A stretch of DNA of 64,000 nt from Prochlorococcus sp. AG-347-I06. GTDB taxonomy: Bacteria > Cyanobacteriota > Cyanobacteriia > PCC-6307 > Cyanobiaceae. The first letter of the stretch is position 1, and each line of letters begins with the position of its first letter. Below are positions 1-64,000 of the stretch, one piece after another. A program made the position numbers and the translations under genes. Under the pieces are notes generated by a model that made no database searches, was not told the origin of the DNA, and worked only from the letters and a program-made list of their open reading frames with translations. The stretch spans positions 1 to 64,000 of the forward strand of contig QCBM01000004.1 of NCBI GenBank assembly GCA_003281605.1. Direction: 5' to 3'.

Positions 1-1
1 T

Positions 2-904
2 AGAGATGAAAAAAAACAAGATGAAATGAGGCAAAAATTTTCAGATAGCAGAATATCTTTTTTTATTGGAGATATTAGGGATTATGAAAGCGTTTTAGAT
101 GCTTGTGATTCTGTTAATTATATTTTTCATGCAGCAGCATTAAAACAAGTGCCATCTTGCGAATTCCACCCCATAGAGGCTGTCAAAACAAATGTATTAG
201 GAACAGAGAATTTAATAAAAGCTTCTATTAATCGAAAGGTAAAAAAAGTGGTACTTTTAAGTACTGATAAAGCAGTCTATCCTATTAATAGCATGGGACT
301 CTCTAAAGCAATGATGGAGAAAATAATGTTATCAAAATCTATTCTTTATAAGAATTTTTCTACAACATTATGTTCAACAAGATATGGAAATGTAATGGGC
401 TCTCGCGGATCCGTCATCCCTTTATTTATCGATCAAATAAAAAGAAACAAACCCATAACAGTTACCAATCCTAATATGTCAAGATTTATGATGTCGTTGG
501 ATGATGCTGTCAATCTAGTGATATATGCTTTTAAAAATTCATTAAAAGGAGATATTTTTGTTCAGAAAGCGCCAGCATGCATTTTAAAAGATCTAGTTAT
601 AGCAATAAAGGAAATTTTTGATTACAAAAAACAAGATAAAATTATTGGGACTAGGCATGGTGAGAAATTATATGAATCTTTATTGTCAAGAGAAGAAATG
701 AATAGATGCATAGAAAAAGAGGGCTTTTATAGAGTCCCACCTGATGACAGAGACATTAACTATAATAAGTACTTTTTTGAGGGCGAGCAGTCCTATAATG
801 AAGTTGATGAATATAATTCACATAATACTTATAGATTAAATATCAAAGAAATCAAGGAAATCCTATTAAAATTAGATTTAGTAAAAGAAGCATTAAATGA
901 ATAA
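2..904 (+). CDS. fnlA: UDP-GlcNAc 4,6-dehydratase/5-epimerase (FnlA/CapE/WbjB type), 5' truncated by window
   Basis: Short-chain dehydrogenase/reductase predicted to make the first intermediate of UDP-N-acetyl-L-fucosamine from UDP-GlcNAc in the cytoplasm. The frame is already open at base 2 (RDEKKQDEMRQKF), so roughly the first 40 residues, including the NAD-binding glycine loop, lie outside the window. Visible are the FHAAALKQVP segment, a LLSTDKAV strand, and MGLSK in place of the usual YxxxK. That Met substitution is a known feature of CapE-type enzymes and supports this subfamily over other SDR dehydratases. The stop overlaps the next gene by 8 bases, so the two are translationally coupled. 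The substrate is inferred from family resemblance. Confidence 0.85.
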   Translation, partial: RDEKKQDEMRQKFSDSRISFFIGDIRDYESVLDACDSVNYIFHAAALKQVPSCEFHPIEAVKTNVLGTENLIKASINRKVKKVVLLSTDKAVYPINSMGLSKAMMEKIMLSKSILYKNFSTTLCSTRYGNVMGSRGSVIPLFIDQIKRNKPITVTNPNMSRFMMSLDDAVNLVIYAFKNSLKGDIFVQKAPACILKDLVIAIKEIFDYKKQDKIIGTRHGEKLYESLLSREEMNRCIEKEGFYRVPPDDRDINYNKYFFEGEQSYNEVDEYNSHNTYRLNIKEIKEILLKLDLVKEALNE

Positions 905-2036
905 GCTTAAGGTTCTTACAATAATTGGAACTCGTCCAGAAATAATTAAACTGTCCAGAGTTATTGCCGAGATGGATAAATTTTTTAATCATAAAGTTGT
1001 TCATACTGGCCAAAACTATGATTATGAATTAAATGAAATAATGTTTAAGCAACTTGAATTAAGGAAACCAGATATCTTTCTTGAATCAGCAGGAGATTCT
1101 CCTGCTGCAACTATTGGAAATGTAATATTAAAGACTGATCAAATTCTTGTAAAGGAAAAGCCCGATGCAATTTTAATTTTAGGAGATACAAATAGTTGTA
1201 TGTCTTCAATAGCAGCAAAGAGGAGAAAGGTTCCAGTTTTCCATATGGAGGCTGGAAATAGATGTTTTGACCAAAGAGTCCCAGAGGAGGTTTTACGGAA
1301 AATTGTCGATCATACTGCTGATATTAATTTGCCATATTCTGATATTGCTAAGAATTATTTGATTAAAGAAGGGATAGAGCCCGACCGAATAATTAAAACA
1401 GGAAGTCCTATGAAAGAAGTTCTTAGTTTTTACAGAAATAAAATTAATTCATCATCTATATTAGAAAATCTTAGTTTGGAAAAGAATAAATATTTCGTGG
1501 TTAGTGCTCATAGGGAAGAGAATGTAGACTCAGAGGACAAATTATATAAAATAATTGATATTTTAAGCTCTATTTCTAATATTTATAAGCTGCCCATAAT
1601 TGTCTCGACGCATCCAAGAACAAGAAAAAATCTGGAAAAAATCAATATAGATTTAACTTCAAATAGTCTGATATCTTTTATGAAACCTTTTGGATTTTTA
1701 GATTATGTCAAATTACAAATGAATGCATTTTGTGTTTTCTCAGACAGTGGCACGATATCAGAGGAGTCTTCTATTTTAAACTTTCCCGCTTTAAATCTTA
1801 GAGAAGCTCATGAAAGGCCTGAAGCAAGTGAAGAGGCTTCAGTCATTATGGTAGGTTTAAATAAAGATAGGATATTAAGTGCATTGTCCATATTGAAAGA
1901 ACAGAAAAGGGGCGAATTTAGAGATTTAAATATTGTCTCAGATTATGATGTTGATAATGTATCAAAGAAAATTGTCAGGATAATAGAAAGCTATACAGAA
2001 TATACAAGGAGAGTCGTGTGGAAAGAATTTAGTTAG
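897..2036 (+). CDS. fnlC: UDP-N-acetylglucosamine 2-epimerase family, FnlC/CapG/WbjD type
   Basis: A 379-residue WecB-superfamily epimerase. It opens with KVLTIIGTRPEIIKLSRV and carries HTGQNYDYELNEI, LGDTNSCMSSIAAKRRKVPVFHMEAGNRC, FDQRVPEE and SAHREEN. These segments match the FnlC/CapG branch, which performs the last, C2-epimerising step to UDP-L-FucNAc, more closely than WecB itself. It overlaps the dehydratase upstream and is followed after 4 bases by a glycosyltransferase, giving a compact fnlA-fnlC-GT unit. The middle enzyme, FnlB/CapF reductase, is absent between them. Length is normal for the family. Confidence 0.88.
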   Translation: MNKLKVLTIIGTRPEIIKLSRVIAEMDKFFNHKVVHTGQNYDYELNEIMFKQLELRKPDIFLESAGDSPAATIGNVILKTDQILVKEKPDAILILGDTNSCMSSIAAKRRKVPVFHMEAGNRCFDQRVPEEVLRKIVDHTADINLPYSDIAKNYLIKEGIEPDRIIKTGSPMKEVLSFYRNKINSSSILENLSLEKNKYFVVSAHREENVDSEDKLYKIIDILSSISNIYKLPIIVSTHPRTRKNLEKINIDLTSNSLISFMKPFGFLDYVKLQMNAFCVFSDSGTISEESSILNFPALNLREAHERPEASEEASVIMVGLNKDRILSALSILKEQKRGEFRDLNIVSDYDVDNVSKKIVRIIESYTEYTRRVVWKEFS

Positions 2037-2040
2037 CCTT

Positions 2041-3228
2041 ATGAATATTATTGTAATAAGTGTTTATTACCCACCTAATAATTCTTCTACTGCCGTTCAA
2101 ATAAGCAACCTTGTTGAAGAGCTAACTAATCAAGGGCATTTTATCAATATCATAACTCAAGATAATTCTATAAAAAGTAGTTATGTATGTGAAGAATCAA
2201 GAAATATGAAAGTATATCGATTTAAAGTCGGCAACCTTAATAATAAGAGTCTTTTAAAAAGAGCTATAAATGAGTTTCTGATGCCTCTAAAAATAATATT
2301 AACAATCACTTTAAATTCTCTTAATATACGATTTAACGATGGAATAATTTGCTGGTCACCACCAATCTTTTTTGCACCTTTAGTAATTTATTTAAAATTT
2401 ATAAATAGATGTAAATGTTATTTAATACTTAGAGATATATTTCCAAGATGGGCCTGGGATTTAAAAATTATTAAAAATAAATTTGTATATGCTCAATTAA
2501 ACTTCTTTTTTCTTTCGCAATGTTTTTTTTCAGATGTTGTTGGCGTACAATCTGCAAATAATAAAAAATTTATACCAAAAAAGATTTTATTTAGGAAAAC
2601 AAATATTGATGTTTTAAATAATTGGTATACTCCAAATAGCAAAAATCAAAAACTAGAGATTGATTTTTCTAAAACAATTTTAAACAAAAGAAAAATATTT
2701 ATTCATGCAGGGAATATAGGCTTAGCTCAGGGCTTCCAGGTTTTTATTGATGTTGCAGAAATCCTAAAAGAAAATCATGATATAGGATTTCTTTTCATAG
2801 GAAGAGGTACTCAATTTGAAGATATGAAAAAAATAACTAAGCTTAAATCTCTATCTAATATCTTGTTTTTGGATCAAATCCCAAATTCAAAAATTATATC
2901 TTTGTATAAGAAATGTTTTTGTGGCATAGTCAGCTTAGATCAACTTCATAAGACTCATAATATACCAGGTAAACTAATTTCTTATTTACATGGAGGACTG
3001 CATGTTTTTGCTCTTGTTAATTCTGGTAATGATTTAATAGATCTTGTTAATAAAAACGAAATAGGCTTAGCGATTGATAATCATGATCCAGTTTTTATAT
3101 CGAAAATGATTTATAAACTTTCACAAAAAGATTTATATCAAGAAAAATATAGAGAGAGAAGCAAAATTATTGCTGATAAATTTTTTAATACAAAGAATAT
3201 TGCAAATCAGATTATAAATAATTTCTAA
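2041..3228 (+). CDS. Glycosyltransferase family 4, WbuB-like (putative L-fucosamine transferase)
   Basis: A 395-residue GT-B fold glycosyltransferase. The N-terminus (IIVISVYYPPNNSSTAVQISNLVEEL) is the usual GT4 acceptor-domain start. The second Rossmann half begins near IFIHAGNIGLAQGFQVFIDVAEIL and includes FLFIGRGTQF and a sugar-nucleotide region around HNIPGKLISYLHGG. It lies 4 bases after fnlC. In Escherichia coli O26-type clusters wbuB follows fnlABC and encodes the L-FucNAc transferase, so that role is inferred here from position and resemblance. Donor and acceptor cannot be read from sequence. AT content and lysine richness are high even for this genome, as is common in surface-polysaccharide islands. 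Confidence 0.75.
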   Translation: MNIIVISVYYPPNNSSTAVQISNLVEELTNQGHFINIITQDNSIKSSYVCEESRNMKVYRFKVGNLNNKSLLKRAINEFLMPLKIILTITLNSLNIRFNDGIICWSPPIFFAPLVIYLKFINRCKCYLILRDIFPRWAWDLKIIKNKFVYAQLNFFFLSQCFFSDVVGVQSANNKKFIPKKILFRKTNIDVLNNWYTPNSKNQKLEIDFSKTILNKRKIFIHAGNIGLAQGFQVFIDVAEILKENHDIGFLFIGRGTQFEDMKKITKLKSLSNILFLDQIPNSKIISLYKKCFCGIVSLDQLHKTHNIPGKLISYLHGGLHVFALVNSGNDLIDLVNKNEIGLAIDNHDPVFISKMIYKLSQKDLYQEKYRERSKIIADKFFNTKNIANQIINNF

Positions 3229-3349
3229 TAAATAATATGTTTAAGAAGGATTATCTAAAATAAAAAATTTAATTATTGTATAGTTTTAGTTTATTAATTT
3301 GATTAATCTGTTGATGTTATTATTAGAAAAAAACTAAGAAATATATTTT

Positions 3350-4777
3350 ATGAAAGTTGATGTTAGAACAATTTGCTGTATTGGAGCAGGGTATGTTGGA
3401 GGGCCAAGCATGGCAGTGATGGCAGATAAATGCCCTCATATACAATTTAATGTTGTTGATATGAATCCGGAAAGAATAGAATCATGGAATAGTAATAAAT
3501 TGGAAGAATTACCAATTTATGAACCAGGACTTAGTCAAATTATCGAAAGATGTAGAGGGAAGAATCTTCATTTCTCATGCGATGTAAAAGGAAATATATC
3601 TAAAGCAGATATGATATTCATTTCAGTCAATACACCAACAAAAAAACGAGGTTTAGGAGCGGGGCAAGCCAGTGATCTTAAATGGATAGAGGCCTGTTCT
3701 AGACAAATAGCTGATCATGCTAAAGGACATACTATAGTAGTTGAGAAAAGCACTTTGCCAGTAAAAACTGCTTTAACTATTAAGTCAATACTTGAAGCCT
3801 ATATTATTAAAGGGAAAAATAATAAAACTAATGTAAAAAGTTTTTCAATACTATCTAATCCTGAATTTTTAGCTGAAGGCACAGCGATTAATGATCTGAT
3901 TAATCCTGATAGGATTTTAATTGGCGGAGATGATCAAGAATCCATAAACTCTTTAATGGATATTTATATTAACTGGATAAGCGCAGATAAAATATTGACT
4001 ACTGATATATGGAGTTCAGAATTATCAAAATTAATCGCAAACGCATTCTTGGCCCAAAGAATTAGTTCTATAAACTCGATATCAGCTCTATGTGAAAATA
4101 CAGAAGCCAATATTAATGATGTAGCTAAAGCGGTTGGGATGGATTCAAGAATAGGAGAACATTTCTTAAATTCTGGCCCTGGCTTTGGGGGTAGCTGTTT
4201 TAAAAAAGATATTTCAAACCTTATTTATATATGTAATCATTATGGACTTTATGAAGTTGCTTCTTATTGGGAACAAGTAATATCAATAAATGAATGGCAA
4301 CAAAAAAGGATAATCTCCACAATTGTGGAGAAGCTTTATGGAACTATATCAGAAAAAAAGATAACTATTTTGGGATTCTCTTTTAAATCAAATACCAATG
4401 ATACGAGGGAATCACCAGCCATAAATATCTGCAAGAATTTACTTGAGGAGGGTTGCTATCTTTCAATATATGATCCAAAGGTTGATTCAAATCAAATATT
4501 AAAAGATTTAAAAAAAGAAAATATAAATTATGAAAAGCAAATTGATAATAGTAAACAAATTGAAACTCATAATTCAGTATTAGAATCTGTAGTAAATACT
4601 GACGCAATAGTTATTTTGACTGATTGGGAAGAGTTTTATGATTTGAATCTAAGAGAAATATATGAATTAATGAGACCACCTTGCTGGATATTTGATACTC
4701 GAAATGTTATTAATGTTGAGGCTGCTAAAAGTTATGGATTTAATATATGGAAGCTTGGTAATGGTAAATTTAAATGA
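3350..4777 (+). CDS. ugd: UDP-glucose 6-dehydrogenase
   Basis: Oxidises UDP-glucose to UDP-glucuronate with two NAD+. A GAGYVGG loop at residues 12-18, the ISVNTPTK segment near 91-98, and GPGFGGSCFKKD with catalytic Cys283 identify it. At 475 residues, with a GxGxGxASDLKWIE segment, it looks like the longer animal/plant-type UGDH rather than the roughly 390-residue Ugd of enterobacteria. It stands alone on this strand, about 120 bases after the GT gene, and converges on the UDP-glucuronate decarboxylase-like gene, which would use its product. Start ATG at 3350 is the first in frame and fits the nucleotide-binding N-terminus. Confidence 0.93.
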   Translation: MKVDVRTICCIGAGYVGGPSMAVMADKCPHIQFNVVDMNPERIESWNSNKLEELPIYEPGLSQIIERCRGKNLHFSCDVKGNISKADMIFISVNTPTKKRGLGAGQASDLKWIEACSRQIADHAKGHTIVVEKSTLPVKTALTIKSILEAYIIKGKNNKTNVKSFSILSNPEFLAEGTAINDLINPDRILIGGDDQESINSLMDIYINWISADKILTTDIWSSELSKLIANAFLAQRISSINSISALCENTEANINDVAKAVGMDSRIGEHFLNSGPGFGGSCFKKDISNLIYICNHYGLYEVASYWEQVISINEWQQKRIISTIVEKLYGTISEKKITILGFSFKSNTNDTRESPAINICKNLLEEGCYLSIYDPKVDSNQILKDLKKENINYEKQIDNSKQIETHNSVLESVVNTDAIVILTDWEEFYDLNLREIYELMRPPCWIFDTRNVINVEAAKSYGFNIWKLGNGKFK

Positions 4778-4812
4778 AATAAGTAAATTACTTCAAATAC
4801 GAATAAAACAAC

Positions 4813-5763
4813 TTATTTTTGAATTTTTAATTCTTTTTTAAAGTAATATATCGTTTTTGTTAGGCCTGCATCTAAATCTGTATTTGGTTGCCAATTTAAC
4901 TTTTTTTTTGCAAGTGCAATAGAGGGTCTTCTCTTTAAAGGATCATCAGCTGGTAAATTCAAATTTATTATTTTTGATTTTGAACCAACTTTCAAAACGA
5001 TTTTTTTTGCTAGTTCAATAACTTTTAACTCATTTTCATTTCCTAAATTTAATGGTTTTTTATAGTTTGAGTTCATTAATGATATTAGACCTTTTACCAA
5101 GTCATCAACGAAACAAAATGATCTGGTCTGTTCTCCATTTCCATATACAGTTATAGGATCATTTTTTATTGCTTGTACTATAAAGTTACTAACTATTCTC
5201 CCATCTTTGGGATTCATATTTGGACCATAAGTATTAAATATTCTCGCAATTCTGACATCACAATTATGAACTTTTTGGTAATCAAAACATAGAGATTCTG
5301 CAATTCTTTTCCCTTCTTCATAACAACTTCTATGACCAAAGCTGTTTACTAAACCTTTATAACTCTCAATCTGAGGATGAACTTTAGCTTCACCATATAC
5401 TGCACTTGAGGAAGCAAGTAATATTCTAGAGTTATTTTTTCTTGCTAATTCAAGCATATTTAATGTTCCTAAAAAATTTGTTTTAGAGGTTTCTATAGGA
5501 TTCTTATGAAATAAAAATGGTGATGCTGGACAAGCTAGATGCCATATCTTTTCTGCCTTTATTTCGAATGGGATAGTTAAGTCATGATTTATTATTTTGA
5601 ACCTCGGATGATTTAGCCATTTCGATATATTTAATTCCCTTCCACTAAAAAAGTTATCTATACATATCACTTTTTCACCTTTGTTCATGAGAACATTGAT
5701 TAAATTAGAACCTATAAAACCTGCGCCGCCCGTCACCAAGTTTTGATTAATTGATTTGGGCAT
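4813..5763 (-). CDS. NAD-dependent epimerase, UDP-glucuronate decarboxylase (UDP-xylose synthase) type
   Basis: Extended SDR of 316 residues with TGGAGFIGSN at 11-20, WHLACPASP at 74-82, SSSAVYGE at 118-125 and catalytic Tyr148/Lys152 in SCYEEGKR. The HLACPASPxxF and GHRSCYEEGKR segments are typical of UXS, which turns UDP-glucuronate into UDP-xylose. UXS enzymes usually have TSEVYGD at the third motif; here it is SSAVYGE, so a related C4-epimerase activity is not excluded. It is the last gene of a minus-strand run after gmd and fcl and faces ugd, its likely substrate supplier. Confidence 0.85.
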   Translation of the reverse strand: MPKSINQNLVTGGAGFIGSNLINVLMNKGEKVICIDNFFSGRELNISKWLNHPRFKIINHDLTIPFEIKAEKIWHLACPASPFLFHKNPIETSKTNFLGTLNMLELARKNNSRILLASSSAVYGEAKVHPQIESYKGLVNSFGHRSCYEEGKRIAESLCFDYQKVHNCDVRIARIFNTYGPNMNPKDGRIVSNFIVQAIKNDPITVYGNGEQTRSFCFVDDLVKGLISLMNSNYKKPLNLGNENELKVIELAKKIVLKVGSKSKIINLNLPADDPLKRRPSIALAKKKLNWQPNTDLDAGLTKTIYYFKKELKIQK

Positions 5764-5806
5764 AGAGATAAATTAAAGTTAATTTTATTCTAAAAATATA
5801 TTCCAG

Positions 5807-6823
5807 TTATTTTATTCTAAGCTTGCCTTTTGATTTAATCATCTGATAGTTTTTAATTGTTTTTTGAATACCTTCATCAAGATTAGTTTTTGATTCCCAA
5901 CCTAAATTTTTAATTCTTGAGCAATCAAGTTTTTTCCTAGGAGTGCCGTCTGGTTTTGTTTTATCCCAAACAATTCTTCCTTTAAATTCAATAATATCCG
6001 AAATTTTCTCAGCTAAAGATCTTATTGATATTTCTTGATCTGAGCCAACATTTAGCCAATACAGCATTTCTCCACTTTCATTTAAAGGAGAATTATTTTT
6101 AGAGGGAATCCAATTTTCTAGGGTATAAAGACATGCCTCAGCAAGATCATCAACATATAAGAATTCTCTTAATGGATCTCCAGTACCATAGCAGACTACT
6201 TCATCACTATTACTTTGTTTAGCCTCATCAAATTTTCTTATTAAGGCAGGAAGTACATGGCTAGATTCAAGTGAATAATTATCCCCAGGACCATAAAGGT
6301 TTGTAGGCATTAAGCTAATAGCATCAAATCCAAATTCATTTCTCATTGAGGTACATAATTTAATTCCAGCAATCTTTGCTAATGCATAACTTTCATTCGT
6401 TGGTTCCAACATTCCACTTAAAAGGTACTCTTCTTTTATTGGTTGTTTGGCATATTTTGGATAAATGCAACTACTTCCAAGAAATAATAGTCTTTTTACT
6501 TGATTTTTATATGATGCTTCTATTAAGTTATTTTGTATTTTTAGATTATCTAATAAGAAAGAAGATGGATACCTACTATTTGCAATAATACCTCCAACCT
6601 TTGCGGCTGCAATAATAACAATATCTGGTTTATTTACTTTAAACCAATTACTAACTGAAACGTAATCTAAATAATTAAGTTCAACTTTTGAAGGAGCAAA
6701 TATTTTCGGAGAGGAATTAATATTACTAAAATTTTTTTTTAACAAATTTAATATCGAATTGCCAACCATTCCATAGGCCCCAGCTATAAAGATTGAGTTA
6801 TATTTATTTAAATCATATTTCAT
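5807..6823 (-). CDS. fcl: GDP-L-fucose synthase
   Basis: Bifunctional 3,5-epimerase/4-reductase that converts GDP-4-keto-6-deoxymannose to GDP-L-fucose with NADPH. It has the glycine loop GAYGMVG at 15-21, GSSCIYPK at 116-123, and the catalytic pair Tyr146/Lys150 in SYALAK. The LMPTNLYGPGDNY segment is diagnostic of WcaG/Fcl. It begins 7 bases after the stop of gmd, so the two steps of the pathway are co-transcribed. At 338 residues it is slightly longer than typical because of a loop near residues 240-250. Confidence 0.95.
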   Translation of the reverse strand: MKYDLNKYNSIFIAGAYGMVGNSILNLLKKNFSNINSSPKIFAPSKVELNYLDYVSVSNWFKVNKPDIVIIAAAKVGGIIANSRYPSSFLLDNLKIQNNLIEASYKNQVKRLLFLGSSCIYPKYAKQPIKEEYLLSGMLEPTNESYALAKIAGIKLCTSMRNEFGFDAISLMPTNLYGPGDNYSLESSHVLPALIRKFDEAKQSNSDEVVCYGTGDPLREFLYVDDLAEACLYTLENWIPSKNNSPLNESGEMLYWLNVGSDQEISIRSLAEKISDIIEFKGRIVWDKTKPDGTPRKKLDCSRIKNLGWESKTNLDEGIQKTIKNYQMIKSKGKLRIK

Positions 6824-6830
6824 TTTTAAA

Positions 6831-7973
6831 TTAAGTTTTTCCCATTATTTCAGGAATTGTTTCTAAAGGTTCATTTTGTTTATATCCTTTGTTCTTTAGT
6901 ACTAATTCTTTTTCAGCTTCTTGAGTATCATTTGCGATCATTTCTGATATTATTTCATCTAATGAATAATTAGGTGTCCAACCTAGTTCTCTCCTTGCTT
7001 TGGACGAATCTCCTAATAAGTAATCAACTTCAGTTGGTCTAAAATATCTTTTATCAATCTTGACAACTATCTCACCATTGTCAGCTCTAATTCCACATTC
7101 CTCAATTCCATGACCTTCCCAAATGATTGCTGGCTGATCTTTTTCTTTGTTCCAGCCTAGTTCTTTGGCGCACAACTCAACAAATTTTCTAACACTCTCC
7201 GTTCTTCCTGTGGAAATTACATAATCACTAGGTTTTTCTTGTTGAAGCATTAACCATTGCATTTCAACATAATCTTTTGCATGTCCCCAATCTCTTTTAG
7301 AGTCCAAATTTCCTAAATATATAAACTTGTCAAGACCTAAATGAATCCTAGATAGACCTCTTGTTATTTTTCTGGTAACAAAAGTTTCACCTCTTCTAGG
7401 TGATTCATGATTAAACAAAATGCCATTACAAGCATAAATGTCGTATGCTTCTCTATAATTAACTGTAATCCAATAAGCATAAAGTTTTGCAACTCCATAA
7501 GGACTTCTTGGATAAAATGGAGTCGTTTCCTTCTGTGGAATCTCTTGAGAATTTCCAAATATTTCGCTAGTACTTGCTTGATAAACTTTACAGGTCTTAT
7601 TTAAATTTAAAAGTCTTATAGCATCAAGTATTCTTAATGGCCCCAAGGCATCACAGTTAGCAGTATATTCAGGAGACTCGAAACTCACCGCAACATGACT
7701 TTGAGCAGCTAAATTATAAATCTCATCAGGGTTTATTTTTTTTATAATTCTTATGAGATTAGAACTATCTGTTAAGTCACCATAATGCAAAATAAGGCTT
7801 GGATTTTTTTTATGTGGATCCTCATATAAGTGATCAATTCTTGTTGTGTTAAAACTGCTTGATCTCCTCTTGATACCATGCACTTCATAATCTTTTCTAA
7901 TTAGAAATTCTGCAAGATAGCTTCCATCCTGACCAGTAATTCCAGTAATCAGAGCTTTTTTTCTTTTTGACAT
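6831..7973 (-). CDS. gmd: GDP-mannose 4,6-dehydratase
   Basis: First committed step to GDP-L-fucose, dehydrating GDP-D-mannose. [10 protein letters not shown] at 11-20 is the NADP+ loop, STSEIFG at 134-140 holds the catalytic Thr/Glu, and Tyr159/Lys163 (SPYGVAK) complete the site. [17 protein letters not shown] and [17 protein letters not shown] are family signatures. Length of 380 residues is normal. It follows the ligase-like gene by 15 bases and precedes fcl in the same minus-strand run. Confidence 0.97.
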
Positions 7974-7988
7974 ATTTAAATATTATTT

Positions 7989-9323
7989 TTATTTATTGGT
8001 GAGGTTAGACTCAACTTTATTTTCTTTTTCATTAATAATACATTTTAGACCTGCAAATAAAATGGATATTAGAATGCTAATCTTTCCGTCATAATAAGTA
8101 ACATCACTTAGGTGGGAAAATATTACAATTAAAGAGGCTGAAAGCCATGCTTTATCTAGTAGATTTACATCATTTTGTTTAAAATTAATAAAAATATTCT
8201 TCCATGCTTTATAGATTAAAAAGGAAATCGAAGATACTAAAACTATCGATAATGGCACTCCAAAATTATGTCCTAATTCAATAATCATATTATGAGAATG
8301 ATATGCCTCAACTACATTTTCAGAAATCAAAGAAGAGTTATTTTTTTCAAAATGTAAATATGAAAAAGTGGAAGGCCCCCAACCAAATAGAGGCCTTTCG
8401 CTAATCCTTAATAAGGCTGATTTCCAGATCTCTATTCTTGGAGCTGATAAATAATTAATATTAAAAAATTTCTCAACTAAATCTATTTCAAAAAAATTGT
8501 TTAATTTAAATTGACTATTTGTGAGTAAAAGCGATAAATAGCTAAGCAAAAAGGTTGATAAAGTTATCAATAAAAAATAAAAGAATTTTCTGAATCCAAA
8601 AAGGCTAATCAATGCAATTAAGATTCCTAAAAAGGCATTTCTTGATTGTGTAAAATAAGCCATTAATGTTATGGCAATGCAGAAAAGTAAAAGTATAAGT
8701 TTTGTATTAAGGTGATTTTTTGTTTGTTTTAGAAGAAATAATGAGAAAGGGAAAGTCACAGCTAACCACATGCCAGCATAATTTGGATTACTAAAAAGGC
8801 CGCCAATCCCTCCTCCTGGGTTATAAATAGGTTTCTGAAACCATACAATTAATCCATAGAACGTTTCATATGGACCATACCAGTTAAAGTATTTTTGAAA
8901 AATAAAGCTCAAAATTACAGGAAAGGTACCTGCTACAAGATATTTTGTAAAAAGTAGTCTTTGCGATGAATTTATTAAATAACATTGAAGTCCCCAGTAC
9001 AAGAAAAACATTGGTATCCAGTTAAATAAATTAAACCAGATTAGATTTGTACTATAAGAACTCAATAATTCTGATTTTGAAATGAGTGTAATATTTAAGC
9101 AACTAAAAAAAATAAGACCTATAGATAAGAACAAAGGATAATTGGATTTATCTTTTAAAGAAATATTTTGATTTTTGAAATATGAAATAAATATGCAAAT
9201 TAAAAATAAAAGACCACTAACTGGCAAAGCAGATGGCAATAGAAAAACCCCAAAAAGGAACATATAATTTCCAAAAGTAATTATTTTTTCCTTTCTTTTA
9301 AATAATGTTGATGGGTAAAGCAT
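7989..9323 (-). CDS. O-antigen ligase/polymerase family membrane protein
   Basis: Polytopic inner-membrane protein of 444 residues with around ten to twelve hydrophobic segments and one large periplasmic loop between about residues 280 and 350. That loop contains ERPLFGWGPSTFSY and AYHSHNMIIELGHNFGVP; the HSHN-type segment is the usual signature of the Wzy_C/O-antigen ligase family. It would join or polymerise surface glycan on a lipid carrier or lipid A core. It is the first gene of the minus-strand gmd-fcl-UXS run, just inside the tRNA-Arg. Ligase and polymerase roles cannot be separated from sequence. Confidence 0.8.
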   Translation of the reverse strand: MLYPSTLFKRKEKIITFGNYMFLFGVFLLPSALPVSGLLFLICIFISYFKNQNISLKDKSNYPLFLSIGLIFFSCLNITLISKSELLSSYSTNLIWFNLFNWIPMFFLYWGLQCYLINSSQRLLFTKYLVAGTFPVILSFIFQKYFNWYGPYETFYGLIVWFQKPIYNPGGGIGGLFSNPNYAGMWLAVTFPFSLFLLKQTKNHLNTKLILLLFCIAITLMAYFTQSRNAFLGILIALISLFGFRKFFYFLLITLSTFLLSYLSLLLTNSQFKLNNFFEIDLVEKFFNINYLSAPRIEIWKSALLRISERPLFGWGPSTFSYLHFEKNNSSLISENVVEAYHSHNMIIELGHNFGVPLSIVLVSSISFLIYKAWKNIFINFKQNDVNLLDKAWLSASLIVIFSHLSDVTYYDGKISILISILFAGLKCIINEKENKVESNLTNK

Positions 9324-9424
9324 TTTTATAATTACTAAAAGTTTTTTATCTTTCTTAAATTAGTAATCATTAAAATCAAAACACTAGTGAAAAAAATTGT
9401 TTTGAATAATTTTTGATTATACTA

Positions 9425-9498
<74 letters not shown>

Positions 9499-9506
9499 AT
9501 TTTTTT

Positions 9507-9535
9507 ATTATATCCGACACTATAAGCCTAAACAA
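9507..9535 (-). promoter_or_regulatory. Sigma-70-type promoter of tRNA-Arg
   Basis: On the minus strand a TTGTTT -35 box (9530-9535) and a perfect TATAAT -10 box (9507-9512) are separated by 17 bases. Transcription would start within about 10 bases, right at the mature tRNA 5' end. Confidence 0.75.
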
Positions 9536-9634
9536 TCTAAGTAAATTCTTTTTATGATTTGATGAATATCTTTTTCTTTATATTCTCTTTCAATAAGAAA
9601 TAACATAAAATTAGACAATCATGCTTTTTAAATT

Positions 9635-10318
9635 TTGACCAAAAGACTTACTGAAAAACAAAAAGAAGAAATATTGAAAAGTTTTAAAACTGGCATATCT
9701 ATTGATGTTTTGTCGCAAAAACATAATTGTACTCATTCAACTATTACTAGAAATCTGAGAAAAAGTCTTGGGGAAATTGAATATAAGGAGTTATTAAATA
9801 AAAGTAAACCTTTAAAAGAAAAATCTAAAATTTATAAAAAGCAAAATAATGATTTTAAAGAAACAAATTTTTATAATGAAGAATTAAAAAATGATTCCAA
9901 TGATCCTAGTGATTTAAATGAAAATGTAACTGTTTCAAATTTTGCACCAATTGATTCTTTTTTTGAAATTGCTCCAATAGATTATGAGATGGATAATTCA
10001 TCTCGAAAAGAATTAAGTTCAGTTCCCTTATCAGAAGTAGATTTCCCTAAAGTTGTTTATATGCTTGTTGATAAGAAAATTGAGTTAGAAATAAAATTAT
10101 TAAAAGATTTTCCAGAATGGGAATTCCTACCTCATGATGATTTGAATAGAAAAACTATAGAGATATTCTTTGATTTAAATCTTGCTAAAAGATCTTGTAA
10201 TAAAGAGCAAAAGGTACTTAAAGTCCCAAATACTGATGTATTTAGAATCGCAGCACCAATTCTTATTGAGAGAGGAATTTCAAGAATCGTATGCGCTGAA
10301 AATCTAATAGCTCTTTGA
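9635..10318 (+). CDS. Helix-turn-helix protein of unknown function
   Basis: A 227-residue protein. Residues about 5-40 (LTEKQKEEILKSFKTGISIDVLSQKHNCTHSTITRNLRKSLG) look like a transposase/resolvase-type helix-turn-helix. A charged, Asn/Asp-rich linker follows to about 110. The C-terminal domain is more conserved in appearance and ends DVFRIAAPILIERGISRIVCAENLIAL. The start is TTG; the nearby ATG at 9621 is out of frame. It stands alone between the tRNA-Arg and the small LapA-like gene. DNA binding is inferred; no catalytic motif was seen, so a regulator is more likely than an enzyme. Confidence 0.7.
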   Translation: MTKRLTEKQKEEILKSFKTGISIDVLSQKHNCTHSTITRNLRKSLGEIEYKELLNKSKPLKEKSKIYKKQNNDFKETNFYNEELKNDSNDPSDLNENVTVSNFAPIDSFFEIAPIDYEMDNSSRKELSSVPLSEVDFPKVVYMLVDKKIELEIKLLKDFPEWEFLPHDDLNRKTIEIFFDLNLAKRSCNKEQKVLKVPNTDVFRIAAPILIERGISRIVCAENLIAL

Positions 10319-10324
10319 GCTCTT

Positions 10325-10537
10325 TTAGTCATTGTTGAAAACAAAAAAGCTTCCAAAAAAAGAACCCAATATAAAACTAGAACCCACTATAAAACTTATT
10401 GGGAGTTCAATAGATTCACTGATTATCAAGTCTATTTTGCGCTTGTCTGAACTATTTTGTATCCCAATAAATAAAACGGCTAATAAACAAAAATTGAAAG
10501 TTGATGTGAAGAATAATTTTTTAATAAATAAGCTCAT
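10325..10537 (-). CDS. Small membrane protein with LapA/DUF1049-like domain
   Basis: A 70-residue protein with two hydrophobic helices, about residues 8-24 and 44-66, joined by a polar stretch NSSDKRKIDLIISESIELPISF. That layout, including the ELPISFIVGSSFILGSFFGSFF segment, matches the lipopolysaccharide assembly protein A (DUF1049) domain. Function in cyanobacteria is undefined. It lies downstream of rsmI on the same strand with a 25-base gap. An equally long plus-strand frame covers the same bases, but this strand gives the recognisable domain. Confidence 0.65.
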   Translation of the reverse strand: MSLFIKKLFFTSTFNFCLLAVLFIGIQNSSDKRKIDLIISESIELPISFIVGSSFILGSFFGSFFVFNND

Positions 10538-10562
10538 ATAAATTAGTTGTTCATATATAATT

Positions 10563-11423
10563 TTAAATCATATTGTAAACTTCGCTTTTTTTTAGTCCAT
10601 TTCTCTTCGCTAAGTATTTAGATGCTTCTGACAAACTAAGGCCTGCATTTATTAAATCATTAAGATCTTTTTTTATAGTTAATTTATCAGGATTAAAATC
10701 TCTTTTTTTTATACCCTTAACAACAATTGTTATTTCACCAATAATATCTTTATCTTTGAAGTATTCTATAACTTCATTAATATTATTACCAACATGATTT
10801 TCAAATTTTTTTGTTAATTCTCTTGCTACCATTATTTCTCGTTTACCTCCACAAAAGTCAAATAATTCATTTAATAATTTTCTGAGTCTCTTAGGAGATT
10901 CATAAATTATAGTTGTTTTTTCACTTTTACTTATCTCTAAAAGAATTTTTTCCCTATAAATTTGCTTTTTAGGAAGAAAGCCTTCAAATACAAAACTAGA
11001 GGAAGGTAGCCCACTTGAAACAAGTGCTGTTATTGCAGCACATCCTCCAGGAATACAAATAATATCAACTCCTTCAGATTTTACTCTCCTAGCAATATCT
11101 TCCCCTGGATCGCAAATTCCTGGCATGCCAGCATCACTGACAATTGCTATTGATTTTCCTTCTTTGAGATCTTTTATTATTTTTGGAATTTTCATTAAAG
11201 AGTTGTGTTTGTTAAAACTTATAAGTTTATTTGAAATATTGAACTTGTTCATTATTTTTTTTGTTTGTCTTGTGTCCTCACAAGCAACTAAAGAAACATT
11301 TTTAAGAATATTTATTGCTCTTTGGGAAATATCATTTAAATTTCCAATTGGAGTGCCAACCATGTACAAAACACCATTTTCCGGTTCCTCTTTTCTATGG
11401 GATAATAGGAAATTATTATTCAT
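10563..11423 (-). CDS. rsmI: 16S rRNA (cytidine1402-2'-O)-methyltransferase
   Basis: A 286-residue SAM-dependent methyltransferase of the tetrapyrrole-methylase fold that modifies C1402 in the 16S decoding centre. Recognisable are MVGTPIGNLNDIS, ACEDTRQTKKIMNKF, SFNKHN, IVSDAGMPGICDPGE and GGCAAITALVSSGLPSSSFVFEGFLP. The C-terminal DUF of RsmI (about residues 245-286, ending LAKRNGLKKSEVYNMI) is intact. Its ATG is only 3 bases from the divergent cysQ ATG, so each gene's promoter must lie in or overlap the other's coding start. Confidence 0.95.
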   Translation of the reverse strand: MNNNFLLSHRKEEPENGVLYMVGTPIGNLNDISQRAINILKNVSLVACEDTRQTKKIMNKFNISNKLISFNKHNSLMKIPKIIKDLKEGKSIAIVSDAGMPGICDPGEDIARRVKSEGVDIICIPGGCAAITALVSSGLPSSSFVFEGFLPKKQIYREKILLEISKSEKTTIIYESPKRLRKLLNELFDFCGGKREIMVARELTKKFENHVGNNINEVIEYFKDKDIIGEITIVVKGIKKRDFNPDKLTIKKDLNDLINAGLSLSEASKYLAKRNGLKKSEVYNMI

Positions 11424-11426
11424 TTA

Positions 11427-12329
11427 ATGATTAAATTACCTTTTGGTGTAGATATTAATAATCTTATCGATGATATAAGAATTTTCAGCTGGCAAGCAGC
11501 AGATATTTTGCTTTATTACTCTAGATTGTTAGAAATTTCAGATTATAAAAAAAATATACTCAAAAATAACAATGAAGAAGATCCTGTAACTTTGGCTGAT
11601 TTAAAAGTTAATGAAATAATTATTAAAAGAATAAATGAAAAATATAAAAATATTAATTGGGATCTTTTGAGTGAAGAAAATGTAAAAATTTCTTCAGAAA
11701 TTTTTGATTTTAAGTCTGATTGGATGTGGGTTCTTGATCCTCTTGATGGAACGAAGGATTTTATTCAAGGAACGGGCAACTATGCAATGCATTTAGCATT
11801 GAACTTTAAACAAAAGCCTTATATTGGGTTTGTTTTGATCCCATATAAAAATCAATTATGGATCACTGATGGAGAAAAAACTTGGTGTGAAAAAAGAGAC
11901 GGATCAAAATATAAACCAATTGTATTAAAGAGTAAAAATCTTCAAGAAATGACTTTAGTAACAAGTAAAAATCATGGAAATGAAATTTTGCAAGATTTAA
12001 TTAAGAAAATTAATTTCAACAAAGTCGAAATCATGGGAAGTATTGGTTGCAAAGTAGCATCAATAGTCAGAGGAGATAGTGATATTTATATTTGTCTTAG
12101 TTTGCCCGGAAAAAGCGCACCAAAAGATTGGGATTTTGCTGCTCCAGAGTCTATTTTGAAAGCAGCAGGTGGAGCAATTACAAATCTAGATAATCAAGAA
12201 CTATCCTACGGTAGAACTGGTTTCGAGCAGGGCGGGATTATAGTTGCCACAAATGACAAGAAAAATCACGGAATTATTTGCTCTGAAATAAAGAAAATTA
12301 TTCAGAAGAATGGCATTTATCCCCTCTAG
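11427..12329 (+). CDS. cysQ: 3'(2'),5'-bisphosphate nucleotidase (CysQ family)
   Basis: Member of the lithium-sensitive inositol-monophosphatase superfamily, 300 residues. The metal site is DPLDGTKDF at 104-112, with the upstream Glu pair in LLSEEN (80-85) and the downstream WDFAAPESILKAAGG motif. Together these point to CysQ, which removes the 3' phosphate from PAP left by sulfate assimilation. Inositol monophosphatase activity is the main alternative. Divergent from rsmI and convergent with pnp, with 3 bases between the stop codons. Confidence 0.88.
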   Translation: MIKLPFGVDINNLIDDIRIFSWQAADILLYYSRLLEISDYKKNILKNNNEEDPVTLADLKVNEIIIKRINEKYKNINWDLLSEENVKISSEIFDFKSDWMWVLDPLDGTKDFIQGTGNYAMHLALNFKQKPYIGFVLIPYKNQLWITDGEKTWCEKRDGSKYKPIVLKSKNLQEMTLVTSKNHGNEILQDLIKKINFNKVEIMGSIGCKVASIVRGDSDIYICLSLPGKSAPKDWDFAAPESILKAAGGAITNLDNQELSYGRTGFEQGGIIVATNDKKNHGIICSEIKKIIQKNGIYPL

Positions 12330-12332
12330 TTT

Positions 12333-14498
12333 TTAATTAAGCGGTGCAACTGGAGTAGGCGTTGGATCAGGATAAGACATCCCATTATTTTGTCCTACGC
12401 CTCTCAAAGTAAGATTAATTCTTCCTCTGCTATCAATCTCTCTAACTCTCACGGTTACTTCATCTCCTTGCCTTACTACATCTTCGACTCTCTCAACCCT
12501 TGCTTCTGATAATTGAGAAATATGAACCATCCCTTCCTTGCCAGGTAAGATTTCTACGAAAGCACCAATGGGTATAATTCTAGTGACAACACCAGAAAAG
12601 ACCTCACCCTCGTGAACCTTGCGAGTTAATCCTTCTATTATCTTTTGAGCTTCTTCTGCAGCAGCTCCGTCATGAGAAGCAATAGTTACAATTCCGCCAT
12701 CTTCTATATCTATTTTTGTGTTAGTTCTTTCAGTAATTCCTTTGATAGTCCTGCCTCCAGGTCCAATTACTGTTCCTATAAGCTCCGGATCAATTCTAAA
12801 GCTTAGAAGTCGAGGAGCATGGGGAGAAAGGGATTCCTGTGGCTTGTCGATCGCCTCTTGCATCTTTTCTAAGATATGTAACCTTGCTGGACGAGCTTTT
12901 TTAATTGCATCAGAAATAATAGAAACAGGCAAACCTGTAATTTTCATATCCATTTGTAATGCAGTTATTCCCTTATCAGTGCCAGCAACTTTGAAGTCCA
13001 TGTCTCCCAGAAAGTCCTCAATCCCTTGAATATCTGTAAGTATTCTTACTTCTTTACCTTCCCTGATAAGACCCATGGCAGTGCCACTTACGAGGGCTTT
13101 TAAAGGAACACCCGCATCTAATAATGAAAGAGTACTTCCACATACAGACCCCATTGAAGTTGATCCATTAGAACTTAAGACTTCACTTACCACTCTCAGT
13201 ACATAAGGGAACGTCTCCTTCCCAGGGAGTACAGGGATTATGGCTCTTTCTGCTAATGCTCCATGACCAATTTCTCTTCTTCCCGGTGTCCTCATTGGTC
13301 TTGTTTCGCCAACTGAATATGGTGGAAAATTATAGTGATGTAGATATGTTTTCTCTGTACTTGGATTTAAATCATCCATTTCTTGGGCATCGCTAGGAGT
13401 ACCGAGAGTAGTCGTTGATAGAACTTGAGTTAATCCCCTTTGGAATAATGCAGATCCATGAACTCTCTTGGGAAGAATTCCAGCTGATGCAGTGATTTTT
13501 CTAACCTCATCAAGCTCTCTTCCATCAACCCTTTTCCCATCATTAATGATTTGCGACCTCATTAATTTCTTGGTAAGTTTTTTAAAGTCTGAATGAATTA
13601 ATTTTTCGTTTTCCGAGGTTAGGACTTTCACTTGATTATCATCTTTCAAAGATTCGATTTTTTCTTGAGCATCCAGCTTTATTTTTTCCAGTTCAAGATC
13701 CCTTTCATCTTTTGACTGATCATATTTCTTCAAAACCAGCTCTATTGATTTTGTACAATTCTTTTCTAAATAGGTTGGTAATGTTTTATCCTCTTCAGGA
13801 TCCGATGGCTTAATCTGCTTTATTCCTAAATCTTTAAGTAAATCCTCTTGAGACTTAATAAGTTCAGTAACTGCTTCATAACCAAAATCAATTGCTTCGA
13901 TTGTATCTTGCTCAGATAGTTGGTTAGCCCCTGCCTCGATCATTACAATACCATCGGGTGAACCGGCTACAACTATATCTAGATCCCCTTTTTCTATTTC
14001 TCTATAGCTTGGATTTAAAATGAAATCATCCCCTATAAGTCCAACTCTAACCGCAGCCATTGGGCCATAGAAAGGAATTTCTCCAATAAGAGTTGCTATT
14101 GATGCTCCAGTAACAGCTAATACGTCAGCTGGGACCCTTTCATCCAGAGAAAGGCAAGATGCAACTATTTGGATTTCATCTCTCATCCATGCAGGGAAAA
14201 GAGGCCTCATTGGTCTATCAATTAATCTCGAGATTAGGGTGGCCCTTTCTGGAGGCCGACCTTCTCTTCTCATGAAACCACCTGGAATTCTTCCCGCAGC
14301 ATATAGTTTTTCCTCGTAATCACATATTAGAGGGAGGAAGTCGGCGACTTCCTTCTTAGCAGTTTTTGTCGCTGTAACTAATAAAGATGTGTCTCCACAT
14401 TCAATCATTACTGATCCATTTGCTTGAGGAGCATATAGTCCTGTAGTGAGTCGTATCTCTCGTCCGTCAAACGTGATCGACTTATTTTGTCCTTCCAC
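12333..14498 (-). CDS. pnp: Polyribonucleotide nucleotidyltransferase (PNPase)
   Basis: Phosphorolytic 3'-5' exoribonuclease of 721 residues. Two RNase PH-like halves are separated by an all-helical linker (about 235-310). The second half has the [13 protein letters not shown] and [21 protein letters not shown] segments. A KH domain ([23 protein letters not shown]) and an S1 domain ([33 protein letters not shown]) follow, then a short Pro/Thr tail. All domains are complete and length is normal. A spacer of about 190 bases separates it from rpsN upstream, so it probably has its own promoter. Confidence 0.98.
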
Positions 14499-14685
14499 TT
14501 TTTAAATTATAAATCTATACATAATTTATTCTTACATTTTATAGGGACATATTGAGTCAATTATTTAAATAAGCTGTAAAATTTTTAAAAATTGTTCTAT
14601 AAATAAGCTTTGTTCTAAACAAACTTAATCTAAATTAATTGTCACTTTCCCATAAAAATACAAGATTTAAAACAAAAAACTTTTA

Positions 14686-14988
14686 CTACCAACTTGATTT
14701 AACTACTCCAGGGAGTTCTCCATTATGAGCTCTTTGTCTCAACTGATTCCTGCAAAGACCAAAATCTCTATAAACACCTCTTGGTTTTCCAGTAGCCCAA
14801 CATCTATTCCTAACCCTATTAGGTGCAGAGTTTCTTGGAAGCCCTTGAATCTTTCTGTGTATCTCTAATCTTTCCATTGGATCTTTTGCGGCATTAAATT
14901 CATCTAATAATGATTTCCTCTTGGCAGCATATTTCTTCACAAGCTTCTTGCGTTTAACCTCTCTCGCAATCATGGACTTTTTAGCCAT
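14686..14988 (-). CDS. rpsN: 30S ribosomal protein S14
   Basis: Complete 100-residue S14 of the long, zinc-free bacterial/plastid type: it starts [21 protein letters not shown] and has [46 protein letters not shown]. The C-terminal CxxC pairs of the short zinc-binding form are absent. Located between rseP and pnp on the same strand rather than inside a ribosomal-protein operon, as is usual in cyanobacteria. Confidence 0.98.
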
Positions 14989-15051
14989 CTATTAAAATTT
15001 TTAAAACTACTATTTATATTAACAGCTTGCCTAACTATTTTTGAAATTAAA

Positions 15052-16131
15052 TTATTGGTTTAACAATCTTTGTACGATTAGAAGTTGACTTGTGTCCCTA
15101 ATAATAAGAAGAACACTTAGTCCAACTAAAAGGAAAAAACTTGATTGAGTCACAGCCATTTGTACTTTAACTGGGACAGGTTTTCCTCTAAATCCTTCAA
15201 TTAAGGTGAAAACAAGTTGTCCCCCATCTAGTAGTGGTAAAGGTAATGAATTGAGAACTGCTAAATTAATAGAGATTAAAGCCGCAAACAATAATATCCC
15301 TGTACCTCCTTGTTCTGAAAGTTGAGCACCAATTTCAACGATTTTTACTGGTCCACTTAATTGTTGTGCTGTTGAGGAGAAATTTGTTATTAAACCTTTA
15401 TAACCTTGAATTGTTTTTACTAAAAGTGATGAAAACTCATTATTAGTGTATTTAAAAAGTTCGTAAATGTTTTTTGTCTTTTTAGTTTCTTTCCTTATAT
15501 TCGGTTGCAATTGAGCACCTATTGTTCCTTTCCCATCAATATTTTTTGGTACCAAAGTTAAATCTTTGAAACTCCCATCTCTTTCGATTTTTATTGAAAT
15601 TGGTTCGTCTGATGAATTTTGAATTTCTTTTACTAAAGTGGAAACGGCTTGATCCCCAACTCCTAAAGTACTAGTTTCGATTTCTAATATTTTATCCCCT
15701 GGTTCTAAACCAGCAAGAGAGGCAGCCTTATCAGGTTGAGTAGCCAAAACTAAAATGCCTGGTTCTGGATCAAATGGAATACCAACAGTAGTTACATTTA
15801 TAATCAAGATTGAGTAAGCAAGTATCAAGTTGGCGAATACTCCAGCGGAAATTACAATAACCCTTTGAATTATTGGTCTATTTTTTAAAAGATTTGGATC
15901 TTTAGGGTCAATATTATTTAGTTCTTCATCAGGGAAGGATACAAAGCCTCCAAGTGGAAAGGCTCTGAATGAATAAGTAATATCTCTAAATTTTTTTTGA
16001 ATAATTGAGGGCCCAAAGCCAATTGAAAATCCATCAACATAAATACCTTGTAAAATAGCCGCAAGAAAATGTCCCATCTCATGAAAAAATATGAGGAATC
16101 CAAGTACTGTTATTGAGGTTAAAACATTCAT
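15052..16131 (-). CDS. rseP: Site-2 protease, RseP-like membrane zinc metalloprotease
   Basis: A 359-residue intramembrane protease. The zinc-binding HEMGH lies at residues 17-21 in the first membrane helix. One PDZ domain covers about residues 120-200 (GLEPGDKILEIET), and the third zinc ligand is in NSLPLPLLDGG of a later helix. Four transmembrane segments are apparent. It would cleave membrane-anchored regulators or signal-peptide remnants. It starts 9 bases after the serS stop, so it is likely co-transcribed with serS. Confidence 0.93.
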   Translation of the reverse strand: MNVLTSITVLGFLIFFHEMGHFLAAILQGIYVDGFSIGFGPSIIQKKFRDITYSFRAFPLGGFVSFPDEELNNIDPKDPNLLKNRPIIQRVIVISAGVFANLILAYSILIINVTTVGIPFDPEPGILVLATQPDKAASLAGLEPGDKILEIETSTLGVGDQAVSTLVKEIQNSSDEPISIKIERDGSFKDLTLVPKNIDGKGTIGAQLQPNIRKETKKTKNIYELFKYTNNEFSSLLVKTIQGYKGLITNFSSTAQQLSGPVKIVEIGAQLSEQGGTGILLFAALISINLAVLNSLPLPLLDGGQLVFTLIEGFRGKPVPVKVQMAVTQSSFFLLVGLSVLLIIRDTSQLLIVQRLLNQ

Positions 16132-16140
16132 TTTTTTATA

Positions 16141-17418
16141 TTAAGCAGTTTTTAAAAAATTTGATCCAAAATATGGAACCAGAGCATCTGGAATCTTAAC
16201 GCTACCATCTGTTTGTTGGCCATTCTCAAGAATCGCTGCCATTGTTCTTCCAATAGCAAGACCACTGCCATTTAAGGTATGTATATATGTATTTTTTTTA
16301 TCAATTTTTGATCTTATTGATGATCTACGTGCTTGAAAGTCGAGGCAATTACTGCAACTTGAAATTTCTCTATAACATTTACTACTGGGAAGCCAAACTT
16401 CCAGATCAAAAGTTCTACTAGAAGAAAAGCCTAAATCTCCAGTACAAATATCTACTAATCTGTAAGGTAAGTTGAGCTTTTTTAAAATGCTTTCAGCATC
16501 AGAAGTAATCTTTTTATGAGCTTCTAAAGATTTACTTGGATCACAAAACCAATAGAGTTCAACCTTATTAAATTGATGAAGTCTTATTAAACCTTTAGTA
16601 TCCCTTCCATAACTTCCAGCTTCTCTCCTAAAACATGGACTATATGCAACGTACTTAATAGGTAACAGCTTGGGATCAATAAGCTCGTTTCTATGAAAAG
16701 CAGTTAGTGGAACTTCAGCTGTTGGAGAAAGCCATAAATCGTCATTGGAACACTTAAAACTTTCATTTGAAAATTTAGGTAATTGACCTGATCCGGTAAG
16801 ACTTTCTGAATTTACTAAAGCTGGCGGCATTAACTCCAAGTAACCATTTTTAGTATGCATATCGAGCATAAAATTAATTAATGCCCTCTCTAATCTGGCA
16901 CCATTGCCTGTAAGAGTGATAAAACGACTTTTTGATATTTTTGTTGATTTTAAAGAGTCAAAAATATTAAGACTTTCTCCTATTTCCCAGTGTGATTTAA
17001 TATTCTCTTTTATTAGAGGATCACCCCAAGTTTTTATTTGTAAATTATCACTTTCATCTTTCCCAATAGGCGCGTCTTTGCTAGGAAAATTTGGCAAATT
17101 ATAAATTTCATCATCTACTTCTTTGTCTAATATTCTTTGTTTCTCTTCGAGTTCTGAAATTTTAATTCTGTATTCGTTTCCCTTTTTCTTTAATTCATTT
17201 AGTTCTTGCAAATTATTATTTTGCGATTTTCCAATAACTTGACCGATTGATTTGCTTAATTTTTTACTTTCGGATTGAAGATTGGATAACTCTATATTTA
17301 TTTCTTTTTTTCTTAGAGTTAATTCGTGTATGTGGGATATATTATAAACTTTTCCCCTTAAAGATAAGTTCTCTTCAACAGATGTTGGATTTTCTCTTAT
17401 TAATTTTTGATCTAACAC
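16141..17418 (-). CDS. serS: Seryl-tRNA synthetase
   Basis: Class II synthetase of 425 residues. The N-terminal antiparallel coiled-coil arm (about 25-105, rich in Lys/Glu) binds the long variable arm of tRNA-Ser. The catalytic domain shows [46 protein letters not shown] (motif 2) and [18 protein letters not shown] (motif 3). A start at the ATG opening [11 protein letters not shown] is standard for the family. Confidence 0.98.
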
Positions 17419-17540
17419 TCTTTTTTTTTTATACCTTAATTAAGATAGTTAATCTCAATTCATTATTTGGGATTTTTGATGAAAAATTAACTAAATTAAT
17501 GATTCCTAACTTATGAAATATTTTCAAAATTAAATTTTAA

Positions 17541-19007
17541 TTACGATGCAGAACGAGCACGTCCAGTAGATGACCACTCTTTAAGTAGATCAATTTGCTC
17601 TTTAGCTGTTCTTGATAAGGGAACTAATTCAGAAACTGCCTTTATTAAATCTTTCTCCATAAGCTCCCTATTTTCAGAAAATGAAATATGCATACCCTCT
17701 ATTACTGCTTGTTCAAGTTCTGCGCCTGAGAATCCATCTGTTCTATCAATGATAGTAGAAAGAGGAAAACTATAACTTGGTCTTCTTTTTTTTAAGTGCA
17801 AGTCTAGAATACTTAATCTTTCATCTGAATTTGGTAAATCAAGAAAAAATATCTCATCAAATCTACCCTTCCTTAATAATTCAGCGGGAAGCTTATCTAT
17901 AGCATTAGCGGTAGCAATGACAAATACTGCGGATTCTTTTTCAGCCATCCAAGTTAGCAAACTTGCCAAAACCCTCTGACTTGTTCCCCCATCACTTCTG
18001 GCATCGCCACCAAAGCCTTTATCAATTTCATCGATCCAAAGGATACATGGAGACATAGCCTCAGCTCTTAATATTGTTTCTCTTGTTCTAGCCTCGCTTG
18101 AACCAACAAGGCTAGAAAATAGTCTTCCAACATCTAACCTAAGTAGAGGCATTGACCAACTCTTAGAAATTGATTTTGCAGTGAGAGATTTCCCTGTTCC
18201 TTGAGCCCCAACAAGTAACACTCCTTTTGGGATAGGTAATCCGTAATCTCTAGCTTCTTTAGAAAAGGCCCTATATCTTTGATTAAGCCAAACTTTTAAA
18301 ACATTTAAACCTCCAATATCATCTTGACTTGATTTGGCTTCGAAAAATTCTAAAATTTCACTTCTAGCAATAACCTGTTTTTTCTCTTCAAGAATATCTT
18401 TAATATCTTCTTTACTAATTTTTCCTCTTTGAGCAAGGGCCTTTGCAGTGACTTGCTTTACTTTTATTTCGGTTAATCCACTTGAAGCTATAGAAAGTTC
18501 GTTTAAGTCCTTTTCCTCAAGATTTGAATTTGTATTAATAGCAATTTTTTTTATTAAATTTTTCAATTCTTTTTGATCAGGCAAAGGTAGGGTTACAATT
18601 GTCATTAATTCATCAAGATCTTCTGATGAGGGAAATAGATGAGAACTAATAATTAAATTATGGCTGGTTTCTGTAAGCGCTGAAGATAGTTCTTTAATAG
18701 TCCTATTAATAGATGGATCATCATAAAACTTATGAAAATCTTTTACTAATAAAACAGTTGAAACTTCAGAGCTTTGTTCCTTAAGCCAATTAAGGACTCC
18801 AAGTGGATTGTTAGAAAATTTACCTTGTTCATTTATTAATCCTTTAATGCCACTCACACAATCCCAGCAAACGTATCTTTTGATATTTAATCTTTCACAA
18901 GAAAAGTTAACTAGTTTTTCTAATCTTTCCTCTTCTTTAGTCCTGATCCAAATTAATGAAGTTCTGGATTTTATAAGTAATTCTAAATTTCTACACCAAG
19001 AATCCAT
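17541..19007 (-). CDS. ycf46: AAA+ ATPase, Ycf46 family
   Basis: A 488-residue protein. The N-terminal half (about 1-190) is a degenerate ATPase-like domain typical of Ycf46. The C-terminal AAA module has Walker A GAQGTGKS (about 267-274), Walker B CILWIDEIDKGF, and sensor/arginine-finger segments in VFVIATANAIDKLPAELLRKGRFDEIFFLDLPN. Ycf46 is conserved in cyanobacteria and red-algal plastids and has been linked to inorganic-carbon responses, but its substrate is unknown. It lies 15 bases after yidC on the same strand. Confidence 0.9.
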   Translation of the reverse strand: MDSWCRNLELLIKSRTSLIWIRTKEEERLEKLVNFSCERLNIKRYVCWDCVSGIKGLINEQGKFSNNPLGVLNWLKEQSSEVSTVLLVKDFHKFYDDPSINRTIKELSSALTETSHNLIISSHLFPSSEDLDELMTIVTLPLPDQKELKNLIKKIAINTNSNLEEKDLNELSIASSGLTEIKVKQVTAKALAQRGKISKEDIKDILEEKKQVIARSEILEFFEAKSSQDDIGGLNVLKVWLNQRYRAFSKEARDYGLPIPKGVLLVGAQGTGKSLTAKSISKSWSMPLLRLDVGRLFSSLVGSSEARTRETILRAEAMSPCILWIDEIDKGFGGDARSDGGTSQRVLASLLTWMAEKESAVFVIATANAIDKLPAELLRKGRFDEIFFLDLPNSDERLSILDLHLKKRRPSYSFPLSTIIDRTDGFSGAELEQAVIEGMHISFSENRELMEKDLIKAVSELVPLSRTAKEQIDLLKEWSSTGRARSAS

Positions 19008-19022
19008 TATTTAAGATTTTGA

Positions 19023-20165
19023 CTATTTTTTGCTGTTAGGTTCAAAAGGTAATCTTTTATCTGAAATAGTTGAAGCAGAAGTTGTTATTACTTCATTTTT
19101 GGCTAATAATTGTTGATCCAAAATTTTTTGTAGATTCTCAGGAAGAGCTTCTTTATTAAGCAGGAAAGTCTGAAATGCTTGAAATATATTAGCAACAACC
19201 ATATATAGTAAAACTCCTGCTGGTAGTGGGAAAAACAGGAACATTCCAGTAATCATAATTGGAGTAATTTTATTTGCTGTCGATTGCTGTGGATTCGCAG
19301 GCATCCCTTGACTAGATAGAACTTGAGAAAGAAGTAGGGTTAATCCAAAGGCACCAACTAGTGCTGCAATATCCCAATTAATTGCCCCATCAACATAAAA
19401 CCCAACTTGACCAAGAGCTTTTATAAAAAGAAAACCACTTTTAGCTGCTAGACCTGGGATTTTTGCCTCGATTGTTGCATCCCCTGGTTTAATTGCTGTT
19501 ACTGTACCGTCTTGAGAAACTTTAAGATTTTCGGATCCTTTAGAAACGGTCCAAGTGGGGAGAAATTTTGATCCACTGTCATAATTAGATAAAACTTCCG
19601 AATAGCTATTGCCGTTTGTTGTTTGTAAATTTATTTTTACGGATTCTTCTGTTCCTAATTTTGTTCCACTAGGAATTGAGGCTACTACAGGAAAATGAGA
19701 TTTTTCTGTAATGAATATAGAGTGTCTTGGAGATTTGTAGGGTTTTGGATCAATAGCTGCTACTTGATCCTGTGGAACTACCTTGAGATTTATGTTGTAT
19801 GGGACATCAGCGAATGGTGATCCTCTTAAAGTTGCAAATAATGCGAACAAAACGGGCATTTGTACAATTAAAGGGAGGCAACCTGCTAAGGGGCTACCAA
19901 ACTCATTCATTAATTTTCCAAGTTCTTCTTGCTGTTTCTTTGGATCACCTGAAAACTTAGATTTTATTTCTGCTTGTCTTTTTTGCATTACTGGTTGGGC
20001 AATCTTCATCCTCCTTGCGCTTCTAATGGAGCCAGCGCTTAGAGGGAAAAGTGCAATTCTAATTACGACTGTTAATGCAACAATCGCCAAACCATAACTA
20101 GGAACTAAACCGTAGAAAAAATCTAGAATCGGGATAAGTAATTTTTCAGAAATGAACCCTATCAC
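19023..20165 (-). CDS. yidC: Membrane protein insertase YidC/Oxa1
   Basis: A 380-residue insertase of the inner and thylakoid membranes. Five hydrophobic segments are visible. The conserved core starts with [38 protein letters not shown] and continues with [29 protein letters not shown]. Between these and the last helices lies a predicted soluble insert (about 150-250) with a Gly/Thr-rich, Ig-like stretch. The insert sits after TM2 instead of at the N-terminus as in enterobacterial YidC. It belongs to the rpmH-rnpA-yidC cluster. Confidence 0.95.
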
Positions 20166-20237
20166 GATATTAAAAAGAGTGTAATTTTATTAGACATTTT
20201 ATTTTACAGGAAAATAAGGTTTTTGTAATTAATTTAT

Positions 20238-20651
20238 TTAGGACTTAGTAGCAAATCCCTCAACCTCGTTGAGATTTGGAATTTGTGATCTTTTATTTAT
20301 ATTTTCTTCAATAAATTTTTGCTTTTCTCTGAATAAAGGTAATGATTTCATTTCAACCTTTGATCCGTCATTAAGGATAAGAACCATATCACCGTATGAT
20401 CCGAATCCTCTTGGAATTGATCTAATTTCTTCGATGTTACTTAATGAAACTTGTGTTTTGTTTTTGCCAAACCATCCGCCATCAATTGTGATTCTTTTGT
20501 TTGTAATTTTATATCTCAACCACAATGCTCTAACTATTGCAGCAAAGGTAAATGGTAATCCAAGAATAGTTATACCCGCAAGCAGATTTATTATTAAATC
20601 ACTTTTTGCGGGCCCGCCTTCATAAAAGGTTTCTTCATTCATGTTAATCAT
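20238..20651 (-). CDS. Membrane-anchored bacterial PH-domain protein
   Basis: A 137-residue protein with two adjacent hydrophobic segments (about 22-48) and a C-terminal bPH-type beta domain (RYKITNKRITIDGGWFGKNKTQVSLSNIEEIRSIPRGFGSYGDMVLILNDGSKVEM). Its ATG overlaps the rnpA stop by 4 bases (ATGA); a second in-frame ATG lies 9 bases downstream. A PH-domain gene between rnpA and yidC is a recurring cyanobacterial arrangement, suggesting a membrane-biogenesis role. That role is inference. Confidence 0.82.
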   Translation of the reverse strand: MINMNEETFYEGGPAKSDLIINLLAGITILGLPFTFAAIVRALWLRYKITNKRITIDGGWFGKNKTQVSLSNIEEIRSIPRGFGSYGDMVLILNDGSKVEMKSLPLFREKQKFIEENINKRSQIPNLNEVEGFATKS

Positions 20652-21034
20652 TTGATTAGATGAGATTTGAACATTAAGTTTTGAAATTCCTCCAAAAGTC
20701 TACTTTTATCATTGCAGAAATCCCCAAATTTAAGGTTAACAAGTAACCAATATGGTTTGTGGTTATTAATTTTTTTAATGTTTGTTATTAGCCACTCTTG
20801 CAGGATTCTTCTTAATTTATTTCTATCTACAGCTTTTTTTGAAACCTTTTTACTAACAGCAATTGCAATCCTAAATTTGTTTGAGTTAGTTGTAAATTTA
20901 TGGGTTGAGAGAATTTCTGGATTAGATCTTGCAACTTTAAATGTCATTAATTTTCCATGATATGTTATGGAATTTTTATGAATATAATTAAAGGTTCTAT
21001 GACCTTTTAAACGCATATCCTTAGGTAAGGCCAT
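20648..21034 (-). CDS. rnpA: Ribonuclease P protein component
   Basis: A basic 128-residue protein that assists the RNase P RNA in 5' tRNA maturation. The family signature KKVSKKAVDRNKLRRILQEW (RNR region) is clear, together with the N-terminal LPKDMRLKGHRTFNYIHK. It sits 12 bases downstream of rpmH and overlaps the PH-domain gene, a standard arrangement. Confidence 0.95.
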   Translation of the reverse strand: MALPKDMRLKGHRTFNYIHKNSITYHGKLMTFKVARSNPEILSTHKFTTNSNKFRIAIAVSKKVSKKAVDRNKLRRILQEWLITNIKKINNHKPYWLLVNLKFGDFCNDKSRLLEEFQNLMFKSHLIK

Positions 21035-21046
21035 ATAAAATTGAAG

Positions 21047-21184
21047 TTATACAGCTATTCTCTCTCTACCTTTTTGCCTTCTGCTTTTAATAACTCTTCT
21101 ACCTGTATGGGAACGCATTCTTACTCTAAAACCAGATACACGTTTTCTTTTCCTTGAAGTTCCGCCAAAAGTTCTTTTAGTCAT
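21047..21184 (-). CDS. rpmH: 50S ribosomal protein L34
   Basis: A 45-residue, very basic protein read directly from the minus strand: it begins [20 protein letters not shown] and continues through [25 protein letters not shown] to a TAA. It is the full-length cyanobacterial form of L34. First gene of the rpmH-rnpA-PH-yidC run; the start ATG is at 21184. Confidence 0.97.
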
Positions 21185-21214
21185 TTTTTTAATTGTCCTT
21201 ATTTAATTTATCAT

Positions 21215-21793
21215 TTAATCGATCACTATAGTCCAGCTTCCTAAATAACTTGAAAATGTTTTGCCTTTAGGTTGCCCAAATGAATGAAATTGATATAAAC
21301 CTGATCTTTTTGGATTAAAGATTTTAAAGACAATTGCATAACTGTCTTTATTAGAAGGAATTGGGCTGTAGGGATAAATATCCAGTGAACGTAAGCCTGA
21401 TTCATCAGTTTTGATTTCGAAATCAGCTGGGATGTCTTCTAAACATTTAGTTCTACTATCAAAACCACCTATTTTTACTTTGCAAAAACTAATTTTTTCA
21501 TTATTTAGAGTGGATTTAAAGGTCTTAGGAATTGCTAGATTAATTTTTAAAAGATCAGTTTTTCTATCAGATGGCCTGAAGAAAAAATAAATTGTATTTC
21601 TATATTTTCTTTTATTTTCTTTTTGAAACCACTTTAATTTTCTATAGTTAGAGTCTTGATTCCACTGAAATTCAAGTCCTGCTTTAGCCTCTTGGATGTA
21701 ATAAAAAAAAGGAGTAGAAAATAAAATTGTGGGGATTAGAAATAATCTAAAAATTTTAAGATTTAAAGTAAGTTTCTTCGCGATTTTAAACAT
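21215..21793 (-). CDS. Exported DUF2808-family protein
   Basis: A 192-residue protein with an N-terminal signal/anchor helix at about residues 12-36 (LKIFRLFLIPTILFSTPFFYYIQEAKA) ending in a possible cleavage site. The remainder resembles the cyanobacterial DUF2808 domain: a WxxxxxYRKLKWFQ start, FFRPSDRKTDLLKINLAIPKTF, and the ending GLYQFHSFGQPKGKTFSSYLGSWTIVID. Localisation would be periplasmic or outer surface. Function is unknown. It lies 30 bases upstream of rpmH on the same strand. Confidence 0.75.
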   Translation of the reverse strand: MFKIAKKLTLNLKIFRLFLIPTILFSTPFFYYIQEAKAGLEFQWNQDSNYRKLKWFQKENKRKYRNTIYFFFRPSDRKTDLLKINLAIPKTFKSTLNNEKISFCKVKIGGFDSRTKCLEDIPADFEIKTDESGLRSLDIYPYSPIPSNKDSYAIVFKIFNPKRSGLYQFHSFGQPKGKTFSSYLGSWTIVID

Positions 21794-21863
21794 TAAGCAA
21801 ATGGAATTAAAAAGTTTAGTTCGTGCTATTTAAATTTAAAGCAGAAAAATCATTTCACTAAGG

Positions 21864-22247
21864 TTAACATCTATCTGTCCTTAATTTTGCAGCGCCTCTT
21901 AAATAAGGGTGCTTTATTGCATAATTAGGTGGTAATAAAACTTGAGCCATTATTCTTATACAAAAATCAACATCATTAGATACGTGCATTTGTTGGCAGT
22001 CTATAAAGGCTACTGAATCAAGTCCATTAAATTTCCTTGCAATTGAAGCGGGAAAACATGCATTTAAATCTTTTGTTGCTGTAAATGTAATGGATAATAT
22101 GTTCGTCTTGATCAGTTCGTTTCGTGTAATTAATTCATCAATTAATTCCACTACGGCAACTTCTATTTCCTTAACAGAATTTCCAGATGCTGTAGTGGCA
22201 CCACGAATAAATGTAATTTTATAATCATCTTTCATTTTTTCAGACAT
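21864..22247 (-). CDS. aroH: Chorismate mutase, AroH type
   Basis: Monofunctional chorismate mutase of 127 residues, giving prephenate for Phe/Tyr synthesis. Diagnostic segments are FIRGATTASGNSVKEIEVAVVELIDELI, SITFTATKDLNACFPASIARK, and the C-terminal HPYLRGAAKLRTD. These keep the active-site Arg, Glu and Cys positions of the Bacillus subtilis AroH trimer. It begins 6 bases after the sppA stop on the same strand. Confidence 0.95.
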   Translation of the reverse strand: MSEKMKDDYKITFIRGATTASGNSVKEIEVAVVELIDELITRNELIKTNILSITFTATKDLNACFPASIARKFNGLDSVAFIDCQQMHVSNDVDFCIRIMAQVLLPPNYAIKHPYLRGAAKLRTDRC

Positions 22248-22253
22248 ATTGAT

Positions 22254-23063
22254 TTAAGGCTTATATAACCAAAGTACTTTATTAGATGAGTCAAACTCAA
22301 AAAAGATATTATTGATAATTTTCTCAATCATTTTACTTCCAGGAATTATTCCAAGTATTTTTTTCTTTTTCTTACCAAATGTTAGGGGTTGAATTTTAGG
22401 GTCAATATTAACCATCTCAGCAGCTAGTTCCCTTGCAACAAATTCATCTCCAACCTCATCAACTAGTCCTAATTCTTTCGCCTGAGTACCAGTAAAAATC
22501 CTCCCATCGGCAAATTTCCTTACCTCTTCAACAGGTAAATTTCTTCCATCGGCAACAGCTTCAGTAAATTGTTTGTAGCTTTCATCAATTAGGCCTTGAA
22601 GCAATCTTCTCCCTTCCTCACTTAAAGGCTTATCAGGAGAAAGTATATCTTTAAATACACCGCTTTTAACGGTTTCAAATTTAATGCCAATTTTATCTAG
22701 TAATTCAGATAAATTATTTCCTCTTATAATCACACCAATAGAACCTGTAATTGTTCCTGGATTCGCAACTATTTTGTCAGATGCAACACCAATGTAAACA
22801 CCTCCAGATGCTGAGATGTTACCAAAGCTAGCAATGACTTTACATCCTTTATCTTTTAGTCTTTTAATAGCAGAATATATTTCTTGGCTATCTCCGACAG
22901 TACCACCTGGTGAATCAATTCTCACGATTAAAGCAGGAAATTCTCTATCCTCAATTTGTTTAAGAGCTTTAAGGACAGAAACTCTTGTTGAGCTTGTAAT
23001 AGGCTCATCTATAACAATACGAGCCATTCTTTTTTTTGACTTTCGTCTAAAAGGCCAAATCAT
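22254..23063 (-). CDS. sppA: Signal peptide peptidase SppA (short, single-domain form)
   Basis: A 269-residue Ser/Lys protease of the ClpP/crotonase fold. The nucleophile is Ser86 in GNISASGGVYI and the general base is Lys138 in VKSGVFKDILSP, matching the Bacillus-type dyad. RIDSPGGTVGDSQEIY and NPGTITGSIGVI are also conserved. No clear membrane anchor precedes the domain, only a basic N-terminus (WPFRRKSKKRMARI), so it may be peripheral or cytoplasmic. Upstream of aroH on the same strand and divergent from the EamA permease. Confidence 0.92.
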   Translation of the reverse strand: MIWPFRRKSKKRMARIVIDEPITSSTRVSVLKALKQIEDREFPALIVRIDSPGGTVGDSQEIYSAIKRLKDKGCKVIASFGNISASGGVYIGVASDKIVANPGTITGSIGVIIRGNNLSELLDKIGIKFETVKSGVFKDILSPDKPLSEEGRRLLQGLIDESYKQFTEAVADGRNLPVEEVRKFADGRIFTGTQAKELGLVDEVGDEFVARELAAEMVNIDPKIQPLTFGKKKKKILGIIPGSKMIEKIINNIFFEFDSSNKVLWLYKP

Positions 23064-23115
23064 TCTTTTAAGGTAAAAACATAAAACTACTTTAAAAAGA
23101 TTATCAGCAGAACTA

Positions 23116-24057
23116 ATGAATTCAATCCTAAATTGGTTTTTAATGATCCTCCCTTTTGCACTTTGGGGTACTTCAATGGCGGCTATGACCCCCTTAGTAT
23201 CTAATGCTGGCCCGGAGTTTGTGGCTTCTTTAAGATTACTTCCTGCAGGGATTCTTGTTCTAATTACAACATATTTGTTAAAAAGAGATTTAAAAATTTA
23301 TAAGTGTGATTTGAAGTGGTTTTTTGTCTTTACATTTGTAGATGCTACTTTTTTTCAGCTTTTTTTAACTTATGGTATCGAAAAGACTGGAGCAGGTTTA
23401 GGCTCTGTCTTAATTGATTCTCAACCGCTTTTGGTAGCTATTCTAGCAAGAGCAATTTTTGGAAATTTAATTAATCCAATAGGTTGGTTAGGACTACTTT
23501 TCGGATTGGGAGGAATAGTATTTTTAGGAATTCCACAAGAATTTTTAGGTAATTGGTGGTTGATGTCTGACCAGTCTATAAATGATGTTGCTTTTAACTT
23601 TGGAGAGCTCTGGATGCTTGCAGCTTCTTTAGCTATGGCATTAGGAACGATCTTAATTAGATTCACTTGTACTAAAAGTGATCCAGTTGCAGTTACAGGT
23701 TGGCATATGGTTTTGGGAGGTTTGCCCTTAATTATTAAGCACTGCTTACAATCAAGTTTCAAAATAATTCCAGATTGGTCACTATTTGATTGGGGACTTA
23801 TGTCATTTGCAAGTATTTTTGGAGGGGCAATAGCGTATGGATTGTTTTTCTATTTTGCTAATAATAAAGAAATAACTGGATTTAGTACTCTTGCATTTTT
23901 AACTCCTGTATTTGCTATTCTTAGTGGAGGTGTTTGGTTAAATGAAAGGCTCACTGTTGTTCAGTGGATTGGAGTAGTGTTTGTTCTTATCTCGGTATTT
24001 CTTGTTAGCCAGCGAAAGAGTTTATGGGAAAATAAGTTTTTTGACACTACTATTTAA
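23116..24057 (+). CDS. EamA/DMT-superfamily permease
   Basis: A 313-residue protein with ten hydrophobic segments arranged as two EamA repeats. The first begins FALWGTSMAAMTPLVSNAGPEFVASLRLLPAG; the second includes GELWMLAASLAMALGTILIRF and ends with GGVWLNERLTVVQWIGVVFVLISVFLVSQ. The family exports metabolites such as amino acids; the substrate cannot be read here. A terminator hairpin begins inside its last codons, so it is probably monocistronic. Confidence 0.88.
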   Translation: MNSILNWFLMILPFALWGTSMAAMTPLVSNAGPEFVASLRLLPAGILVLITTYLLKRDLKIYKCDLKWFFVFTFVDATFFQLFLTYGIEKTGAGLGSVLIDSQPLLVAILARAIFGNLINPIGWLGLLFGLGGIVFLGIPQEFLGNWWLMSDQSINDVAFNFGELWMLAASLAMALGTILIRFTCTKSDPVAVTGWHMVLGGLPLIIKHCLQSSFKIIPDWSLFDWGLMSFASIFGGAIAYGLFFYFANNKEITGFSTLAFLTPVFAILSGGVWLNERLTVVQWIGVVFVLISVFLVSQRKSLWENKFFDTTI

Positions 24058-24072
24058 TTAGTGTCTTTTTTT
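24043..24072 (+). terminator. Intrinsic terminator of the EamA permease
   Basis: The arms GACACTA (24043-24049) and TAGTGTC (24059-24065) are perfect complements around a 9-base loop and are followed by seven T. The left arm and the stop codon overlap, so the hairpin forms from the last codons. Confidence 0.8.
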
Positions 24073-24085
24073 AAAAAGCCTTATA

Positions 24086-25162
24086 ATGCGAATAGTTTTG
24101 ATTAGTACTCCAATAGGTTTTTTGGGTAGTGGTAAAGGCGGTGGAGTTGAGTTAACTTTAAATTCTTTGGTTTCAGGTTTAATTTCTTTAGGTCATTCTG
24201 TTGAAGTTGTAGCTCCAAAAAATTCTAAGTTACATGAAAGTAATGTAAATGCGAAATTACATTTTGTGGAAGGTGAAGATCAAATTAGTTGGCAACATCA
24301 AGATTTCAATTCTCACGTAAGTATTCCAGACAATTCACTTTTAGCGGGAATGCTTGAAAAGGGAATAGATATTGCTAAACATGCAGATGTATTGTTGAAC
24401 ATGTCCTATGATTGGTTGCCTATCTGGATGACTCTAAATTTAGAGCTACCCATTGCACATATTATTAGTATGGGTTCTGAAAGTTCAGTAATAAGTAATT
24501 TAATCTCTAAGGTATATGCTAAATATCCGAATAATTTTGCTTTTCATTCGAAAATGCAAGCTAATGATTATCCATTCATAAAAAAACCAACAATAATTGG
24601 GAATGGGTTTAATTTAGACAATTATATTTTTCAAGATTCAGTAAAGGGACCCTTGGCATGGATTGGAAGAGTGGCTCCAGAGAAAGGTTTGGAGGATGCA
24701 GTTTATGTCGCAGATCAACTTGGCGAAAAATTAAAAGTATGGGGATTTATAGAAGATGAGATGTATGCCTCAAAGATAGAAAAATCATTCCCTCAGGGAG
24801 CTATAGATTGGATGGGGTTTTTATCAACCGATGAATTACAAAAAGAACTTGGTAAATGCAGAGGGTTGCTAAATACTCCGAAGTGGAATGAGGCATATGG
24901 GAACGTTATTGTTGAAGCTTTAGCCTGTGGCGTGCCTGTTGTAGCTTATAAAAGGGGAGGACCTAGTGAAATTATTCAGCATGGCCAAACAGGTTATCTT
25001 GCTGATCCTGACGATAAAAAAAATATGCTTTCTTATGTTGAGATTATTGAAAAAATAAAGCGTCAGAAATGCAGAGAATGGGTAGAAAAAAATGCCTCCG
25101 CAGATATATTTGCTAACAAGGTTGTTAACTGGCTTAATAATGTAATGCATGAATATAAATAA
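24086..25162 (+). CDS. Glycosyltransferase family 4
   Basis: A 358-residue GT-B glycosyltransferase. It starts MRIVLISTPIGFLGSGKGGGVELTLNSLVSGLISLGH, and the donor domain is typical of GT4: LAWIGRVAPEKGLEDAVYVADQL, DWMGFLSTDELQKELGKCRGLLNTPKWNEAYGNVIVEALACGVPVVAYKRGGPSEII, with the E-x7-E pair in EAYGNVIVEAL. Donor and acceptor are unknown. It is followed 6 bases later by an ArnT/PMT-like transferase, suggesting a two-gene glycan or glycolipid unit outside the main polysaccharide block. Confidence 0.88.
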   Translation: MRIVLISTPIGFLGSGKGGGVELTLNSLVSGLISLGHSVEVVAPKNSKLHESNVNAKLHFVEGEDQISWQHQDFNSHVSIPDNSLLAGMLEKGIDIAKHADVLLNMSYDWLPIWMTLNLELPIAHIISMGSESSVISNLISKVYAKYPNNFAFHSKMQANDYPFIKKPTIIGNGFNLDNYIFQDSVKGPLAWIGRVAPEKGLEDAVYVADQLGEKLKVWGFIEDEMYASKIEKSFPQGAIDWMGFLSTDELQKELGKCRGLLNTPKWNEAYGNVIVEALACGVPVVAYKRGGPSEIIQHGQTGYLADPDDKKNMLSYVEIIEKIKRQKCREWVEKNASADIFANKVVNWLNNVMHEYK

Positions 25163-25168
25163 TATTAA

Positions 25169-26974
25169 ATGATTCTTCTTAACTCAAAAAAAAGGCTTAT
25201 AACCTTACTGATAGTTTTAGTTTGTGGGATCATTATATTTTTTCTAGGTTTAGGTACTACAGGATTGGTGGATGAAACGCCCCCTTTATTTGCTGCTGCG
25301 GCAAGAGCGATGAGTGAATCTGGTGACTGGATTACTCCAAAGGTCAATGGAATATTCCGTTTTGATAAGCCTCCATTAATATATTGGCTAATGGGTTTTT
25401 TTTACTCATTGCCGAAAAACGAGATTTGGGATAGTTACGGGTCACTCTCAGCAAGACTTCCTTCAGCTTTGGGATCATTATTTTTAATGTTGATGATTGG
25501 AGATACTTTGTTTTGTTGGCCACAGAAGAATGATAGGCAATTCCTTACTCCAATAGTTGCATCATTAGGCTTTGCTTTGTCTCCACTAATAATTATCTGG
25601 AGTAGAACTGCTGTGAGTGATGCCCTTTTAACTGGAACCTTGGGGATAAGCCTGCTTTTGTTTTGGAGAAGAATGGCAAGTGAAAATAATGACAAATGTA
25701 TTTCAGCGTGGGTATTTTTAGGTTTTGCAATTCTAACTAAAGGACCTGTTGCATTTGTTTTGGCATTATTGACTATTACATTTTTCTTGTTTAGTCAGAA
25801 GAATTGGAAAACTTTGCTCTGTAAGATAAACCCTAAAAAAGGTTTTTTAATAACAATTTTTATAAGTATTCCATGGTATGTATTAGAACTCATAAAAGAG
25901 GGAAAGCCTTTTTGGGATAATTTTTTTGGATACCATAATTTTCAAAGATATACCTCAGTTGTTAATAATCATGCCGAACCATTCTGGTTTTTTCTCTACA
26001 TAATGATATTGGCTTCATTACCATTCACACCTTTTTTGTATCACGGGATAATTAAAGGCTTTAAGGATTTCTTGAAAAGTTCAAAACAAAGTTGCAATGT
26101 CTCTGAGACCCTTTATACCTATTCTCTATGTTGGTTAATATCAGTTTTGATTTTCTTTAGCCTTTCTGCTACAAAACTACCAAGCTATTGGTTGCCAGCA
26201 ATTCCACCATCGGCAATCTTAATTAGTAGTAGTTTTATAAACTTAAAAAATACAAGTAAAAGTTATTTATATTTATGGATTTTTAATATTTTTATTTTGT
26301 TCGGTGTTTCGATGGCATTCTTTTTATCAAATAATTGGTTAAATTCAATAAATGATCCCGAAATGCCTAATCTTGCATCAGAACTAATAAGCTCTGAGAT
26401 AATTTTTAAAGCCAAATTATTCTTCTCTTCATTTACACTGCTTGCAATAATTTTATTTTCTTTAAAATCCAGAAATATCCTTCTTTATCTTCAAATTTTA
26501 CTTTTAATTGGACAATCCTCTTTGATGTCGCCAATTAGAAAATTAGCAGATACATCTAGGCAATTACCTTTGAGAAATATCTCAAAATTAATTTCAGATA
26601 TTCGCGAGGGGAGGGAAACTTTAGCAATGATTGGTATAAGAAAGCCTTCATTGCATTTTTATTCCAGGCAAATAGTTTTTTATGAACCAAGCACTGAAGA
26701 GGGATTAATTAATCTATCAGACAGGCTAAATACTGATAGGAGGGAAAATTATGAGGATCAACCCAATTATGAATACAAATCTATATTGGTCGTCATAGAT
26801 GAATACTCTTCCCGCCGACAGCAATGGTCAAAAATTAATCATCAAAAATTAGGTAAATTTGGGATTTATAATCTATGGCGAATTCAAAAAAGTGATTTAA
26901 ATAAGTATTCTAAATTTTTAGTGAATAGTGGGTATAAATCTGACTGGAAAAACAGAAAAGTTGAAAAATTTTAA
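25169..26974 (+). CDS. ArnT/PMT-like membrane glycosyltransferase
   Basis: A 601-residue integral membrane protein with about eleven to twelve hydrophobic segments. The first periplasmic loop has GLVDETPPLFAAAARAMSESGDWITPKVNGIFRFDKPPLIYWLMG. The DE pair and the FDKPPLxYWL motif are signatures of the GT83/ArnT and related polyprenyl-phosphate-sugar transferases. The C-terminal 130 residues form a soluble domain. It would move a sugar from a polyprenyl phosphate to a periplasmic acceptor. The stop overlaps the convergent small gene by 4 bases. Confidence 0.85.
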   Translation: MILLNSKKRLITLLIVLVCGIIIFFLGLGTTGLVDETPPLFAAAARAMSESGDWITPKVNGIFRFDKPPLIYWLMGFFYSLPKNEIWDSYGSLSARLPSALGSLFLMLMIGDTLFCWPQKNDRQFLTPIVASLGFALSPLIIIWSRTAVSDALLTGTLGISLLLFWRRMASENNDKCISAWVFLGFAILTKGPVAFVLALLTITFFLFSQKNWKTLLCKINPKKGFLITIFISIPWYVLELIKEGKPFWDNFFGYHNFQRYTSVVNNHAEPFWFFLYIMILASLPFTPFLYHGIIKGFKDFLKSSKQSCNVSETLYTYSLCWLISVLIFFSLSATKLPSYWLPAIPPSAILISSSFINLKNTSKSYLYLWIFNIFILFGVSMAFFLSNNWLNSINDPEMPNLASELISSEIIFKAKLFFSSFTLLAIILFSLKSRNILLYLQILLLIGQSSLMSPIRKLADTSRQLPLRNISKLISDIREGRETLAMIGIRKPSLHFYSRQIVFYEPSTEEGLINLSDRLNTDRRENYEDQPNYEYKSILVVIDEYSSRRQQWSKINHQKLGKFGIYNLWRIQKSDLNKYSKFLVNSGYKSDWKNRKVEKF

Positions 26975-27222
26975 CAAAGTCTTTTTTTAAGAAGAGCTTT
27001 TTTTAGGTCATCAAGGCTGCACTTGCTAGGTATATCTATATTATTCAAATCTTCCATTAATTCGAGATCGATGACAGAATCTTCGGCTAAAAAACTAAAA
27101 ACTTCATTAATGCTTATGCCCATGTCTTGAGCCATTTCAGAGATAAGCCTTAAAGTATCCCTCCTTACAGAAATCCTAAGATTTAAAGGGATATATTCAT
27201 TTTCAGGGTTTGCTGACTTCAT
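26971..27222 (-). CDS. Small protein with ribbon-helix-helix-like region
   Basis: An 83-residue protein. Residues about 14-45 (LRISVRRDTLRLISEMAQDMGISINEVFSFLAED) have the strand-helix-helix spacing of CopG/RHH DNA-binding proteins, followed by an acidic and then a lysine-rich tail. No toxin-like partner lies beside it, so a stand-alone regulator or a merely RHH-like structural protein is more likely than an antitoxin. It is convergent with the ArnT-like gene, sharing 4 bases. Confidence 0.6.
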   Translation of the reverse strand: MKSANPENEYIPLNLRISVRRDTLRLISEMAQDMGISINEVFSFLAEDSVIDLELMEDLNNIDIPSKCSLDDLKKALLKKRLC

Positions 27223-27315
27223 AACCTAAATCTTAAGACATTATTTAGTTATCAGGATATAATCTTTACAATATTCATAATTCATGCTCCTGGAATAAGT
27301 TTTCTTTGAAGCTAT

Positions 27316-28236
27316 TTAAATAAATAAACTCATAAATATTTTTAATAGAGGAATTGTAATTATTGAAATTAAAGTTGTAGTAAAAAGAATTTTTGAAGCA
27401 GTTTGTTGTTTTACATCATAAGCCTCAGCCATTAATATCGTTGATATTGCCGTTGGGGTTCCTGCTTGAAGAATTACTGCTGATGATTGATAGAAATTAA
27501 AATTTAATGATTTGCAAACTAGAAAAATAATGAAAGGAAGAATAAACAATTTTAATAAAATTGAAAATTTTATTTCTTCATTTAGATCCAAAACCCTTCC
27601 CTTTTGATTCGTGATTATTCCAAGTCTTGTTCCTACAATTATTATTGCTAAAGCAATAACTATTTTTGCAGGAATCCAAAGATAATCTCCTAAAATTTCA
27701 TCTATTTGAAAAAGATATGCAAGAAGTACACCAATAATCCCTCTCGATGCGGGACTATTAACCAATGCATTTAATAGTCCTTGGATGTTTAGGATATTAT
27801 TTCTTTTGGATGTTTCTTGAAGAAAAAAAGGTCCAAATATCCAAGCGAAAAGTGTTGTTCCTAAATCAAATCCAATTGTAAAATTTATGGTTGTTGAAGG
27901 TAGAAGAGCTAACGCAATTGGTATTCCAAGAAATGATGTATTACCTATTAAGCCTGCTAGCTGCAATGTGTAATTTGGAAGCCTCTTATTAAATATTGGG
28001 ATTAAATTTATTAATGTTATTAAGAATCCAATTACAGAGAATGCTAAAAATGCACTTTTAATTAGGTTTATATCTATGCCTTCTTTTAATAAGAGCCCCA
28101 TTACACTTAATGGGATGCCAAATCTTATTAGAGGTCTTGCAATATATTTTGAAATCTTTGGATTCTTTTTCCCAAGAAAAAAACCAAGGATTAAGAAAGG
28201 AATAATATTTATGAAAAGAGAGTAAATGGTATTAAT
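27316..28236 (-). CDS. AEC-family (auxin efflux carrier-like) permease, unusual or lost start codon
   Basis: Integral membrane transporter with about nine to ten hydrophobic segments. LAGLIGNTSFLGIPIALALLP and SAVILQAGTPTAISTILMAEAYDV are typical of AEC permeases. The first ATG in frame is at 28101, but the same frame stays open back to a TAG at 28258-28260. It encodes a typical AEC first helix and loop there (YSLFINIIPFLILGFFLGKKNPKISKYIARPLIRFGIPLSV) without any ATG, GTG, TTG or CTG. The coordinates use an ATT at 28236 as the best guess; a conventional-start call would be 27316-28101 and lack the first helix. Either a rare start codon is used or the start has been mutated. Substrate unknown. 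Confidence 0.75.
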   Translation of the reverse strand: MNTIYSLFINIIPFLILGFFLGKKNPKISKYIARPLIRFGIPLSVMGLLLKEGIDINLIKSAFLAFSVIGFLITLINLIPIFNKRLPNYTLQLAGLIGNTSFLGIPIALALLPSTTINFTIGFDLGTTLFAWIFGPFFLQETSKRNNILNIQGLLNALVNSPASRGIIGVLLAYLFQIDEILGDYLWIPAKIVIALAIIIVGTRLGIITNQKGRVLDLNEEIKFSILLKLFILPFIIFLVCKSLNFNFYQSSAVILQAGTPTAISTILMAEAYDVKQQTASKILFTTTLISIITIPLLKIFMSLFI

Positions 28237-28306
28237 TAAATATTTATTAAAGCAATACTAACTTGTCGTAGTGCAGTCAAGAAGTTTTTTATTATTCATT
28301 AAGTAT

Positions 28307-28540
28307 TTAAATTATTTTCCAGATTGCCTTGTCAGGAATTATAGGAGATTTGTATAAATTTTCTGGTTCTTTAGTCACCACTCTCCACGTAGGAACACGA
28401 CAAGTTACATAAGCTGGACTTTCTATTAAAACTCCAGGTTTCTCGTCAAAAGTACAAGTAAACCCTTCTTTCCAATATCCACCATTTTTAAGGCTACCTT
28501 TAAACCAAATCCAGCATTTTGAAGTTTTCAAGATCAGCAA
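28307..28540 (-). CDS. Small conserved-looking protein, function unknown
   Basis: A 77-residue protein rich in Trp, Cys and Pro: CWIWFKGSLKNGGYWKEGFTCTF, then CRVPTWRVVTKEPENLYKSPIIPDKAIWKII. This composition is unlike a random AT-rich frame, which supports it being real. The start appears to be TTG at 28540, with another TTG at 28531. No signal peptide or membrane helix. No function can be assigned. It lies between the AEC permease and the SemiSWEET gene, all on the minus strand. Confidence 0.55.
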   Translation of the reverse strand: MLILKTSKCWIWFKGSLKNGGYWKEGFTCTFDEKPGVLIESPAYVTCRVPTWRVVTKEPENLYKSPIIPDKAIWKII

Positions 28541-28610
28541 AATTTTGTTCTATTTTAATCAAAATTTAAATAATAAAACAAAAATTTCATTACTTTAAAA
28601 AATAATTTAC

Positions 28611-28874
28611 TCATTTTAGTTTTTTTGAAAAATATATTTTAGAGATTAGTATCAATAAATTTAAGATCAGAGTAATCAAATTTGCTATCAATATTGGTGT
28701 AGACGAAATTTTATAACCGTAAATAATCCAAGACAAAACGCCGATAATAAACATTATTAATGTTGTCAATGAAACATCATCTGCCTTTTTTGTTTTTAAA
28801 GTTTTTATCAATTGAGGTAGAAATGCCGCTGTTGTTAAAATCGCTGCAAAATATCCGAATATATCTACATCCAT
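28611..28874 (-). CDS. SemiSWEET/PQ-loop transporter
   Basis: An 87-residue protein with three transmembrane helices forming one triple-helix bundle: FGYFAAILTTAAFLPQLIKTLKTKKADDVSL contains the PQ motif, followed by TLIMFIIGVLSWIIYGYKI and PILIANLITLILNLLILISKIYF. Bacterial SemiSWEETs work as dimers and carry sugars. The substrate here is unknown. It lies 14 bases after the upstream AhpC/TSA-like gene, so the two may be co-transcribed. Confidence 0.88.
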   Translation of the reverse strand: MDVDIFGYFAAILTTAAFLPQLIKTLKTKKADDVSLTTLIMFIIGVLSWIIYGYKISSTPILIANLITLILNLLILISKIYFSKKLK

Positions 28875-28888
28875 AAAAAACTTTAAAA

Positions 28889-29623
28889 CTATTCTTTAAT
28901 TAAATTAGTCAAAAATTCTAAAGGTTCCCGCATGTTTGATGAATATCCAAGTACATCATTTGAAAAAAATTTATAAATTACTTGATTTTTATTGTTTAAT
29001 AGAAAAGAAGCTCCTCTTTGAGGAAGGTATTCTACATTAAGAATATAGTCACTCCAATTCTGTATTATTTCAATCATGTTATTTAATCTAAATGTTGCTA
29101 ACTCAAATGGTCTCAAATAACCATCCCCGAAAACTTGTGTAAATGAATTACCTGAAAATTTTAGAAATTTTAAAACTTCAATTTCGTCAAATTCTGAATA
29201 TATTTGTTTTGCTTTACGGTCTCCGAGATAACCTCTAATAACTTCTTTGATTGTTTTAGAAGAATTTATACCTGATAACATCAAAAGCATATTGATCCAA
29301 CCTCCTACACCAATATCTAATCCTTTTGAGACTTCAAGATTATTATGAATTTGGTTATCTGCAACGACTATTAAATTTTCTTTACTAAAGCCAGTAAAGT
29401 TACAGAATTTTTCTTTTCCATTTTGGTTCCCAATAGCAATTGCAAAAATATCTAAATTTTTATCTTGATTATTATCGATAAATTTTTTCAAATTTATTGC
29501 ATATTCAAAGCTATCAAAATCTCCCAATAAGCCAAAGAAAACAATTAACTTAAATTTTTTTTGCCCATAAAAGTTAAATTCTTCAACCAGATTTTTGATA
29601 TTATTTTGAAATTCGTCAGTCAC
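28889..29623 (-). CDS. AhpC/TSA-like (peroxiredoxin-like family 2) protein
   Basis: A 244-residue protein with a thioredoxin-fold core of the AhpC-TSA_2 type: LIVFFGLLGDFDSFEYAINLKKFIDNN, LDIFAIAIGNQNGKEKFCNFTGF, LIVVADNQIHNNLEVSKGLDIG, and a late RGASFLLNNKNQVIYKF strand. No CxxC pair is present where a peroxidatic cysteine would be expected, so antioxidant activity is uncertain. It is first in the minus-strand pair with the SemiSWEET and divergent from flavodoxin. Confidence 0.6.
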   Translation of the reverse strand: MTDEFQNNIKNLVEEFNFYGQKKFKLIVFFGLLGDFDSFEYAINLKKFIDNNQDKNLDIFAIAIGNQNGKEKFCNFTGFSKENLIVVADNQIHNNLEVSKGLDIGVGGWINMLLMLSGINSSKTIKEVIRGYLGDRKAKQIYSEFDEIEVLKFLKFSGNSFTQVFGDGYLRPFELATFRLNNMIEIIQNWSDYILNVEYLPQRGASFLLNNKNQVIYKFFSNDVLGYSSNMREPLEFLTNLIKE

Positions 29624-29763
29624 GAGATTTAAATGATTTATAAATTATTCTTAAAAAAAAAATTCTCACCTTGGTTAGTATAAAATTTTACATGAAAAAG
29701 TTTTTAAAGAAATTAATTTAACGTTTTTAGATTTTATTATTTTAATGTAAACATTTTGAAGTT

Positions 29764-30288
29764 ATGACTGTAGGAATTTATTACGCAACTACAACCGGAA
29801 AAACAGAAGATGTGGCTGATCGTCTTCACAACTTTATCTCTTCAGCTGAAGCACCTAAAGATGTATCTGATGTGGATGATCTTTCAGAATTTGAAGGCCT
29901 TGATGGAATTATCTGCGGGATTCCTACTTGGAATACTGGTGCCGATGAAGAAAGATCGGGAACTGCATGGGATTCAATCTTAGAGGATATTGGTGAACTA
30001 AGTTTATCAGGCAAAAAAGTTGCAATTTTTGGTTTAGGAGACTCTTCTACATATACAGAAAACTATTGTGATGCAATGGAAGAACTTCATAGCTACTTCA
30101 CAAAAGCAGGCGCCGAAATGGTCGGTTACGTAGATAAATCTTCTTATACATTTGATGAGTCTAAAAGTGTTATCGGGGAAAGCTTTTGTGGATTACCTCT
30201 TGATGAGGATAGTGAATCGGATTTGACCGATTCGCGTCTTGAGACTTGGGCTTCTCAGCTTAAGGGTGAAATCCCCTCATTGGCATAA
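29764..30288 (+). CDS. isiB: Flavodoxin
   Basis: A 174-residue long-chain flavodoxin that replaces ferredoxin downstream of photosystem I when iron is short. The FMN phosphate loop is TTTGKTE at 9-15. The flavin-stacking segments are GIPTWNTGADEERSGTAWDS and GLGDSSTYTENYCDAMEELHSYF. A 140-base AT-rich leader precedes it. It is followed by a chlorophyll-binding antenna gene, matching the isiB/isiA-type iron-stress pairing. Iron control is known for the family; no unambiguous Fur box was identified here. Confidence 0.97.
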   Translation: MTVGIYYATTTGKTEDVADRLHNFISSAEAPKDVSDVDDLSEFEGLDGIICGIPTWNTGADEERSGTAWDSILEDIGELSLSGKKVAIFGLGDSSTYTENYCDAMEELHSYFTKAGAEMVGYVDKSSYTFDESKSVIGESFCGLPLDEDSESDLTDSRLETWASQLKGEIPSLA

Positions 30289-30432
30289 GCTTTCAAAGAT
30301 AATACTTCGCCAATTTGTAACATTTGTTCTTTCACAATATGTTTTTTTTACATAAGTAATTAAATCTGTAAAGAACATGTAAAAAATAACAGTGATTAGC
30401 AATATGCTCAATTTGCTGTTTACTTAAATCAA

Positions 30433-31491
30433 GTGTTACAAACTTACGGAAAATCTGATGTCACCTATGACTGGTATGCAGGGAATTCTGGTGTTGTTGG
30501 CCGTTCAGGTAAATTCATAGCTGCTCATGCTGCCCATGCAGGTTTAATGATGTTCTGGGCAGGAGCTTTTGGATTATTTGAATTGGCCCGTTACGACTCC
30601 AGTATTCCAATGGGTGCACAGAAAGCAATTGTTTTGCCTCACCTGGCTGGTATTGGAATTGGTGGTATTGAAAATGGTGTTATTACAGAACCTTATGGAA
30701 TTGTTGTAATTTGCACATTACATCTAATATTCTCAGCAGTATTGGGTGCTGGAGGATTACTGCACTCCAATAAATTTGCAGGTGATCTTGGAGACTATCC
30801 AGAGAATAGTAAGCCACAAAAATTTGATTTTGAATGGGATGATCCAGATAAATTAACTTTTATTCTTGGTCATCATCTAATTTTTCTGGGGCTTGGAGCA
30901 ATAATGTTCGTTGAATGGGCTCGTATTCATGGAATTTACGACCCAGCAATAGGATCTACAAGACAAGTTATTTACAATTTAGATATTGCCGCTATCTGGA
31001 ATCATCAATTTGATTTTTTAAAAATAGATAGTCTGGAAGATGTTATGGGTGGACATGCTTTTCTAGCTTTCCTCGAAATAATTGGAGGGGTTTTCCATAT
31101 TTGTACTAAACAATTTGGAGAATATACAGAATTTAAAGGAAAAGGATTACTTGGAGCTGAGGCAATTTTGTCATATTCAGTGGTGGGTGTTTCTTATATG
31201 GCTTTTGTTGCTGCTTTTTGGTGTGCTTCAAACACAACTATATATCCAGTTGATTTGTATGGAGAGCCCTTAAAGCTTCAATTTGAATTCGCACCTTATT
31301 TTACCGATACGGTAGATTTAGGTTCAGGGGTATATAGCTCAAGAGCTTGGCTTGCTAATACTCATTTTTATTTGGGTTTCTTTTTCTTACAAGGTCATCT
31401 TTGGCATGCATTAAGAGCAATGGGATTTGACTTTAAGAAAATTGGTCAAGCTTTTGACAATATTGAAAATTCAAAAATTACTCAAAATTAG
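30433..31491 (+). CDS. pcb: Pcb/IsiA-type chlorophyll a/b-binding antenna protein
   Basis: A 352-residue six-helix antenna related to CP43 but lacking its large lumenal loop. It starts at a GTG (VLQTYGKSDVTYDWYAGNSGVVGRSGKFIAAHAAHAGLMMFWAGAFGLFELARYD). Chlorophyll-ligand histidines occur in AAHAAHAG, LPHL, ILGHHL, GGHAFLAF, GVFHICTKQ and GHLWHALRAM. It lies about 145 bases after isiB and has its own terminator. Position next to flavodoxin suggests the iron-stress-induced Pcb that surrounds photosystem I, in addition to a constitutive Pcb elsewhere. That role is inferred. Confidence 0.95.
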   Translation: MLQTYGKSDVTYDWYAGNSGVVGRSGKFIAAHAAHAGLMMFWAGAFGLFELARYDSSIPMGAQKAIVLPHLAGIGIGGIENGVITEPYGIVVICTLHLIFSAVLGAGGLLHSNKFAGDLGDYPENSKPQKFDFEWDDPDKLTFILGHHLIFLGLGAIMFVEWARIHGIYDPAIGSTRQVIYNLDIAAIWNHQFDFLKIDSLEDVMGGHAFLAFLEIIGGVFHICTKQFGEYTEFKGKGLLGAEAILSYSVVGVSYMAFVAAFWCASNTTIYPVDLYGEPLKLQFEFAPYFTDTVDLGSGVYSSRAWLANTHFYLGFFFLQGHLWHALRAMGFDFKKIGQAFDNIENSKITQN

Positions 31492-31504
31492 TTCAAATTA
31501 ATAA

Positions 31505-31538
31505 AAAAACCTCTCCTCTAGCAGGGAGGTTTTTTTTT
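31505..31538 (+). terminator. Intrinsic terminator of pcb
   Basis: AAACCTCTCC and GGGAGGTTT form a stem around a short CTCTAGCA-type loop and lead directly into a T-tract. It ends transcription just after the pcb stop, separating it from the DUF3386 gene. Confidence 0.88.
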
Positions 31539-31568
31539 GTAGAATTATTTCATGGATTCAAAAAATTA

Positions 31569-32222
31569 ATGGATAATCTAAAAGAAATTAATTGTAAGGA
31601 GATTTTTAGAAAGGCTTATGAAAATCGGTACACGTGGAAGAATAACTTTAACGGTTACCAAGGTAAATGTATTTTTTTGAATAATAATAATATTTATAAA
31701 GGTAACTTCTTATTAGGTAAAGACTTTAAACCAAATATTCAAAAAATAGAAGATGAGAAAGTTGTTAAAAGTATTTCCTCTCAGTTATTTGAAGTATGTA
31801 TACATAGGGTAAAAAGAGAATTCGAAGAAGTACACTCAGAAAATAATTTTAATTTTCTCAAAAATTCTGAAAGCGGGATCGAAATGATTGTTTCAGGTAA
31901 GAATAAAGGTGATAAATATAGAGTTAAAAATAACTGCATTAATATGGTCTATAGAAAAATTCATGGAATTATAATTGAAATTTTTGTTGAAGAATTCTTA
32001 GATACAGGAATCGGTTCCCTCAGTAAAAAATACAGTAGCCAACAAATTAATCCAGGTACACTTGAGACAAATTCCGAAAAATTGGAATACGAGGATGAAT
32101 TTGTAAATGTAGGGAAAGACGATTATTGGATATTAAAATCGAGGACAATTAAATATTTAAACCAAAATCAAAAAAAAGAAATGCAAAAGTTTGTTTTCGA
32201 GGATCTATGCTTATTAAATTAG
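31569..32222 (+). CDS. DUF3386-family cyanobacterial protein
   Basis: A 217-residue soluble protein. The opening IFRKAYENRYTWKNNFNGYQGKCIF and the following LFEVCIHRVKREFEEVHSENNF, KNNCINMVYRKIHGIIIEIFVEEFLDTGIGSLSKKYSSQQINP match the DUF3386 family found across cyanobacteria. Function is unknown, and there is no signal peptide or membrane helix. It follows the pcb terminator and converges on a small gene. Confidence 0.7.
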   Translation: MDNLKEINCKEIFRKAYENRYTWKNNFNGYQGKCIFLNNNNIYKGNFLLGKDFKPNIQKIEDEKVVKSISSQLFEVCIHRVKREFEEVHSENNFNFLKNSESGIEMIVSGKNKGDKYRVKNNCINMVYRKIHGIIIEIFVEEFLDTGIGSLSKKYSSQQINPGTLETNSEKLEYEDEFVNVGKDDYWILKSRTIKYLNQNQKKEMQKFVFEDLCLLN

Positions 32223-32227
32223 GTTTT

Positions 32228-32473
32228 TTATTCAACTAATCTAAACCCTTTATCAAGTAGTTTTTGGTATAGGAGTCTTGCTCTAAAAGCTAGAATTTGT
32301 TCTTCATTATCATTACTAATTACATGAAAATAGTTATTGTCTAATTTATTTTTGCTAAAACATACATTTGCTTCTCCTAATCTTAAAGTCCAGTTCTCTT
32401 CTTTGGCTAAATGTTGATTAGGTCCAAGATCCCAAGGGCATTTTTCAGGATATTTTTCTCTTTTAGAACCCAT
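32228..32473 (-). CDS. Small conserved-looking protein, function unknown
   Basis: An 81-residue protein beginning MGSKREKYPEKCPWDLGPNQHLAKEENWTLRLGEANVCFSKN and ending LAFRARLLYQKLLDKGFRLVE. The varied composition (several Trp, Cys, Pro and Arg) argues for a true gene. No membrane segment or catalytic motif seen. Convergent with the DUF3386 gene, 5 bases apart. Confidence 0.6.
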   Translation of the reverse strand: MGSKREKYPEKCPWDLGPNQHLAKEENWTLRLGEANVCFSKNKLDNNYFHVISNDNEEQILAFRARLLYQKLLDKGFRLVE

Positions 32474-32582
32474 ATGATTTTTTTAACTACCCAATATTAG
32501 TAAAAAATTAAAACTATGGCTATGAAAAATAGTTGTTAACTTTTTTTATAGAGTTGTTGATTAGTTCATTGCAATTAAAAAA

Positions 32583-33245
32583 TTACTCTTTGGTCGCGAT
32601 TAAACAATAAAATGGATCTTTATTTAAAAAATTAAAAACATTAAGTGCTTGTTCACTAAACTTTTTGATAATTTTTGGCTCATTAAATCCGTTTGAGATT
32701 AATACTTTTCTTACGTATTTGACCCTCTCTTCTTCAGTAGATGAAGTCCATATGTTGGGAGCTTTATGCCAAAATGCTCTGTTTGAAAAAGCAATAATAA
32801 ATTTACCCTGTCTACTTAATATTCTTGCAATTTCTTTGGTTAAATTCTCTGGATATTGTAAATATTGCCATGCGGCCACCATTAAGCAATAATCAACGCT
32901 TTCTTCCTCTAGCGGAATTTGTTGATTTAAATTAAAATTTTGTATCCAATAATTATCAAAAATTTTGTTTTTTTCAAGTTCTTGCTTGTTTAAACCATGT
33001 CCTATAACTTTTTTATATTTTTTCCTTTTAGGTAAATAACTGTCCCAACTGGACATTAAATCAAGGACAGTTGAATAACTATTAATTTCTCTTTCATACA
33101 AATCTGATAGATTGCGCCTAAAATTCGCATCTAGATGATAAACAAATTTTGGATCAGAATAAAACTCTTCATCATTACTCTCATCAAGTTTTTTCCTTTG
33201 ATAACTATTTAAAACTTCCAAAACAGCTAATTTAGAAACCTTCAA
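32583..33245 (-). CDS. SAM-dependent methyltransferase-like protein
   Basis: A 220-residue class I methyltransferase fold. YSTVLDLMSSWDSYLP supplies motif I in a weakened form, without the usual GxGxG. VIGHGLNKQELEKN follows as motif II, and SVDYCLMVAAWQYLQYPENLTKEIARILSRQGKFIIAFSNRAFW as motifs IV-V. The DLMSSWDSYLP variant occurs in a known subgroup of uncharacterised methyltransferases. Substrate unknown. Monocistronic between spacers on both sides. Confidence 0.72.
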   Translation of the reverse strand: MKVSKLAVLEVLNSYQRKKLDESNDEEFYSDPKFVYHLDANFRRNLSDLYEREINSYSTVLDLMSSWDSYLPKRKKYKKVIGHGLNKQELEKNKIFDNYWIQNFNLNQQIPLEEESVDYCLMVAAWQYLQYPENLTKEIARILSRQGKFIIAFSNRAFWHKAPNIWTSSTEEERVKYVRKVLISNGFNEPKIIKKFSEQALNVFNFLNKDPFYCLIATKE

Positions 33246-33370
33246 ACAAATCTAGTAAATAGAAATTCTTATTGCGTACTAGGAATCTATTTTTATTTAA
33301 TAAATTAAAAATTCTCAAAAAACTAGACATCTAATCAAAAAAAGTTAAATTATTAATTAGTGATTCAATA

Positions 33371-33544
33371 ATGATGATTGAGTTCAAGAGGAGCAAAAAA
33401 AACAGATCTAAAAATGCTCTTTTCAATCCTTATAAAAACGGAATAAGTTCATACGATATGGCATATCTTTCATCAAAAAGAAATTTAAAAAATAAAACTA
33501 TTTATCAAGAAAATTATTCTAAGAAAGATTATCTTGCTGCATAG
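33371..33544 (+). CDS. Very small basic protein (57 aa), function unknown
   Basis: Read directly as ATG ATG ATT GAG ... GCT GCA TAG. The product is basic (MMIEFKRSKKNRSKNALFNP ... KKDYLAA) with no hydrophobic segment. It ends 2 bases before the MIF-like gene, so it may be its co-transcribed leader gene. The close spacing and continuous frame support it; the lack of a known family is the main doubt. Confidence 0.5.
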   Translation: MMIEFKRSKKNRSKNALFNPYKNGISSYDMAYLSSKRNLKNKTIYQENYSKKDYLAA

Positions 33545-33546
33545 AA

Positions 33547-33879
33547 ATGCCTTATATTAATCTTTCGACTTCAGCAAAAGTAAATGATAAAGATAAATTA
33601 CTCGAAGAAATTTCAACTCTAATTTCGTCCTTAACTAAAAAATCAAGAAGATTTGTAATGGCGAAAATTGATGATAATTGTCAAATGTATTTTGATAATG
33701 TAACCCCTTCTTGCTTTTTGGAAATTAAGTCAATAGGTTCTCTAAATCCTTCAGAAATGGTAAAACCAATATCGGATTTTGTATATGAGAAAATGGGAAT
33801 CCCAATAGATAAGATTTATATTTTTTTTCAGGATGTACCCGCATCATCGTGGGCTTGGAATGGTAAAACATTTGGTTAA
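33547..33879 (+). CDS. Macrophage migration inhibitory factor (MIF)-like tautomerase
   Basis: A 110-residue tautomerase-superfamily protein. After removal of Met1 the catalytic Pro2 would be N-terminal (MPYINLSTSAKV). The rest matches MIF: LLEEISTLISSLTKKSRRFVMAKI, SIGSLNP, and the C-terminal KIYIFFQDVPASSWAWNGKTFG. MIF homologues are known in Prochlorococcus and have keto-enol tautomerase activity in vitro; the physiological substrate is unknown. It sits between a tiny basic ORF and a DUF1824 gene. Confidence 0.93.
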   Translation: MPYINLSTSAKVNDKDKLLEEISTLISSLTKKSRRFVMAKIDDNCQMYFDNVTPSCFLEIKSIGSLNPSEMVKPISDFVYEKMGIPIDKIYIFFQDVPASSWAWNGKTFG

Positions 33880-33900
33880 GGATTTTTTTTAATAAATAGA

Positions 33901-34287
33901 ATGGAAATAAATAAATTAGTTGATTTAAATAATCTTAGAACTGCACCTCAATTAAGTGATAGTCAGGTAAAAAACCTCTTGGAGGAACTAGAAGCAAATA
34001 TTCTTAGAACTGATTGGTTAACAATAGGAATAATGGCACCTTGTGATAATAGTGCAATTGAATCATTACAATCAATTTCTAATAAATATGCCTCAATTAA
34101 ATTTGGAAATTTAGATTCACTTCATGCTGATGGATGTGTTTTTTTAAAAGCTAATCAAAAAACTGGTAATGTTTTTGTGAGATCTGAAAATGGTCTTGGA
34201 GAAGGGATTTTAATAACATGTCAGTATGATGAGGATACTAAACCATCTGATACTTTTGGACCATTGCCATTGGATTTCTTTACATAA
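33901..34287 (+). CDS. DUF1824-family protein
   Basis: A 128-residue soluble protein with LEELEANILRTDWLTIGIMAPCDNSAIESLQSI near the N-terminus and GEGILITCQYDEDTKPSDTFGPLPLDFF at the end. Both are characteristic of the cyanobacterial and algal DUF1824 family. Function unknown. It begins 21 bases after the MIF-like gene, likely the same transcript. Confidence 0.8.
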   Translation: MEINKLVDLNNLRTAPQLSDSQVKNLLEELEANILRTDWLTIGIMAPCDNSAIESLQSISNKYASIKFGNLDSLHADGCVFLKANQKTGNVFVRSENGLGEGILITCQYDEDTKPSDTFGPLPLDFFT

Positions 34288-34444
34288 TAAATTTCTAATT
34301 TATACCTTATGAAGAATTTAATTTAAATACGATTTTTAATTGGATGATATATTTGAGAAATTTGATTTCAAAATATTTTTTGCCTTAAAGCTTTGTTATT
34401 ATATCTACTGGCATTGATCTAAATTTTTCCACTATTTTAATTAA

Positions 34445-35317
34445 ATGTTTTTTCAGGATATAATTCAAAATTTAAATAATTTTTGGTCAGAAGAAGGTTG
34501 TTTAATTATGCAGCCGTATGATACCGAAAAGGGTGCTGGAACGATGAATCCGCATACTTTTTTAAGGGCAATTGGACCAGAGCCTTGGAGTGTGGCATAT
34601 GCTGAGCCATGTAGAAGGCCTACAGATGGACGATTTGGCGATAATCCAAATAGGGCGCAACATTACTTTCAATATCAAGTAATAATTAAACCTTCGCCAG
34701 AAGGAATCCAGGAAAAATATTTGACATCTTTAGAATCTCTTGGAATTAATCCTAGAAATCATGACATAAGATTTGTGGAAGATAATTGGGAGTCGCCAAC
34801 CCTTGGAGCTTGGGGTGTAGGCTGGGAAGTCTGGTTGGACGGAATGGAAGTAACTCAATTCACTTATTTCCAACAATGCGGTGGTATAGATTGTAATCCA
34901 ATCCCAATTGAAATAACTTACGGACTAGAAAGGATTGCAATGTTTTTGCAGAATAAGGAAAGTATTTGGGACTTGAATTGGAACAAAGATTTGAAATATA
35001 GCGATATTTGGCTTCAATTTGAAAAAAGTCAATGCTCATATAATTTTACTGAATCAAGTGCTGACAATCTCAGGAAATTATTTGAAATTTACCAAGCTGA
35101 GGCAAATAATTTAATTCAAAAGAAATTAACTTATCCCGCCCTTGATTTTGTGCTGAAATGTAGTCATACATTTAATCTTCTAGATGCTAGAGGAGTGATC
35201 TCAGTTACAGATCGTGCTCAATATATTGAAAAGATTCGAAAATTAGCAAGAGAAGTTGCATCATCATGGGTGGAAGAAAGAGAATTCCTTAACTTTCCAT
35301 TGGTAAAGAATAAATAA
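34445..35317 (+). CDS. glyQ: Glycyl-tRNA synthetase alpha subunit
   Basis: A 290-residue class IIc synthetase subunit. [69 protein letters not shown] is near-invariant in GlyQ, as is [23 protein letters not shown]. The beta subunit glyS is not in the window, as expected for cyanobacteria where the two genes are unlinked. A 160-base spacer upstream probably holds its own promoter. Confidence 0.98.
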
Positions 35318-35448
35318 ACTTATAGACACGAAAAAAATTATTGTATAAAAAGCTACACCGCCTTGAAACTTTTATTTCTTTCCTTAATTGTTACTCTCGA
35401 TACAGTATAAGTACCCTATTTCTATAGGTTATTTTAGTGTGAGGTAAA

Positions 35449-36741
35449 ATGAAACTCTTCCAACAAATGTTGGTGGCAGGAGCAACATTGAGCTTATTAG
35501 CTCCAGTTGCTACTCAAGCTTCCGACGTAGTCAATCTAGAAGAAATGAATAGCTACTCACGTAGCAGAAAAAAATCTTCAAGACTTGATAGTAAAACATT
35601 CATTAACGAAGTTAGTGAAGATATTGCGAATCTTAAGGGTCGTATAGATGGCCTTGAGGTTAGAAAAAATGTATTTGAAGCCGGCGGTTTCTCAGATACA
35701 ACTACATTAGATGGTAAAGCTGTTTTTGCTTTAATGGGCACTGACCACTCCAATGTTAAGACAGATGGTACTGACTCATTAATAGCTGCTTATCAATACA
35801 CAATGAACCTCAACTCCAGTTTCTCTGGTGATGATAATCTTTATGTAAGACTAAGATCAGGAAACGGTCAGAGTAGTAATTTTACTACTAAGACATTTGG
35901 AACATACTTGAGTATGGGTTCTGGAAATACGGATATACTTAAGGTTGATAAAATTTGGTACACATTCCCAGTTGGCGACGATAATACATTTTATGTTGGA
36001 CCAAAAATTGAAAACTACTATATGCATGCAACTACACCTTCCATCTATAAGCCAGTAACAAAACAGTTTACACTTGGTGGTAATGGTGCTGCTTATGGTG
36101 CAAGTACTAAAACAGGTGCAGGATGGGCGTTTAACGCAGATAATGGCTTTGCCGTAAGTTCAAACGTTGTATCAGGTAATAATGGATTTCTCACAAATGA
36201 GCAGTCAACAAGTTGGGCAACTCAGGTAGGTATTACTAAGCCTCAGTATTCTGCATCCCTAATGGTTAACCAGAAGTACAATGGTTGGGAAGATGAATAC
36301 TTCTCAACAAGCCAAGGTCATAGACGTCTTGTTGATGGAGATGCTGGTGCACAGACTGCAAATAGTACTAACTATGGTTTGAGAGCTTGGTGGAGACCAC
36401 TTGAAACTGGAACAGCTACTCCTTCAATTTCTCTAGGTTATGACCTCTCTAATATTGATGCAGCCGAAGTAACTGGAGACATCGATGAGACTGATGCGTG
36501 GTTTGTTGGTTTAAATTGGGCTGATATATTCCAAGCAGACGATAGAATTGGTGTTGCATTTGGTCAGCCACAAACTCGTGAAGATGAATCTGTAGATCCA
36601 TTAGCTTACGAAGCGTATTATGAATTCAAAGTTAATGATTCTGTTACTGTTACACCTACCGTATTTGGTGGAACTGATAGAAATGGAACAGCTGGGGATG
36701 ACATTTTCGGCACAGTTCTGCAAACAACTTTCAAGTTCTAA
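35449..36741 (+). CDS. Outer-membrane porin (cyanobacterial Som/OprB-like)
   Basis: A 430-residue protein with a signal peptide (MKLFQQMLVAGATLSLLAPVATQA, cut before SDVV). A short helical region (about 45-70, EVSEDIANLKGRIDGLEVR) follows, then a long beta-strand-rich barrel region. It ends GTVLQTTFKF with the C-terminal Phe typical of outer-membrane proteins. The SLH domain of larger Som porins is not seen, as in other Prochlorococcus porins. A strong terminator follows, so it is a single-gene, probably abundant transcript. A role in general or iron uptake is inference. Confidence 0.85.
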   Translation: MKLFQQMLVAGATLSLLAPVATQASDVVNLEEMNSYSRSRKKSSRLDSKTFINEVSEDIANLKGRIDGLEVRKNVFEAGGFSDTTTLDGKAVFALMGTDHSNVKTDGTDSLIAAYQYTMNLNSSFSGDDNLYVRLRSGNGQSSNFTTKTFGTYLSMGSGNTDILKVDKIWYTFPVGDDNTFYVGPKIENYYMHATTPSIYKPVTKQFTLGGNGAAYGASTKTGAGWAFNADNGFAVSSNVVSGNNGFLTNEQSTSWATQVGITKPQYSASLMVNQKYNGWEDEYFSTSQGHRRLVDGDAGAQTANSTNYGLRAWWRPLETGTATPSISLGYDLSNIDAAEVTGDIDETDAWFVGLNWADIFQADDRIGVAFGQPQTREDESVDPLAYEAYYEFKVNDSVTVTPTVFGGTDRNGTAGDDIFGTVLQTTFKF

Positions 36742-36758
36742 TTTAATTTAGACACAAT

Positions 36759-36787
36759 AAAAACGCCCTACTGGGCGTTTTTTTTTC
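36759..36787 (+). terminator. Intrinsic terminator of the porin gene
   Basis: AAACGCCC (36761-36768) pairs perfectly with GGGCGTTT (36773-36780) around a TACT tetraloop, followed by a run of T. The A-rich left flank means it could also serve the convergent small gene. Confidence 0.92.
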
Positions 36788-36798
36788 TCTTTACTTAT

Positions 36799-37038
36799 TT
36801 ACCAGCAGTTTTCACCCTCTCCAATAGGGATACAAGCACTTGATTTTGCAGCCTCATCAGCAATTTTTTGGGCGTTGGCGTCTAATATAAAATCTGCATC
36901 TAAAGGCATATCAGTATTCCATTCTTTTAATCCACCTAAATCATTTTCACCTGATTTAACTGAATTACTATCTGCCGTTGAAATAGCTAATGCGCTTGTG
37001 GCTGCGATAAAAATTGCAATTGAACTCTTTTTTGACAT
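36799..37038 (-). CDS. Small exported protein, function unknown
   Basis: A 79-residue protein with an N-terminal hydrophobic signal (MSKKSSIAIFIAATSALAIST). The acidic mature part (GENDLGGLKEWNTDMPLDADFILDANAQKIADEAAKSSACIPIGEGENCW) has two Cys near the C-terminus that could form a disulfide. It would be periplasmic. It lies downstream of the hydroxylase gene on the same strand and converges on the porin terminator. No family recognised. Confidence 0.6.
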   Translation of the reverse strand: MSKKSSIAIFIAATSALAISTADSNSVKSGENDLGGLKEWNTDMPLDADFILDANAQKIADEAAKSSACIPIGEGENCW

Positions 37039-37111
37039 TCGATAAATAAGGTTTCTTATATATTAATCAATTCCAAATTAATAATCTTTTTGTTGTATAA
37101 AATGATTCTAT

Positions 37112-37780
37112 TTACTCCCCGATATCTCTTAGGAGATTTGAATAAGATTTAAAAATAAGATCAAGTTCGTCAGATCTGCCATGCTTTGCTAGTAGACTTC
37201 TTGCACCTGCTTCTAAATCAAATAAATATTCCCTTTTTTCAGTAGATTTAACATAACTTTCTATCCAACCCACGCATACTAATCTTTCCCCATTATTTAC
37301 TTCATTCACTGCATGTAAGTAGGAACTTGGATATAAAATTATCTCTCCAGAATTCAATTTGAATTTCTCTTCTGTGTTCATTGTTTCAATAATTAATTCT
37401 CCACCTTCATAAAAATCTTTATTCGACAATGAAATAGTAAATGATAAATCTGATCTACCGGAGGACATGTATGGATTGTCAATATGTCTCCCATAATGCA
37501 TATTTTTTGACGATTTTGTAAACATTATTCCATGTATCTTTTTTGGTAAAGAAAAACTTTTTATTAATTGGCTGGAAAGGATTTTTTTAGTGACTAATTG
37601 AGCATTTTTTTTTGATACTTCAGTATTTCTATTTAGTTGTAAATTATTTTTTACCATTGATGCGTGACTGCCAGCAGTTTTTTTCCCATCTTCCCAATCT
37701 TGTTGACTACATTTCCCTAATTCGTTTTTTATAAAATTTATTTCTTCAGTGTTTAATAACTGATGGATTAAATAATTCAT
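37112..37780 (-). CDS. PiuC-type Fe(II)/2-oxoglutarate-dependent PKHD hydroxylase
   Basis: A 222-residue dioxygenase. The iron ligands are His99 and Asp101 in YGRHIDNPYM and His156 in LYPSSYLHAVNEV; Arg166 (NNGERLVCVGWI) would bind 2-oxoglutarate. SDLSFTISLSNKDFYEGGELIIE is characteristic of the PKHD/PiuC family, which is often adjacent to iron-transport genes. It is transcribed divergently from the Fe(III)-binding protein gene across a 100-base spacer. Substrate unknown. Confidence 0.88.
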   Translation of the reverse strand: MNYLIHQLLNTEEINFIKNELGKCSQQDWEDGKKTAGSHASMVKNNLQLNRNTEVSKKNAQLVTKKILSSQLIKSFSLPKKIHGIMFTKSSKNMHYGRHIDNPYMSSGRSDLSFTISLSNKDFYEGGELIIETMNTEEKFKLNSGEIILYPSSYLHAVNEVNNGERLVCVGWIESYVKSTEKREYLFDLEAGARSLLAKHGRSDELDLIFKSYSNLLRDIGE

Positions 37781-37882
37781 ATGAAATATAAAAAATGATA
37801 CAAAATGATGTATAGAAGTTCGCTTTTGAAGTTTGAACTGTTTTTATAGGTATAAAGTAACCATAGATACTAATTTCAAAAA

Positions 37883-38905
37883 GTGCAAAAACTAAAAAAA
37901 ATAATTTTTTCAGTATTTACATGTACATTTTTGCTAAACGTCAATATACCTGCTAATTCAACAGAAAAAGAAGTCAAAGTTTATTCGGGTAGACATTACA
38001 ACACAGATAGAAGTGTTTTTAAAAAGTTTGCAGAAGAAACAGGAATTAAAGTTAGGCTTATCGAGGCAGCGGGAATTTCTTTAATCGAAAGAATGAAACG
38101 AGAAGGGAAGAATTCTCAAGCAGATTTAATATTGTTAGTAGATGCTGCAAGAATTACGAATGCAGCCAAAGCTGGATTGCTGCAATCAATAGAATCCTCT
38201 AATTTAGAAAATGATGTTCCTTTTGGATTAAAAGATCCAGATAAGCAATGGTATGCATTAACTAGAAGAGTTAGAGTAATGATAGCCAATCCAAAGGTTG
38301 TCGATGTTAGCAAGATAAATGACTACACTGATTTGGCTGATCCGTCTTTAAAAGGAAAAGTATGTTTAAGAAATAGAAAAAGTCCATATAATCAATCTTT
38401 AGTAGCCAATCAACTAATTAACAAAGGAGAATCAGCTACTAAAGCTTGGCTAGACGGAATGATTTCAAACGTTTCAAAACCTTTTTTTCCAGGGGATATT
38501 GCAATAATTAGAGCAGTTTCAAAGAAAAAATGCGGAGTAGGAATTGTTAATCATTATTATGTCGCAAGAATGTTGGCTGGTGTTAATGGAAGAAGAGATG
38601 TTTTATATGCAAAAAAAACAAAGGTCCTTACACCTAATCCTGCTCATGTAAATATTAGTGCTGGAGGCGTTGCAAAATATGCAACAAATAAAAATGAAGC
38701 TATTCAGTTGCTTGAATTTTTAGCTTCTCCAGAGGGAAGTAAAGGTTTAGCTGCTCCAACTTTTGAACATCCTTTGAAGGAGGTTAATCAGAATGAAATA
38801 GTGAAGAACTTTGGAGAGTTTACACCTGATAGTGTCACTGTAGAAGAACTTGGAGAAAAAAATTCTTTAGCTATTAGATTGATGAAAGATGCAGGTTGGA
38901 ATTAA
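37883..38905 (+). CDS. futA: Fe(III) ABC transporter periplasmic binding protein (FutA/IdiA family)
   Basis: A 340-residue solute-binding protein. The signal peptide covers about residues 1-26; the mature domain starts EKEVKVYSGRHYNTDRSVFKKFAEETGIKVRLIE. GRHYNTD and the later NHYYVARM supply tyrosines typical of the iron site. The start is GTG at 37883. It is the last gene before tRNA-Ser and the permease genes are not adjacent. FutA/IdiA proteins are induced by iron shortage and may also protect photosystem II. Confidence 0.93.
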   Translation: MQKLKKIIFSVFTCTFLLNVNIPANSTEKEVKVYSGRHYNTDRSVFKKFAEETGIKVRLIEAAGISLIERMKREGKNSQADLILLVDAARITNAAKAGLLQSIESSNLENDVPFGLKDPDKQWYALTRRVRVMIANPKVVDVSKINDYTDLADPSLKGKVCLRNRKSPYNQSLVANQLINKGESATKAWLDGMISNVSKPFFPGDIAIIRAVSKKKCGVGIVNHYYVARMLAGVNGRRDVLYAKKTKVLTPNPAHVNISAGGVAKYATNKNEAIQLLEFLASPEGSKGLAAPTFEHPLKEVNQNEIVKNFGEFTPDSVTVEELGEKNSLAIRLMKDAGWN

Positions 38906-38967
38906 AAATTAAGATTATTATATAGTTTATAATTTTCTATTTATTCTGTGCATACTTATAAAAAGGC

Positions 38968-39052
38968 GGAGAGGTGGCTGAGTGGTCGAAAGCGAACGAT
39001 TCGAAATCGTTTAATAGGAAACTATTCGTGGGTTCGAATCCCACCCTCTCCG
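38968..39052 (+). tRNA. tRNA-Ser (anticodon CGA)
   Basis: An 85-nt class II tRNA. The acceptor arms are GGAGAGG and CCTCTCC with discriminator G, the anticodon stem-loop AACGATTCGAAATCGTT carries CGA, the variable arm is long (TAATAGGAAACTATTC), and the T-arm contains GGTTCGAATCC. No encoded CCA. A T-tract follows immediately. Confidence 0.97.
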
Positions 39053-39111
39053 GTTTTTTTCTTTAAATTTGAGAATTTCCAAATAAAAAACCAATTTAAT
39101 AATAGTGTTTG

Positions 39112-40887
39112 ATGTCAAAAGGTTTTGGATCAGGATCTTCTAAAAAGAAGAGAGACGTCAAACAACTTTATTTAGATAAACAGTTTGCTGAAGCTAAGAA
39201 ATATTATCTTCTTAAAAATTATCCTAAAGCAGAATTAATATTTTTAAAGTTGAAGGATTCAGGATATGAAAATCCTAATTTATTTTTGTATCTCGCCAAT
39301 ATATATATATCTAATGGTTCCGAAGAAAAAGCATTAATATTTTTGAAGAGAGCTTTAGAAAAAAAGCCAGAGGACCCAAAAATATACTTTAATCTTGGAA
39401 CTATTTATTTTCAAAGAAATCAAAATGAGATATCAATATCTTATTATTTGCAAGGGATAAAATACGACCCTAAAAATTCTTATGCTTATTCAAATTTAGC
39501 GGCATGTTTTGAAGAAATTTTAGATTATCAAAATGCCGTAGATTGCTATAAAAAAGCATTTTTTCTAAATAAAAATCTCTTGCAAATAAGGGAGAAATTA
39601 ATAGAATTACAACCAAAAATTTGTGATTGGTCTCTTTATAATTATTTCGAGGATTGGAGAGATGATTTTATTAATGATAGCCAATTTAAAGGGGTACCTT
39701 TATCTTTAATAAATTTAAAGGGTGATCCTTATAGAGAATTGTTGCTTGCAAGAAAATATTTTAATTCTAATTATCAATCAAGCAAAAAAATTGAACTTAT
39801 AAATCAAAATAAAAAGATAAAAATTGGATATATAAGCGCTGATTTTAGAAATCATCCAGTTTCTCTACTTTTAGCAAGAGTTATTGAATTACACGATAAA
39901 AGTAAATTTGAAATTTATGCATATTCTCTGGAAAGAGAAGAGGATGAGATGACAATAAGACTAAAAAATGCTTTTGATAAATTTTCATATATTGGAGATC
40001 TCATGGATTATGAAGCTATTAATTTAATTAGAAAAGATAATATTAATATTGCTATTGATTTAATGGGATATACCAAAAATGCGAGACCAAATTTATTTGC
40101 AAAAAGAGTAGCTCCAAAGCAAATAAGTTTTTTAGGTTATCCTGGTACCACAGGCGGAGATTCTATAGATTATTTGATTGCTGATAAATATATAATTTCT
40201 AAGGAATTGTCTGAATTTTATAGCGAAAATATTTTGTACATGCCAAATAGTTTTTTGCCTTTTGATAATACTACCAAAATAGAGGGGAAGGAAATATCAA
40301 GAAAAGAATATAGATTGCCTGAAGATAAATTTATACTTGCGGCATTTCACAGAATTGAAAAAATTAATCCTAAAGTTTTAGATCTTTGGTCAAAAGTTTT
40401 AATAAAATTAGATGAAGCTGTTTTATGGATTCAGGAACCACCTCCCTTTGCTAAGAAAAACTTGTTTTACGAATTCAGTAGGAGAGGAATTAGTGAAGAT
40501 AAGATTTATTTTGCAAAAAAAACTAAGAACTTTTCTGATCACTTACTCAGACATAAATTAGCCGATATTTTTATAGATACTTTTTTTTATAGTTCACATT
40601 CAACAGGCATTTTTGCCCTATGGTCTGGTTTACCAGTCGTTACTATTGAAGGATTAAATTTTGCTTCGAGAGTTGTTCCTTCGCTGTTGAAAAATTTATC
40701 TATGTCAGAATTAATTGCCAATGACGATAATGAATATATCAGAATAATCACGAAGCTATATGAACAAAGAGAAGTTCTTAAAAAACTTAAAGATAAATTA
40801 GGAATTCAAAAAAAGAAAAATAAAATTTACAACTCAGAATTTTTTGTTAGAGACTTAGAAAAGTTGTATTTATCAATAAAGGATTAG
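39112..40887 (+). CDS. TPR protein with OGT/SPINDLY-like (GT41) glycosyltransferase domain
   Basis: About 591 residues. The N-terminus is Gly/Ser/Lys rich (SKGFGSGSSKKKRDVKQ). Three or four tetratricopeptide repeats follow (about 35-165: AKKYYLLKNYPKAELIFLKLKDSGYENPNLFLYLANIYI, EKALIFLKRALEKKPEDPKIYFNLGTIYFQRNQ). The C-terminal catalytic region resembles O-GlcNAc transferase: IKIGYISADFRNHPVSLLLARV, QISFLGYPGTTGGDSIDYLIADKYI, FILAAFHRIEKINPKVLDLWSKVL, and SHSTGIFALWSGLPVVTIEG. A TTG ATG pair opens the frame; the ATG at 39112 is preferred. Protein targets are unknown. Confidence 0.88.
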   Translation: MSKGFGSGSSKKKRDVKQLYLDKQFAEAKKYYLLKNYPKAELIFLKLKDSGYENPNLFLYLANIYISNGSEEKALIFLKRALEKKPEDPKIYFNLGTIYFQRNQNEISISYYLQGIKYDPKNSYAYSNLAACFEEILDYQNAVDCYKKAFFLNKNLLQIREKLIELQPKICDWSLYNYFEDWRDDFINDSQFKGVPLSLINLKGDPYRELLLARKYFNSNYQSSKKIELINQNKKIKIGYISADFRNHPVSLLLARVIELHDKSKFEIYAYSLEREEDEMTIRLKNAFDKFSYIGDLMDYEAINLIRKDNINIAIDLMGYTKNARPNLFAKRVAPKQISFLGYPGTTGGDSIDYLIADKYIISKELSEFYSENILYMPNSFLPFDNTTKIEGKEISRKEYRLPEDKFILAAFHRIEKINPKVLDLWSKVLIKLDEAVLWIQEPPPFAKKNLFYEFSRRGISEDKIYFAKKTKNFSDHLLRHKLADIFIDTFFYSSHSTGIFALWSGLPVVTIEGLNFASRVVPSLLKNLSMSELIANDDNEYIRIITKLYEQREVLKKLKDKLGIQKKKNKIYNSEFFVRDLEKLYLSIKD

Positions 40888-40895
40888 AAAAATAA

Positions 40896-41006
40896 TTAAG
40901 ACATATCAAACTTTACTTGAGTTTCTCTAAGTTTAATCATATTAAATATGTTTGTTGAGGGATTTGTTTTACTATGAGTTGTTTTACCCTTCCCTATCAT
41001 TTCCAC
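40896..41006 (-). pseudogene. Possible small ORF or gene remnant in the 40.9-41.2 kb spacer
   Basis: The 349 bases between the GT41 gene and 41237 have no conventional gene. On the minus strand a frame opens at GTG 41006 (or ATG 41000) and reads VEMIGKGKTTHSKTNPSTNIFNMIKLRETQVKFDMS. Upstream, a different frame reads SESLEVKFRPYVLMWK and then stops, so the two parts could be one frameshifted gene. Composition is protein-like but short. It could equally be chance. Nothing else was seen in this spacer. Confidence 0.3.
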
Positions 41007-41236
41007 ATCAGCACATAAGGTCTGAACTTAACTTCTAGACTCTCCGATTTAATAGGATATTAGCACTCCTAATTTTTTGAGCTCTAATTCAAATTGCAGT
41101 GATTGAATAGAGTTCTAAGAAATATCAATTTTTCTATAGTTAGCTTTTATTTTTATGAGTGTTGGTGGATATGTTCATGGATATTTTTGATATATTGGTG
41201 AGTTCCTCAAGATAGCTTGTTTATAGTGAGGTGACT

Positions 41237-41497
41237 CTATTTTTCTATATGGAAGTACGTATTATCTTCATTTGATTTTTTTCTCAAACTCTTAGAAAGA
41301 TGATGTATTTGACCTGTAATTTCAACTGGATCATCTTTATCTAAACCTCTTATTTTTCTCCATCTGGAATACATATATCCAAGATAGATTCCCTCCAAAA
41401 AGTTTTTTGCTCCATCTTCTAGTAGATTTTTTGAAAATTTATCATTAAATTTTCCACTTTCTGATAATTCTTTCTGCCAGTTTATTTTTTCTATCAT
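41237..41497 (-). CDS. Small helical protein, paralogue of its upstream neighbour
   Basis: An 86-residue protein: IEKINWQKELSESGKFNDKFSKNLLEDGAKNFLEGIYLGYMYSRWRKIRGLDKDDPVEITGQIHHLSKSLRKK. Predicted largely helical and basic, with no membrane segment. Its ATG overlaps the stop of the upstream gene by 4 bases, so the pair is co-translated. The NWQK ... G.K..xxG...Y.R..KI.G pattern is shared with that neighbour, implying tandem duplication. Function unknown. Confidence 0.6.
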   Translation of the reverse strand: MIEKINWQKELSESGKFNDKFSKNLLEDGAKNFLEGIYLGYMYSRWRKIRGLDKDDPVEITGQIHHLSKSLRKKSNEDNTYFHIEK

Positions 41498-41679
41498 TGC
41501 TGTTGCTGTACCCCCTGTATTTTCTTTAGTCTTTCGTATTCAACATGTAGAACGCCTAGACGCCATGCATCTTTTAATCCTTTTACACCTCCCATTAAGA
41601 GTTTTGCATCTGAAGGAGAATGTGACTTAATGTTTAAGAAATCTTTTTGCCAAGATTTGTCATTCCATTTATTGCTCAT
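41494..41679 (-). CDS. Small helical protein, paralogue of its downstream neighbour
   Basis: A 61-residue protein: SNKWNDKSWQKDFLNIKSHSPSDAKLLMGGVKGLKDAWRLGVLHVEYERLKKIQGVQQQQ. SWQKDFL and GVKGLKDAWRLGVLHVEYERLKKIQG align with the equivalent segments of the 86-residue protein it overlaps (ATGA). The Gln-rich end replaces the longer tail of its partner. No function recognised. Confidence 0.55.
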   Translation of the reverse strand: MSNKWNDKSWQKDFLNIKSHSPSDAKLLMGGVKGLKDAWRLGVLHVEYERLKKIQGVQQQQ

Positions 41680-41798
41680 ATTTTACTTAGATACTTTTTG
41701 AACTCATACAAAGAGATTTTAATCATTATCCTTTGAATAAGAAAGAGTAGGTTTTACCTTATCAGTTTAATTCTTTAACAAAAAGTTCTAATAAAATT

Positions 41799-41829
41799 AA
41801 AAAAAATAGGAGGGAAAACAAATTCCCTC
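41799..41829 (-). terminator. Intrinsic terminator (minus strand) of a small-RNA candidate
   Basis: On the minus strand GAGGGAA (41823-41829) pairs with TTCCCTC (41810-41816) around a 6-base loop. After a short CCTA this leads into eight T (41799-41806). The plus strand has no T-tract after the hairpin, so the orientation is minus. No minus-strand protein gene lies upstream of it, so it must end an RNA. Confidence 0.75.
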
Positions 41830-41880
41830 TTCAAGTCTTATGTTCCTTGTTGCCCACAAAGTCGATGAAGTGTTTTTGAC
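41799..41880 (-). ncRNA. Small RNA candidate, Yfr2-like (copy 1)
   Basis: The minus strand from about 41880 has no ATG and ends in a clear terminator. It folds as an outer stem (CTTCA at 41866-41870 with TGAAG at 41829-41833) and an inner stem CTTTGT/ACATAAG with one bulged T. The inner loop is GGGCAACAAGGA. The segment GTGGG(C)AACAAGGAA-CA also occurs in the candidate at 43.5 kb, with the same two-stem-plus-terminator plan. That plan and a GGAA(A)CA loop recall the Yfr2-5 RNAs of marine cyanobacteria. A TAATTC box at 41885-41890 could be its -10. The family name is from memory. Confidence 0.5.
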
Positions 41881-41956
41881 TCCTGAATTATTTCTACTCC
41901 TACTAAATGGGAAAAAAATAGTCGAGAGAATCACAAAGCACTAATACTAAGGTATT

Positions 41957-41962
41957 TATACT
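41957..41962 (+). promoter_or_regulatory. -10 box for the 52-aa gene at 42019
   Basis: TATACT lies 57 bases upstream of the small gene's ATG and would give a leader of about 50 bases. No convincing -35 box was found. The remaining bases of the 41680-42018 spacer hold the minus-strand RNA candidate described separately. Confidence 0.4.
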
Positions 41963-42018
41963 CTATTTATTTTAATTGAATAGGAGGATAATTAAGGAGT
42001 AGAGAGATAGGAGTTTTA

Positions 42019-42177
42019 ATGAGACTAACCACTCCATTAACTGCCCTTAGAAATGCAACTTCAGATGTTTGGAGAATGCACGATTTTAATTATCAACTTC
42101 CTAAAGACCATAGACAAGATTATTGGGAAAAGGAATGCATAGACCACCCAACAAGTTCTCATTGCAAAGTTTACTAA
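42019..42177 (+). CDS. Small protein (52 aa), function unknown
   Basis: Read directly from ATG 42019 to TAA 42177: it begins MRLTTPLTALRNATSDVWRM, continues HDFNYQLPKDHRQDYWEKECID and ends HPTSSHCKVY. An AGGAG-type ribosome site lies 6-10 bases upstream (ATAGGAGTTTTA), a -10 box further up, and a terminator hairpin just after. All signals of a complete single-gene transcript are therefore present. His, Trp, Cys and Asp content is unlike random AT-rich frames. No membrane segment or known motif. Confidence 0.7.
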   Translation: MRLTTPLTALRNATSDVWRMHDFNYQLPKDHRQDYWEKECIDHPTSSHCKVY

Positions 42178-42202
42178 AGGAAATATAAATTAAAATATTA
42201 CT

Positions 42203-42225
42203 AAAGACTCCTGCCAGGGTCTTTT
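42203..42225 (+). terminator. Intrinsic terminator of the 52-aa gene
   Basis: AAAGACTCCT pairs with AGGGTCTTT (one T-G pair) around a GCC loop and runs into TTTT. It lies 26 bases after the stop codon. Confidence 0.75.
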
Positions 42226-42263
42226 CTTCTATTAAAAGATATTTTTTTATTTGAAACTAAAAA

Positions 42264-42869
42264 ATGCCTTTTTATAATTCAATATCAAAATATGATTGGC
42301 AATATCTTGCAACTGGATTTTTTTTAATCTCAGTTTTTATTTTTACAGATTTAATTGGCGTTATTGATAAAGAATATTTTTACTTTGTACCAAGATTAAT
42401 TAGTGATCAACCCTATAGAATTTTCACATCAATCCTAGTTCATGCAGATTTAAATCATTTATTATCAAATATTGGTGGAATAATCATTACTAGATATTTT
42501 TTGATGAGACTTGGAATTAAAAGCAGATTTTTTTATTTGAAATTTATTTTAATTTGTACTTTTTTAAATTTTTTTATTATATGGTTCTACGAAAAGATTT
42601 TATTGTACTTTCTTAATTTCTATCCCAACTATGCCGCTTTAGGATTTAGTGGAATAATTTATGCTTTATTTGGATTCTTACTGTTAACGTCTTTTTATGG
42701 AAAGAGTCACTTTTTAGGCAAAAAAATTGGTTTAAAATCCAATTACCAAGTGCAAAAAATGTCGAAGACAATATGCCTCATAGGTTTGATTTTCTCTTTT
42801 TTGCCAGGGGTAAGTTTGTTAGGTCATTTTAGTGGATTTATTGCAGGGTGTTTTTTATTCTTCATCTAA
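42264..42869 (+). CDS. Rhomboid-family intramembrane serine protease
   Basis: A 201-residue protein with six hydrophobic segments. The catalytic dyad is Ser129 in ALGFSGIIYALFGF (GxSG at 127-130) and His188 in LLGHFSGFIAG. HADLNHLLSN (60-69) supplies the conserved His/Asn of helix 2. It cleaves substrates within the membrane; those in cyanobacteria are undefined. It is unusually Phe/Ile rich. No partner gene nearby. Confidence 0.85.
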   Translation: MPFYNSISKYDWQYLATGFFLISVFIFTDLIGVIDKEYFYFVPRLISDQPYRIFTSILVHADLNHLLSNIGGIIITRYFLMRLGIKSRFFYLKFILICTFLNFFIIWFYEKILLYFLNFYPNYAALGFSGIIYALFGFLLLTSFYGKSHFLGKKIGLKSNYQVQKMSKTICLIGLIFSFLPGVSLLGHFSGFIAGCFLFFI

Positions 42870-42931
42870 ACAAGATAATTCTTTATTGATTAAATTAATA
42901 TCTTTACTTTGCTTTGCACCAAATTTTTTCA

Positions 42932-43057
42932 CTAATAAATTTTAAAAAAATCAATTTTGAGATCAAAAGTAACTACTATTCCAATACTTATAAGCAGTAA
43001 TCCAATTGCAATTTGGGGTGAAGGCAATATCATATAAGTCTTATTTTCAACCACCAT
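42932..43057 (-). CDS. Candidate single-helix membrane microprotein (41 aa)
   Basis: On the minus strand ATG 43057 to TAG 42932 encodes MVVENKTYMILPSPQIAIGL followed by LLISIGIVVTFDLKIDFFKIY. Residues about 13-32 form one strong hydrophobic helix flanked by polar ends, the layout of small photosynthetic-complex subunits, though it matches none I know (PsaM, PetL, PsbX, Ycf12). No clear ribosome site. It could be a chance frame in AT-rich DNA. Confidence 0.38.
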   Translation of the reverse strand: MVVENKTYMILPSPQIAIGLLLISIGIVVTFDLKIDFFKIY

Positions 43058-43125
43058 ATCGAATCTTTCTCAGTATCGATGAAAGATTGAGTAATATTAA
43101 TTCTGAATAAAGCATTACTTTAAAA

Positions 43126-43307
43126 ATGGCAAAAGTAGAAAATGATCTTGATATATATTACGCAGTTGGAAATGCAAATACTCAAAGACAAGAAAAGAAC
43201 TTGCAGCAATTATGAAAAAACGTAATTCTGCAGGATGGAAGTTGATCTCAACAAGTACCGCAATAGTAGATACTAAAAAGCAGTTTTCAAATCTTTATCT
43301 AATTTAG
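43126..43307 (+). pseudogene. Frameshifted small gene (DUF4177-like)
   Basis: From ATG 43126 the frame reads MAKVENDLDIYYAVGNANTQRQE and then, after an A-run at about 43193-43196, runs to a quick TGA at 43213. One base over, the sequence continues convincingly as KELAAIMKKRNSAGWKLISTSTAIVDTKKQFSNLYLI to TAG 43307. The second half has the GWKLIST pattern of small DUF4177-type domains. One missing A would explain it. It could be a true pseudogene, a sequencing error or a slippage site. Confidence 0.6.
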
Positions 43308-43529
43308 AAAAAAAATTAGTAATTAATCTTGTAGATATTTTATATCTTTCTTCAGTAAGTTTTACAAATTAGTAACTCTCCAAACACATTAATCTCTAAT
43401 AAGTAAAAACGTTTTCTCTAAGGGTTTTTTTTCTTTATTTCCAGAAATGGAAATTGGCAGATGTGACGGTTAAGTAACATTCAATTCAACCTTTCCACGA
43501 AAAAGAATTAAATGACATAATCTTAAAAG
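43308..43529. other. Spacer without recognised genes
   Basis: No coding frame with a sensible start was found on either strand between the frameshifted gene and the small-RNA candidate. The stretch includes a T8 run near 43425-43432 that follows only a weak hairpin. The last bases carry the promoter of the RNA candidate (TAATCT at 43518-43523). Confidence 0.5.
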
Positions 43530-43623
43530 GTGTGAAGGAGAGGTTTTACTGAAAAGTGGGAACAAGGAAACACTTTATTTGGTAAAGCCATAAGAGACCC
43601 CATCTTTAGGGGTCTTTTTTTTT
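43530..43623 (+). ncRNA. Small RNA, Yfr2 family-like (copy 2)
   Basis: A complete non-coding unit is visible. A TAATCT -10 box lies at 43518-43523. An outer stem pairs GGTTTTACT (43542-43550) with GGTAAAGCC (43581-43589) over nine pairs, including G-U. An inner stem pairs AAAGTG (43553-43558) with CACTTT (43571-43576), and the 12-base loop is GGAACAAGGAAA. A strong terminator follows. Length (about 94 nt), two-stem architecture and the GGAAACA loop agree with what is known of the Yfr2-5 RNAs of Prochlorococcus. Targets are unknown from sequence. Confidence 0.65.
43593..43623 (+). terminator. Intrinsic terminator of the Yfr2-like RNA
   Basis: AGACCCC (43595-43601) pairs perfectly with GGGGTCT (43609-43615) around ATCTTTA, followed by eight or nine T. 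It is among the strongest terminators in the window although no protein gene ends here. Confidence 0.92.
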
Positions 43624-43812
43624 GCAAATTCTTTCCTTCTATTCACTTCCCTGCGTCTTCACCAGTATTCCCTATAGATTCCAAAAATTTGATTATGTAC
43701 AAAATGAGTTTCTTTCTAAATATTTCTTGTTTGGTTCCATAATTGCCCAAGTAGGATAAGATGTGATTTCACCCTTTCTGTTTTTGATAACCATTTGTAA
43801 TCTTCATCTTAT

Positions 43813-44361
43813 ATGAATAGAAAAGGTTTAAATTTTAAATCAGCAATTTATAAAATATTTTTTACTTATTTAGGGGTTTATTTTCTTGCTCTGATATTCA
43901 AGTATAACTATGATCTTGACTCCGTATTTAATAATATTCAATATAAATATTTGATTGCTTTAAATATAGTTTCTATATTTTTAGGCCTACCATTATCAAT
44001 TATTTTTGACTTTATATTATTAAAGATTTTTGGATTGAACTATGTTTTATTATTTTCTCCTGCTTTAACCATTTTAAGTGTAATTCAAGTTCTTATTCTT
44101 AGGAAAATTAAATTTAAATTTTCTAGAAATATATTATTTTTAAAAAGACCAGAAAAATATAATCTTTATAAATTTTTTGACAATATTACTTTTAAATCTT
44201 TTTATATTTTAATCATTAGATCTTTCCCCATCCTACCTCATGTTTTTGGGAGCTATATTATTGCCTCGTCAAAAATTAAAAAGGAGATTATTCTAATAAA
44301 CACATTTTTTGGATCATTTTTTTACTATGTTTTCCTTTATCTAATAATAGGTAATGTTTAG
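43813..44361 (+). CDS. VTT/DedA-like membrane protein
   Basis: A 182-residue protein with about five hydrophobic segments. NIVSIFLGLPLSIIFDFILLKIFG resembles the first re-entrant loop, and LIIRSFPILPHVFGSYIIASSKIKKEIILINTFFGSFFYY the second conserved region, of VTT-domain (TVP38/TMEM64, DedA) proteins. These are proposed lipid scramblases or transporters. Resemblance is moderate. It is convergent with the ferredoxin gene, 6 bases apart. The 43624-43812 spacer before it holds only a doubtful 33-residue minus-strand frame. Confidence 0.6.
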   Translation: MNRKGLNFKSAIYKIFFTYLGVYFLALIFKYNYDLDSVFNNIQYKYLIALNIVSIFLGLPLSIIFDFILLKIFGLNYVLLFSPALTILSVIQVLILRKIKFKFSRNILFLKRPEKYNLYKFFDNITFKSFYILIIRSFPILPHVFGSYIIASSKIKKEIILINTFFGSFFYYVFLYLIIGNV

Positions 44362-44367
44362 TGAAAT

Positions 44368-44622
44368 TTATTTTTCCCAAAAGGGGTCTGTAGTTAATGA
44401 AACCCGTAACGTACATTTTTTATTATTTTTAATTTCACTTATACAAGCCCTTACTGTTTCACCGTTTACATCAATTTCACATGCTCCACAACTTCCTGTG
44501 AGGCAGCCAGTAGGGATTTCTAAGCCTGCTTTTTCAGCAGAAGAAAACCAATTATCACCGTCTGAAACAAAAGTTTCTTTATTGTTTGGCCATATTACTT
44601 TTATATTTTTTGTTTCTTTCAA
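44368..44622 (-). CDS. [2Fe-2S] ferredoxin with SdhB/CoxS-like cysteine spacing
   Basis: An 84-residue ferredoxin. The ligands are Cys40, Cys45, Cys48 and Cys60 (CLTGSCGACEIDVNGETVRAC), i.e. C-x4-C-x2-C-x11-C. Photosynthetic plant-type ferredoxins have about 29 residues before the last Cys. The short spacing is that of succinate dehydrogenase and molybdenum-hydroxylase iron-sulfur domains. It overlaps the stop of cobQ by 4 bases, so it is co-translated with a cobalamin gene. A role as an electron donor in cofactor metabolism is inference. Confidence 0.85.
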   Translation of the reverse strand: MKETKNIKVIWPNNKETFVSDGDNWFSSAEKAGLEIPTGCLTGSCGACEIDVNGETVRACISEIKNNKKCTLRVSLTTDPFWEK

Positions 44623-46148
44623 CTTAAAAATGATTTGAGATTTAAATGTTTATGAAATTCATTCGCAAGATTATCAATAATGAATTGTCTCTTCTCTTTA
44701 TAAGATATTGATTTTTTGTTTAATGTTGGTAGATTTTTACTCTTCCTTATTAAATTAATATAATGCGCTCTCCAACTGTCATTTTCAAAGATTCCATGAA
44801 TATATGTTCCTGCAATAGTTCCTCCTTTATTATTTTCTTTGTACCAACCAAGATCTGAATCTTCAAAAATTGGATTAATCGTTAATGAACTTTGGATGTC
44901 ATCTAATACAGTTTGACCATTATGAATTTCAAATCCATTAATTTCTGATTGGCACGGCCATATAGATTTAGATTTAATTTGACGTGTTAATTTTTTTTTA
45001 AAGAAAGTCGTTTTTAAGGGTAGTAATCCAATACCTTTAATTTTTTGTTCAGAATAATTATTGGAACCCTCTTTAAAATATGGATCTTCAAGTGTAGTCC
45101 CTAACATTTGTAAGCCTCCACATATTCCAATAATATTTCCTTCATTTTTTGAATAGTCCCTTATATCCTTAGATAAACCAGAATTTTCAAGAAATATTTG
45201 ATCTTTAATCGTTTGTTTACTTCCTGGCAGAATGATGAAGTCATACTTACTTAGATTTTGTGATTTTCTAATCCATTCAATAAATATTGTTTCTTCATTT
45301 TCTAGTGGATCAAAATCCGAGAAGTTACTAATAGATGGTAATTTTATAATTCCAACTTTGATTTCAGGATTTTTAGAAAGTGATTTTTTTTCTATTAAAT
45401 CTAAAGAGTCCTCTGGAGGAAATGAATCATTTAACCATGGAATAATTCCAATAACGGGTATTTGAGTGTTATTCTCTATCCATTTCTTCCCATCTTTAAA
45501 TAATGAAAGGTCTCCTCTGAATCTATTTATAATAATTCCCTTAATAAGCTTTTTTTCTTCAGGCTTCATTAATTCAAGAGTACCAATTATTTGTGCGAAT
45601 ACGCCTCCCCTTTCAATATCAGTAACCAAAATGCAATTTGCATTTAAATATTTAGCAACTCTTAAATTAGTCAGATCTCTATGAATCAAATTCATCTCTA
45701 CCGGACTTCCAGCCCCTTCGATAATTAAACGGCAATTCGGATTCCCCTCGTAAATAGACTTTAAACTTTTTTTAATTACTTCCCAGCCTGGAATAAACCA
45801 ATCCTTATAGTAATTTTTTGCGGTGGTGGTCCCTATGCTTTTGCCAAGGTGAATCACCTCGCTTATTGAGTTTCCTTGTGGTTTTAATAAAATGGGATTC
45901 ATCTCTGCAGAGGGATTAATACCACAAGCAAAAGCCTGAAGTGCTTGTGAATATGCCATCTCTCCACCTTCCCAATCAACCCAAGCGTTGTTGCTCATAT
46001 TTTGTCCTTTAAAAGGTATTGGTTCTTCTCCTAAATTTTTAAGAATCCTGCAAATAGCAGTAACCGTTAATGATTTTCCTGCTCCACTGGAAGTACCTAG
46101 GACCATTATTGGTTTCTTTATTTCATGTAAATTTGCTTCTAACTCCAT
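44619..46148 (-). CDS. cobQ: Cobyric acid synthase (adenosylcobyric acid synthase)
   Basis: A 509-residue ATP- and glutamine-dependent amidase that adds four amides to the corrin ring. The N-terminal dethiobiotin-synthetase-like domain has the P-loop GTSSGAGKS (18-26), and KGQNMSNNAWV and EGAGSPVEMNL follow. The C-terminal glutaminase-like domain (about 250-480) has the nucleophile Cys in IIGICGGLQMLG and the His in TYIHGIFEN. All parts are intact, consistent with cobalamin synthesis in Prochlorococcus. No B12 riboswitch was seen in the short leader. Confidence 0.97.
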   Translation of the reverse strand: MELEANLHEIKKPIMVLGTSSGAGKSLTVTAICRILKNLGEEPIPFKGQNMSNNAWVDWEGGEMAYSQALQAFACGINPSAEMNPILLKPQGNSISEVIHLGKSIGTTTAKNYYKDWFIPGWEVIKKSLKSIYEGNPNCRLIIEGAGSPVEMNLIHRDLTNLRVAKYLNANCILVTDIERGGVFAQIIGTLELMKPEEKKLIKGIIINRFRGDLSLFKDGKKWIENNTQIPVIGIIPWLNDSFPPEDSLDLIEKKSLSKNPEIKVGIIKLPSISNFSDFDPLENEETIFIEWIRKSQNLSKYDFIILPGSKQTIKDQIFLENSGLSKDIRDYSKNEGNIIGICGGLQMLGTTLEDPYFKEGSNNYSEQKIKGIGLLPLKTTFFKKKLTRQIKSKSIWPCQSEINGFEIHNGQTVLDDIQSSLTINPIFEDSDLGWYKENNKGGTIAGTYIHGIFENDSWRAHYINLIRKSKNLPTLNKKSISYKEKRQFIIDNLANEFHKHLNLKSFLS

Positions 46149-46214
46149 TAGTAATTTATATTAATTTTAAAATTTATTAATTATTAAATTGAATTATAAT
46201 TTGGTAAAAAATTT

Positions 46215-46826
46215 GTGTTAATTCTAGCCTCTGCTTCTCAATCTAGAAAGAAATTACTAGAAAATTGTCAAATCGAATTTATTCAAATATCAAGTGACTT
46301 TGATGAAACTACTATCCAAGAAAAGAATATATTTAATTTAGCTTTGGAATTATCTTTTCAAAAGGCTAATAGTTTATATGAAAATATTCAGAACATATCA
46401 TTGCCCGAAGAATTGAATTATGGTTCTTTGGAAATACTTGGGTGTGATTCAATTTTTGAATTTAAAGGAGAAGCTTATGGAAAACCATCTAATAAAGAGG
46501 AAGCATTTATTAGATGGAAAAAAATGTCTGGAGAATTTGGATTTTTACATACTGGTCATACTCTAATAATTGGGAATTTTGATTCAACTTCCAAAAATTT
46601 TAAAATCACTGAAATAATAAAAAAAACAATAAGTTCAAGAGTTTATTTTTCTAATTTGGAAGATTGGGAAATCAAGAGTTATATAGATACAAATGAACCT
46701 TTATATTGTGCTGGAGGATTTGCCTTGGAAGGTTTAGGAGGTAAATATATAGAAAAAATAGAGGGTTGTTTCAGTAATGTAATGGGTTTAAGTTTGCCAT
46801 GGCTCAGAAAAAATTTATATAGATAA
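46215..46826 (+). CDS. maf: Maf-like nucleoside triphosphate pyrophosphatase
   Basis: A 203-residue Maf/HAM1-like house-cleaning enzyme that hydrolyses non-canonical or excess dTTP/UTP-type nucleotides. [17 protein letters not shown] is the N-terminal substrate loop; [40 protein letters not shown] and [13 protein letters not shown] are family motifs. The start is GTG at 46215, giving (M)LILAS as usual. Divergent from cobQ. It shares a bidirectional terminator with psbC. Confidence 0.94.
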
Positions 46827-46837
46827 TAAAATTGACC

Positions 46838-46871
46838 AAAAAAAAACCCTATCTAAAAATAGGGCTTTTTT
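46838..46871. terminator. Bidirectional intrinsic terminator between maf and psbC
   Basis: CCCTAT (46847-46852) pairs with ATAGGG (46859-46864) around CTAAAA. A-tracts on the left and T-tracts on the right make it functional in both directions. It ends psbD-psbC on the minus strand and maf on the plus strand. Confidence 0.85.
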
Positions 46872-46885
46872 AGTTGAGATAGAAA

Positions 46886-48268
46886 TTAATCTAAATCAGG
46901 CATTTCTAGAGCTGGTTCACTCTTTCTGTCGATTCCTTTTTCGAAACCAGCAGCGGCTGCTCTAGCACGTCCAGCATGCCAAAGATGACCGATGAATGTA
47001 AACCATCCTAGGAAGAATTGAGCTGCAGCTAACCACTGTCTTAAGTTAACGAAGTTAACAGCATTAGGCTCTGTAATGATTCCACCAACAGAGTTGATAG
47101 AAGCGTTAGGAGCATGAGTCATATATTCAGCAGCTCTTCTTACCTGCCAAGGCTGAATATCATTCTGGATTTTCTCAAGGCTCAATCCGTTAGGTCCTCT
47201 TAAAGGCTCTAACCATGGGCCTCTGAAATCCCAAAATCTCATTGTTTCACCACCAAATATAATTTCACCAGTAGGAGATCTCATGAGATACTTACCTAGA
47301 CCAGTTGGTCCCATTGTTGAACCTACGTTAGCTCCAATTCTTTGATCTCTCACAAGGAAAGTAAAGCTTTGAGCCTGTGAAGCTTCAGCATTTGTTGGAC
47401 CATAAAACTCTGAAGGGTAAGCAGTGTTATTAAACCAGATGAATGTTGAAGCAATAAAACTTGCCACACAAATTCCACCTAAAGCATAACTTAATAGTCC
47501 TTCACCATTCCAAATGAATGCTCTTCTAGCCCATCCAAAAGGTTTGGTAAATATATGGAAAAGACCACCAATTATTGCGGTAATTCCAACATATACGTGA
47601 CCACCAACTATATCCTCTATGGAGTTAACACCGATTATTGAACCAGCTCCACCCCAAGGAGACCTAAATAGATAACCAAGTATTACTCTTGGATCTAAGG
47701 TAGGGCTGACTAACCTAACTTCTCCACCACCAGGTGCCCATGTATCATAAGCTCCTCCGATGAACATCCAATCAAAAACGAAAAATAATGCCCCAACGCC
47801 TAATACTATTAGGTGATAACCCAAGATATTAGTCATTTGATTCTTATCTCTCCAGTCTGTTGAAAAGAAAGGGAAATCTTGCTCAAGTTTTTCTGGACCA
47901 GCTAAGGAATGATAGATACCACCAAATCCTAAAACTGCAGAGGAAATTAAATGCATCACACCAGCAACAAAGAATGGGTATACATCAGTAACTTCTCCAC
48001 CAGGTCCAATTCCAAAACCAAACATTGCAACGTGAGGCATACAAATTAAGCCTTGTTCCCACATTGGTTTATCAAATGTGAAATGGCTTACTTCGAATAA
48101 CATCATTGCACCGGCCCAAAAAACAATTAGTCCAGTGTGTGCAATGTGAGCACCGAGTAAACGGCCAGATAAATTAATTAATCTGGCGTTACCTACATAC
48201 CAAGCATAACCAGTTTCTTCAATACTCTGGTTAGGTGCTCTGAGTAAACTATTAAAGGGCGTTTCCAC
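46886..48268 (-). CDS. psbC: Photosystem II CP43 protein
   Basis: A 460-residue core antenna of photosystem II with six transmembrane helices and the large lumenal loop (about 280-410, including [24 protein letters not shown], whose Arg approaches the Mn cluster). The start chosen is GTG at 48268, reading [36 protein letters not shown] longer frame starts at ATG 48295, but the GTG inside psbD is the family's known start. It overlaps psbD by 17 bases, so translation is coupled. The terminator follows 14 bases after the stop. Confidence 0.98.
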
Positions 48269-49328
48269 GTGGTAGAACCTCCTCAGGGAATACAAAGTTT
48301 TCGTGTGGTTGATCCACAGAAGACATCCATGCTCTCATACCTTCGTTCAAAAGTATATTTTTTGTATAGAAAGTTTCAAATTCTGGATCTTCTGCAGCAC
48401 GAATTTCTTGGCTTACAAAGTCATAAGCTCTTAAATTTAGTGCTAATCCGACAATACCAATTGAAGATGTCCACATACCCATAACAGGTACAAAAAGCAT
48501 CAAGAAGTGTAAGAAACGTTTGTTTGAGAAAGCAATACCGAAGATTTGACTCCAGAATCTATTCGCTGTAATCATTGAATAAGTTTCTTCTTCTTGTGTT
48601 GGATCGAAAGCTCTAAATGTTGAACTTTGAACCTTACCATCTGTATAAATACTTGTATCTTCATACAAAGTGTTCTGTACTGTAGCTCCATGAATAGCGC
48701 AAAGTAGAGCACCACCTAGAATTCCAGCTACTCCCATCATGTGGAATGGATTTAAAGTAATATTGTGAAAACCTTGAATAAACAGAATATAACGGAAGAT
48801 TGCTGCTACACCGAATGAAGGCGCGAAGAACCAACTATGCTGTCCTAAAGGATAAATAAGGAAAATACTTGTAAATACTGCAATAACAGCTGAGAAAGCT
48901 AATGCGTTGTAAGGTCTAATTCCTACAAGTCCAGCAATTTCAAACTGACGAAGCATAAAACCAATAAGGCCAAATACTCCATGTAATGCAACGAAGTTCC
49001 AAAGACCACCAAGTTGTAGCCATCTTACGAAACTACCTTGGGCTTCAGGACCCCATAAAAATAGAAGACTGTGTCCCATGGCATCACCAGGGGTACTTAC
49101 AGCTGCTGTTAAAAAGTTACAACCTTCAAGGTATGAGCTTGCAACTCCGTGTGTGTACCAAGAGGTAACAAATGTTGTTCCGACGAACCAACCACCTATA
49201 GCAAGATATGCACAAGGAAGTAGAAGTAGTCCGGACCAACCAATAAATACAAAGCGGTCGCGCTTCAACCAATCATCGAGGACATCAAACCATCCTCTCT
49301 GTGGGGCGCTACCAACTGCGATCGTCAT
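48252..49328 (-). CDS. psbD: Photosystem II reaction centre D2 protein
   Basis: A 358-residue five-helix protein that binds half of the special pair, QA and the non-heme iron. [104 protein letters not shown] and the C-terminal [15 protein letters not shown] are near-invariant. First gene of the psbDC operon, divergent from ycf4 over a spacer of 184 bases that must hold both promoters. Confidence 0.99.
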
Positions 49329-49512
49329 GAGAAATCGTTTTTTAGCTTCGGGATACGCAGTGACTGTAACAAAGATTGAGAGTAATGTGGGGAAATATTT
49401 GTATATCTGAAATGCCTTGTAAAGCTTTCCTGACTTTTTTATTAAAAATTAGGTAAAAATACTCCCTTAGTTTGTTAAATTATCTGGATTAGGCTCTAAA
49501 AAAAGTATAAAA

Positions 49513-50070
49513 ATGAATTCAGACCTCACGTCTTTCGATAAAATCGAACAAAAAATTGGTGGATCAAGAAAAATTTCAAATTACATTATTGGAGGAATGC
49601 TAACTATTGGAGGTATTGGTTTTCTATTGGCCTCTATTTCTAGTTATTTAGGAAAAGATCTTTTACCTCTTGGAAATCCTTCAACTTTGTTATTTATACC
49701 TCAAGGCATAATAATGGGGGCATATGGAGTAATAGCTAATTTATTAAATATTTATTTATGGTATTTGGTTTATATAAACTTTGGTTCAGGAAGTAATTCT
49801 TTTGACAAATCATCAAAATCTGTAGAAATAAAAAGAAAAGGATTATTTAAAGATATTGAAGTAAAATTAAATTTCGACGAAATTAAATCAGTTAAATTGG
49901 ATATAAGTGAAGGTTTTAATCCTAGAAGAAGAATTGCCTTAGTACTCAAAGGTAGAAAAAAACCTCTACCTTTAAGCGGTGCAGGTGAACTTAAACCACT
50001 GCTTCAAGTTGAAGAAGAAGGTGCTCGTCTGGCTAAATTTTTGGATGTTAATTTGGAGGGCTTAAAATAA
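49513..50070 (+). CDS. ycf4: Photosystem I assembly protein Ycf4
   Basis: A 185-residue protein with two transmembrane helices near the N-terminus (SNYIIGGMLTIGGIGFLLASISSYLG and GIIMGAYGVIANLLNIYLWYLVYIN). A soluble C-terminal domain follows with VEIKRKGLFKDIEVKLNFDEIKSVKLDISEGFNPRRRIALVLKGRKKPLPL. It assists assembly of photosystem I in the thylakoid. Its TAA stop overlaps the proposed start of the following cyclophilin gene (ATAA). Confidence 0.96.
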   Translation: MNSDLTSFDKIEQKIGGSRKISNYIIGGMLTIGGIGFLLASISSYLGKDLLPLGNPSTLLFIPQGIIMGAYGVIANLLNIYLWYLVYINFGSGSNSFDKSSKSVEIKRKGLFKDIEVKLNFDEIKSVKLDISEGFNPRRRIALVLKGRKKPLPLSGAGELKPLLQVEEEGARLAKFLDVNLEGLK

Positions 50071-50723
50071 GAAAAAATTATTTTATAAGAACTTTATTCT
50101 TTATACAGGTTTTGTTTTTGTTGCAAGCTTGTAGTTATAAAAATAAGGTTGATTCAAAATATTACTGCCAAAAACTTAAATTAAGTTGTATTCAGAATAA
50201 TAAAATAGTAAATTTTAAAACTACTAAAGGTGATTTTGAAGTTGAATTATTTGGTAAAGATAACCCAGTAACGGTATCTAACTTTCTGGAAAACATAGAC
50301 AAAAACATTTACGTAAATCAAAAATTTTATAAAATATTAAATCTTACCCAAATCATTTTTATACATGGTGGGATTAATCCAGAAAATAAACTTTATATTG
50401 AACGAAATCAAAACCTGAATAAGAGAAGTGCATCAATACCTTTAGAGATAAAATTCAAAGATGAAATTAAACCAAGATATAACTATCAAATAAAAAATCC
50501 TAATGAAATTAAAAATTTAGTTAATACTTTTGAGAGTGGTTCAATCGCTATGGTTAAGAGCGGTAAGAATAAGACTTCATCTACTGAATTTTTTTTTGTA
50601 ACTAGTAAGATCCCAGAACTAGATGGAAGATATTCGATTTTTGGAAAGATAATTAAAGGATTAGATGTACTTAAGAAAATAAATAAAGAAGACTATATCA
50701 AGGCAGTGCAGATATCTAATTAA
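50067..50723 (+). CDS. Cyclophilin-type peptidyl-prolyl isomerase lipoprotein, apparent AUA start
   Basis: A cyclophilin domain ([43 protein letters not shown] ... [48 protein letters not shown]) follows a lipoprotein signal peptide ending LFLLQACSY. The only standard start, TTG 50112, leaves four residues before that Cys, too few. The frame is open upstream and encodes [26 protein letters not shown] at 50067 is preceded by GGAGGG at 50055-50060 and overlaps the ycf4 stop as ATAA, as if an ancestral ATGA had mutated. A conventional call would start at 50112. The product would be a membrane-anchored periplasmic or lumenal isomerase. Confidence 0.78.
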
Positions 50724-51244
50724 ATTTCTAAAGAATATTTGTTTATTTTCAACATTTCTGTATTAACTCCTGAAGAGCGTTTAAGAGCTACCTTACCAGT
50801 CCTAGCTATTTCAAGGATGCCGTATGGCTCGAGTAATTTCTCTAAAGCAACTAACTTCCCAGGATCTCCAACTACCTCAAGAGTTAAGGCCATATCTGAT
50901 ACATCAACAACTTTTGCACGGAAAATCTGCACTATATCAAGAATATTACTCCTGGTATCTTCTTTCGATGAAACTTTTAGTAACATCAATTCCCTCTCAA
51001 CAGCTGCGAGATTAGTAAAATCTACAACTCCTAGAACATTAAATAACTTATTAAGTTGCTTAGTCATTTGTTGAAGAGTTTCATCATCACCCTCTACTAC
51101 CATTGTTAATCTTGAAATTCCTTTAGATTCTGCAGGTCCTACTGCAAGGCTGTCTATGTTGAATCCCCTTCTGGCAAAGAGACCTGAGATTCTACTCAAG
51201 GCTCCAGATTCGTCTTCTACAAGAACTGATAATGTATGTTTCAT
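50720..51244 (-). CDS. ilvN: Acetolactate synthase small (regulatory) subunit
   Basis: A 174-residue regulator of branched-chain amino-acid synthesis. An N-terminal ACT domain ([51 protein letters not shown]) binds valine, and a C-terminal domain (VREL-like [13 protein letters not shown] through [12 protein letters not shown]) completes the IlvH/IlvN form. Also called ilvH. It converges on the cyclophilin gene with a 4-base overlap and follows the hydrolase gene by 3 bases. Confidence 0.97.
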
Positions 51245-51247
51245 ATT

Positions 51248-52189
51248 TTAAAAGGTTTTTAAATCCCTAATCCATTCATAAGAAATTCTATTGAATATCG
51301 AAGGATCTTCATCATGAATACAATGGCCTGAATTGGATACTATTTTTAATTTTACCCATCTATGGAAATTTGCAATCTTTTTACCAATAAACAAAGGTAT
51401 GAAATTATCTTTTTCTCCCCAAATCAATAAAAAAGGAACTTTTTTTGAGGCGCTAAGTTTTTTCAACAGGTAAGGAGCTTGAAATTTTTCATCTCTTGAA
51501 GACATTCCAATACACATTGCTCTTAATGATCTAGCTGAAGTTTTCCTTAAAACTGGTTTTGTCACCAAATCTATTAGTTCGCGATCAATATTCTCTTTTT
51601 TGAAATAGGCAGAATTTAGTCCCAGTTTTATAACCCCCAATTTGGTTATTAAAAATAAAATAATCTCCAGAGGGAAAAAAATAAAAAATATTCTTATTAA
51701 CCTATCTTGAAATTTTTTAAATGATGATTTTTTTGTTATGGACTTTTTATTTTCTTGAATTTGATCTGGCAGCGGGGATGCAATAACTGTTGCAATCTGA
51801 TCCTCTAATGAAACAGCACATGTTAAAGCAACTAGTGAACCTAAGGAATTACCAATAAGAATTACTTTCCCAGAATTCTTGGGCCTTATCACCTGTGCGA
51901 TAAAATCTTTCACTTGATTAGACCAAATCTCATTATTTAATCTTCCAATTTGTCTTATCCCTGGTTGGTCTGAATCTCCAAAACCAATTAAATCCAAAGA
52001 ATATGAGGCACAATTCCTTTTCGCAAAATATCCTAAATTGTTTCTCCAATGTTTTCTACTGGCGCCAAATCCGTGGAGAAAAATAATTGGAATTTCATTA
52101 TCTTCGCCTGTAACACTCCAACAAATTTTAAAACCTTTCCAATTCCAGTAATTGGGAAAGTTTATATTTTCTTTGATATTATTATTCAT
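51248..52189 (-). CDS. Alpha/beta-fold hydrolase
   Basis: A 313-residue hydrolase. The oxyanion segment is IFLHGFGASRKHWRNN, the nucleophile Ser is in [12 protein letters not shown], the acid is in LIWGEKDNFIPL and the base His is in SNSGHCIHDEDP. A lid-like insertion with a hydrophobic helix (RIFFIFFPLEIILFLITKLG) suggests membrane association. Substrate unknown. Upstream of ilvN on the same strand and divergent from petM. Confidence 0.85.
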   Translation of the reverse strand: MNNNIKENINFPNYWNWKGFKICWSVTGEDNEIPIIFLHGFGASRKHWRNNLGYFAKRNCASYSLDLIGFGDSDQPGIRQIGRLNNEIWSNQVKDFIAQVIRPKNSGKVILIGNSLGSLVALTCAVSLEDQIATVIASPLPDQIQENKKSITKKSSFKKFQDRLIRIFFIFFPLEIILFLITKLGVIKLGLNSAYFKKENIDRELIDLVTKPVLRKTSARSLRAMCIGMSSRDEKFQAPYLLKKLSASKKVPFLLIWGEKDNFIPLFIGKKIANFHRWVKLKIVSNSGHCIHDEDPSIFNRISYEWIRDLKTF

Positions 52190-52282
52190 TTATTCAAAAA
52201 TTTTCAAGATATTTGCATTATCTACTTTTTTTACAAATAAATGTATATTTAATGTAAATTATAGTAACCACTAAATTTTACT

Positions 52283-52381
52283 ATGGCTAAGGAAATTTTT
52301 AGTATTGCGGCAGTTTTTTGGATACTTATACCAATTGGATTGATTGGTGGTGCTTTGTTATTAAAGTTTCAGGGAGATTGA
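52283..52381 (+). CDS. petM: Cytochrome b6-f complex subunit PetM
   Basis: A 32-residue single-helix protein read directly: [20 protein letters not shown] then [12 protein letters not shown]. The helix spans about residues 5-27. This matches PetM (subunit VII), which stabilises the b6-f complex at the thylakoid membrane. A TATAGT -10-like box lies at 52260-52265, 18 bases upstream of the ATG. Confidence 0.96.
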
Positions 52382-52438
52382 TTCTCACGAATACATTACA
52401 ATTTGAGTTATGTTCTAAAAGTTAAGTAAATCTTAAAT

Positions 52439-53401
52439 ATGAAGATTCTTTTAGTAGGAGCGACAGGGACACTTGGTAGACAAATAGCAAAGCAAGCTAT
52501 AGAAGATGGACATGAAGTTAGATGCTTTGTAAGAAACCCAAGAAAAGCTTCCTTTCTTCAAGAGTGGGGTTGTGAACTAACAAAAGGTAATTTATTGAAT
52601 TCTTCTGATATTGAATATGCATTACAAGATATTGAAGTTGTTATCGATGCTGCTACAAGTAAACCAGATGATCCTAAAAGTATTTATGAAATTGATTGGG
52701 ATGGAAAAGTTAACTTGTTCAATGCTTGTGAATCTTTAAATGTAAAAAGAGTAATATTCCTTTCAATTCTTTTAACAGAAAAATTTAGAAATGTTCCATT
52801 AATGGACATTAAATATTGTACTGAAAAACTTCTTGAGAAATCTGATCTAGAATATACAATTTTCAAATGTGCAGCTTTTATGCAAGGAGTTATAGGTCAA
52901 TTTGCTATCCCAATTTTAGATAGTCAAGCAGTATGGATGAGTGGAAGTCCAACTAAAATCGCATATATGAATACTCAAGATATGGCAAAAGTTATTGTCG
53001 CAGCTATTAATAATCCAAAAACACATAAAACATCATTGCCTTTGGTTGGTCCCAAAGCATGGGATTCAAACGAAGTCATATCCTTATGTGAAAAATTTAG
53101 TGAAAAGAAGGCTAAAATTTTTAGGGTTTCACCTTTTTTGATTAGTGTCACTCAAAAGGTAGTTTCTTTTTTCCAAGACTCTTTAAATGTTGCTGAAAGA
53201 TTGGCTTTCGCTGAAGTAACTAGTAGTGGTCAATCATTAGATGCTGACATGAGCAAAACTTACGAAATATTAGAACTTAAAAAAGAAGATATGACCTCAT
53301 TAGAGAGCTATTTAAAGGAGTACTACCAACAAATTCTTAAGAGATTAAGGGAAATGGAAGCAGATCTAAATATAGAAGAAAAAAAGAGATTACCTTTTTA
53401 A
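52439..53401 (+). CDS. ycf39: NAD(P)-binding NmrA-like protein Ycf39
   Basis: A 320-residue atypical SDR. The cofactor loop is LVGATGTLGRQIAKQAI at 4-20, the YxxxK motif is absent as in Ycf39/HCF244, and KYCTEKLLEKSDLEYTIFKCAAFMQGV and PLVGPKAWDSNEVISLCEKFS are typical. The C-terminal helix region (SLESYLKEYYQQILKRLREM) is full length. Ycf39 works with high-light-inducible proteins to deliver chlorophyll to nascent D1. Just after petM on the same strand. Confidence 0.94.
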   Translation: MKILLVGATGTLGRQIAKQAIEDGHEVRCFVRNPRKASFLQEWGCELTKGNLLNSSDIEYALQDIEVVIDAATSKPDDPKSIYEIDWDGKVNLFNACESLNVKRVIFLSILLTEKFRNVPLMDIKYCTEKLLEKSDLEYTIFKCAAFMQGVIGQFAIPILDSQAVWMSGSPTKIAYMNTQDMAKVIVAAINNPKTHKTSLPLVGPKAWDSNEVISLCEKFSEKKAKIFRVSPFLISVTQKVVSFFQDSLNVAERLAFAEVTSSGQSLDADMSKTYEILELKKEDMTSLESYLKEYYQQILKRLREMEADLNIEEKKRLPF

Positions 53402-53456
53402 CGTTGCAATTTTAGAGATACATAGTATATTTGTACTATACAAATATTGCTAACCT

Positions 53457-53669
53457 ATGTCTGTTTCTAAATCTAAAAATCTTGAACGAAAACTAGATAA
53501 TTTTGCAAAAGAAGCAAAAAATGAATTGAATAATGTTTGTGGATCTTCATTGTGGGAAAGTCTTGGCTTTGTTTTTTTTGATCAATTAGAAGATTCTGAA
53601 AAAATTGCTAAAGCCAATTTTTACTATGGTCAACTTCAAATAATAAATGAAATTAAATTTTCAATTTGA
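53457..53669 (+). CDS. Small protein (70 aa), function unknown
   Basis: A charged, probably helical N-terminal half (SVSKSKNLERKLDNFAKEAKNELNNVCGSSLW) is followed by ESLGFVFFDQLEDSEKIAKANFYYGQLQIINEIKFSI. No membrane span or known motif. It lies between ycf39 and infA on the same strand; a TACTATA-containing stretch (53432-53441) before it may be a promoter. Confidence 0.55.
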   Translation: MSVSKSKNLERKLDNFAKEAKNELNNVCGSSLWESLGFVFFDQLEDSEKIAKANFYYGQLQIINEIKFSI

Positions 53670-53761
53670 ATTGTATTAATTATTTTTACGTATGTAATTT
53701 TTCTTAAATCAATTTTGGCCAATCTTTTTCTGATAATATGAACTTAGTAAATAATTAATTA

Positions 53762-54028
53762 ATGATTGAAACTTCAGGTGTAATAGAAAAAGAACAGGGT
53801 AATGGATTTTATTTGGTTACCTTAGAACAACCTGAAGGGCATCAATGTTTATGTAGAGCTGCGGGTAAATTGACTAAATTTAGAATTAAATTATTAGCTG
53901 GAGACAAAGTATTAGTTGAGATAAGTCCTTATGATCTTTCCAGAGGGAGGATAACTTATAGAGAAAGAAATGCAGGGGGTGCTAGACCTACAACTAATAA
54001 AAATAATCCGAAGAGGAATAATAAGTAA
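53762..54028 (+). CDS. infA: Translation initiation factor IF-1 with basic C-terminal tail
   Basis: An 88-residue protein. Residues 1-70 are the IF-1 S1/OB domain (MIETSGVIEKEQGNGFYLVTLEQPEGHQCLCRAAGKLTKFRIKLLAGDKVLVEISPYDLSRGRITYRER). About 18 residues follow (NAGGARPTTNKNNPKRNNK) that are basic and Asn rich, absent from the usual 72-residue IF-1. It stands alone, not in the ribosomal-protein operon, so it may be a second, divergent IF-1-like copy. Confidence 0.85.
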   Translation: MIETSGVIEKEQGNGFYLVTLEQPEGHQCLCRAAGKLTKFRIKLLAGDKVLVEISPYDLSRGRITYRERNAGGARPTTNKNNPKRNNK

Positions 54029-54037
54029 AAAGTTGTT

Positions 54038-55414
54038 TTAGATAATATTTTTTATCGCTTCTTTAAACTCACTTCTTTGTTTAACACCTTGCCATTGTTT
54101 TTTTAATAATTTTTCTTTAAAAAGTTGAATTGTTGGTGTACCGTTAATACCAGCTTGTTTTGCAATATCTTGATCTTTATCAATATCTATTTCAACGCCA
54201 AGAACTTCACCATCAAGTTCTTTAATTACCCTTTTTAATTGAGGTTTCAAAACATGACATGGACCGCAGCTTGGGGAACTAAAAATAACTAGGAGAGGCT
54301 TTTTGCTCTCGTGATAAAGTTTCCTTAATGCATAACTGCCTTTTTGCCATTCAGCGTTTGAATCAAAGGTATCTTCATTAACTTCTTCTTCATTAAAATC
54401 TGAGGTATTAAGTTTTTTTTCTGGTTCGGGTGTTTCTCTGACTATAGTTTTTGCTAAGTTTTTCTCTGCTAGCCACCTTTCAGTAGCTAATGCTGCCATG
54501 CAGCCTGTTCCTGCCGCAGTAACTCCTTGTCTCCACTCTGAATCAACAACGTCACCTGCAGCGAAAATGCCTTCAATAGAGGTCTCTGGGCGGCCTGATT
54601 TGCAAGCAATATACCCCTTATTATCTAAATCAATTTTCCCTCCTAAAAACTTTGTATTAGGTGTATGTCCTATTGCATAAAAAAGACCCTTAATATTGAT
54701 TTCCCCTTTACCCTCTTGAGAGTGAATAGTTTCTATCTTTTCAAGCCATTCGTACCCATTAGCTTGCTCTACTTTTGTATTCCAGTGGATTTCTATTTTT
54801 GGATTAGCTTTTACTCTATCAACCATTGCTGCGCTAGCTCTTAATTTCTCTGATCTAACAATCAAATGTACTTTGCTTCCATACTTCGTGAGATATGCTG
54901 CTTCTTCACATGCAGAGTCCCCTCCTCCTATAACAGCTAATTCTTCATCTCTGAATTGGGGAGTTGCTCCATCACAAATTGCACAAGCGCTTATTCCCTT
55001 ACTCCAGAATTTATCTTCATTTATTACGCCTAATCTATTTGCACTTGCTCCAGTTGCAATAATAATTGAGTTTGCTTTTATAGTCCCTTCTAAAGTTTTT
55101 AATTCAAATGGATGTAAATCAGTATTAATTGAGACAACATCACTTTCATATAGATTTGTCCCCCATCTTTCTGCCTGGGCCTTCATTAGGTCCATCAATT
55201 CAGGACCTAATACTCCATCGGGGAAACCTGGATAATTTTCAACAAATGTTGTGGTCATTAATTGCCCACCAGGAATACCACCTGAATTAAATCCTGTTAC
55301 AAGCAAAGGTTGGAGATTTGCTCGTGCTGCATATATCGCAGCTGTATAACCCGCAGGGCCGGAACCTATAATTACAACATTTTCTACGTTTGAAGTTTTC
55401 TCGTTATTTTCCAT
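54038..55414 (-). CDS. trxB: NADPH-thioredoxin reductase fused to thioredoxin (NTRC-type)
   Basis: A 458-residue two-domain protein. The reductase part has the FAD loop GSGPAGYTAAIYAARA (17-32), the redox pair Cys144/Cys147 (ACAICDG) and the NADPH loop IGGGDSACEEAAYL (162-175). FAAGDVVDSEWRQGVTAAGTGCMAAL closes it at about 320. A charged linker leads to a thioredoxin domain with CGPC at 383-386 and the cis-Pro in NGTPTIQLF. In plants and some cyanobacteria such fusions reduce 2-Cys peroxiredoxins. Convergent with infA. Confidence 0.96.
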   Translation of the reverse strand: MENNEKTSNVENVVIIGSGPAGYTAAIYAARANLQPLLVTGFNSGGIPGGQLMTTTFVENYPGFPDGVLGPELMDLMKAQAERWGTNLYESDVVSINTDLHPFELKTLEGTIKANSIIIATGASANRLGVINEDKFWSKGISACAICDGATPQFRDEELAVIGGGDSACEEAAYLTKYGSKVHLIVRSEKLRASAAMVDRVKANPKIEIHWNTKVEQANGYEWLEKIETIHSQEGKGEINIKGLFYAIGHTPNTKFLGGKIDLDNKGYIACKSGRPETSIEGIFAAGDVVDSEWRQGVTAAGTGCMAALATERWLAEKNLAKTIVRETPEPEKKLNTSDFNEEEVNEDTFDSNAEWQKGSYALRKLYHESKKPLLVIFSSPSCGPCHVLKPQLKRVIKELDGEVLGVEIDIDKDQDIAKQAGINGTPTIQLFKEKLLKKQWQGVKQRSEFKEAIKNII

Positions 55415-55493
55415 TTATTTACAAGTATCACTATTAATAATAATAAATAAGACGGAATAATGAAGGTCGGATTTTACACGATGAATTTATTAT

Positions 55494-55718
55494 TTAGTCG
55501 TTTACTTTTTGGTCTAATAATTCTTTTAATTCCTTTGGGAAGTTTAAAACAGAATCTCTTAAATTTTCATTCTTTTCTCCTATGTGTAGTATCCACTCTC
55601 TAAATTCTTCTGCGATTGCATAACTATCTTCATATTTTTCTAAAGTATCCATTACAGAAATCCTATTGGTAGCCCAACAGGTTGCAATATCGATCCTTTT
55701 TCTAATGAATTTTTCCAT
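55494..55718 (-). CDS. Small protein (74 aa), function unknown
   Basis: Helical, mildly acidic protein: MEKFIRKRIDIATCWATNRISVMDTLEKYEDSYAIAEEFREWILHIGEKNENLRDSVLNFPKELKELLDQKVND. No signal or membrane helix. Composition is protein-like. It sits alone between spacers upstream of the thioredoxin reductase gene. Confidence 0.58.
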   Translation of the reverse strand: MEKFIRKRIDIATCWATNRISVMDTLEKYEDSYAIAEEFREWILHIGEKNENLRDSVLNFPKELKELLDQKVND

Positions 55719-55873
55719 TGAAACTTAAGGTGTTCTATATAGATAAACACATCAAAGAACATATCAAATGTCTAATAAGTTACAACTTTGTACTTTCAAA
55801 CAATAATTTAATCTTTAATTTATATTTGAGCGGATTTTTGCGCCAACTATGAAGAAAATATAAAGAAATTTAG

Positions 55874-56452
55874 TTAGACTGCCTCGCTGTGATTCGCAAG
55901 TAGCCTTTCAATTTCATCAAAACCCTCTTTAGCTGAATTTATTGCAAGTTCCTCGCTAACTTTTTCTTCTGATATTAATTTTGCGGATATTTTCTTTAGA
56001 AGAGTTTCTTTCTTTTCTCTTAGTGAACTAACAATTTCTTCTTCAATGATAGATTTTATTGCTTTAGAAATTATTTTTTTGTCATTTGCTTCCTCGAATG
56101 TGCCTTGAACTAATTCTTGAATAAATAATCGATGTACCTCACTACTCCTTAGAAAGCTTTCTGTGGCATTTATAATTCCTTCAACAAGAGCTTCATCAGG
56201 TTCAGAATCATTTTCTGCAAGCTTGAATTCCCAATCTAAATGTCTTCTTTGCCAACCTGCTGAGTGAAGACTAGGCATGACTGTCTGCGAATAGGTATCA
56301 ACTGACATTTCATAAATTCGCTCTGCTAATTTCTCGCACCAGTCTTTACCATGCTTTTCTAGATTTTTCTGCATAGCTTGTCTCGGAACAGCATGACCAC
56401 CATGATGACTGTGACATACTCCATCAGGACATTCGATTGCTTTTATACTCAT
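55874..56452 (-). CDS. Conserved-looking helical protein with Cys/His-rich N-terminus
   Basis: A 192-residue protein. The N-terminus IECPDGVCHSHHGGHAVPRQAMQKNLEKHGKDWC holds three Cys and six His within about 38 residues, a plausible metal site. The remainder is helical and charged (SLREKKETLLKKISAKLISEEKVSEELAINSAKEGFDEIERLL). I believe related proteins occur across picocyanobacteria but know no function. It is divergent from pntA, separated by 126 bases. Confidence 0.68.
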   Translation of the reverse strand: MSIKAIECPDGVCHSHHGGHAVPRQAMQKNLEKHGKDWCEKLAERIYEMSVDTYSQTVMPSLHSAGWQRRHLDWEFKLAENDSEPDEALVEGIINATESFLRSSEVHRLFIQELVQGTFEEANDKKIISKAIKSIIEEEIVSSLREKKETLLKKISAKLISEEKVSEELAINSAKEGFDEIERLLANHSEAV

Positions 56453-56578
56453 TGGATTATTTAGTATCTATATATTCTTGATAGCTATTTTTTATAGAAA
56501 AGAAAATATTTTTTTAACAAAAATCCAAGACTTTTGACTTTCTTCAATTTATATTTAGTATGTTAAAAAATAAATAAA

Positions 56579-57709
56579 TTGACAAAGATACTTATTCCTT
56601 CCGAAAAAAGCTCTGGTGAAAGGAGAGTTTCAGCTACACCAGAAGCGGTAAAGAAATTAAAAGGCCTTGGATGTGATGTTTATATTGAAAGTTCAGCTGG
56701 AAAATTATCAGGATTTAGTGACTTATCATATGAAGAATCGGGCGGAATAATAATAAATAACTTAGATCAAAAAATTTGGGGTGAAGCGGACTTAATATTT
56801 TGTGTTCAAACTCCATCTGAGGAGAATTTAACTAAATTAAAGGAAGGCGCTGTTCTTCTTGGTCTTCTGAACCCATACGGTAATAAGCAGCTTCTCAGGA
56901 TTATTAATAGTAATAAGATTTCAGCTTTATCACTAGAGTTGCTTCCGAGGATTAGTAGAGCTCAATCTTCTGATGTCCTTTCTTCTCAGGCCAATATCGC
57001 AGGATACAAAGCAGTTCTTTTAGCTGCAAGTGAGTTAGATAGATATTTCCCAATGCTTATGACTGCAGCAGGAACTGTTCAACCTGCCAAAGTAGTGGTT
57101 CTTGGAGGAGGCGTTGCAGGATTGCAGGCAGTTGCGACAGCAAAAAGACTTGGAGCAATAGTATTCGTATCCGATATAAGACCTGCTGTTAAAGAACAAG
57201 TAGAGTCTCTTGGAGCAAGGTTTATAGAACTTCCTGAAGTTGACGAAAAACCAGGGGAGGCAGGCGGTTATGCAAAAGCTGTAACTCCTGAATTTCTTTC
57301 AAAACAGAAGGCTACATTAACTAAATATTTATCTGAAGCTGATGTTGCTATATGTACTGCTCAAGTTCTAGGTAAAAAGGCCCCTGTTTTAATAGACTCA
57401 CCCATGATTGAAAAAATGAGGCCTGGAGCAGTAGTTATTGATTTAGCAGTTTCTCAGGGAGGGAACTGCGAAGGAACAAAATCAAATGAAACTATTATCA
57501 AAGATGGGGTAAAACTTATAGGAGCGGGCGAATTACCCTCTTCAGTTCCTTATGATGCAAGTTCACTTTATGCTAAGAACTTAACATCTTTGATTACACC
57601 ATTTATAAAAGATGGTGTAATTAAATTAGATAAAGAGGATGAACTCATTTCTGGATGTTTATTAAGCGATGAAGGAGTTGTTCTTCAAAATAAAGTTTTT
57701 GAAAATTGA
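56579..57709 (+). CDS. pntAA: Proton-translocating NAD(P) transhydrogenase subunit alpha, part 1
   Basis: A 376-residue soluble domain I that binds NAD(H). It begins at TTG 56579 with TKILIPSEKSSGERRVSATPEAVKKLKGLGCDVYIES. VVVLGGGVAGLQAVATAKRLGAIVFVSDIRPAVKEQVESLGARF is the nucleotide fold, and AGELPSSVPYDASSLYAKNL is characteristic. The membrane helices of domain II are on the next gene, so alpha is split as in Rhodospirillum and other cyanobacteria. First of the three-gene pnt operon. Confidence 0.95.
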   Translation: MTKILIPSEKSSGERRVSATPEAVKKLKGLGCDVYIESSAGKLSGFSDLSYEESGGIIINNLDQKIWGEADLIFCVQTPSEENLTKLKEGAVLLGLLNPYGNKQLLRIINSNKISALSLELLPRISRAQSSDVLSSQANIAGYKAVLLAASELDRYFPMLMTAAGTVQPAKVVVLGGGVAGLQAVATAKRLGAIVFVSDIRPAVKEQVESLGARFIELPEVDEKPGEAGGYAKAVTPEFLSKQKATLTKYLSEADVAICTAQVLGKKAPVLIDSPMIEKMRPGAVVIDLAVSQGGNCEGTKSNETIIKDGVKLIGAGELPSSVPYDASSLYAKNLTSLITPFIKDGVIKLDKEDELISGCLLSDEGVVLQNKVFEN

Positions 57710-57721
57710 GGTTTTAAAATT

Positions 57722-58015
57722 ATGTCTTTTATAAGTCTTCTTTGGGTTCTCTTACTTGGTAGTTTATTGGGCCTCGAGTTAATTGGAAAAGTTCCTCCTA
57801 CTCTTCACACTCCTCTAATGAGTGGAGCAAATGCAATTTCAGGAATAACAATGCTGGCAGCATTGACTTTAATTGTAAAAGCTGAAGGTAACGTTCCACT
57901 TTTAATCATTGGTTCAGTTTCTCTTGGATTTGCCCTTTTCAACGTTGTAGGCGGTTTCTTTGTAACTGATCGAATGCTAGCGATGTTTAGTCGTAAACCA
58001 TCAAATAAGAAGTGA
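57722..58015 (+). CDS. pntAB: NAD(P) transhydrogenase subunit alpha, part 2
   Basis: A 97-residue membrane subunit with three to four helices: FISLLWVLLLGSLLGLELIGKVPPTLHTPLMSGANAISGITMLAALTLI, then VSLGFALFNVVGGFFVTDRMLAMF. The PPTLHTPLMSGANAISG loop is near-invariant. It follows pntAA by 12 bases, and pntB begins 8 bases after its stop. Confidence 0.96.
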   Translation: MSFISLLWVLLLGSLLGLELIGKVPPTLHTPLMSGANAISGITMLAALTLIVKAEGNVPLLIIGSVSLGFALFNVVGGFFVTDRMLAMFSRKPSNKK

Positions 58016-58023
58016 TTTTTAAC

Positions 58024-59463
58024 ATGAATCTACCTGTAATCATTAAATTCGTTATTGACCTTCTAGCAGTGCTTTTACTAGCTTTGGGAATAAAAGGATT
58101 GTCAAAAGTAAAATCAGCAAGGGATGCCAATAGATTAGCTGCATTTGCAATGTCGCTATCAGTAGTAGGGTTACTTTCTTATTATTTGGGTACTTCTGGA
58201 ATTGCTATTCAGTCTTGGATTTGGATAATAATTGGATCGATCATAGGTAGTTTGTTCGGAGCAATACTTGCAAAAAAAGTACCTATGACCTCTATGCCCG
58301 AAACAGTGGCATTGTTCAATGGTTGTGGAGGAATGTCATCTCTTTTAGTGGCCTTAGGAGTAGCTATTTTTCCTATATCTGGTGGCCAAGAAAATTTTGA
58401 TTTTTTTAAGTCACTGATTAACCAAGTTTCAATATCTGTTTCTATATTTGTTGGTGCCATAACTTTCACAGGTTCAATTGTGGCGATGGCAAAGTTACAG
58501 GGTTGGTTGTCAACTCCAGGATGGACTCAGAGCAAAGTTAGACATTTTGTAAATATTGTTTTTGCAGTTGCTTCCTTGATAGCCTTTTTTGATTTGATAA
58601 ACGGCAATACAAGTTCTATTTGGCTATTAGTTATAGTTTCTTCTTTATTAGGTATTGGAGTTACTTTGCCAATTGGTGGAGCTGATATGCCAGTAGTTAT
58701 ATCTTTATTAAATAGCTATTCAGGGATCGCAGCAGCAGCAGCAGGTTTCGTTGTAGATAGTCAGCTTTTGATAGTAGCAGGCGCAATGGTTGGAGCGGCA
58801 GGTCTAATACTTACTCAAGTAATGTGCAAGGGTATGAATAGATCATTGGTCTCAGTTCTTTTTGGAGGATCTTTATCGGCACAAAGTACAGCTTCTTCTG
58901 GTTCAGGAGAATATACAAATATAACTTCTTGCAGTGTTGAAGAATGCGCATTGACTTTAGAGGCAGCCAACAAGGTAATTATTGTTCCTGGTTATGGTCT
59001 GGCAGTAGCTCAAGCTCAGCATACTTTAAGGGAAGTGACAAAAAAACTAGAGCAAAATGGTATTGAAGTTGTTTACGCAATTCATCCTGTAGCAGGGAGG
59101 ATGCCTGGACATATGAATGTACTTTTAGCAGAAGCAGATGTTCCTTACGAACAACTTAAAGAGATGGACATTGTAAATCCTGACTTTCCAGCAACTGATG
59201 TTGTTTTAGTTTTAGGAGCAAATGATGTGGTTAATCCTCAAGCTAAAAATGATAGCTCTTCTCCTTTATATGGCATGCCAGTTCTTGATGTGCAGGAAGC
59301 AAGAACGGTATTTGTGATTAAACGTGGTATGAGCGCGGGTTACTCTGGAATAAAAAATGATTTATTTGATCTGCCAAATACCTCAATGGTTTTTGGTGAT
59401 GCAAAAAAGGTACTGAATGATTTGATTGGAGAATTAAAGGATCTTGGAGTTGGGGAGAAATAA
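58024..59463 (+). CDS. pntB: NAD(P) transhydrogenase subunit beta
   Basis: A 479-residue subunit. About nine membrane helices (domain II) are followed by the NADP(H)-binding domain III from about residue 295: KVIIVPGYGLAVAQAQHTLREVTKKLEQNGIEVVYAIHPVAGRMPGHMNVLLAEADVPY, then VLGANDVVNPQAK and VFVIKRGMSAGYSGIKNDLF. ATG 58024 is preferred to the in-frame GTG 58012, which overlaps the pntAB stop. The complex links the proton gradient to NADPH supply. Confidence 0.97.
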   Translation: MNLPVIIKFVIDLLAVLLLALGIKGLSKVKSARDANRLAAFAMSLSVVGLLSYYLGTSGIAIQSWIWIIIGSIIGSLFGAILAKKVPMTSMPETVALFNGCGGMSSLLVALGVAIFPISGGQENFDFFKSLINQVSISVSIFVGAITFTGSIVAMAKLQGWLSTPGWTQSKVRHFVNIVFAVASLIAFFDLINGNTSSIWLLVIVSSLLGIGVTLPIGGADMPVVISLLNSYSGIAAAAAGFVVDSQLLIVAGAMVGAAGLILTQVMCKGMNRSLVSVLFGGSLSAQSTASSGSGEYTNITSCSVEECALTLEAANKVIIVPGYGLAVAQAQHTLREVTKKLEQNGIEVVYAIHPVAGRMPGHMNVLLAEADVPYEQLKEMDIVNPDFPATDVVLVLGANDVVNPQAKNDSSSPLYGMPVLDVQEARTVFVIKRGMSAGYSGIKNDLFDLPNTSMVFGDAKKVLNDLIGELKDLGVGEK

Positions 59464-60532
59464 CAGTATATCTTTTAATTTTTCAGATTACGTAAAAAAA
59501 AAGCCATTTCGAGAAGTCTTACCTTGGATAGGTGGCGACTTACAAACTCTGAGAGATACTTTTGTTATTGATTTCGGTAAATCAAAAAACAATAAAAAAA
59601 TATTCTTTCCGATTAATAAAATTCTTTCTAAAAAATTTGAATGTGATTATCTTTTAGGTTTTTTAGAATTACCTCAAAACATAAACTCACTGAGGGGTTT
59701 TGTAATCGTTACACATGGTTTAGGGGGCTCAACTAAACGGTTTGGTTTAAGAAGAATATCTAGGAAATTAGCAAATAATGGTTTTGGAGTTCTTAAATTA
59801 AATCTAAGAGGATCTGGATCAGCGAGATATTTAGCTAAAGGAAATTATTGTGCTAGATGCTCCAGTGATGTTATTTCAGCAATTAATTATTTTAAAAAAT
59901 TAATTAATTTAGAGTTCAAAGATCTTATGAAAAGGAATAATAATCTTCCAATTTACGGCGTTGGATTATCTTTAGGCGGAACAATTCTTTTAAATGCCTG
60001 CTTAGATTACGATGAAAACAAAAGAGAAAAACTTTTAGATGGCCTAGCCTGTGTGAGCAGCCCTTTAGATTTATCATCATGCAGTCTCTGTATTGAAAAA
60101 TCTAGAAATTATATCTACCAAAAGTGGTTACTTCATCGCTTAAAAAATCAGTTGTGGGACGGATTTAATGATGAAGGCAAAATTCTTAATAATGAGAAAT
60201 TAAGAAAAAAAATTAGAGCTTTAAAAAGTATAAGAGAATTTGATCAGAAATTTACAGCTCCTAGTTGGGGATTTGATTCTTTAGAAGATTATTATGATAA
60301 AGCTTCTCCAATATTTAGGATCCAAAACTCAGTAAAAAAATTACCTCAAATGCTTTTTATTCATGCCAAGGATGATCCTTGGGTTCCATATAATGCAACT
60401 TTGAATTTAAGAGGAAAATTTATTGATAAATTTACTATTTTTATAACTGAAAAAGGAGGTCATAATGGTTTTCACTCTATTAATGGCTGCTGGTCAGACG
60501 AAGTAGTAAAGAACTGGTTTATTAGTATCTAG
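59444..60532 (+). CDS. Alpha/beta hydrolase, YheT/EMB8 type
   Basis: A 362-residue hydrolase. RGFVIVTHGLGGSTKRFGLRRISRKLANNGFGVLKLNLRGSG, YGVGLSLGGTILLNAC (nucleophile Ser), IHAKDDPWVPY (acid) and EKGGHNGFHS (base His) give a full triad. PREVLPWIGGDLQTLRDTF at the start is typical of YheT/EMB8 proteins. The TTG start at 59444 lies inside pntB by 20 bases, so it is probably the fourth gene of that operon. Its end overlaps the convergent iron-sulfur gene by 11 bases. Substrate unknown. Confidence 0.85.
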   Translation: MELGRNNSISFNFSDYVKKKPFREVLPWIGGDLQTLRDTFVIDFGKSKNNKKIFFPINKILSKKFECDYLLGFLELPQNINSLRGFVIVTHGLGGSTKRFGLRRISRKLANNGFGVLKLNLRGSGSARYLAKGNYCARCSSDVISAINYFKKLINLEFKDLMKRNNNLPIYGVGLSLGGTILLNACLDYDENKREKLLDGLACVSSPLDLSSCSLCIEKSRNYIYQKWLLHRLKNQLWDGFNDEGKILNNEKLRKKIRALKSIREFDQKFTAPSWGFDSLEDYYDKASPIFRIQNSVKKLPQMLFIHAKDDPWVPYNATLNLRGKFIDKFTIFITEKGGHNGFHSINGCWSDEVVKNWFISI

Positions 60533-60863
60533 AACTATTTAAAAATGGTGTTTTTTTAAAAATCCATTTTTCTATTGGCTTACCGTTAATAATATGTGAG
60601 GTAAAAATTTCTGAAATTTTTTCTGGAGAAACTTTCTCGTACCAAATACCATCAGGCCACACAAGAAGAATTGGGCCGTTCTTACATATCCTTAAACAGT
60701 CAGCTTTTGATCTTAATATATGAACGTTTTTTGTACAGGTATCATTCTCAAATTTTTTTAAAGTCTTTTTCAGGCATTCCCATGTTTTTTGACCTTCATT
60801 GCCTTTAAAGCATTTCTGTTTTGTAGGTGTTGCGCATAGTAGAAGATGCTTTTTAATATTCAC
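60522..60863 (-). CDS. Thioredoxin-like [2Fe-2S] ferredoxin domain protein
   Basis: A 113-residue protein of the (2Fe-2S) ferredoxin, thioredoxin-fold type related to the NuoE C-terminal domain. Cys10 and Cys18 are followed by the Cys56-x3-Cys60 pair in KADCLRICKNGPILLVWPDGIWYEKVSPEKISEIF. The CATPTKQKCF spacing (x7) is shorter than in the classic Aquifex protein (about x10-12). It starts 2 bases after dxr on the same strand. A link to the iron-sulfur steps of isoprenoid synthesis is only suggestive. Confidence 0.82.
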   Translation of the reverse strand: MNIKKHLLLCATPTKQKCFKGNEGQKTWECLKKTLKKFENDTCTKNVHILRSKADCLRICKNGPILLVWPDGIWYEKVSPEKISEIFTSHIINGKPIEKWIFKKTPFLNSSRY

Positions 60864-60865
60864 TT

Positions 60866-62095
60866 TTATCCAATACTTACGTATTTTTTCCCTTTTTTAA
60901 TTTCTTGCTCAACAAAAAGTCTGGCCCAATTGTCTACTTCAAGAATATCCTCCAATTCGGGACCCAAATTCAAATTCTTCATATGTGATTCACAAGCTTT
61001 ACTTATAAATGTTGGAATTTCTTGAAAAGAAATTTTTTCTTTAAGGAATTGTTCAACAGCCATTTCATTAGCAGCATTTAAGACTGCGGGCATAGTCCCA
61101 GAAGATTTTCCTGCGGCATAGGCAAGTCCCATGCATGGATATTTAAATTCGTCTGGCTCTTTAAAGGTTAATTTCCCAATTTCACTTAGGTTTAATCTTT
61201 TCCAATTTGTTTTAAATCTTTCAGGCCAACTCATCGCATATAAAATAGGTAGTTTCATATCTGGCCAACCTAATTGCGCTAATACTGAAGAATCTTCCAT
61301 CTCAATCATTGAATGAATAATACTTTGAGGGTGGATAACTATTTCGATATTTTCGTAAGAGGTCCCAAATAAATAATGAGCTTCTATAACTTCTAATCCT
61401 TTATTCATAAGAGTTGCAGAATCTACAGTTATTTTTTTTCCCATATCCCAATTAGGATGTGAAGTTGCATCTTCCACTGTGACATGCTTTAAATCCTCAA
61501 CGGCCCAATCTCTGAAAGCACCTCCAGAAGCTGTTAAGTGTATAGCTTTTAAACCTTTAGGTATCTCTCCTGTTGAAAAATCTGCATTTTCATAATTGGG
61601 TAATCCTTGTAAACATTGAAAGATAGCAGAGTGTTCTGAATCAGCAGGTAAAAGCCTACTATTATTTTTCTTTAATGCAGGAATAACAATTGGTCCTGCC
61701 GCAATTAAAGTTTCTTTGTTAGCAAGTGCAATATTTTTCCCTGCATTAATTGCTGACATTGTTGGAATTAAGCCTGCACATCCTACTATCCCTGTTACCA
61801 CAGTATTTGCCTTATCCCATGCTGCAACAGCGTTAATCCCCTGCTTTCCACCTAAAACCAAGGGAGCATCATCCAAATCTAAGTTATTAATATTATCTTT
61901 TAGATCTTCTATAAGACTTTCATCCTCAATTGCAACTACCTCTGGTTTATGTGTTTTAACTTGTTCAGTTAATAAATTAATATTTCTTCCTGCAGAAAGA
62001 GCTACGGCTTTAAACTTATCAGGCTGCTCACTAGCTATTTCGAGAGTTTGAGTCCCTATTGAACCAGTAGAACCGAGCACAGTAATGTATTTCAA
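60866..62095 (-). CDS. dxr: 1-deoxy-D-xylulose 5-phosphate reductoisomerase
   Basis: A 409-residue enzyme of the MEP isoprenoid pathway. The NADPH loop is [17 protein letters not shown] (6-22). The metal/catalytic segment is [13 protein letters not shown], and [45 protein letters not shown] and [26 protein letters not shown] are all present. Full length. First of a pair with the iron-sulfur protein gene. Confidence 0.98.
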
Positions 62096-62177
62096 TTTTC
62101 TCTGATATTTCTAATATCTTCCCATTTAAAGGTGTATTTAAAAAACAAAAATTTCAAATTGGTTTTTTTCTTAAAAT

Positions 62178-63647
62178 TTAGACCCTTATCCATGTTGTTA
62201 TTTCCTTTGATTGATCAATAAGTTCAATACCTTTTTCGTTTAACAAATTCCTTATTTCATCGGCCTTTGCATAATTCTTTTCCATTTTTGCTTTCAATCT
62301 TTCATTAATAAGAGATGATATTTCTTCTTTTGTTATTTTACTTTCTTTTACTAAAAATTCTTTTTTAAGACCAAGTACCTCAGTCAACTTTGCAAGAGTT
62401 TTAAAATTTTCAAGTAGAAAGAATTTTTGATTTAGGTCTATTTTAAAACCTTCAACCCTTTGAAATTGGTTTAAAAAGTTTTTTAATGGTTTCGCTAAAT
62501 CGTAAATAATTGCAATAGCACCTGCTGTATTGAGGTCATTTCCAAGAGCCTCAGAAAATTTAAGCTTTTTTTGAGATAATTCAAAACTTATTTTCTCTTT
62601 ATATTCTTCTTCGATAGATTCATCTTTATCAATAGATCCAAAACTACCTTTTGTAAGATCCATAAAAGAAAGGGCTATATTAATATTTTTCCAAGCTTCT
62701 GAAGCACTCCTTAAAGCTTCTTCAGTAAAATCAAGTGGTTTTCTATAATTCACAGTCATAACAAAATATCGCAAAGTCATAGGGCTTATACCTGACTTAA
62801 TTAGCTCTCTGATAGTTTTAAAATTTTTAAGGGATTTACTCATCTTTTGTCCATTTACATTGACCATCCCATTGTGTAACCAATAGTTCGCTAGCTTTTT
62901 GCCATTGGCTGCTTCTGATTGGGCGATTTCATTCTCATGATGTGGAAAAATTAAATCAGAACCACCTAAATGGATATCGATAGTATCTCCTAATTCATCT
63001 TTAACCATTGCCGAACATTCAATATGCCATCCTGGCCTACCTTTACCCCATGGCGAATCAAAAAATGGTTCATCATCTTTGGCTTTTTTCCATAGCGCAA
63101 AATCTTGCGGATTAAGTTTTTTACTATTTTCCTCATTAACCATTCTTCCTTGCTGATTTATATTTTGTTCTTGTAAATTTTGATTACTTAGCTTTCCATA
63201 ATTTTTATTTTTAAAAACAGAATAATAAACATCTCCATCCCTAGAGTATGCATAACCTTTGTCCTCAAGGATTGTGATGAAGGAGCAGATATTGCATATA
63301 TGATTCGTTGCTCTTGGCATGCTATCCGGACGCATTATCCCTAAAGAATCCATATCTTTATGAAATTCAATGATATTCTTTTCAGATACTTCCTTCATTG
63401 AACTGCTTTCTTCTTTCGCTCTTTTTAAGATCTTGTCATCAATATCTGTAAAATTTTGAACATACTTCACTTTGAAATCACTGTAAATTAAAAATCTTCT
63501 CAATACATCCCAAGCGATATAACTTCTGGCATGACCAAGATGACATAAATCATAAACAGTTACCCCACAACAATAAATTTTTACTACATCATCAATAGGC
63601 TTAAAAACCTCAACTTTTTTGCTTAAAGTATTAAAAAGTTTAATCAT
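62178..63647 (-). CDS. cysS: Cysteinyl-tRNA synthetase
   Basis: A class I synthetase of 489 residues. YCCGVTVYDLCHLGHARSYIAWDVLRR has the HIGH-equivalent (HLGH) and a zinc Cys. GRPGWHIECSAM and PHHENEIAQSEA hold the other zinc ligands, and KMSKSLKNF is the second nucleotide motif. The C-terminal helical domain ends KGIELIDQSKEITTWIRV. It lies 24 bases downstream of polA on the same strand. Confidence 0.98.
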   Translation of the reverse strand: MIKLFNTLSKKVEVFKPIDDVVKIYCCGVTVYDLCHLGHARSYIAWDVLRRFLIYSDFKVKYVQNFTDIDDKILKRAKEESSSMKEVSEKNIIEFHKDMDSLGIMRPDSMPRATNHICNICSFITILEDKGYAYSRDGDVYYSVFKNKNYGKLSNQNLQEQNINQQGRMVNEENSKKLNPQDFALWKKAKDDEPFFDSPWGKGRPGWHIECSAMVKDELGDTIDIHLGGSDLIFPHHENEIAQSEAANGKKLANYWLHNGMVNVNGQKMSKSLKNFKTIRELIKSGISPMTLRYFVMTVNYRKPLDFTEEALRSASEAWKNINIALSFMDLTKGSFGSIDKDESIEEEYKEKISFELSQKKLKFSEALGNDLNTAGAIAIIYDLAKPLKNFLNQFQRVEGFKIDLNQKFFLLENFKTLAKLTEVLGLKKEFLVKESKITKEEISSLINERLKAKMEKNYAKADEIRNLLNEKGIELIDQSKEITTWIRV

Positions 63648-63671
63648 CTTAAAATAAGTATTTCATAAGGT

Positions 63672-63998
63672 TTATTTTGTCTCCATCCAATTGTCTCCAA
63701 TTCCAATATCAACTAAAAGAGGCACATTTAATTTTACACAATCTTCCATAGTCTTCTTTACTAATTTCGTCGTAATTTCTAAAGAATCCGGTTCAACTTC
63801 AAACAATAATTCATCATGTACTTGTAAAAGCATTTTTGCTGGAACATTCATTTCTATGAGTTTTTTATTTAGTTGAACCATTGCAATTTTAATAATATCT
63901 GCACTTGAACCCTGAATTGGGGCATTGGCTGCGGCTCTTAGTGACTGTGCTTCCATGCCAGCTCTTCTTGCGGATTGCAAGTCAATTTCGTAAGGATC
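63672..63998 (-). CDS. polA: DNA polymerase I, C-terminal end (runs off right edge)
   Basis: The last 108 residues of a family A polymerase; the frame is still open at the window edge (DPYEIDLQSARRAGMEAQSLRAAANAPIQGSSADIIKIAMVQLNK). LLQVHDELLFEVE is motif C with the catalytic His-Asp-Glu, and VDIGIGDNWMETK is the usual end. Most of the protein, including the 5'-nuclease and the motif A and B regions, lies outside the window. Confidence 0.96.
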   Translation of the reverse strand, partial: DPYEIDLQSARRAGMEAQSLRAAANAPIQGSSADIIKIAMVQLNKKLIEMNVPAKMLLQVHDELLFEVEPDSLEITTKLVKKTMEDCVKLNVPLLVDIGIGDNWMETK

Positions 63999-64000
63999 TT

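Follow-up and report, generated by a model that had tools for sequence, protein, structure and literature searches.

Yfr2 is a well-studied family of small regulatory RNAs of ocean cyanobacteria, and the family itself, its fold, its multiple copies and the neighbourhood of Yfr10 and Yfr2 are already in print (PMC1242208, PMC2518516, PMC2662882, PMC6778093). Its hallmark is a 12-nt loop with a GGAAACA repeat on a long, bulged stem (PMC1242208, PMC2662882); the Cyano-1 motif, which characterises Yfr2 RNAs (PMC8400943), is listed as RF01701 (PMC2864571). In MED4, the 5′ end of yfr2 was mapped to position 346828, with a length of 94 nt (PMC1242208), and Yfr10 and Yfr2, which follow each other there in the order described below, reportedly share a 270-nt precursor (PMC2518516). 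Yfr2 of MED4 pulled down both Yfr1 and Yfr10, restored a reporter repressed by Yfr1, and was cut by RNase E unless bound to one of these two RNAs (PMC6778093). Furthermore, two MED4 Yfr2 homologues are regulated by the GntR protein PMM1637, whose CGRE1 motif, according to the same report, occurs nowhere else in the MED4 genome (Lambrecht 2019, PMC6778093).

We analysed 64,000 nucleotides of Prochlorococcus sp. AG-347-I06 (hereafter the window), in which a Yfr2-like small RNA had been predicted. The covariance-model search proposed with the original prediction returned RF01701 at full model length and above the gathering score (model positions 1-69 of 69; 53.2 bits against 41; E 2e-6), and Yfr2 identity is supported because PMC8400943 links the Cyano-1 motif to this family; the family loop, 5′ tail, terminator and covarying stems were likewise found. 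GTGTG starts exactly at window position 43530, the G equivalent to MED4 346828, which is the first G of GTGTG in that genome, so that the predicted start corresponds to a mapped 5′ end and the predicted end gives the same length, within the 89-95 nt of the family. Genome G015 was taken as MED4 because its Yfr10 match at 346661-346738 coincided with the published Yfr10 position (PMC2518516). We consider it very probable that the window carries a secondary-locus Yfr2 gene of a high-light-type Prochlorococcus, whose own promoter, probably controlled by an upstream operator, is predicted to drive a stable base-pairing RNA of about 94 nt. The features of the locus are collected in Table 1.

Table 1. 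Features at and around the Yfr2 gene (window coordinates).
Feature	Position	Strand	Evidence and remarks
Yfr2 RNA, predicted 94 nt	43530-43623	+	RF01701 match; start equivalent to mapped MED4 yfr2 5′ end; covariation
RF01701 match	43526-43594	+	Rfam covariance model
Free 5′ tail GUGUGAAGGAGA, complementary to Yfr1 motif	43530-43541	+	Mean unpaired probability 0.91; pairs with own Yfr1 in co-fold
12-nt loop GGAACAAGGAAA	43559-43570	+	Mean unpaired probability 1.0
Terminator hairpin, then T run to 43623	43592-43618	+	Terminator scan; fold
-10 box CATAAT	43516-43521	+	Promoter scan; TG directly before; 8 nt ahead of start; alone not above chance
Palindrome-like element; half-site TGTGACGGTTAAG at 43462-43474	43452-43471	+	Near-fixed distance in most of 149 Yfr2 loci
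Decayed Yfr10-like element	43368-43442	+	35.9 bits, gathering score 43; motif ACTCTCCAAACAC; no hairpin or terminator predicted
Broken small protein gene, upstream of Yfr2	43126-43307	+	Two ORF pieces; whole 64-aa ORF in L142

The minimum-energy fold of the Yfr2 strand reached -31.4 kcal/mol (z = -3.54), a value that none of 200 shuffles equalled. The two-part stem that had been predicted is present with other pair counts than the nine outer and six inner pairs proposed: 12 outer and 5 inner pairs separated by a 2-nt bulge, or 11 and 5 in the centroid fold. The predicted 12-base loop is fully unpaired, and the loop and long bulged stem of the family are thus both found, one of the two motif copies reading GGGAACA; this variant, the first copy in the window, is shared among the loci listed by L122 and L175 only. 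The conserved 5′ end complementary to Yfr1 is mostly unpaired.

Absence of the two stems from other Prochlorococcus genomes had been named as an outcome that would speak against the prediction; RF01701 is present in 85 of 101 genomes of the genus (this one included), and the stems covary. Loci around the matches supplied 150 Yfr2 cores, 149 of them with at most two mismatches to the core consensus, and after setting aside two incomplete cores and nine duplicates, 138 distinct sequences were aligned. A first alignment comprised 86 of these, picked by hand, the 52 omitted being mostly main-locus copies along with some others. In this alignment, RNAalifold found changes on both sides at 15 of the 20 pairs of its own structure; for the fold of the window's own sequence, 91.6% of the cells could pair, 18 of 27 pairs showed both-side changes against 10.7 in shuffles, and all five measures were better than in 500 of 500 shuffles and in every slid control. 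Over all 138 sequences, with the structure again taken from the window's own sequence and with shuffles that ignore relatedness, 87.5% of the cells pair (78.3 in shuffles) and 21 of the 27 base pairs have both-side changes (13.1 in shuffles), neither value being reached in any of 500 shuffles.

As to transcription signals, the -10 box is credible because of its position relative to the mapped homologous start and not because of the hexamer scan, which returned 6 sites against 5.0 expected (sd 2.9); hexamers by themselves prove nothing here. The very strong terminator of the original prediction was recovered as a hairpin of 10 pairs, 5 of them G-C, followed by a T run, and the interval 43000-44000 holds two terminator-like sites (one per strand, the same hairpin) against 0.3 expected. 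As to the statement that no reading frame is present, three ORFs of at least 25 aa overlap the RNA: two short ORFs, of 31 and 34 aa, lie on the opposite strand, and a forward-strand ORF begins at 43622 and so touches only the last two bases.

The gene order around Yfr2, namely a rhomboid-type gene (PF01694), the Yfr10-like element, Yfr2, a 182-aa ORF, a Fer2 gene and a cobQ-type gene, recurs with variations in many of the fetched Prochlorococcus loci. The broken gene described upstream is indeed in pieces here and whole in L142. The 182-aa ORF (43813-44361, forward strand) had been labelled VTT-like; a Pfam search did not confirm this label, assigning the ORF to no family at E ≤ 0.001. Upstream of Yfr10 and Yfr2, the otherwise orthologous locus L126 (G005:C9, 170-1400) has, in place of the rhomboid gene, an ORF of 340 aa resembling an iron-binding protein, together with a short ORF resembling a translated tRNA. 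Elsewhere in the window, two Rfam matches to IsrR (47671-47854, forward, 155.4 bits; 30835-31006, reverse, 54.9 bits) lie antisense to a CP43/PsbC-like ORF (46886-48295, reverse) and a Pcb-like ORF (30433-31491, forward), respectively; IsrR is antisense to isiA, a relative of the CP43/PsbC and Pcb genes, and both matches may reflect coding similarity only.

We scanned named genomes with the CobQ-type protein, using the best 80 of 156 relatives, which are titled Prochlorococcus or uncultured Synechococcaceae, include the isolates MIT 9107 and MIT 9314, and which we take to belong to the high-light II clade; they are partly the same genomes as the genus set, so the two sets are not independent. 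Within the flank examined near cobQ, 52 of these 80 loci contained the Yfr2 core and 28, among them MIT 9107 and MIT 9314, did not, five of the 28 having less than 2.6 kb of flank. The place is conserved, often without Yfr2. Across the 52 loci, the distance between Yfr2 and cobQ ranges from 358 to 3253 bases, so the downstream neighbour is not constant. This variation, together with a strong terminator that ends about 190 nt ahead of the 182-aa ORF, makes it extremely improbable that the RNA is a 5′ leader or attenuator of that ORF rather than a free small RNA, even though the ORF lies downstream on the same strand and two Synechocystis Yfr2 genes have their start site in common with the downstream gene (PMC2662882).

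Upstream of the free Yfr2 RNA, about 68 nt ahead of its start, lies the element AATTGGCAGATGTGACGGTTAAG, which departs from the palindrome AACTGTCACATGTGACAGTT by 4 mismatches and is a degraded version of it. Its half-site ATGTGACAGTTAAG was found across the 149 Yfr2 loci at a nearly fixed distance, with at most one mismatch in 105 and at most two in 126, compared with 0 and 3, respectively, of 2980 control sequences (20 shuffles per region); moreover, the half-site pattern TGTGACNGTTAAG occurs a single time in the 1.52-Mb assembly, at the Yfr2 locus. When the loci were sorted by a crude tail pattern into 55 main-type and 94 other loci, the main-type loci had the half-site and almost never the full palindrome (at most 4 mismatches in 1 of 55), whereas 54 of the 94 others had the palindrome with at most 3 mismatches. 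Of the MED4 genes, yfr2 and yfr4 have the palindrome (2 mismatches) and yfr3 and yfr5 lack it; this agrees in number with the GntR control of two homologues, which is suggestive. A single GntR-domain gene is present in this genome and a single one in MED4, with 85% identity between them. The upstream element may be the GntR operator CGRE1.

The original prediction held that the neighbours give no hint of targets, which is fair for the protein genes; the conserved upstream element and a decayed Yfr10, both overlooked in that prediction, do bear on function. The Yfr10-like element is the best Yfr10 match in this genome, yet it scores below the cut-off of RF02362, its ACUCCUCACAC motif is changed, and neither hairpin nor terminator is predicted, whereas Yfr10 scores above the cut-off in 78 of the 101 genus genomes. 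Its fold reaches -4.2 kcal/mol versus -16.2 for MED4 Yfr10, and 2 of 12 orthologous elements folded with the same rough borders fell below -6 kcal/mol. Exact ACTCCTCACAC stands upstream of Yfr2 in 92 of 150 genus cores; at the locus type of the window, the exact 11-nt Yfr10 motif was found in 3 of the 52 named loci with Yfr2 (best 80 of 156 relatives). The element is seemingly lost in six aligned orthologues (L041, L052, L094, L098, L118 and L134). Since the local Yfr10 looks decayed, the Yfr2 of the window has probably lost its pairing with an antagonist encoded in cis. Decay of Yfr10 at this locus is not described in the papers that we consulted, all found with queries that did not name it.

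The same decay might extend to Yfr2 itself, leaving a recognisable copy that, like the adjoining Yfr10, lacks expression or function. The RF01701 score of this copy is among the lowest in the genus list, the first loop motif is altered, the upstream palindrome is degraded, and Yfr2 is missing from the same place in a part of the named relatives, as counted above. Nevertheless, this copy retains an intact fold, terminator, -10 box and tail, and in the 23 orthologues that keep the Yfr10 element the mean identity is 95% for the Yfr2 tail, 99% for the loop and 92% for the upstream element, far above the 70% of the Yfr10 segment; we accordingly judge a decaying copy improbable. In these orthologues, conservation of the promoter stretch (66%) and of the terminator (61%) does not exceed that of the Yfr10 segment.

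For a functional Yfr2, the presumed partner is encoded on the same contig, where Yfr1 (RF01116), present in 78 of the 101 genus genomes, is intact at 164787-164840 between guaB-like and trxA-like ORFs. When this Yfr1 was co-folded with the Yfr2 of the window, ACUCCUCACAC paired with GUGUGAAGGAG with one base bulged, and the gain of 15.8 kcal/mol was matched by none of 200 mononucleotide shuffles (best 15.2); a plain duplex scan that ignores internal structure lacked selectivity, since 119 of 1000 random 94-mers scored as low. We had considered whether the one-base difference of the tail (GTGTGAAGGAG as opposed to the exact complement GTGTGAGGAG) marks a lost Yfr1 site. This was rejected because an extra base (T, A or C) is present in nearly every genus copy listed, L102, L148 and L150 differing, and because imperfect pairing of the MED4 tail, with one bulge and one mismatch, has already been described (PMC2518516).

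Yfr10-Yfr2 pairs at this locus showed no pair-specific coevolution, own pairs averaging -15.27 and swapped pairs -15.30 kcal/mol (26 loci, p = 0.56); over 122 loci of mixed classes the gain was small (-16.68 versus -16.52 kcal/mol, p = 0.028). The simplest reading is therefore that trans-acting partners such as Yfr1 hold the Yfr2 tail, as the frequent local decay of Yfr10 also suggests. At one orthologous locus (L102; G060:C3:92400-95500), the Yfr2 tail GTGTGAAGAGT complements the local Yfr10 motif ACTCTTCACAC exactly, and the own-pair energy of this locus, -18.6, is the best of the 26 tested.

In the mechanism that we propose, the gene's own promoter, probably under the conserved upstream operator, would give the stable RNA, whose free 5′ tail would bind Yfr1, and any functional Yfr10, at their ACUCCUCACAC motif and thereby relieve the targets of these RNAs, and whose GGAAACA-type loop may contact further RNAs. 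By analogy with MED4, this copy would sequester its partners and be subject to RNase E and GntR control, with no functional Yfr10 beside it. More tentatively, and short of a view that we would favour, high-light secondary Yfr2 loci might be uncoupling from the cis antagonist, Yfr10 decaying or being deleted and the Yfr2 tail, loop and operator remaining under selection. If so, the secondary copies would act as unopposed Yfr1 sponges, and transcription, with the Yfr10 terminator gone, would read through to give a precursor of about 256 nt (43368-43623).

RF01701 matched the assembly once at E 0.001, which we do not take as the copy number because the main locus falls in an assembly gap. The usual main Yfr2 locus lies about 28 kb from yfr1 in G042, G050 and MED4; in G050, the DNA leading up to the main-locus region can be followed on contig C10 (96 and 95% identical) as far as the final base of that contig, and matching resumes on C15 after 12.9 kb of G050 sequence that has no counterpart in this assembly and contains the main locus. 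A single copy in this genome was thus rejected as a conclusion, and true loss of the main-locus copy is possible. When the flanks of the other Yfr2 locus were sought in this genome, a DNA search with 3 kb returned one related gene (79%), which has a different setting, and a match of 38 bases; at the protein level, one relative turned up (35% identical). Some draft contigs end at or beside Yfr2 (L163, end of G073:C7; L155, start of G067:C22; L118, end of G046:C47); the repeated gene seems to disturb assembly, and draft genomes may understate the number of Yfr2 copies. A phage-borne Yfr2 was also considered: the one exact viral-contig match lies on the strand opposite a 532-aa reading frame, has no RF01701 match and was put down to chance, and the phage records searched gave only two short matches (E 0.6).

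Computation thus established for this genome the family membership, fold, covariation and upstream element of its Yfr2 and the pairing potential with its own Yfr1. As a Yfr2, the copy is an ordinary find that adds little alone; its decayed Yfr10 partner is a small surprise. The comparison yields two testable points, a Yfr2-specific upstream element, possibly a GntR operator, and frequent local decay of Yfr10. Relative to Yfr2-Yfr5 of MED4 and RF01701, the RNA agrees in its full-length model match, 12-nt loop on a long stem, free 5′ tail, terminator, length of 94 nt and Yfr10-type element upstream, and differs in its first loop motif, GGGAACA instead of GGAAACA, and, from the MED4 copies, in a Yfr10 neighbour that looks decayed; its tail has A (GTGTGA) where main-locus copies have T (GTGTGT). 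Yfr1 is a separate gene and a presumed partner, not a relative, its motif being nearly complementary to the Yfr2 tail. Compared with Yfr10 (RF02362), Yfr12 and Yfr18 of MED4, the neighbouring element retains position and a sequence remnant, but it falls below the family cut-off, with a changed motif and no predicted hairpin or terminator.
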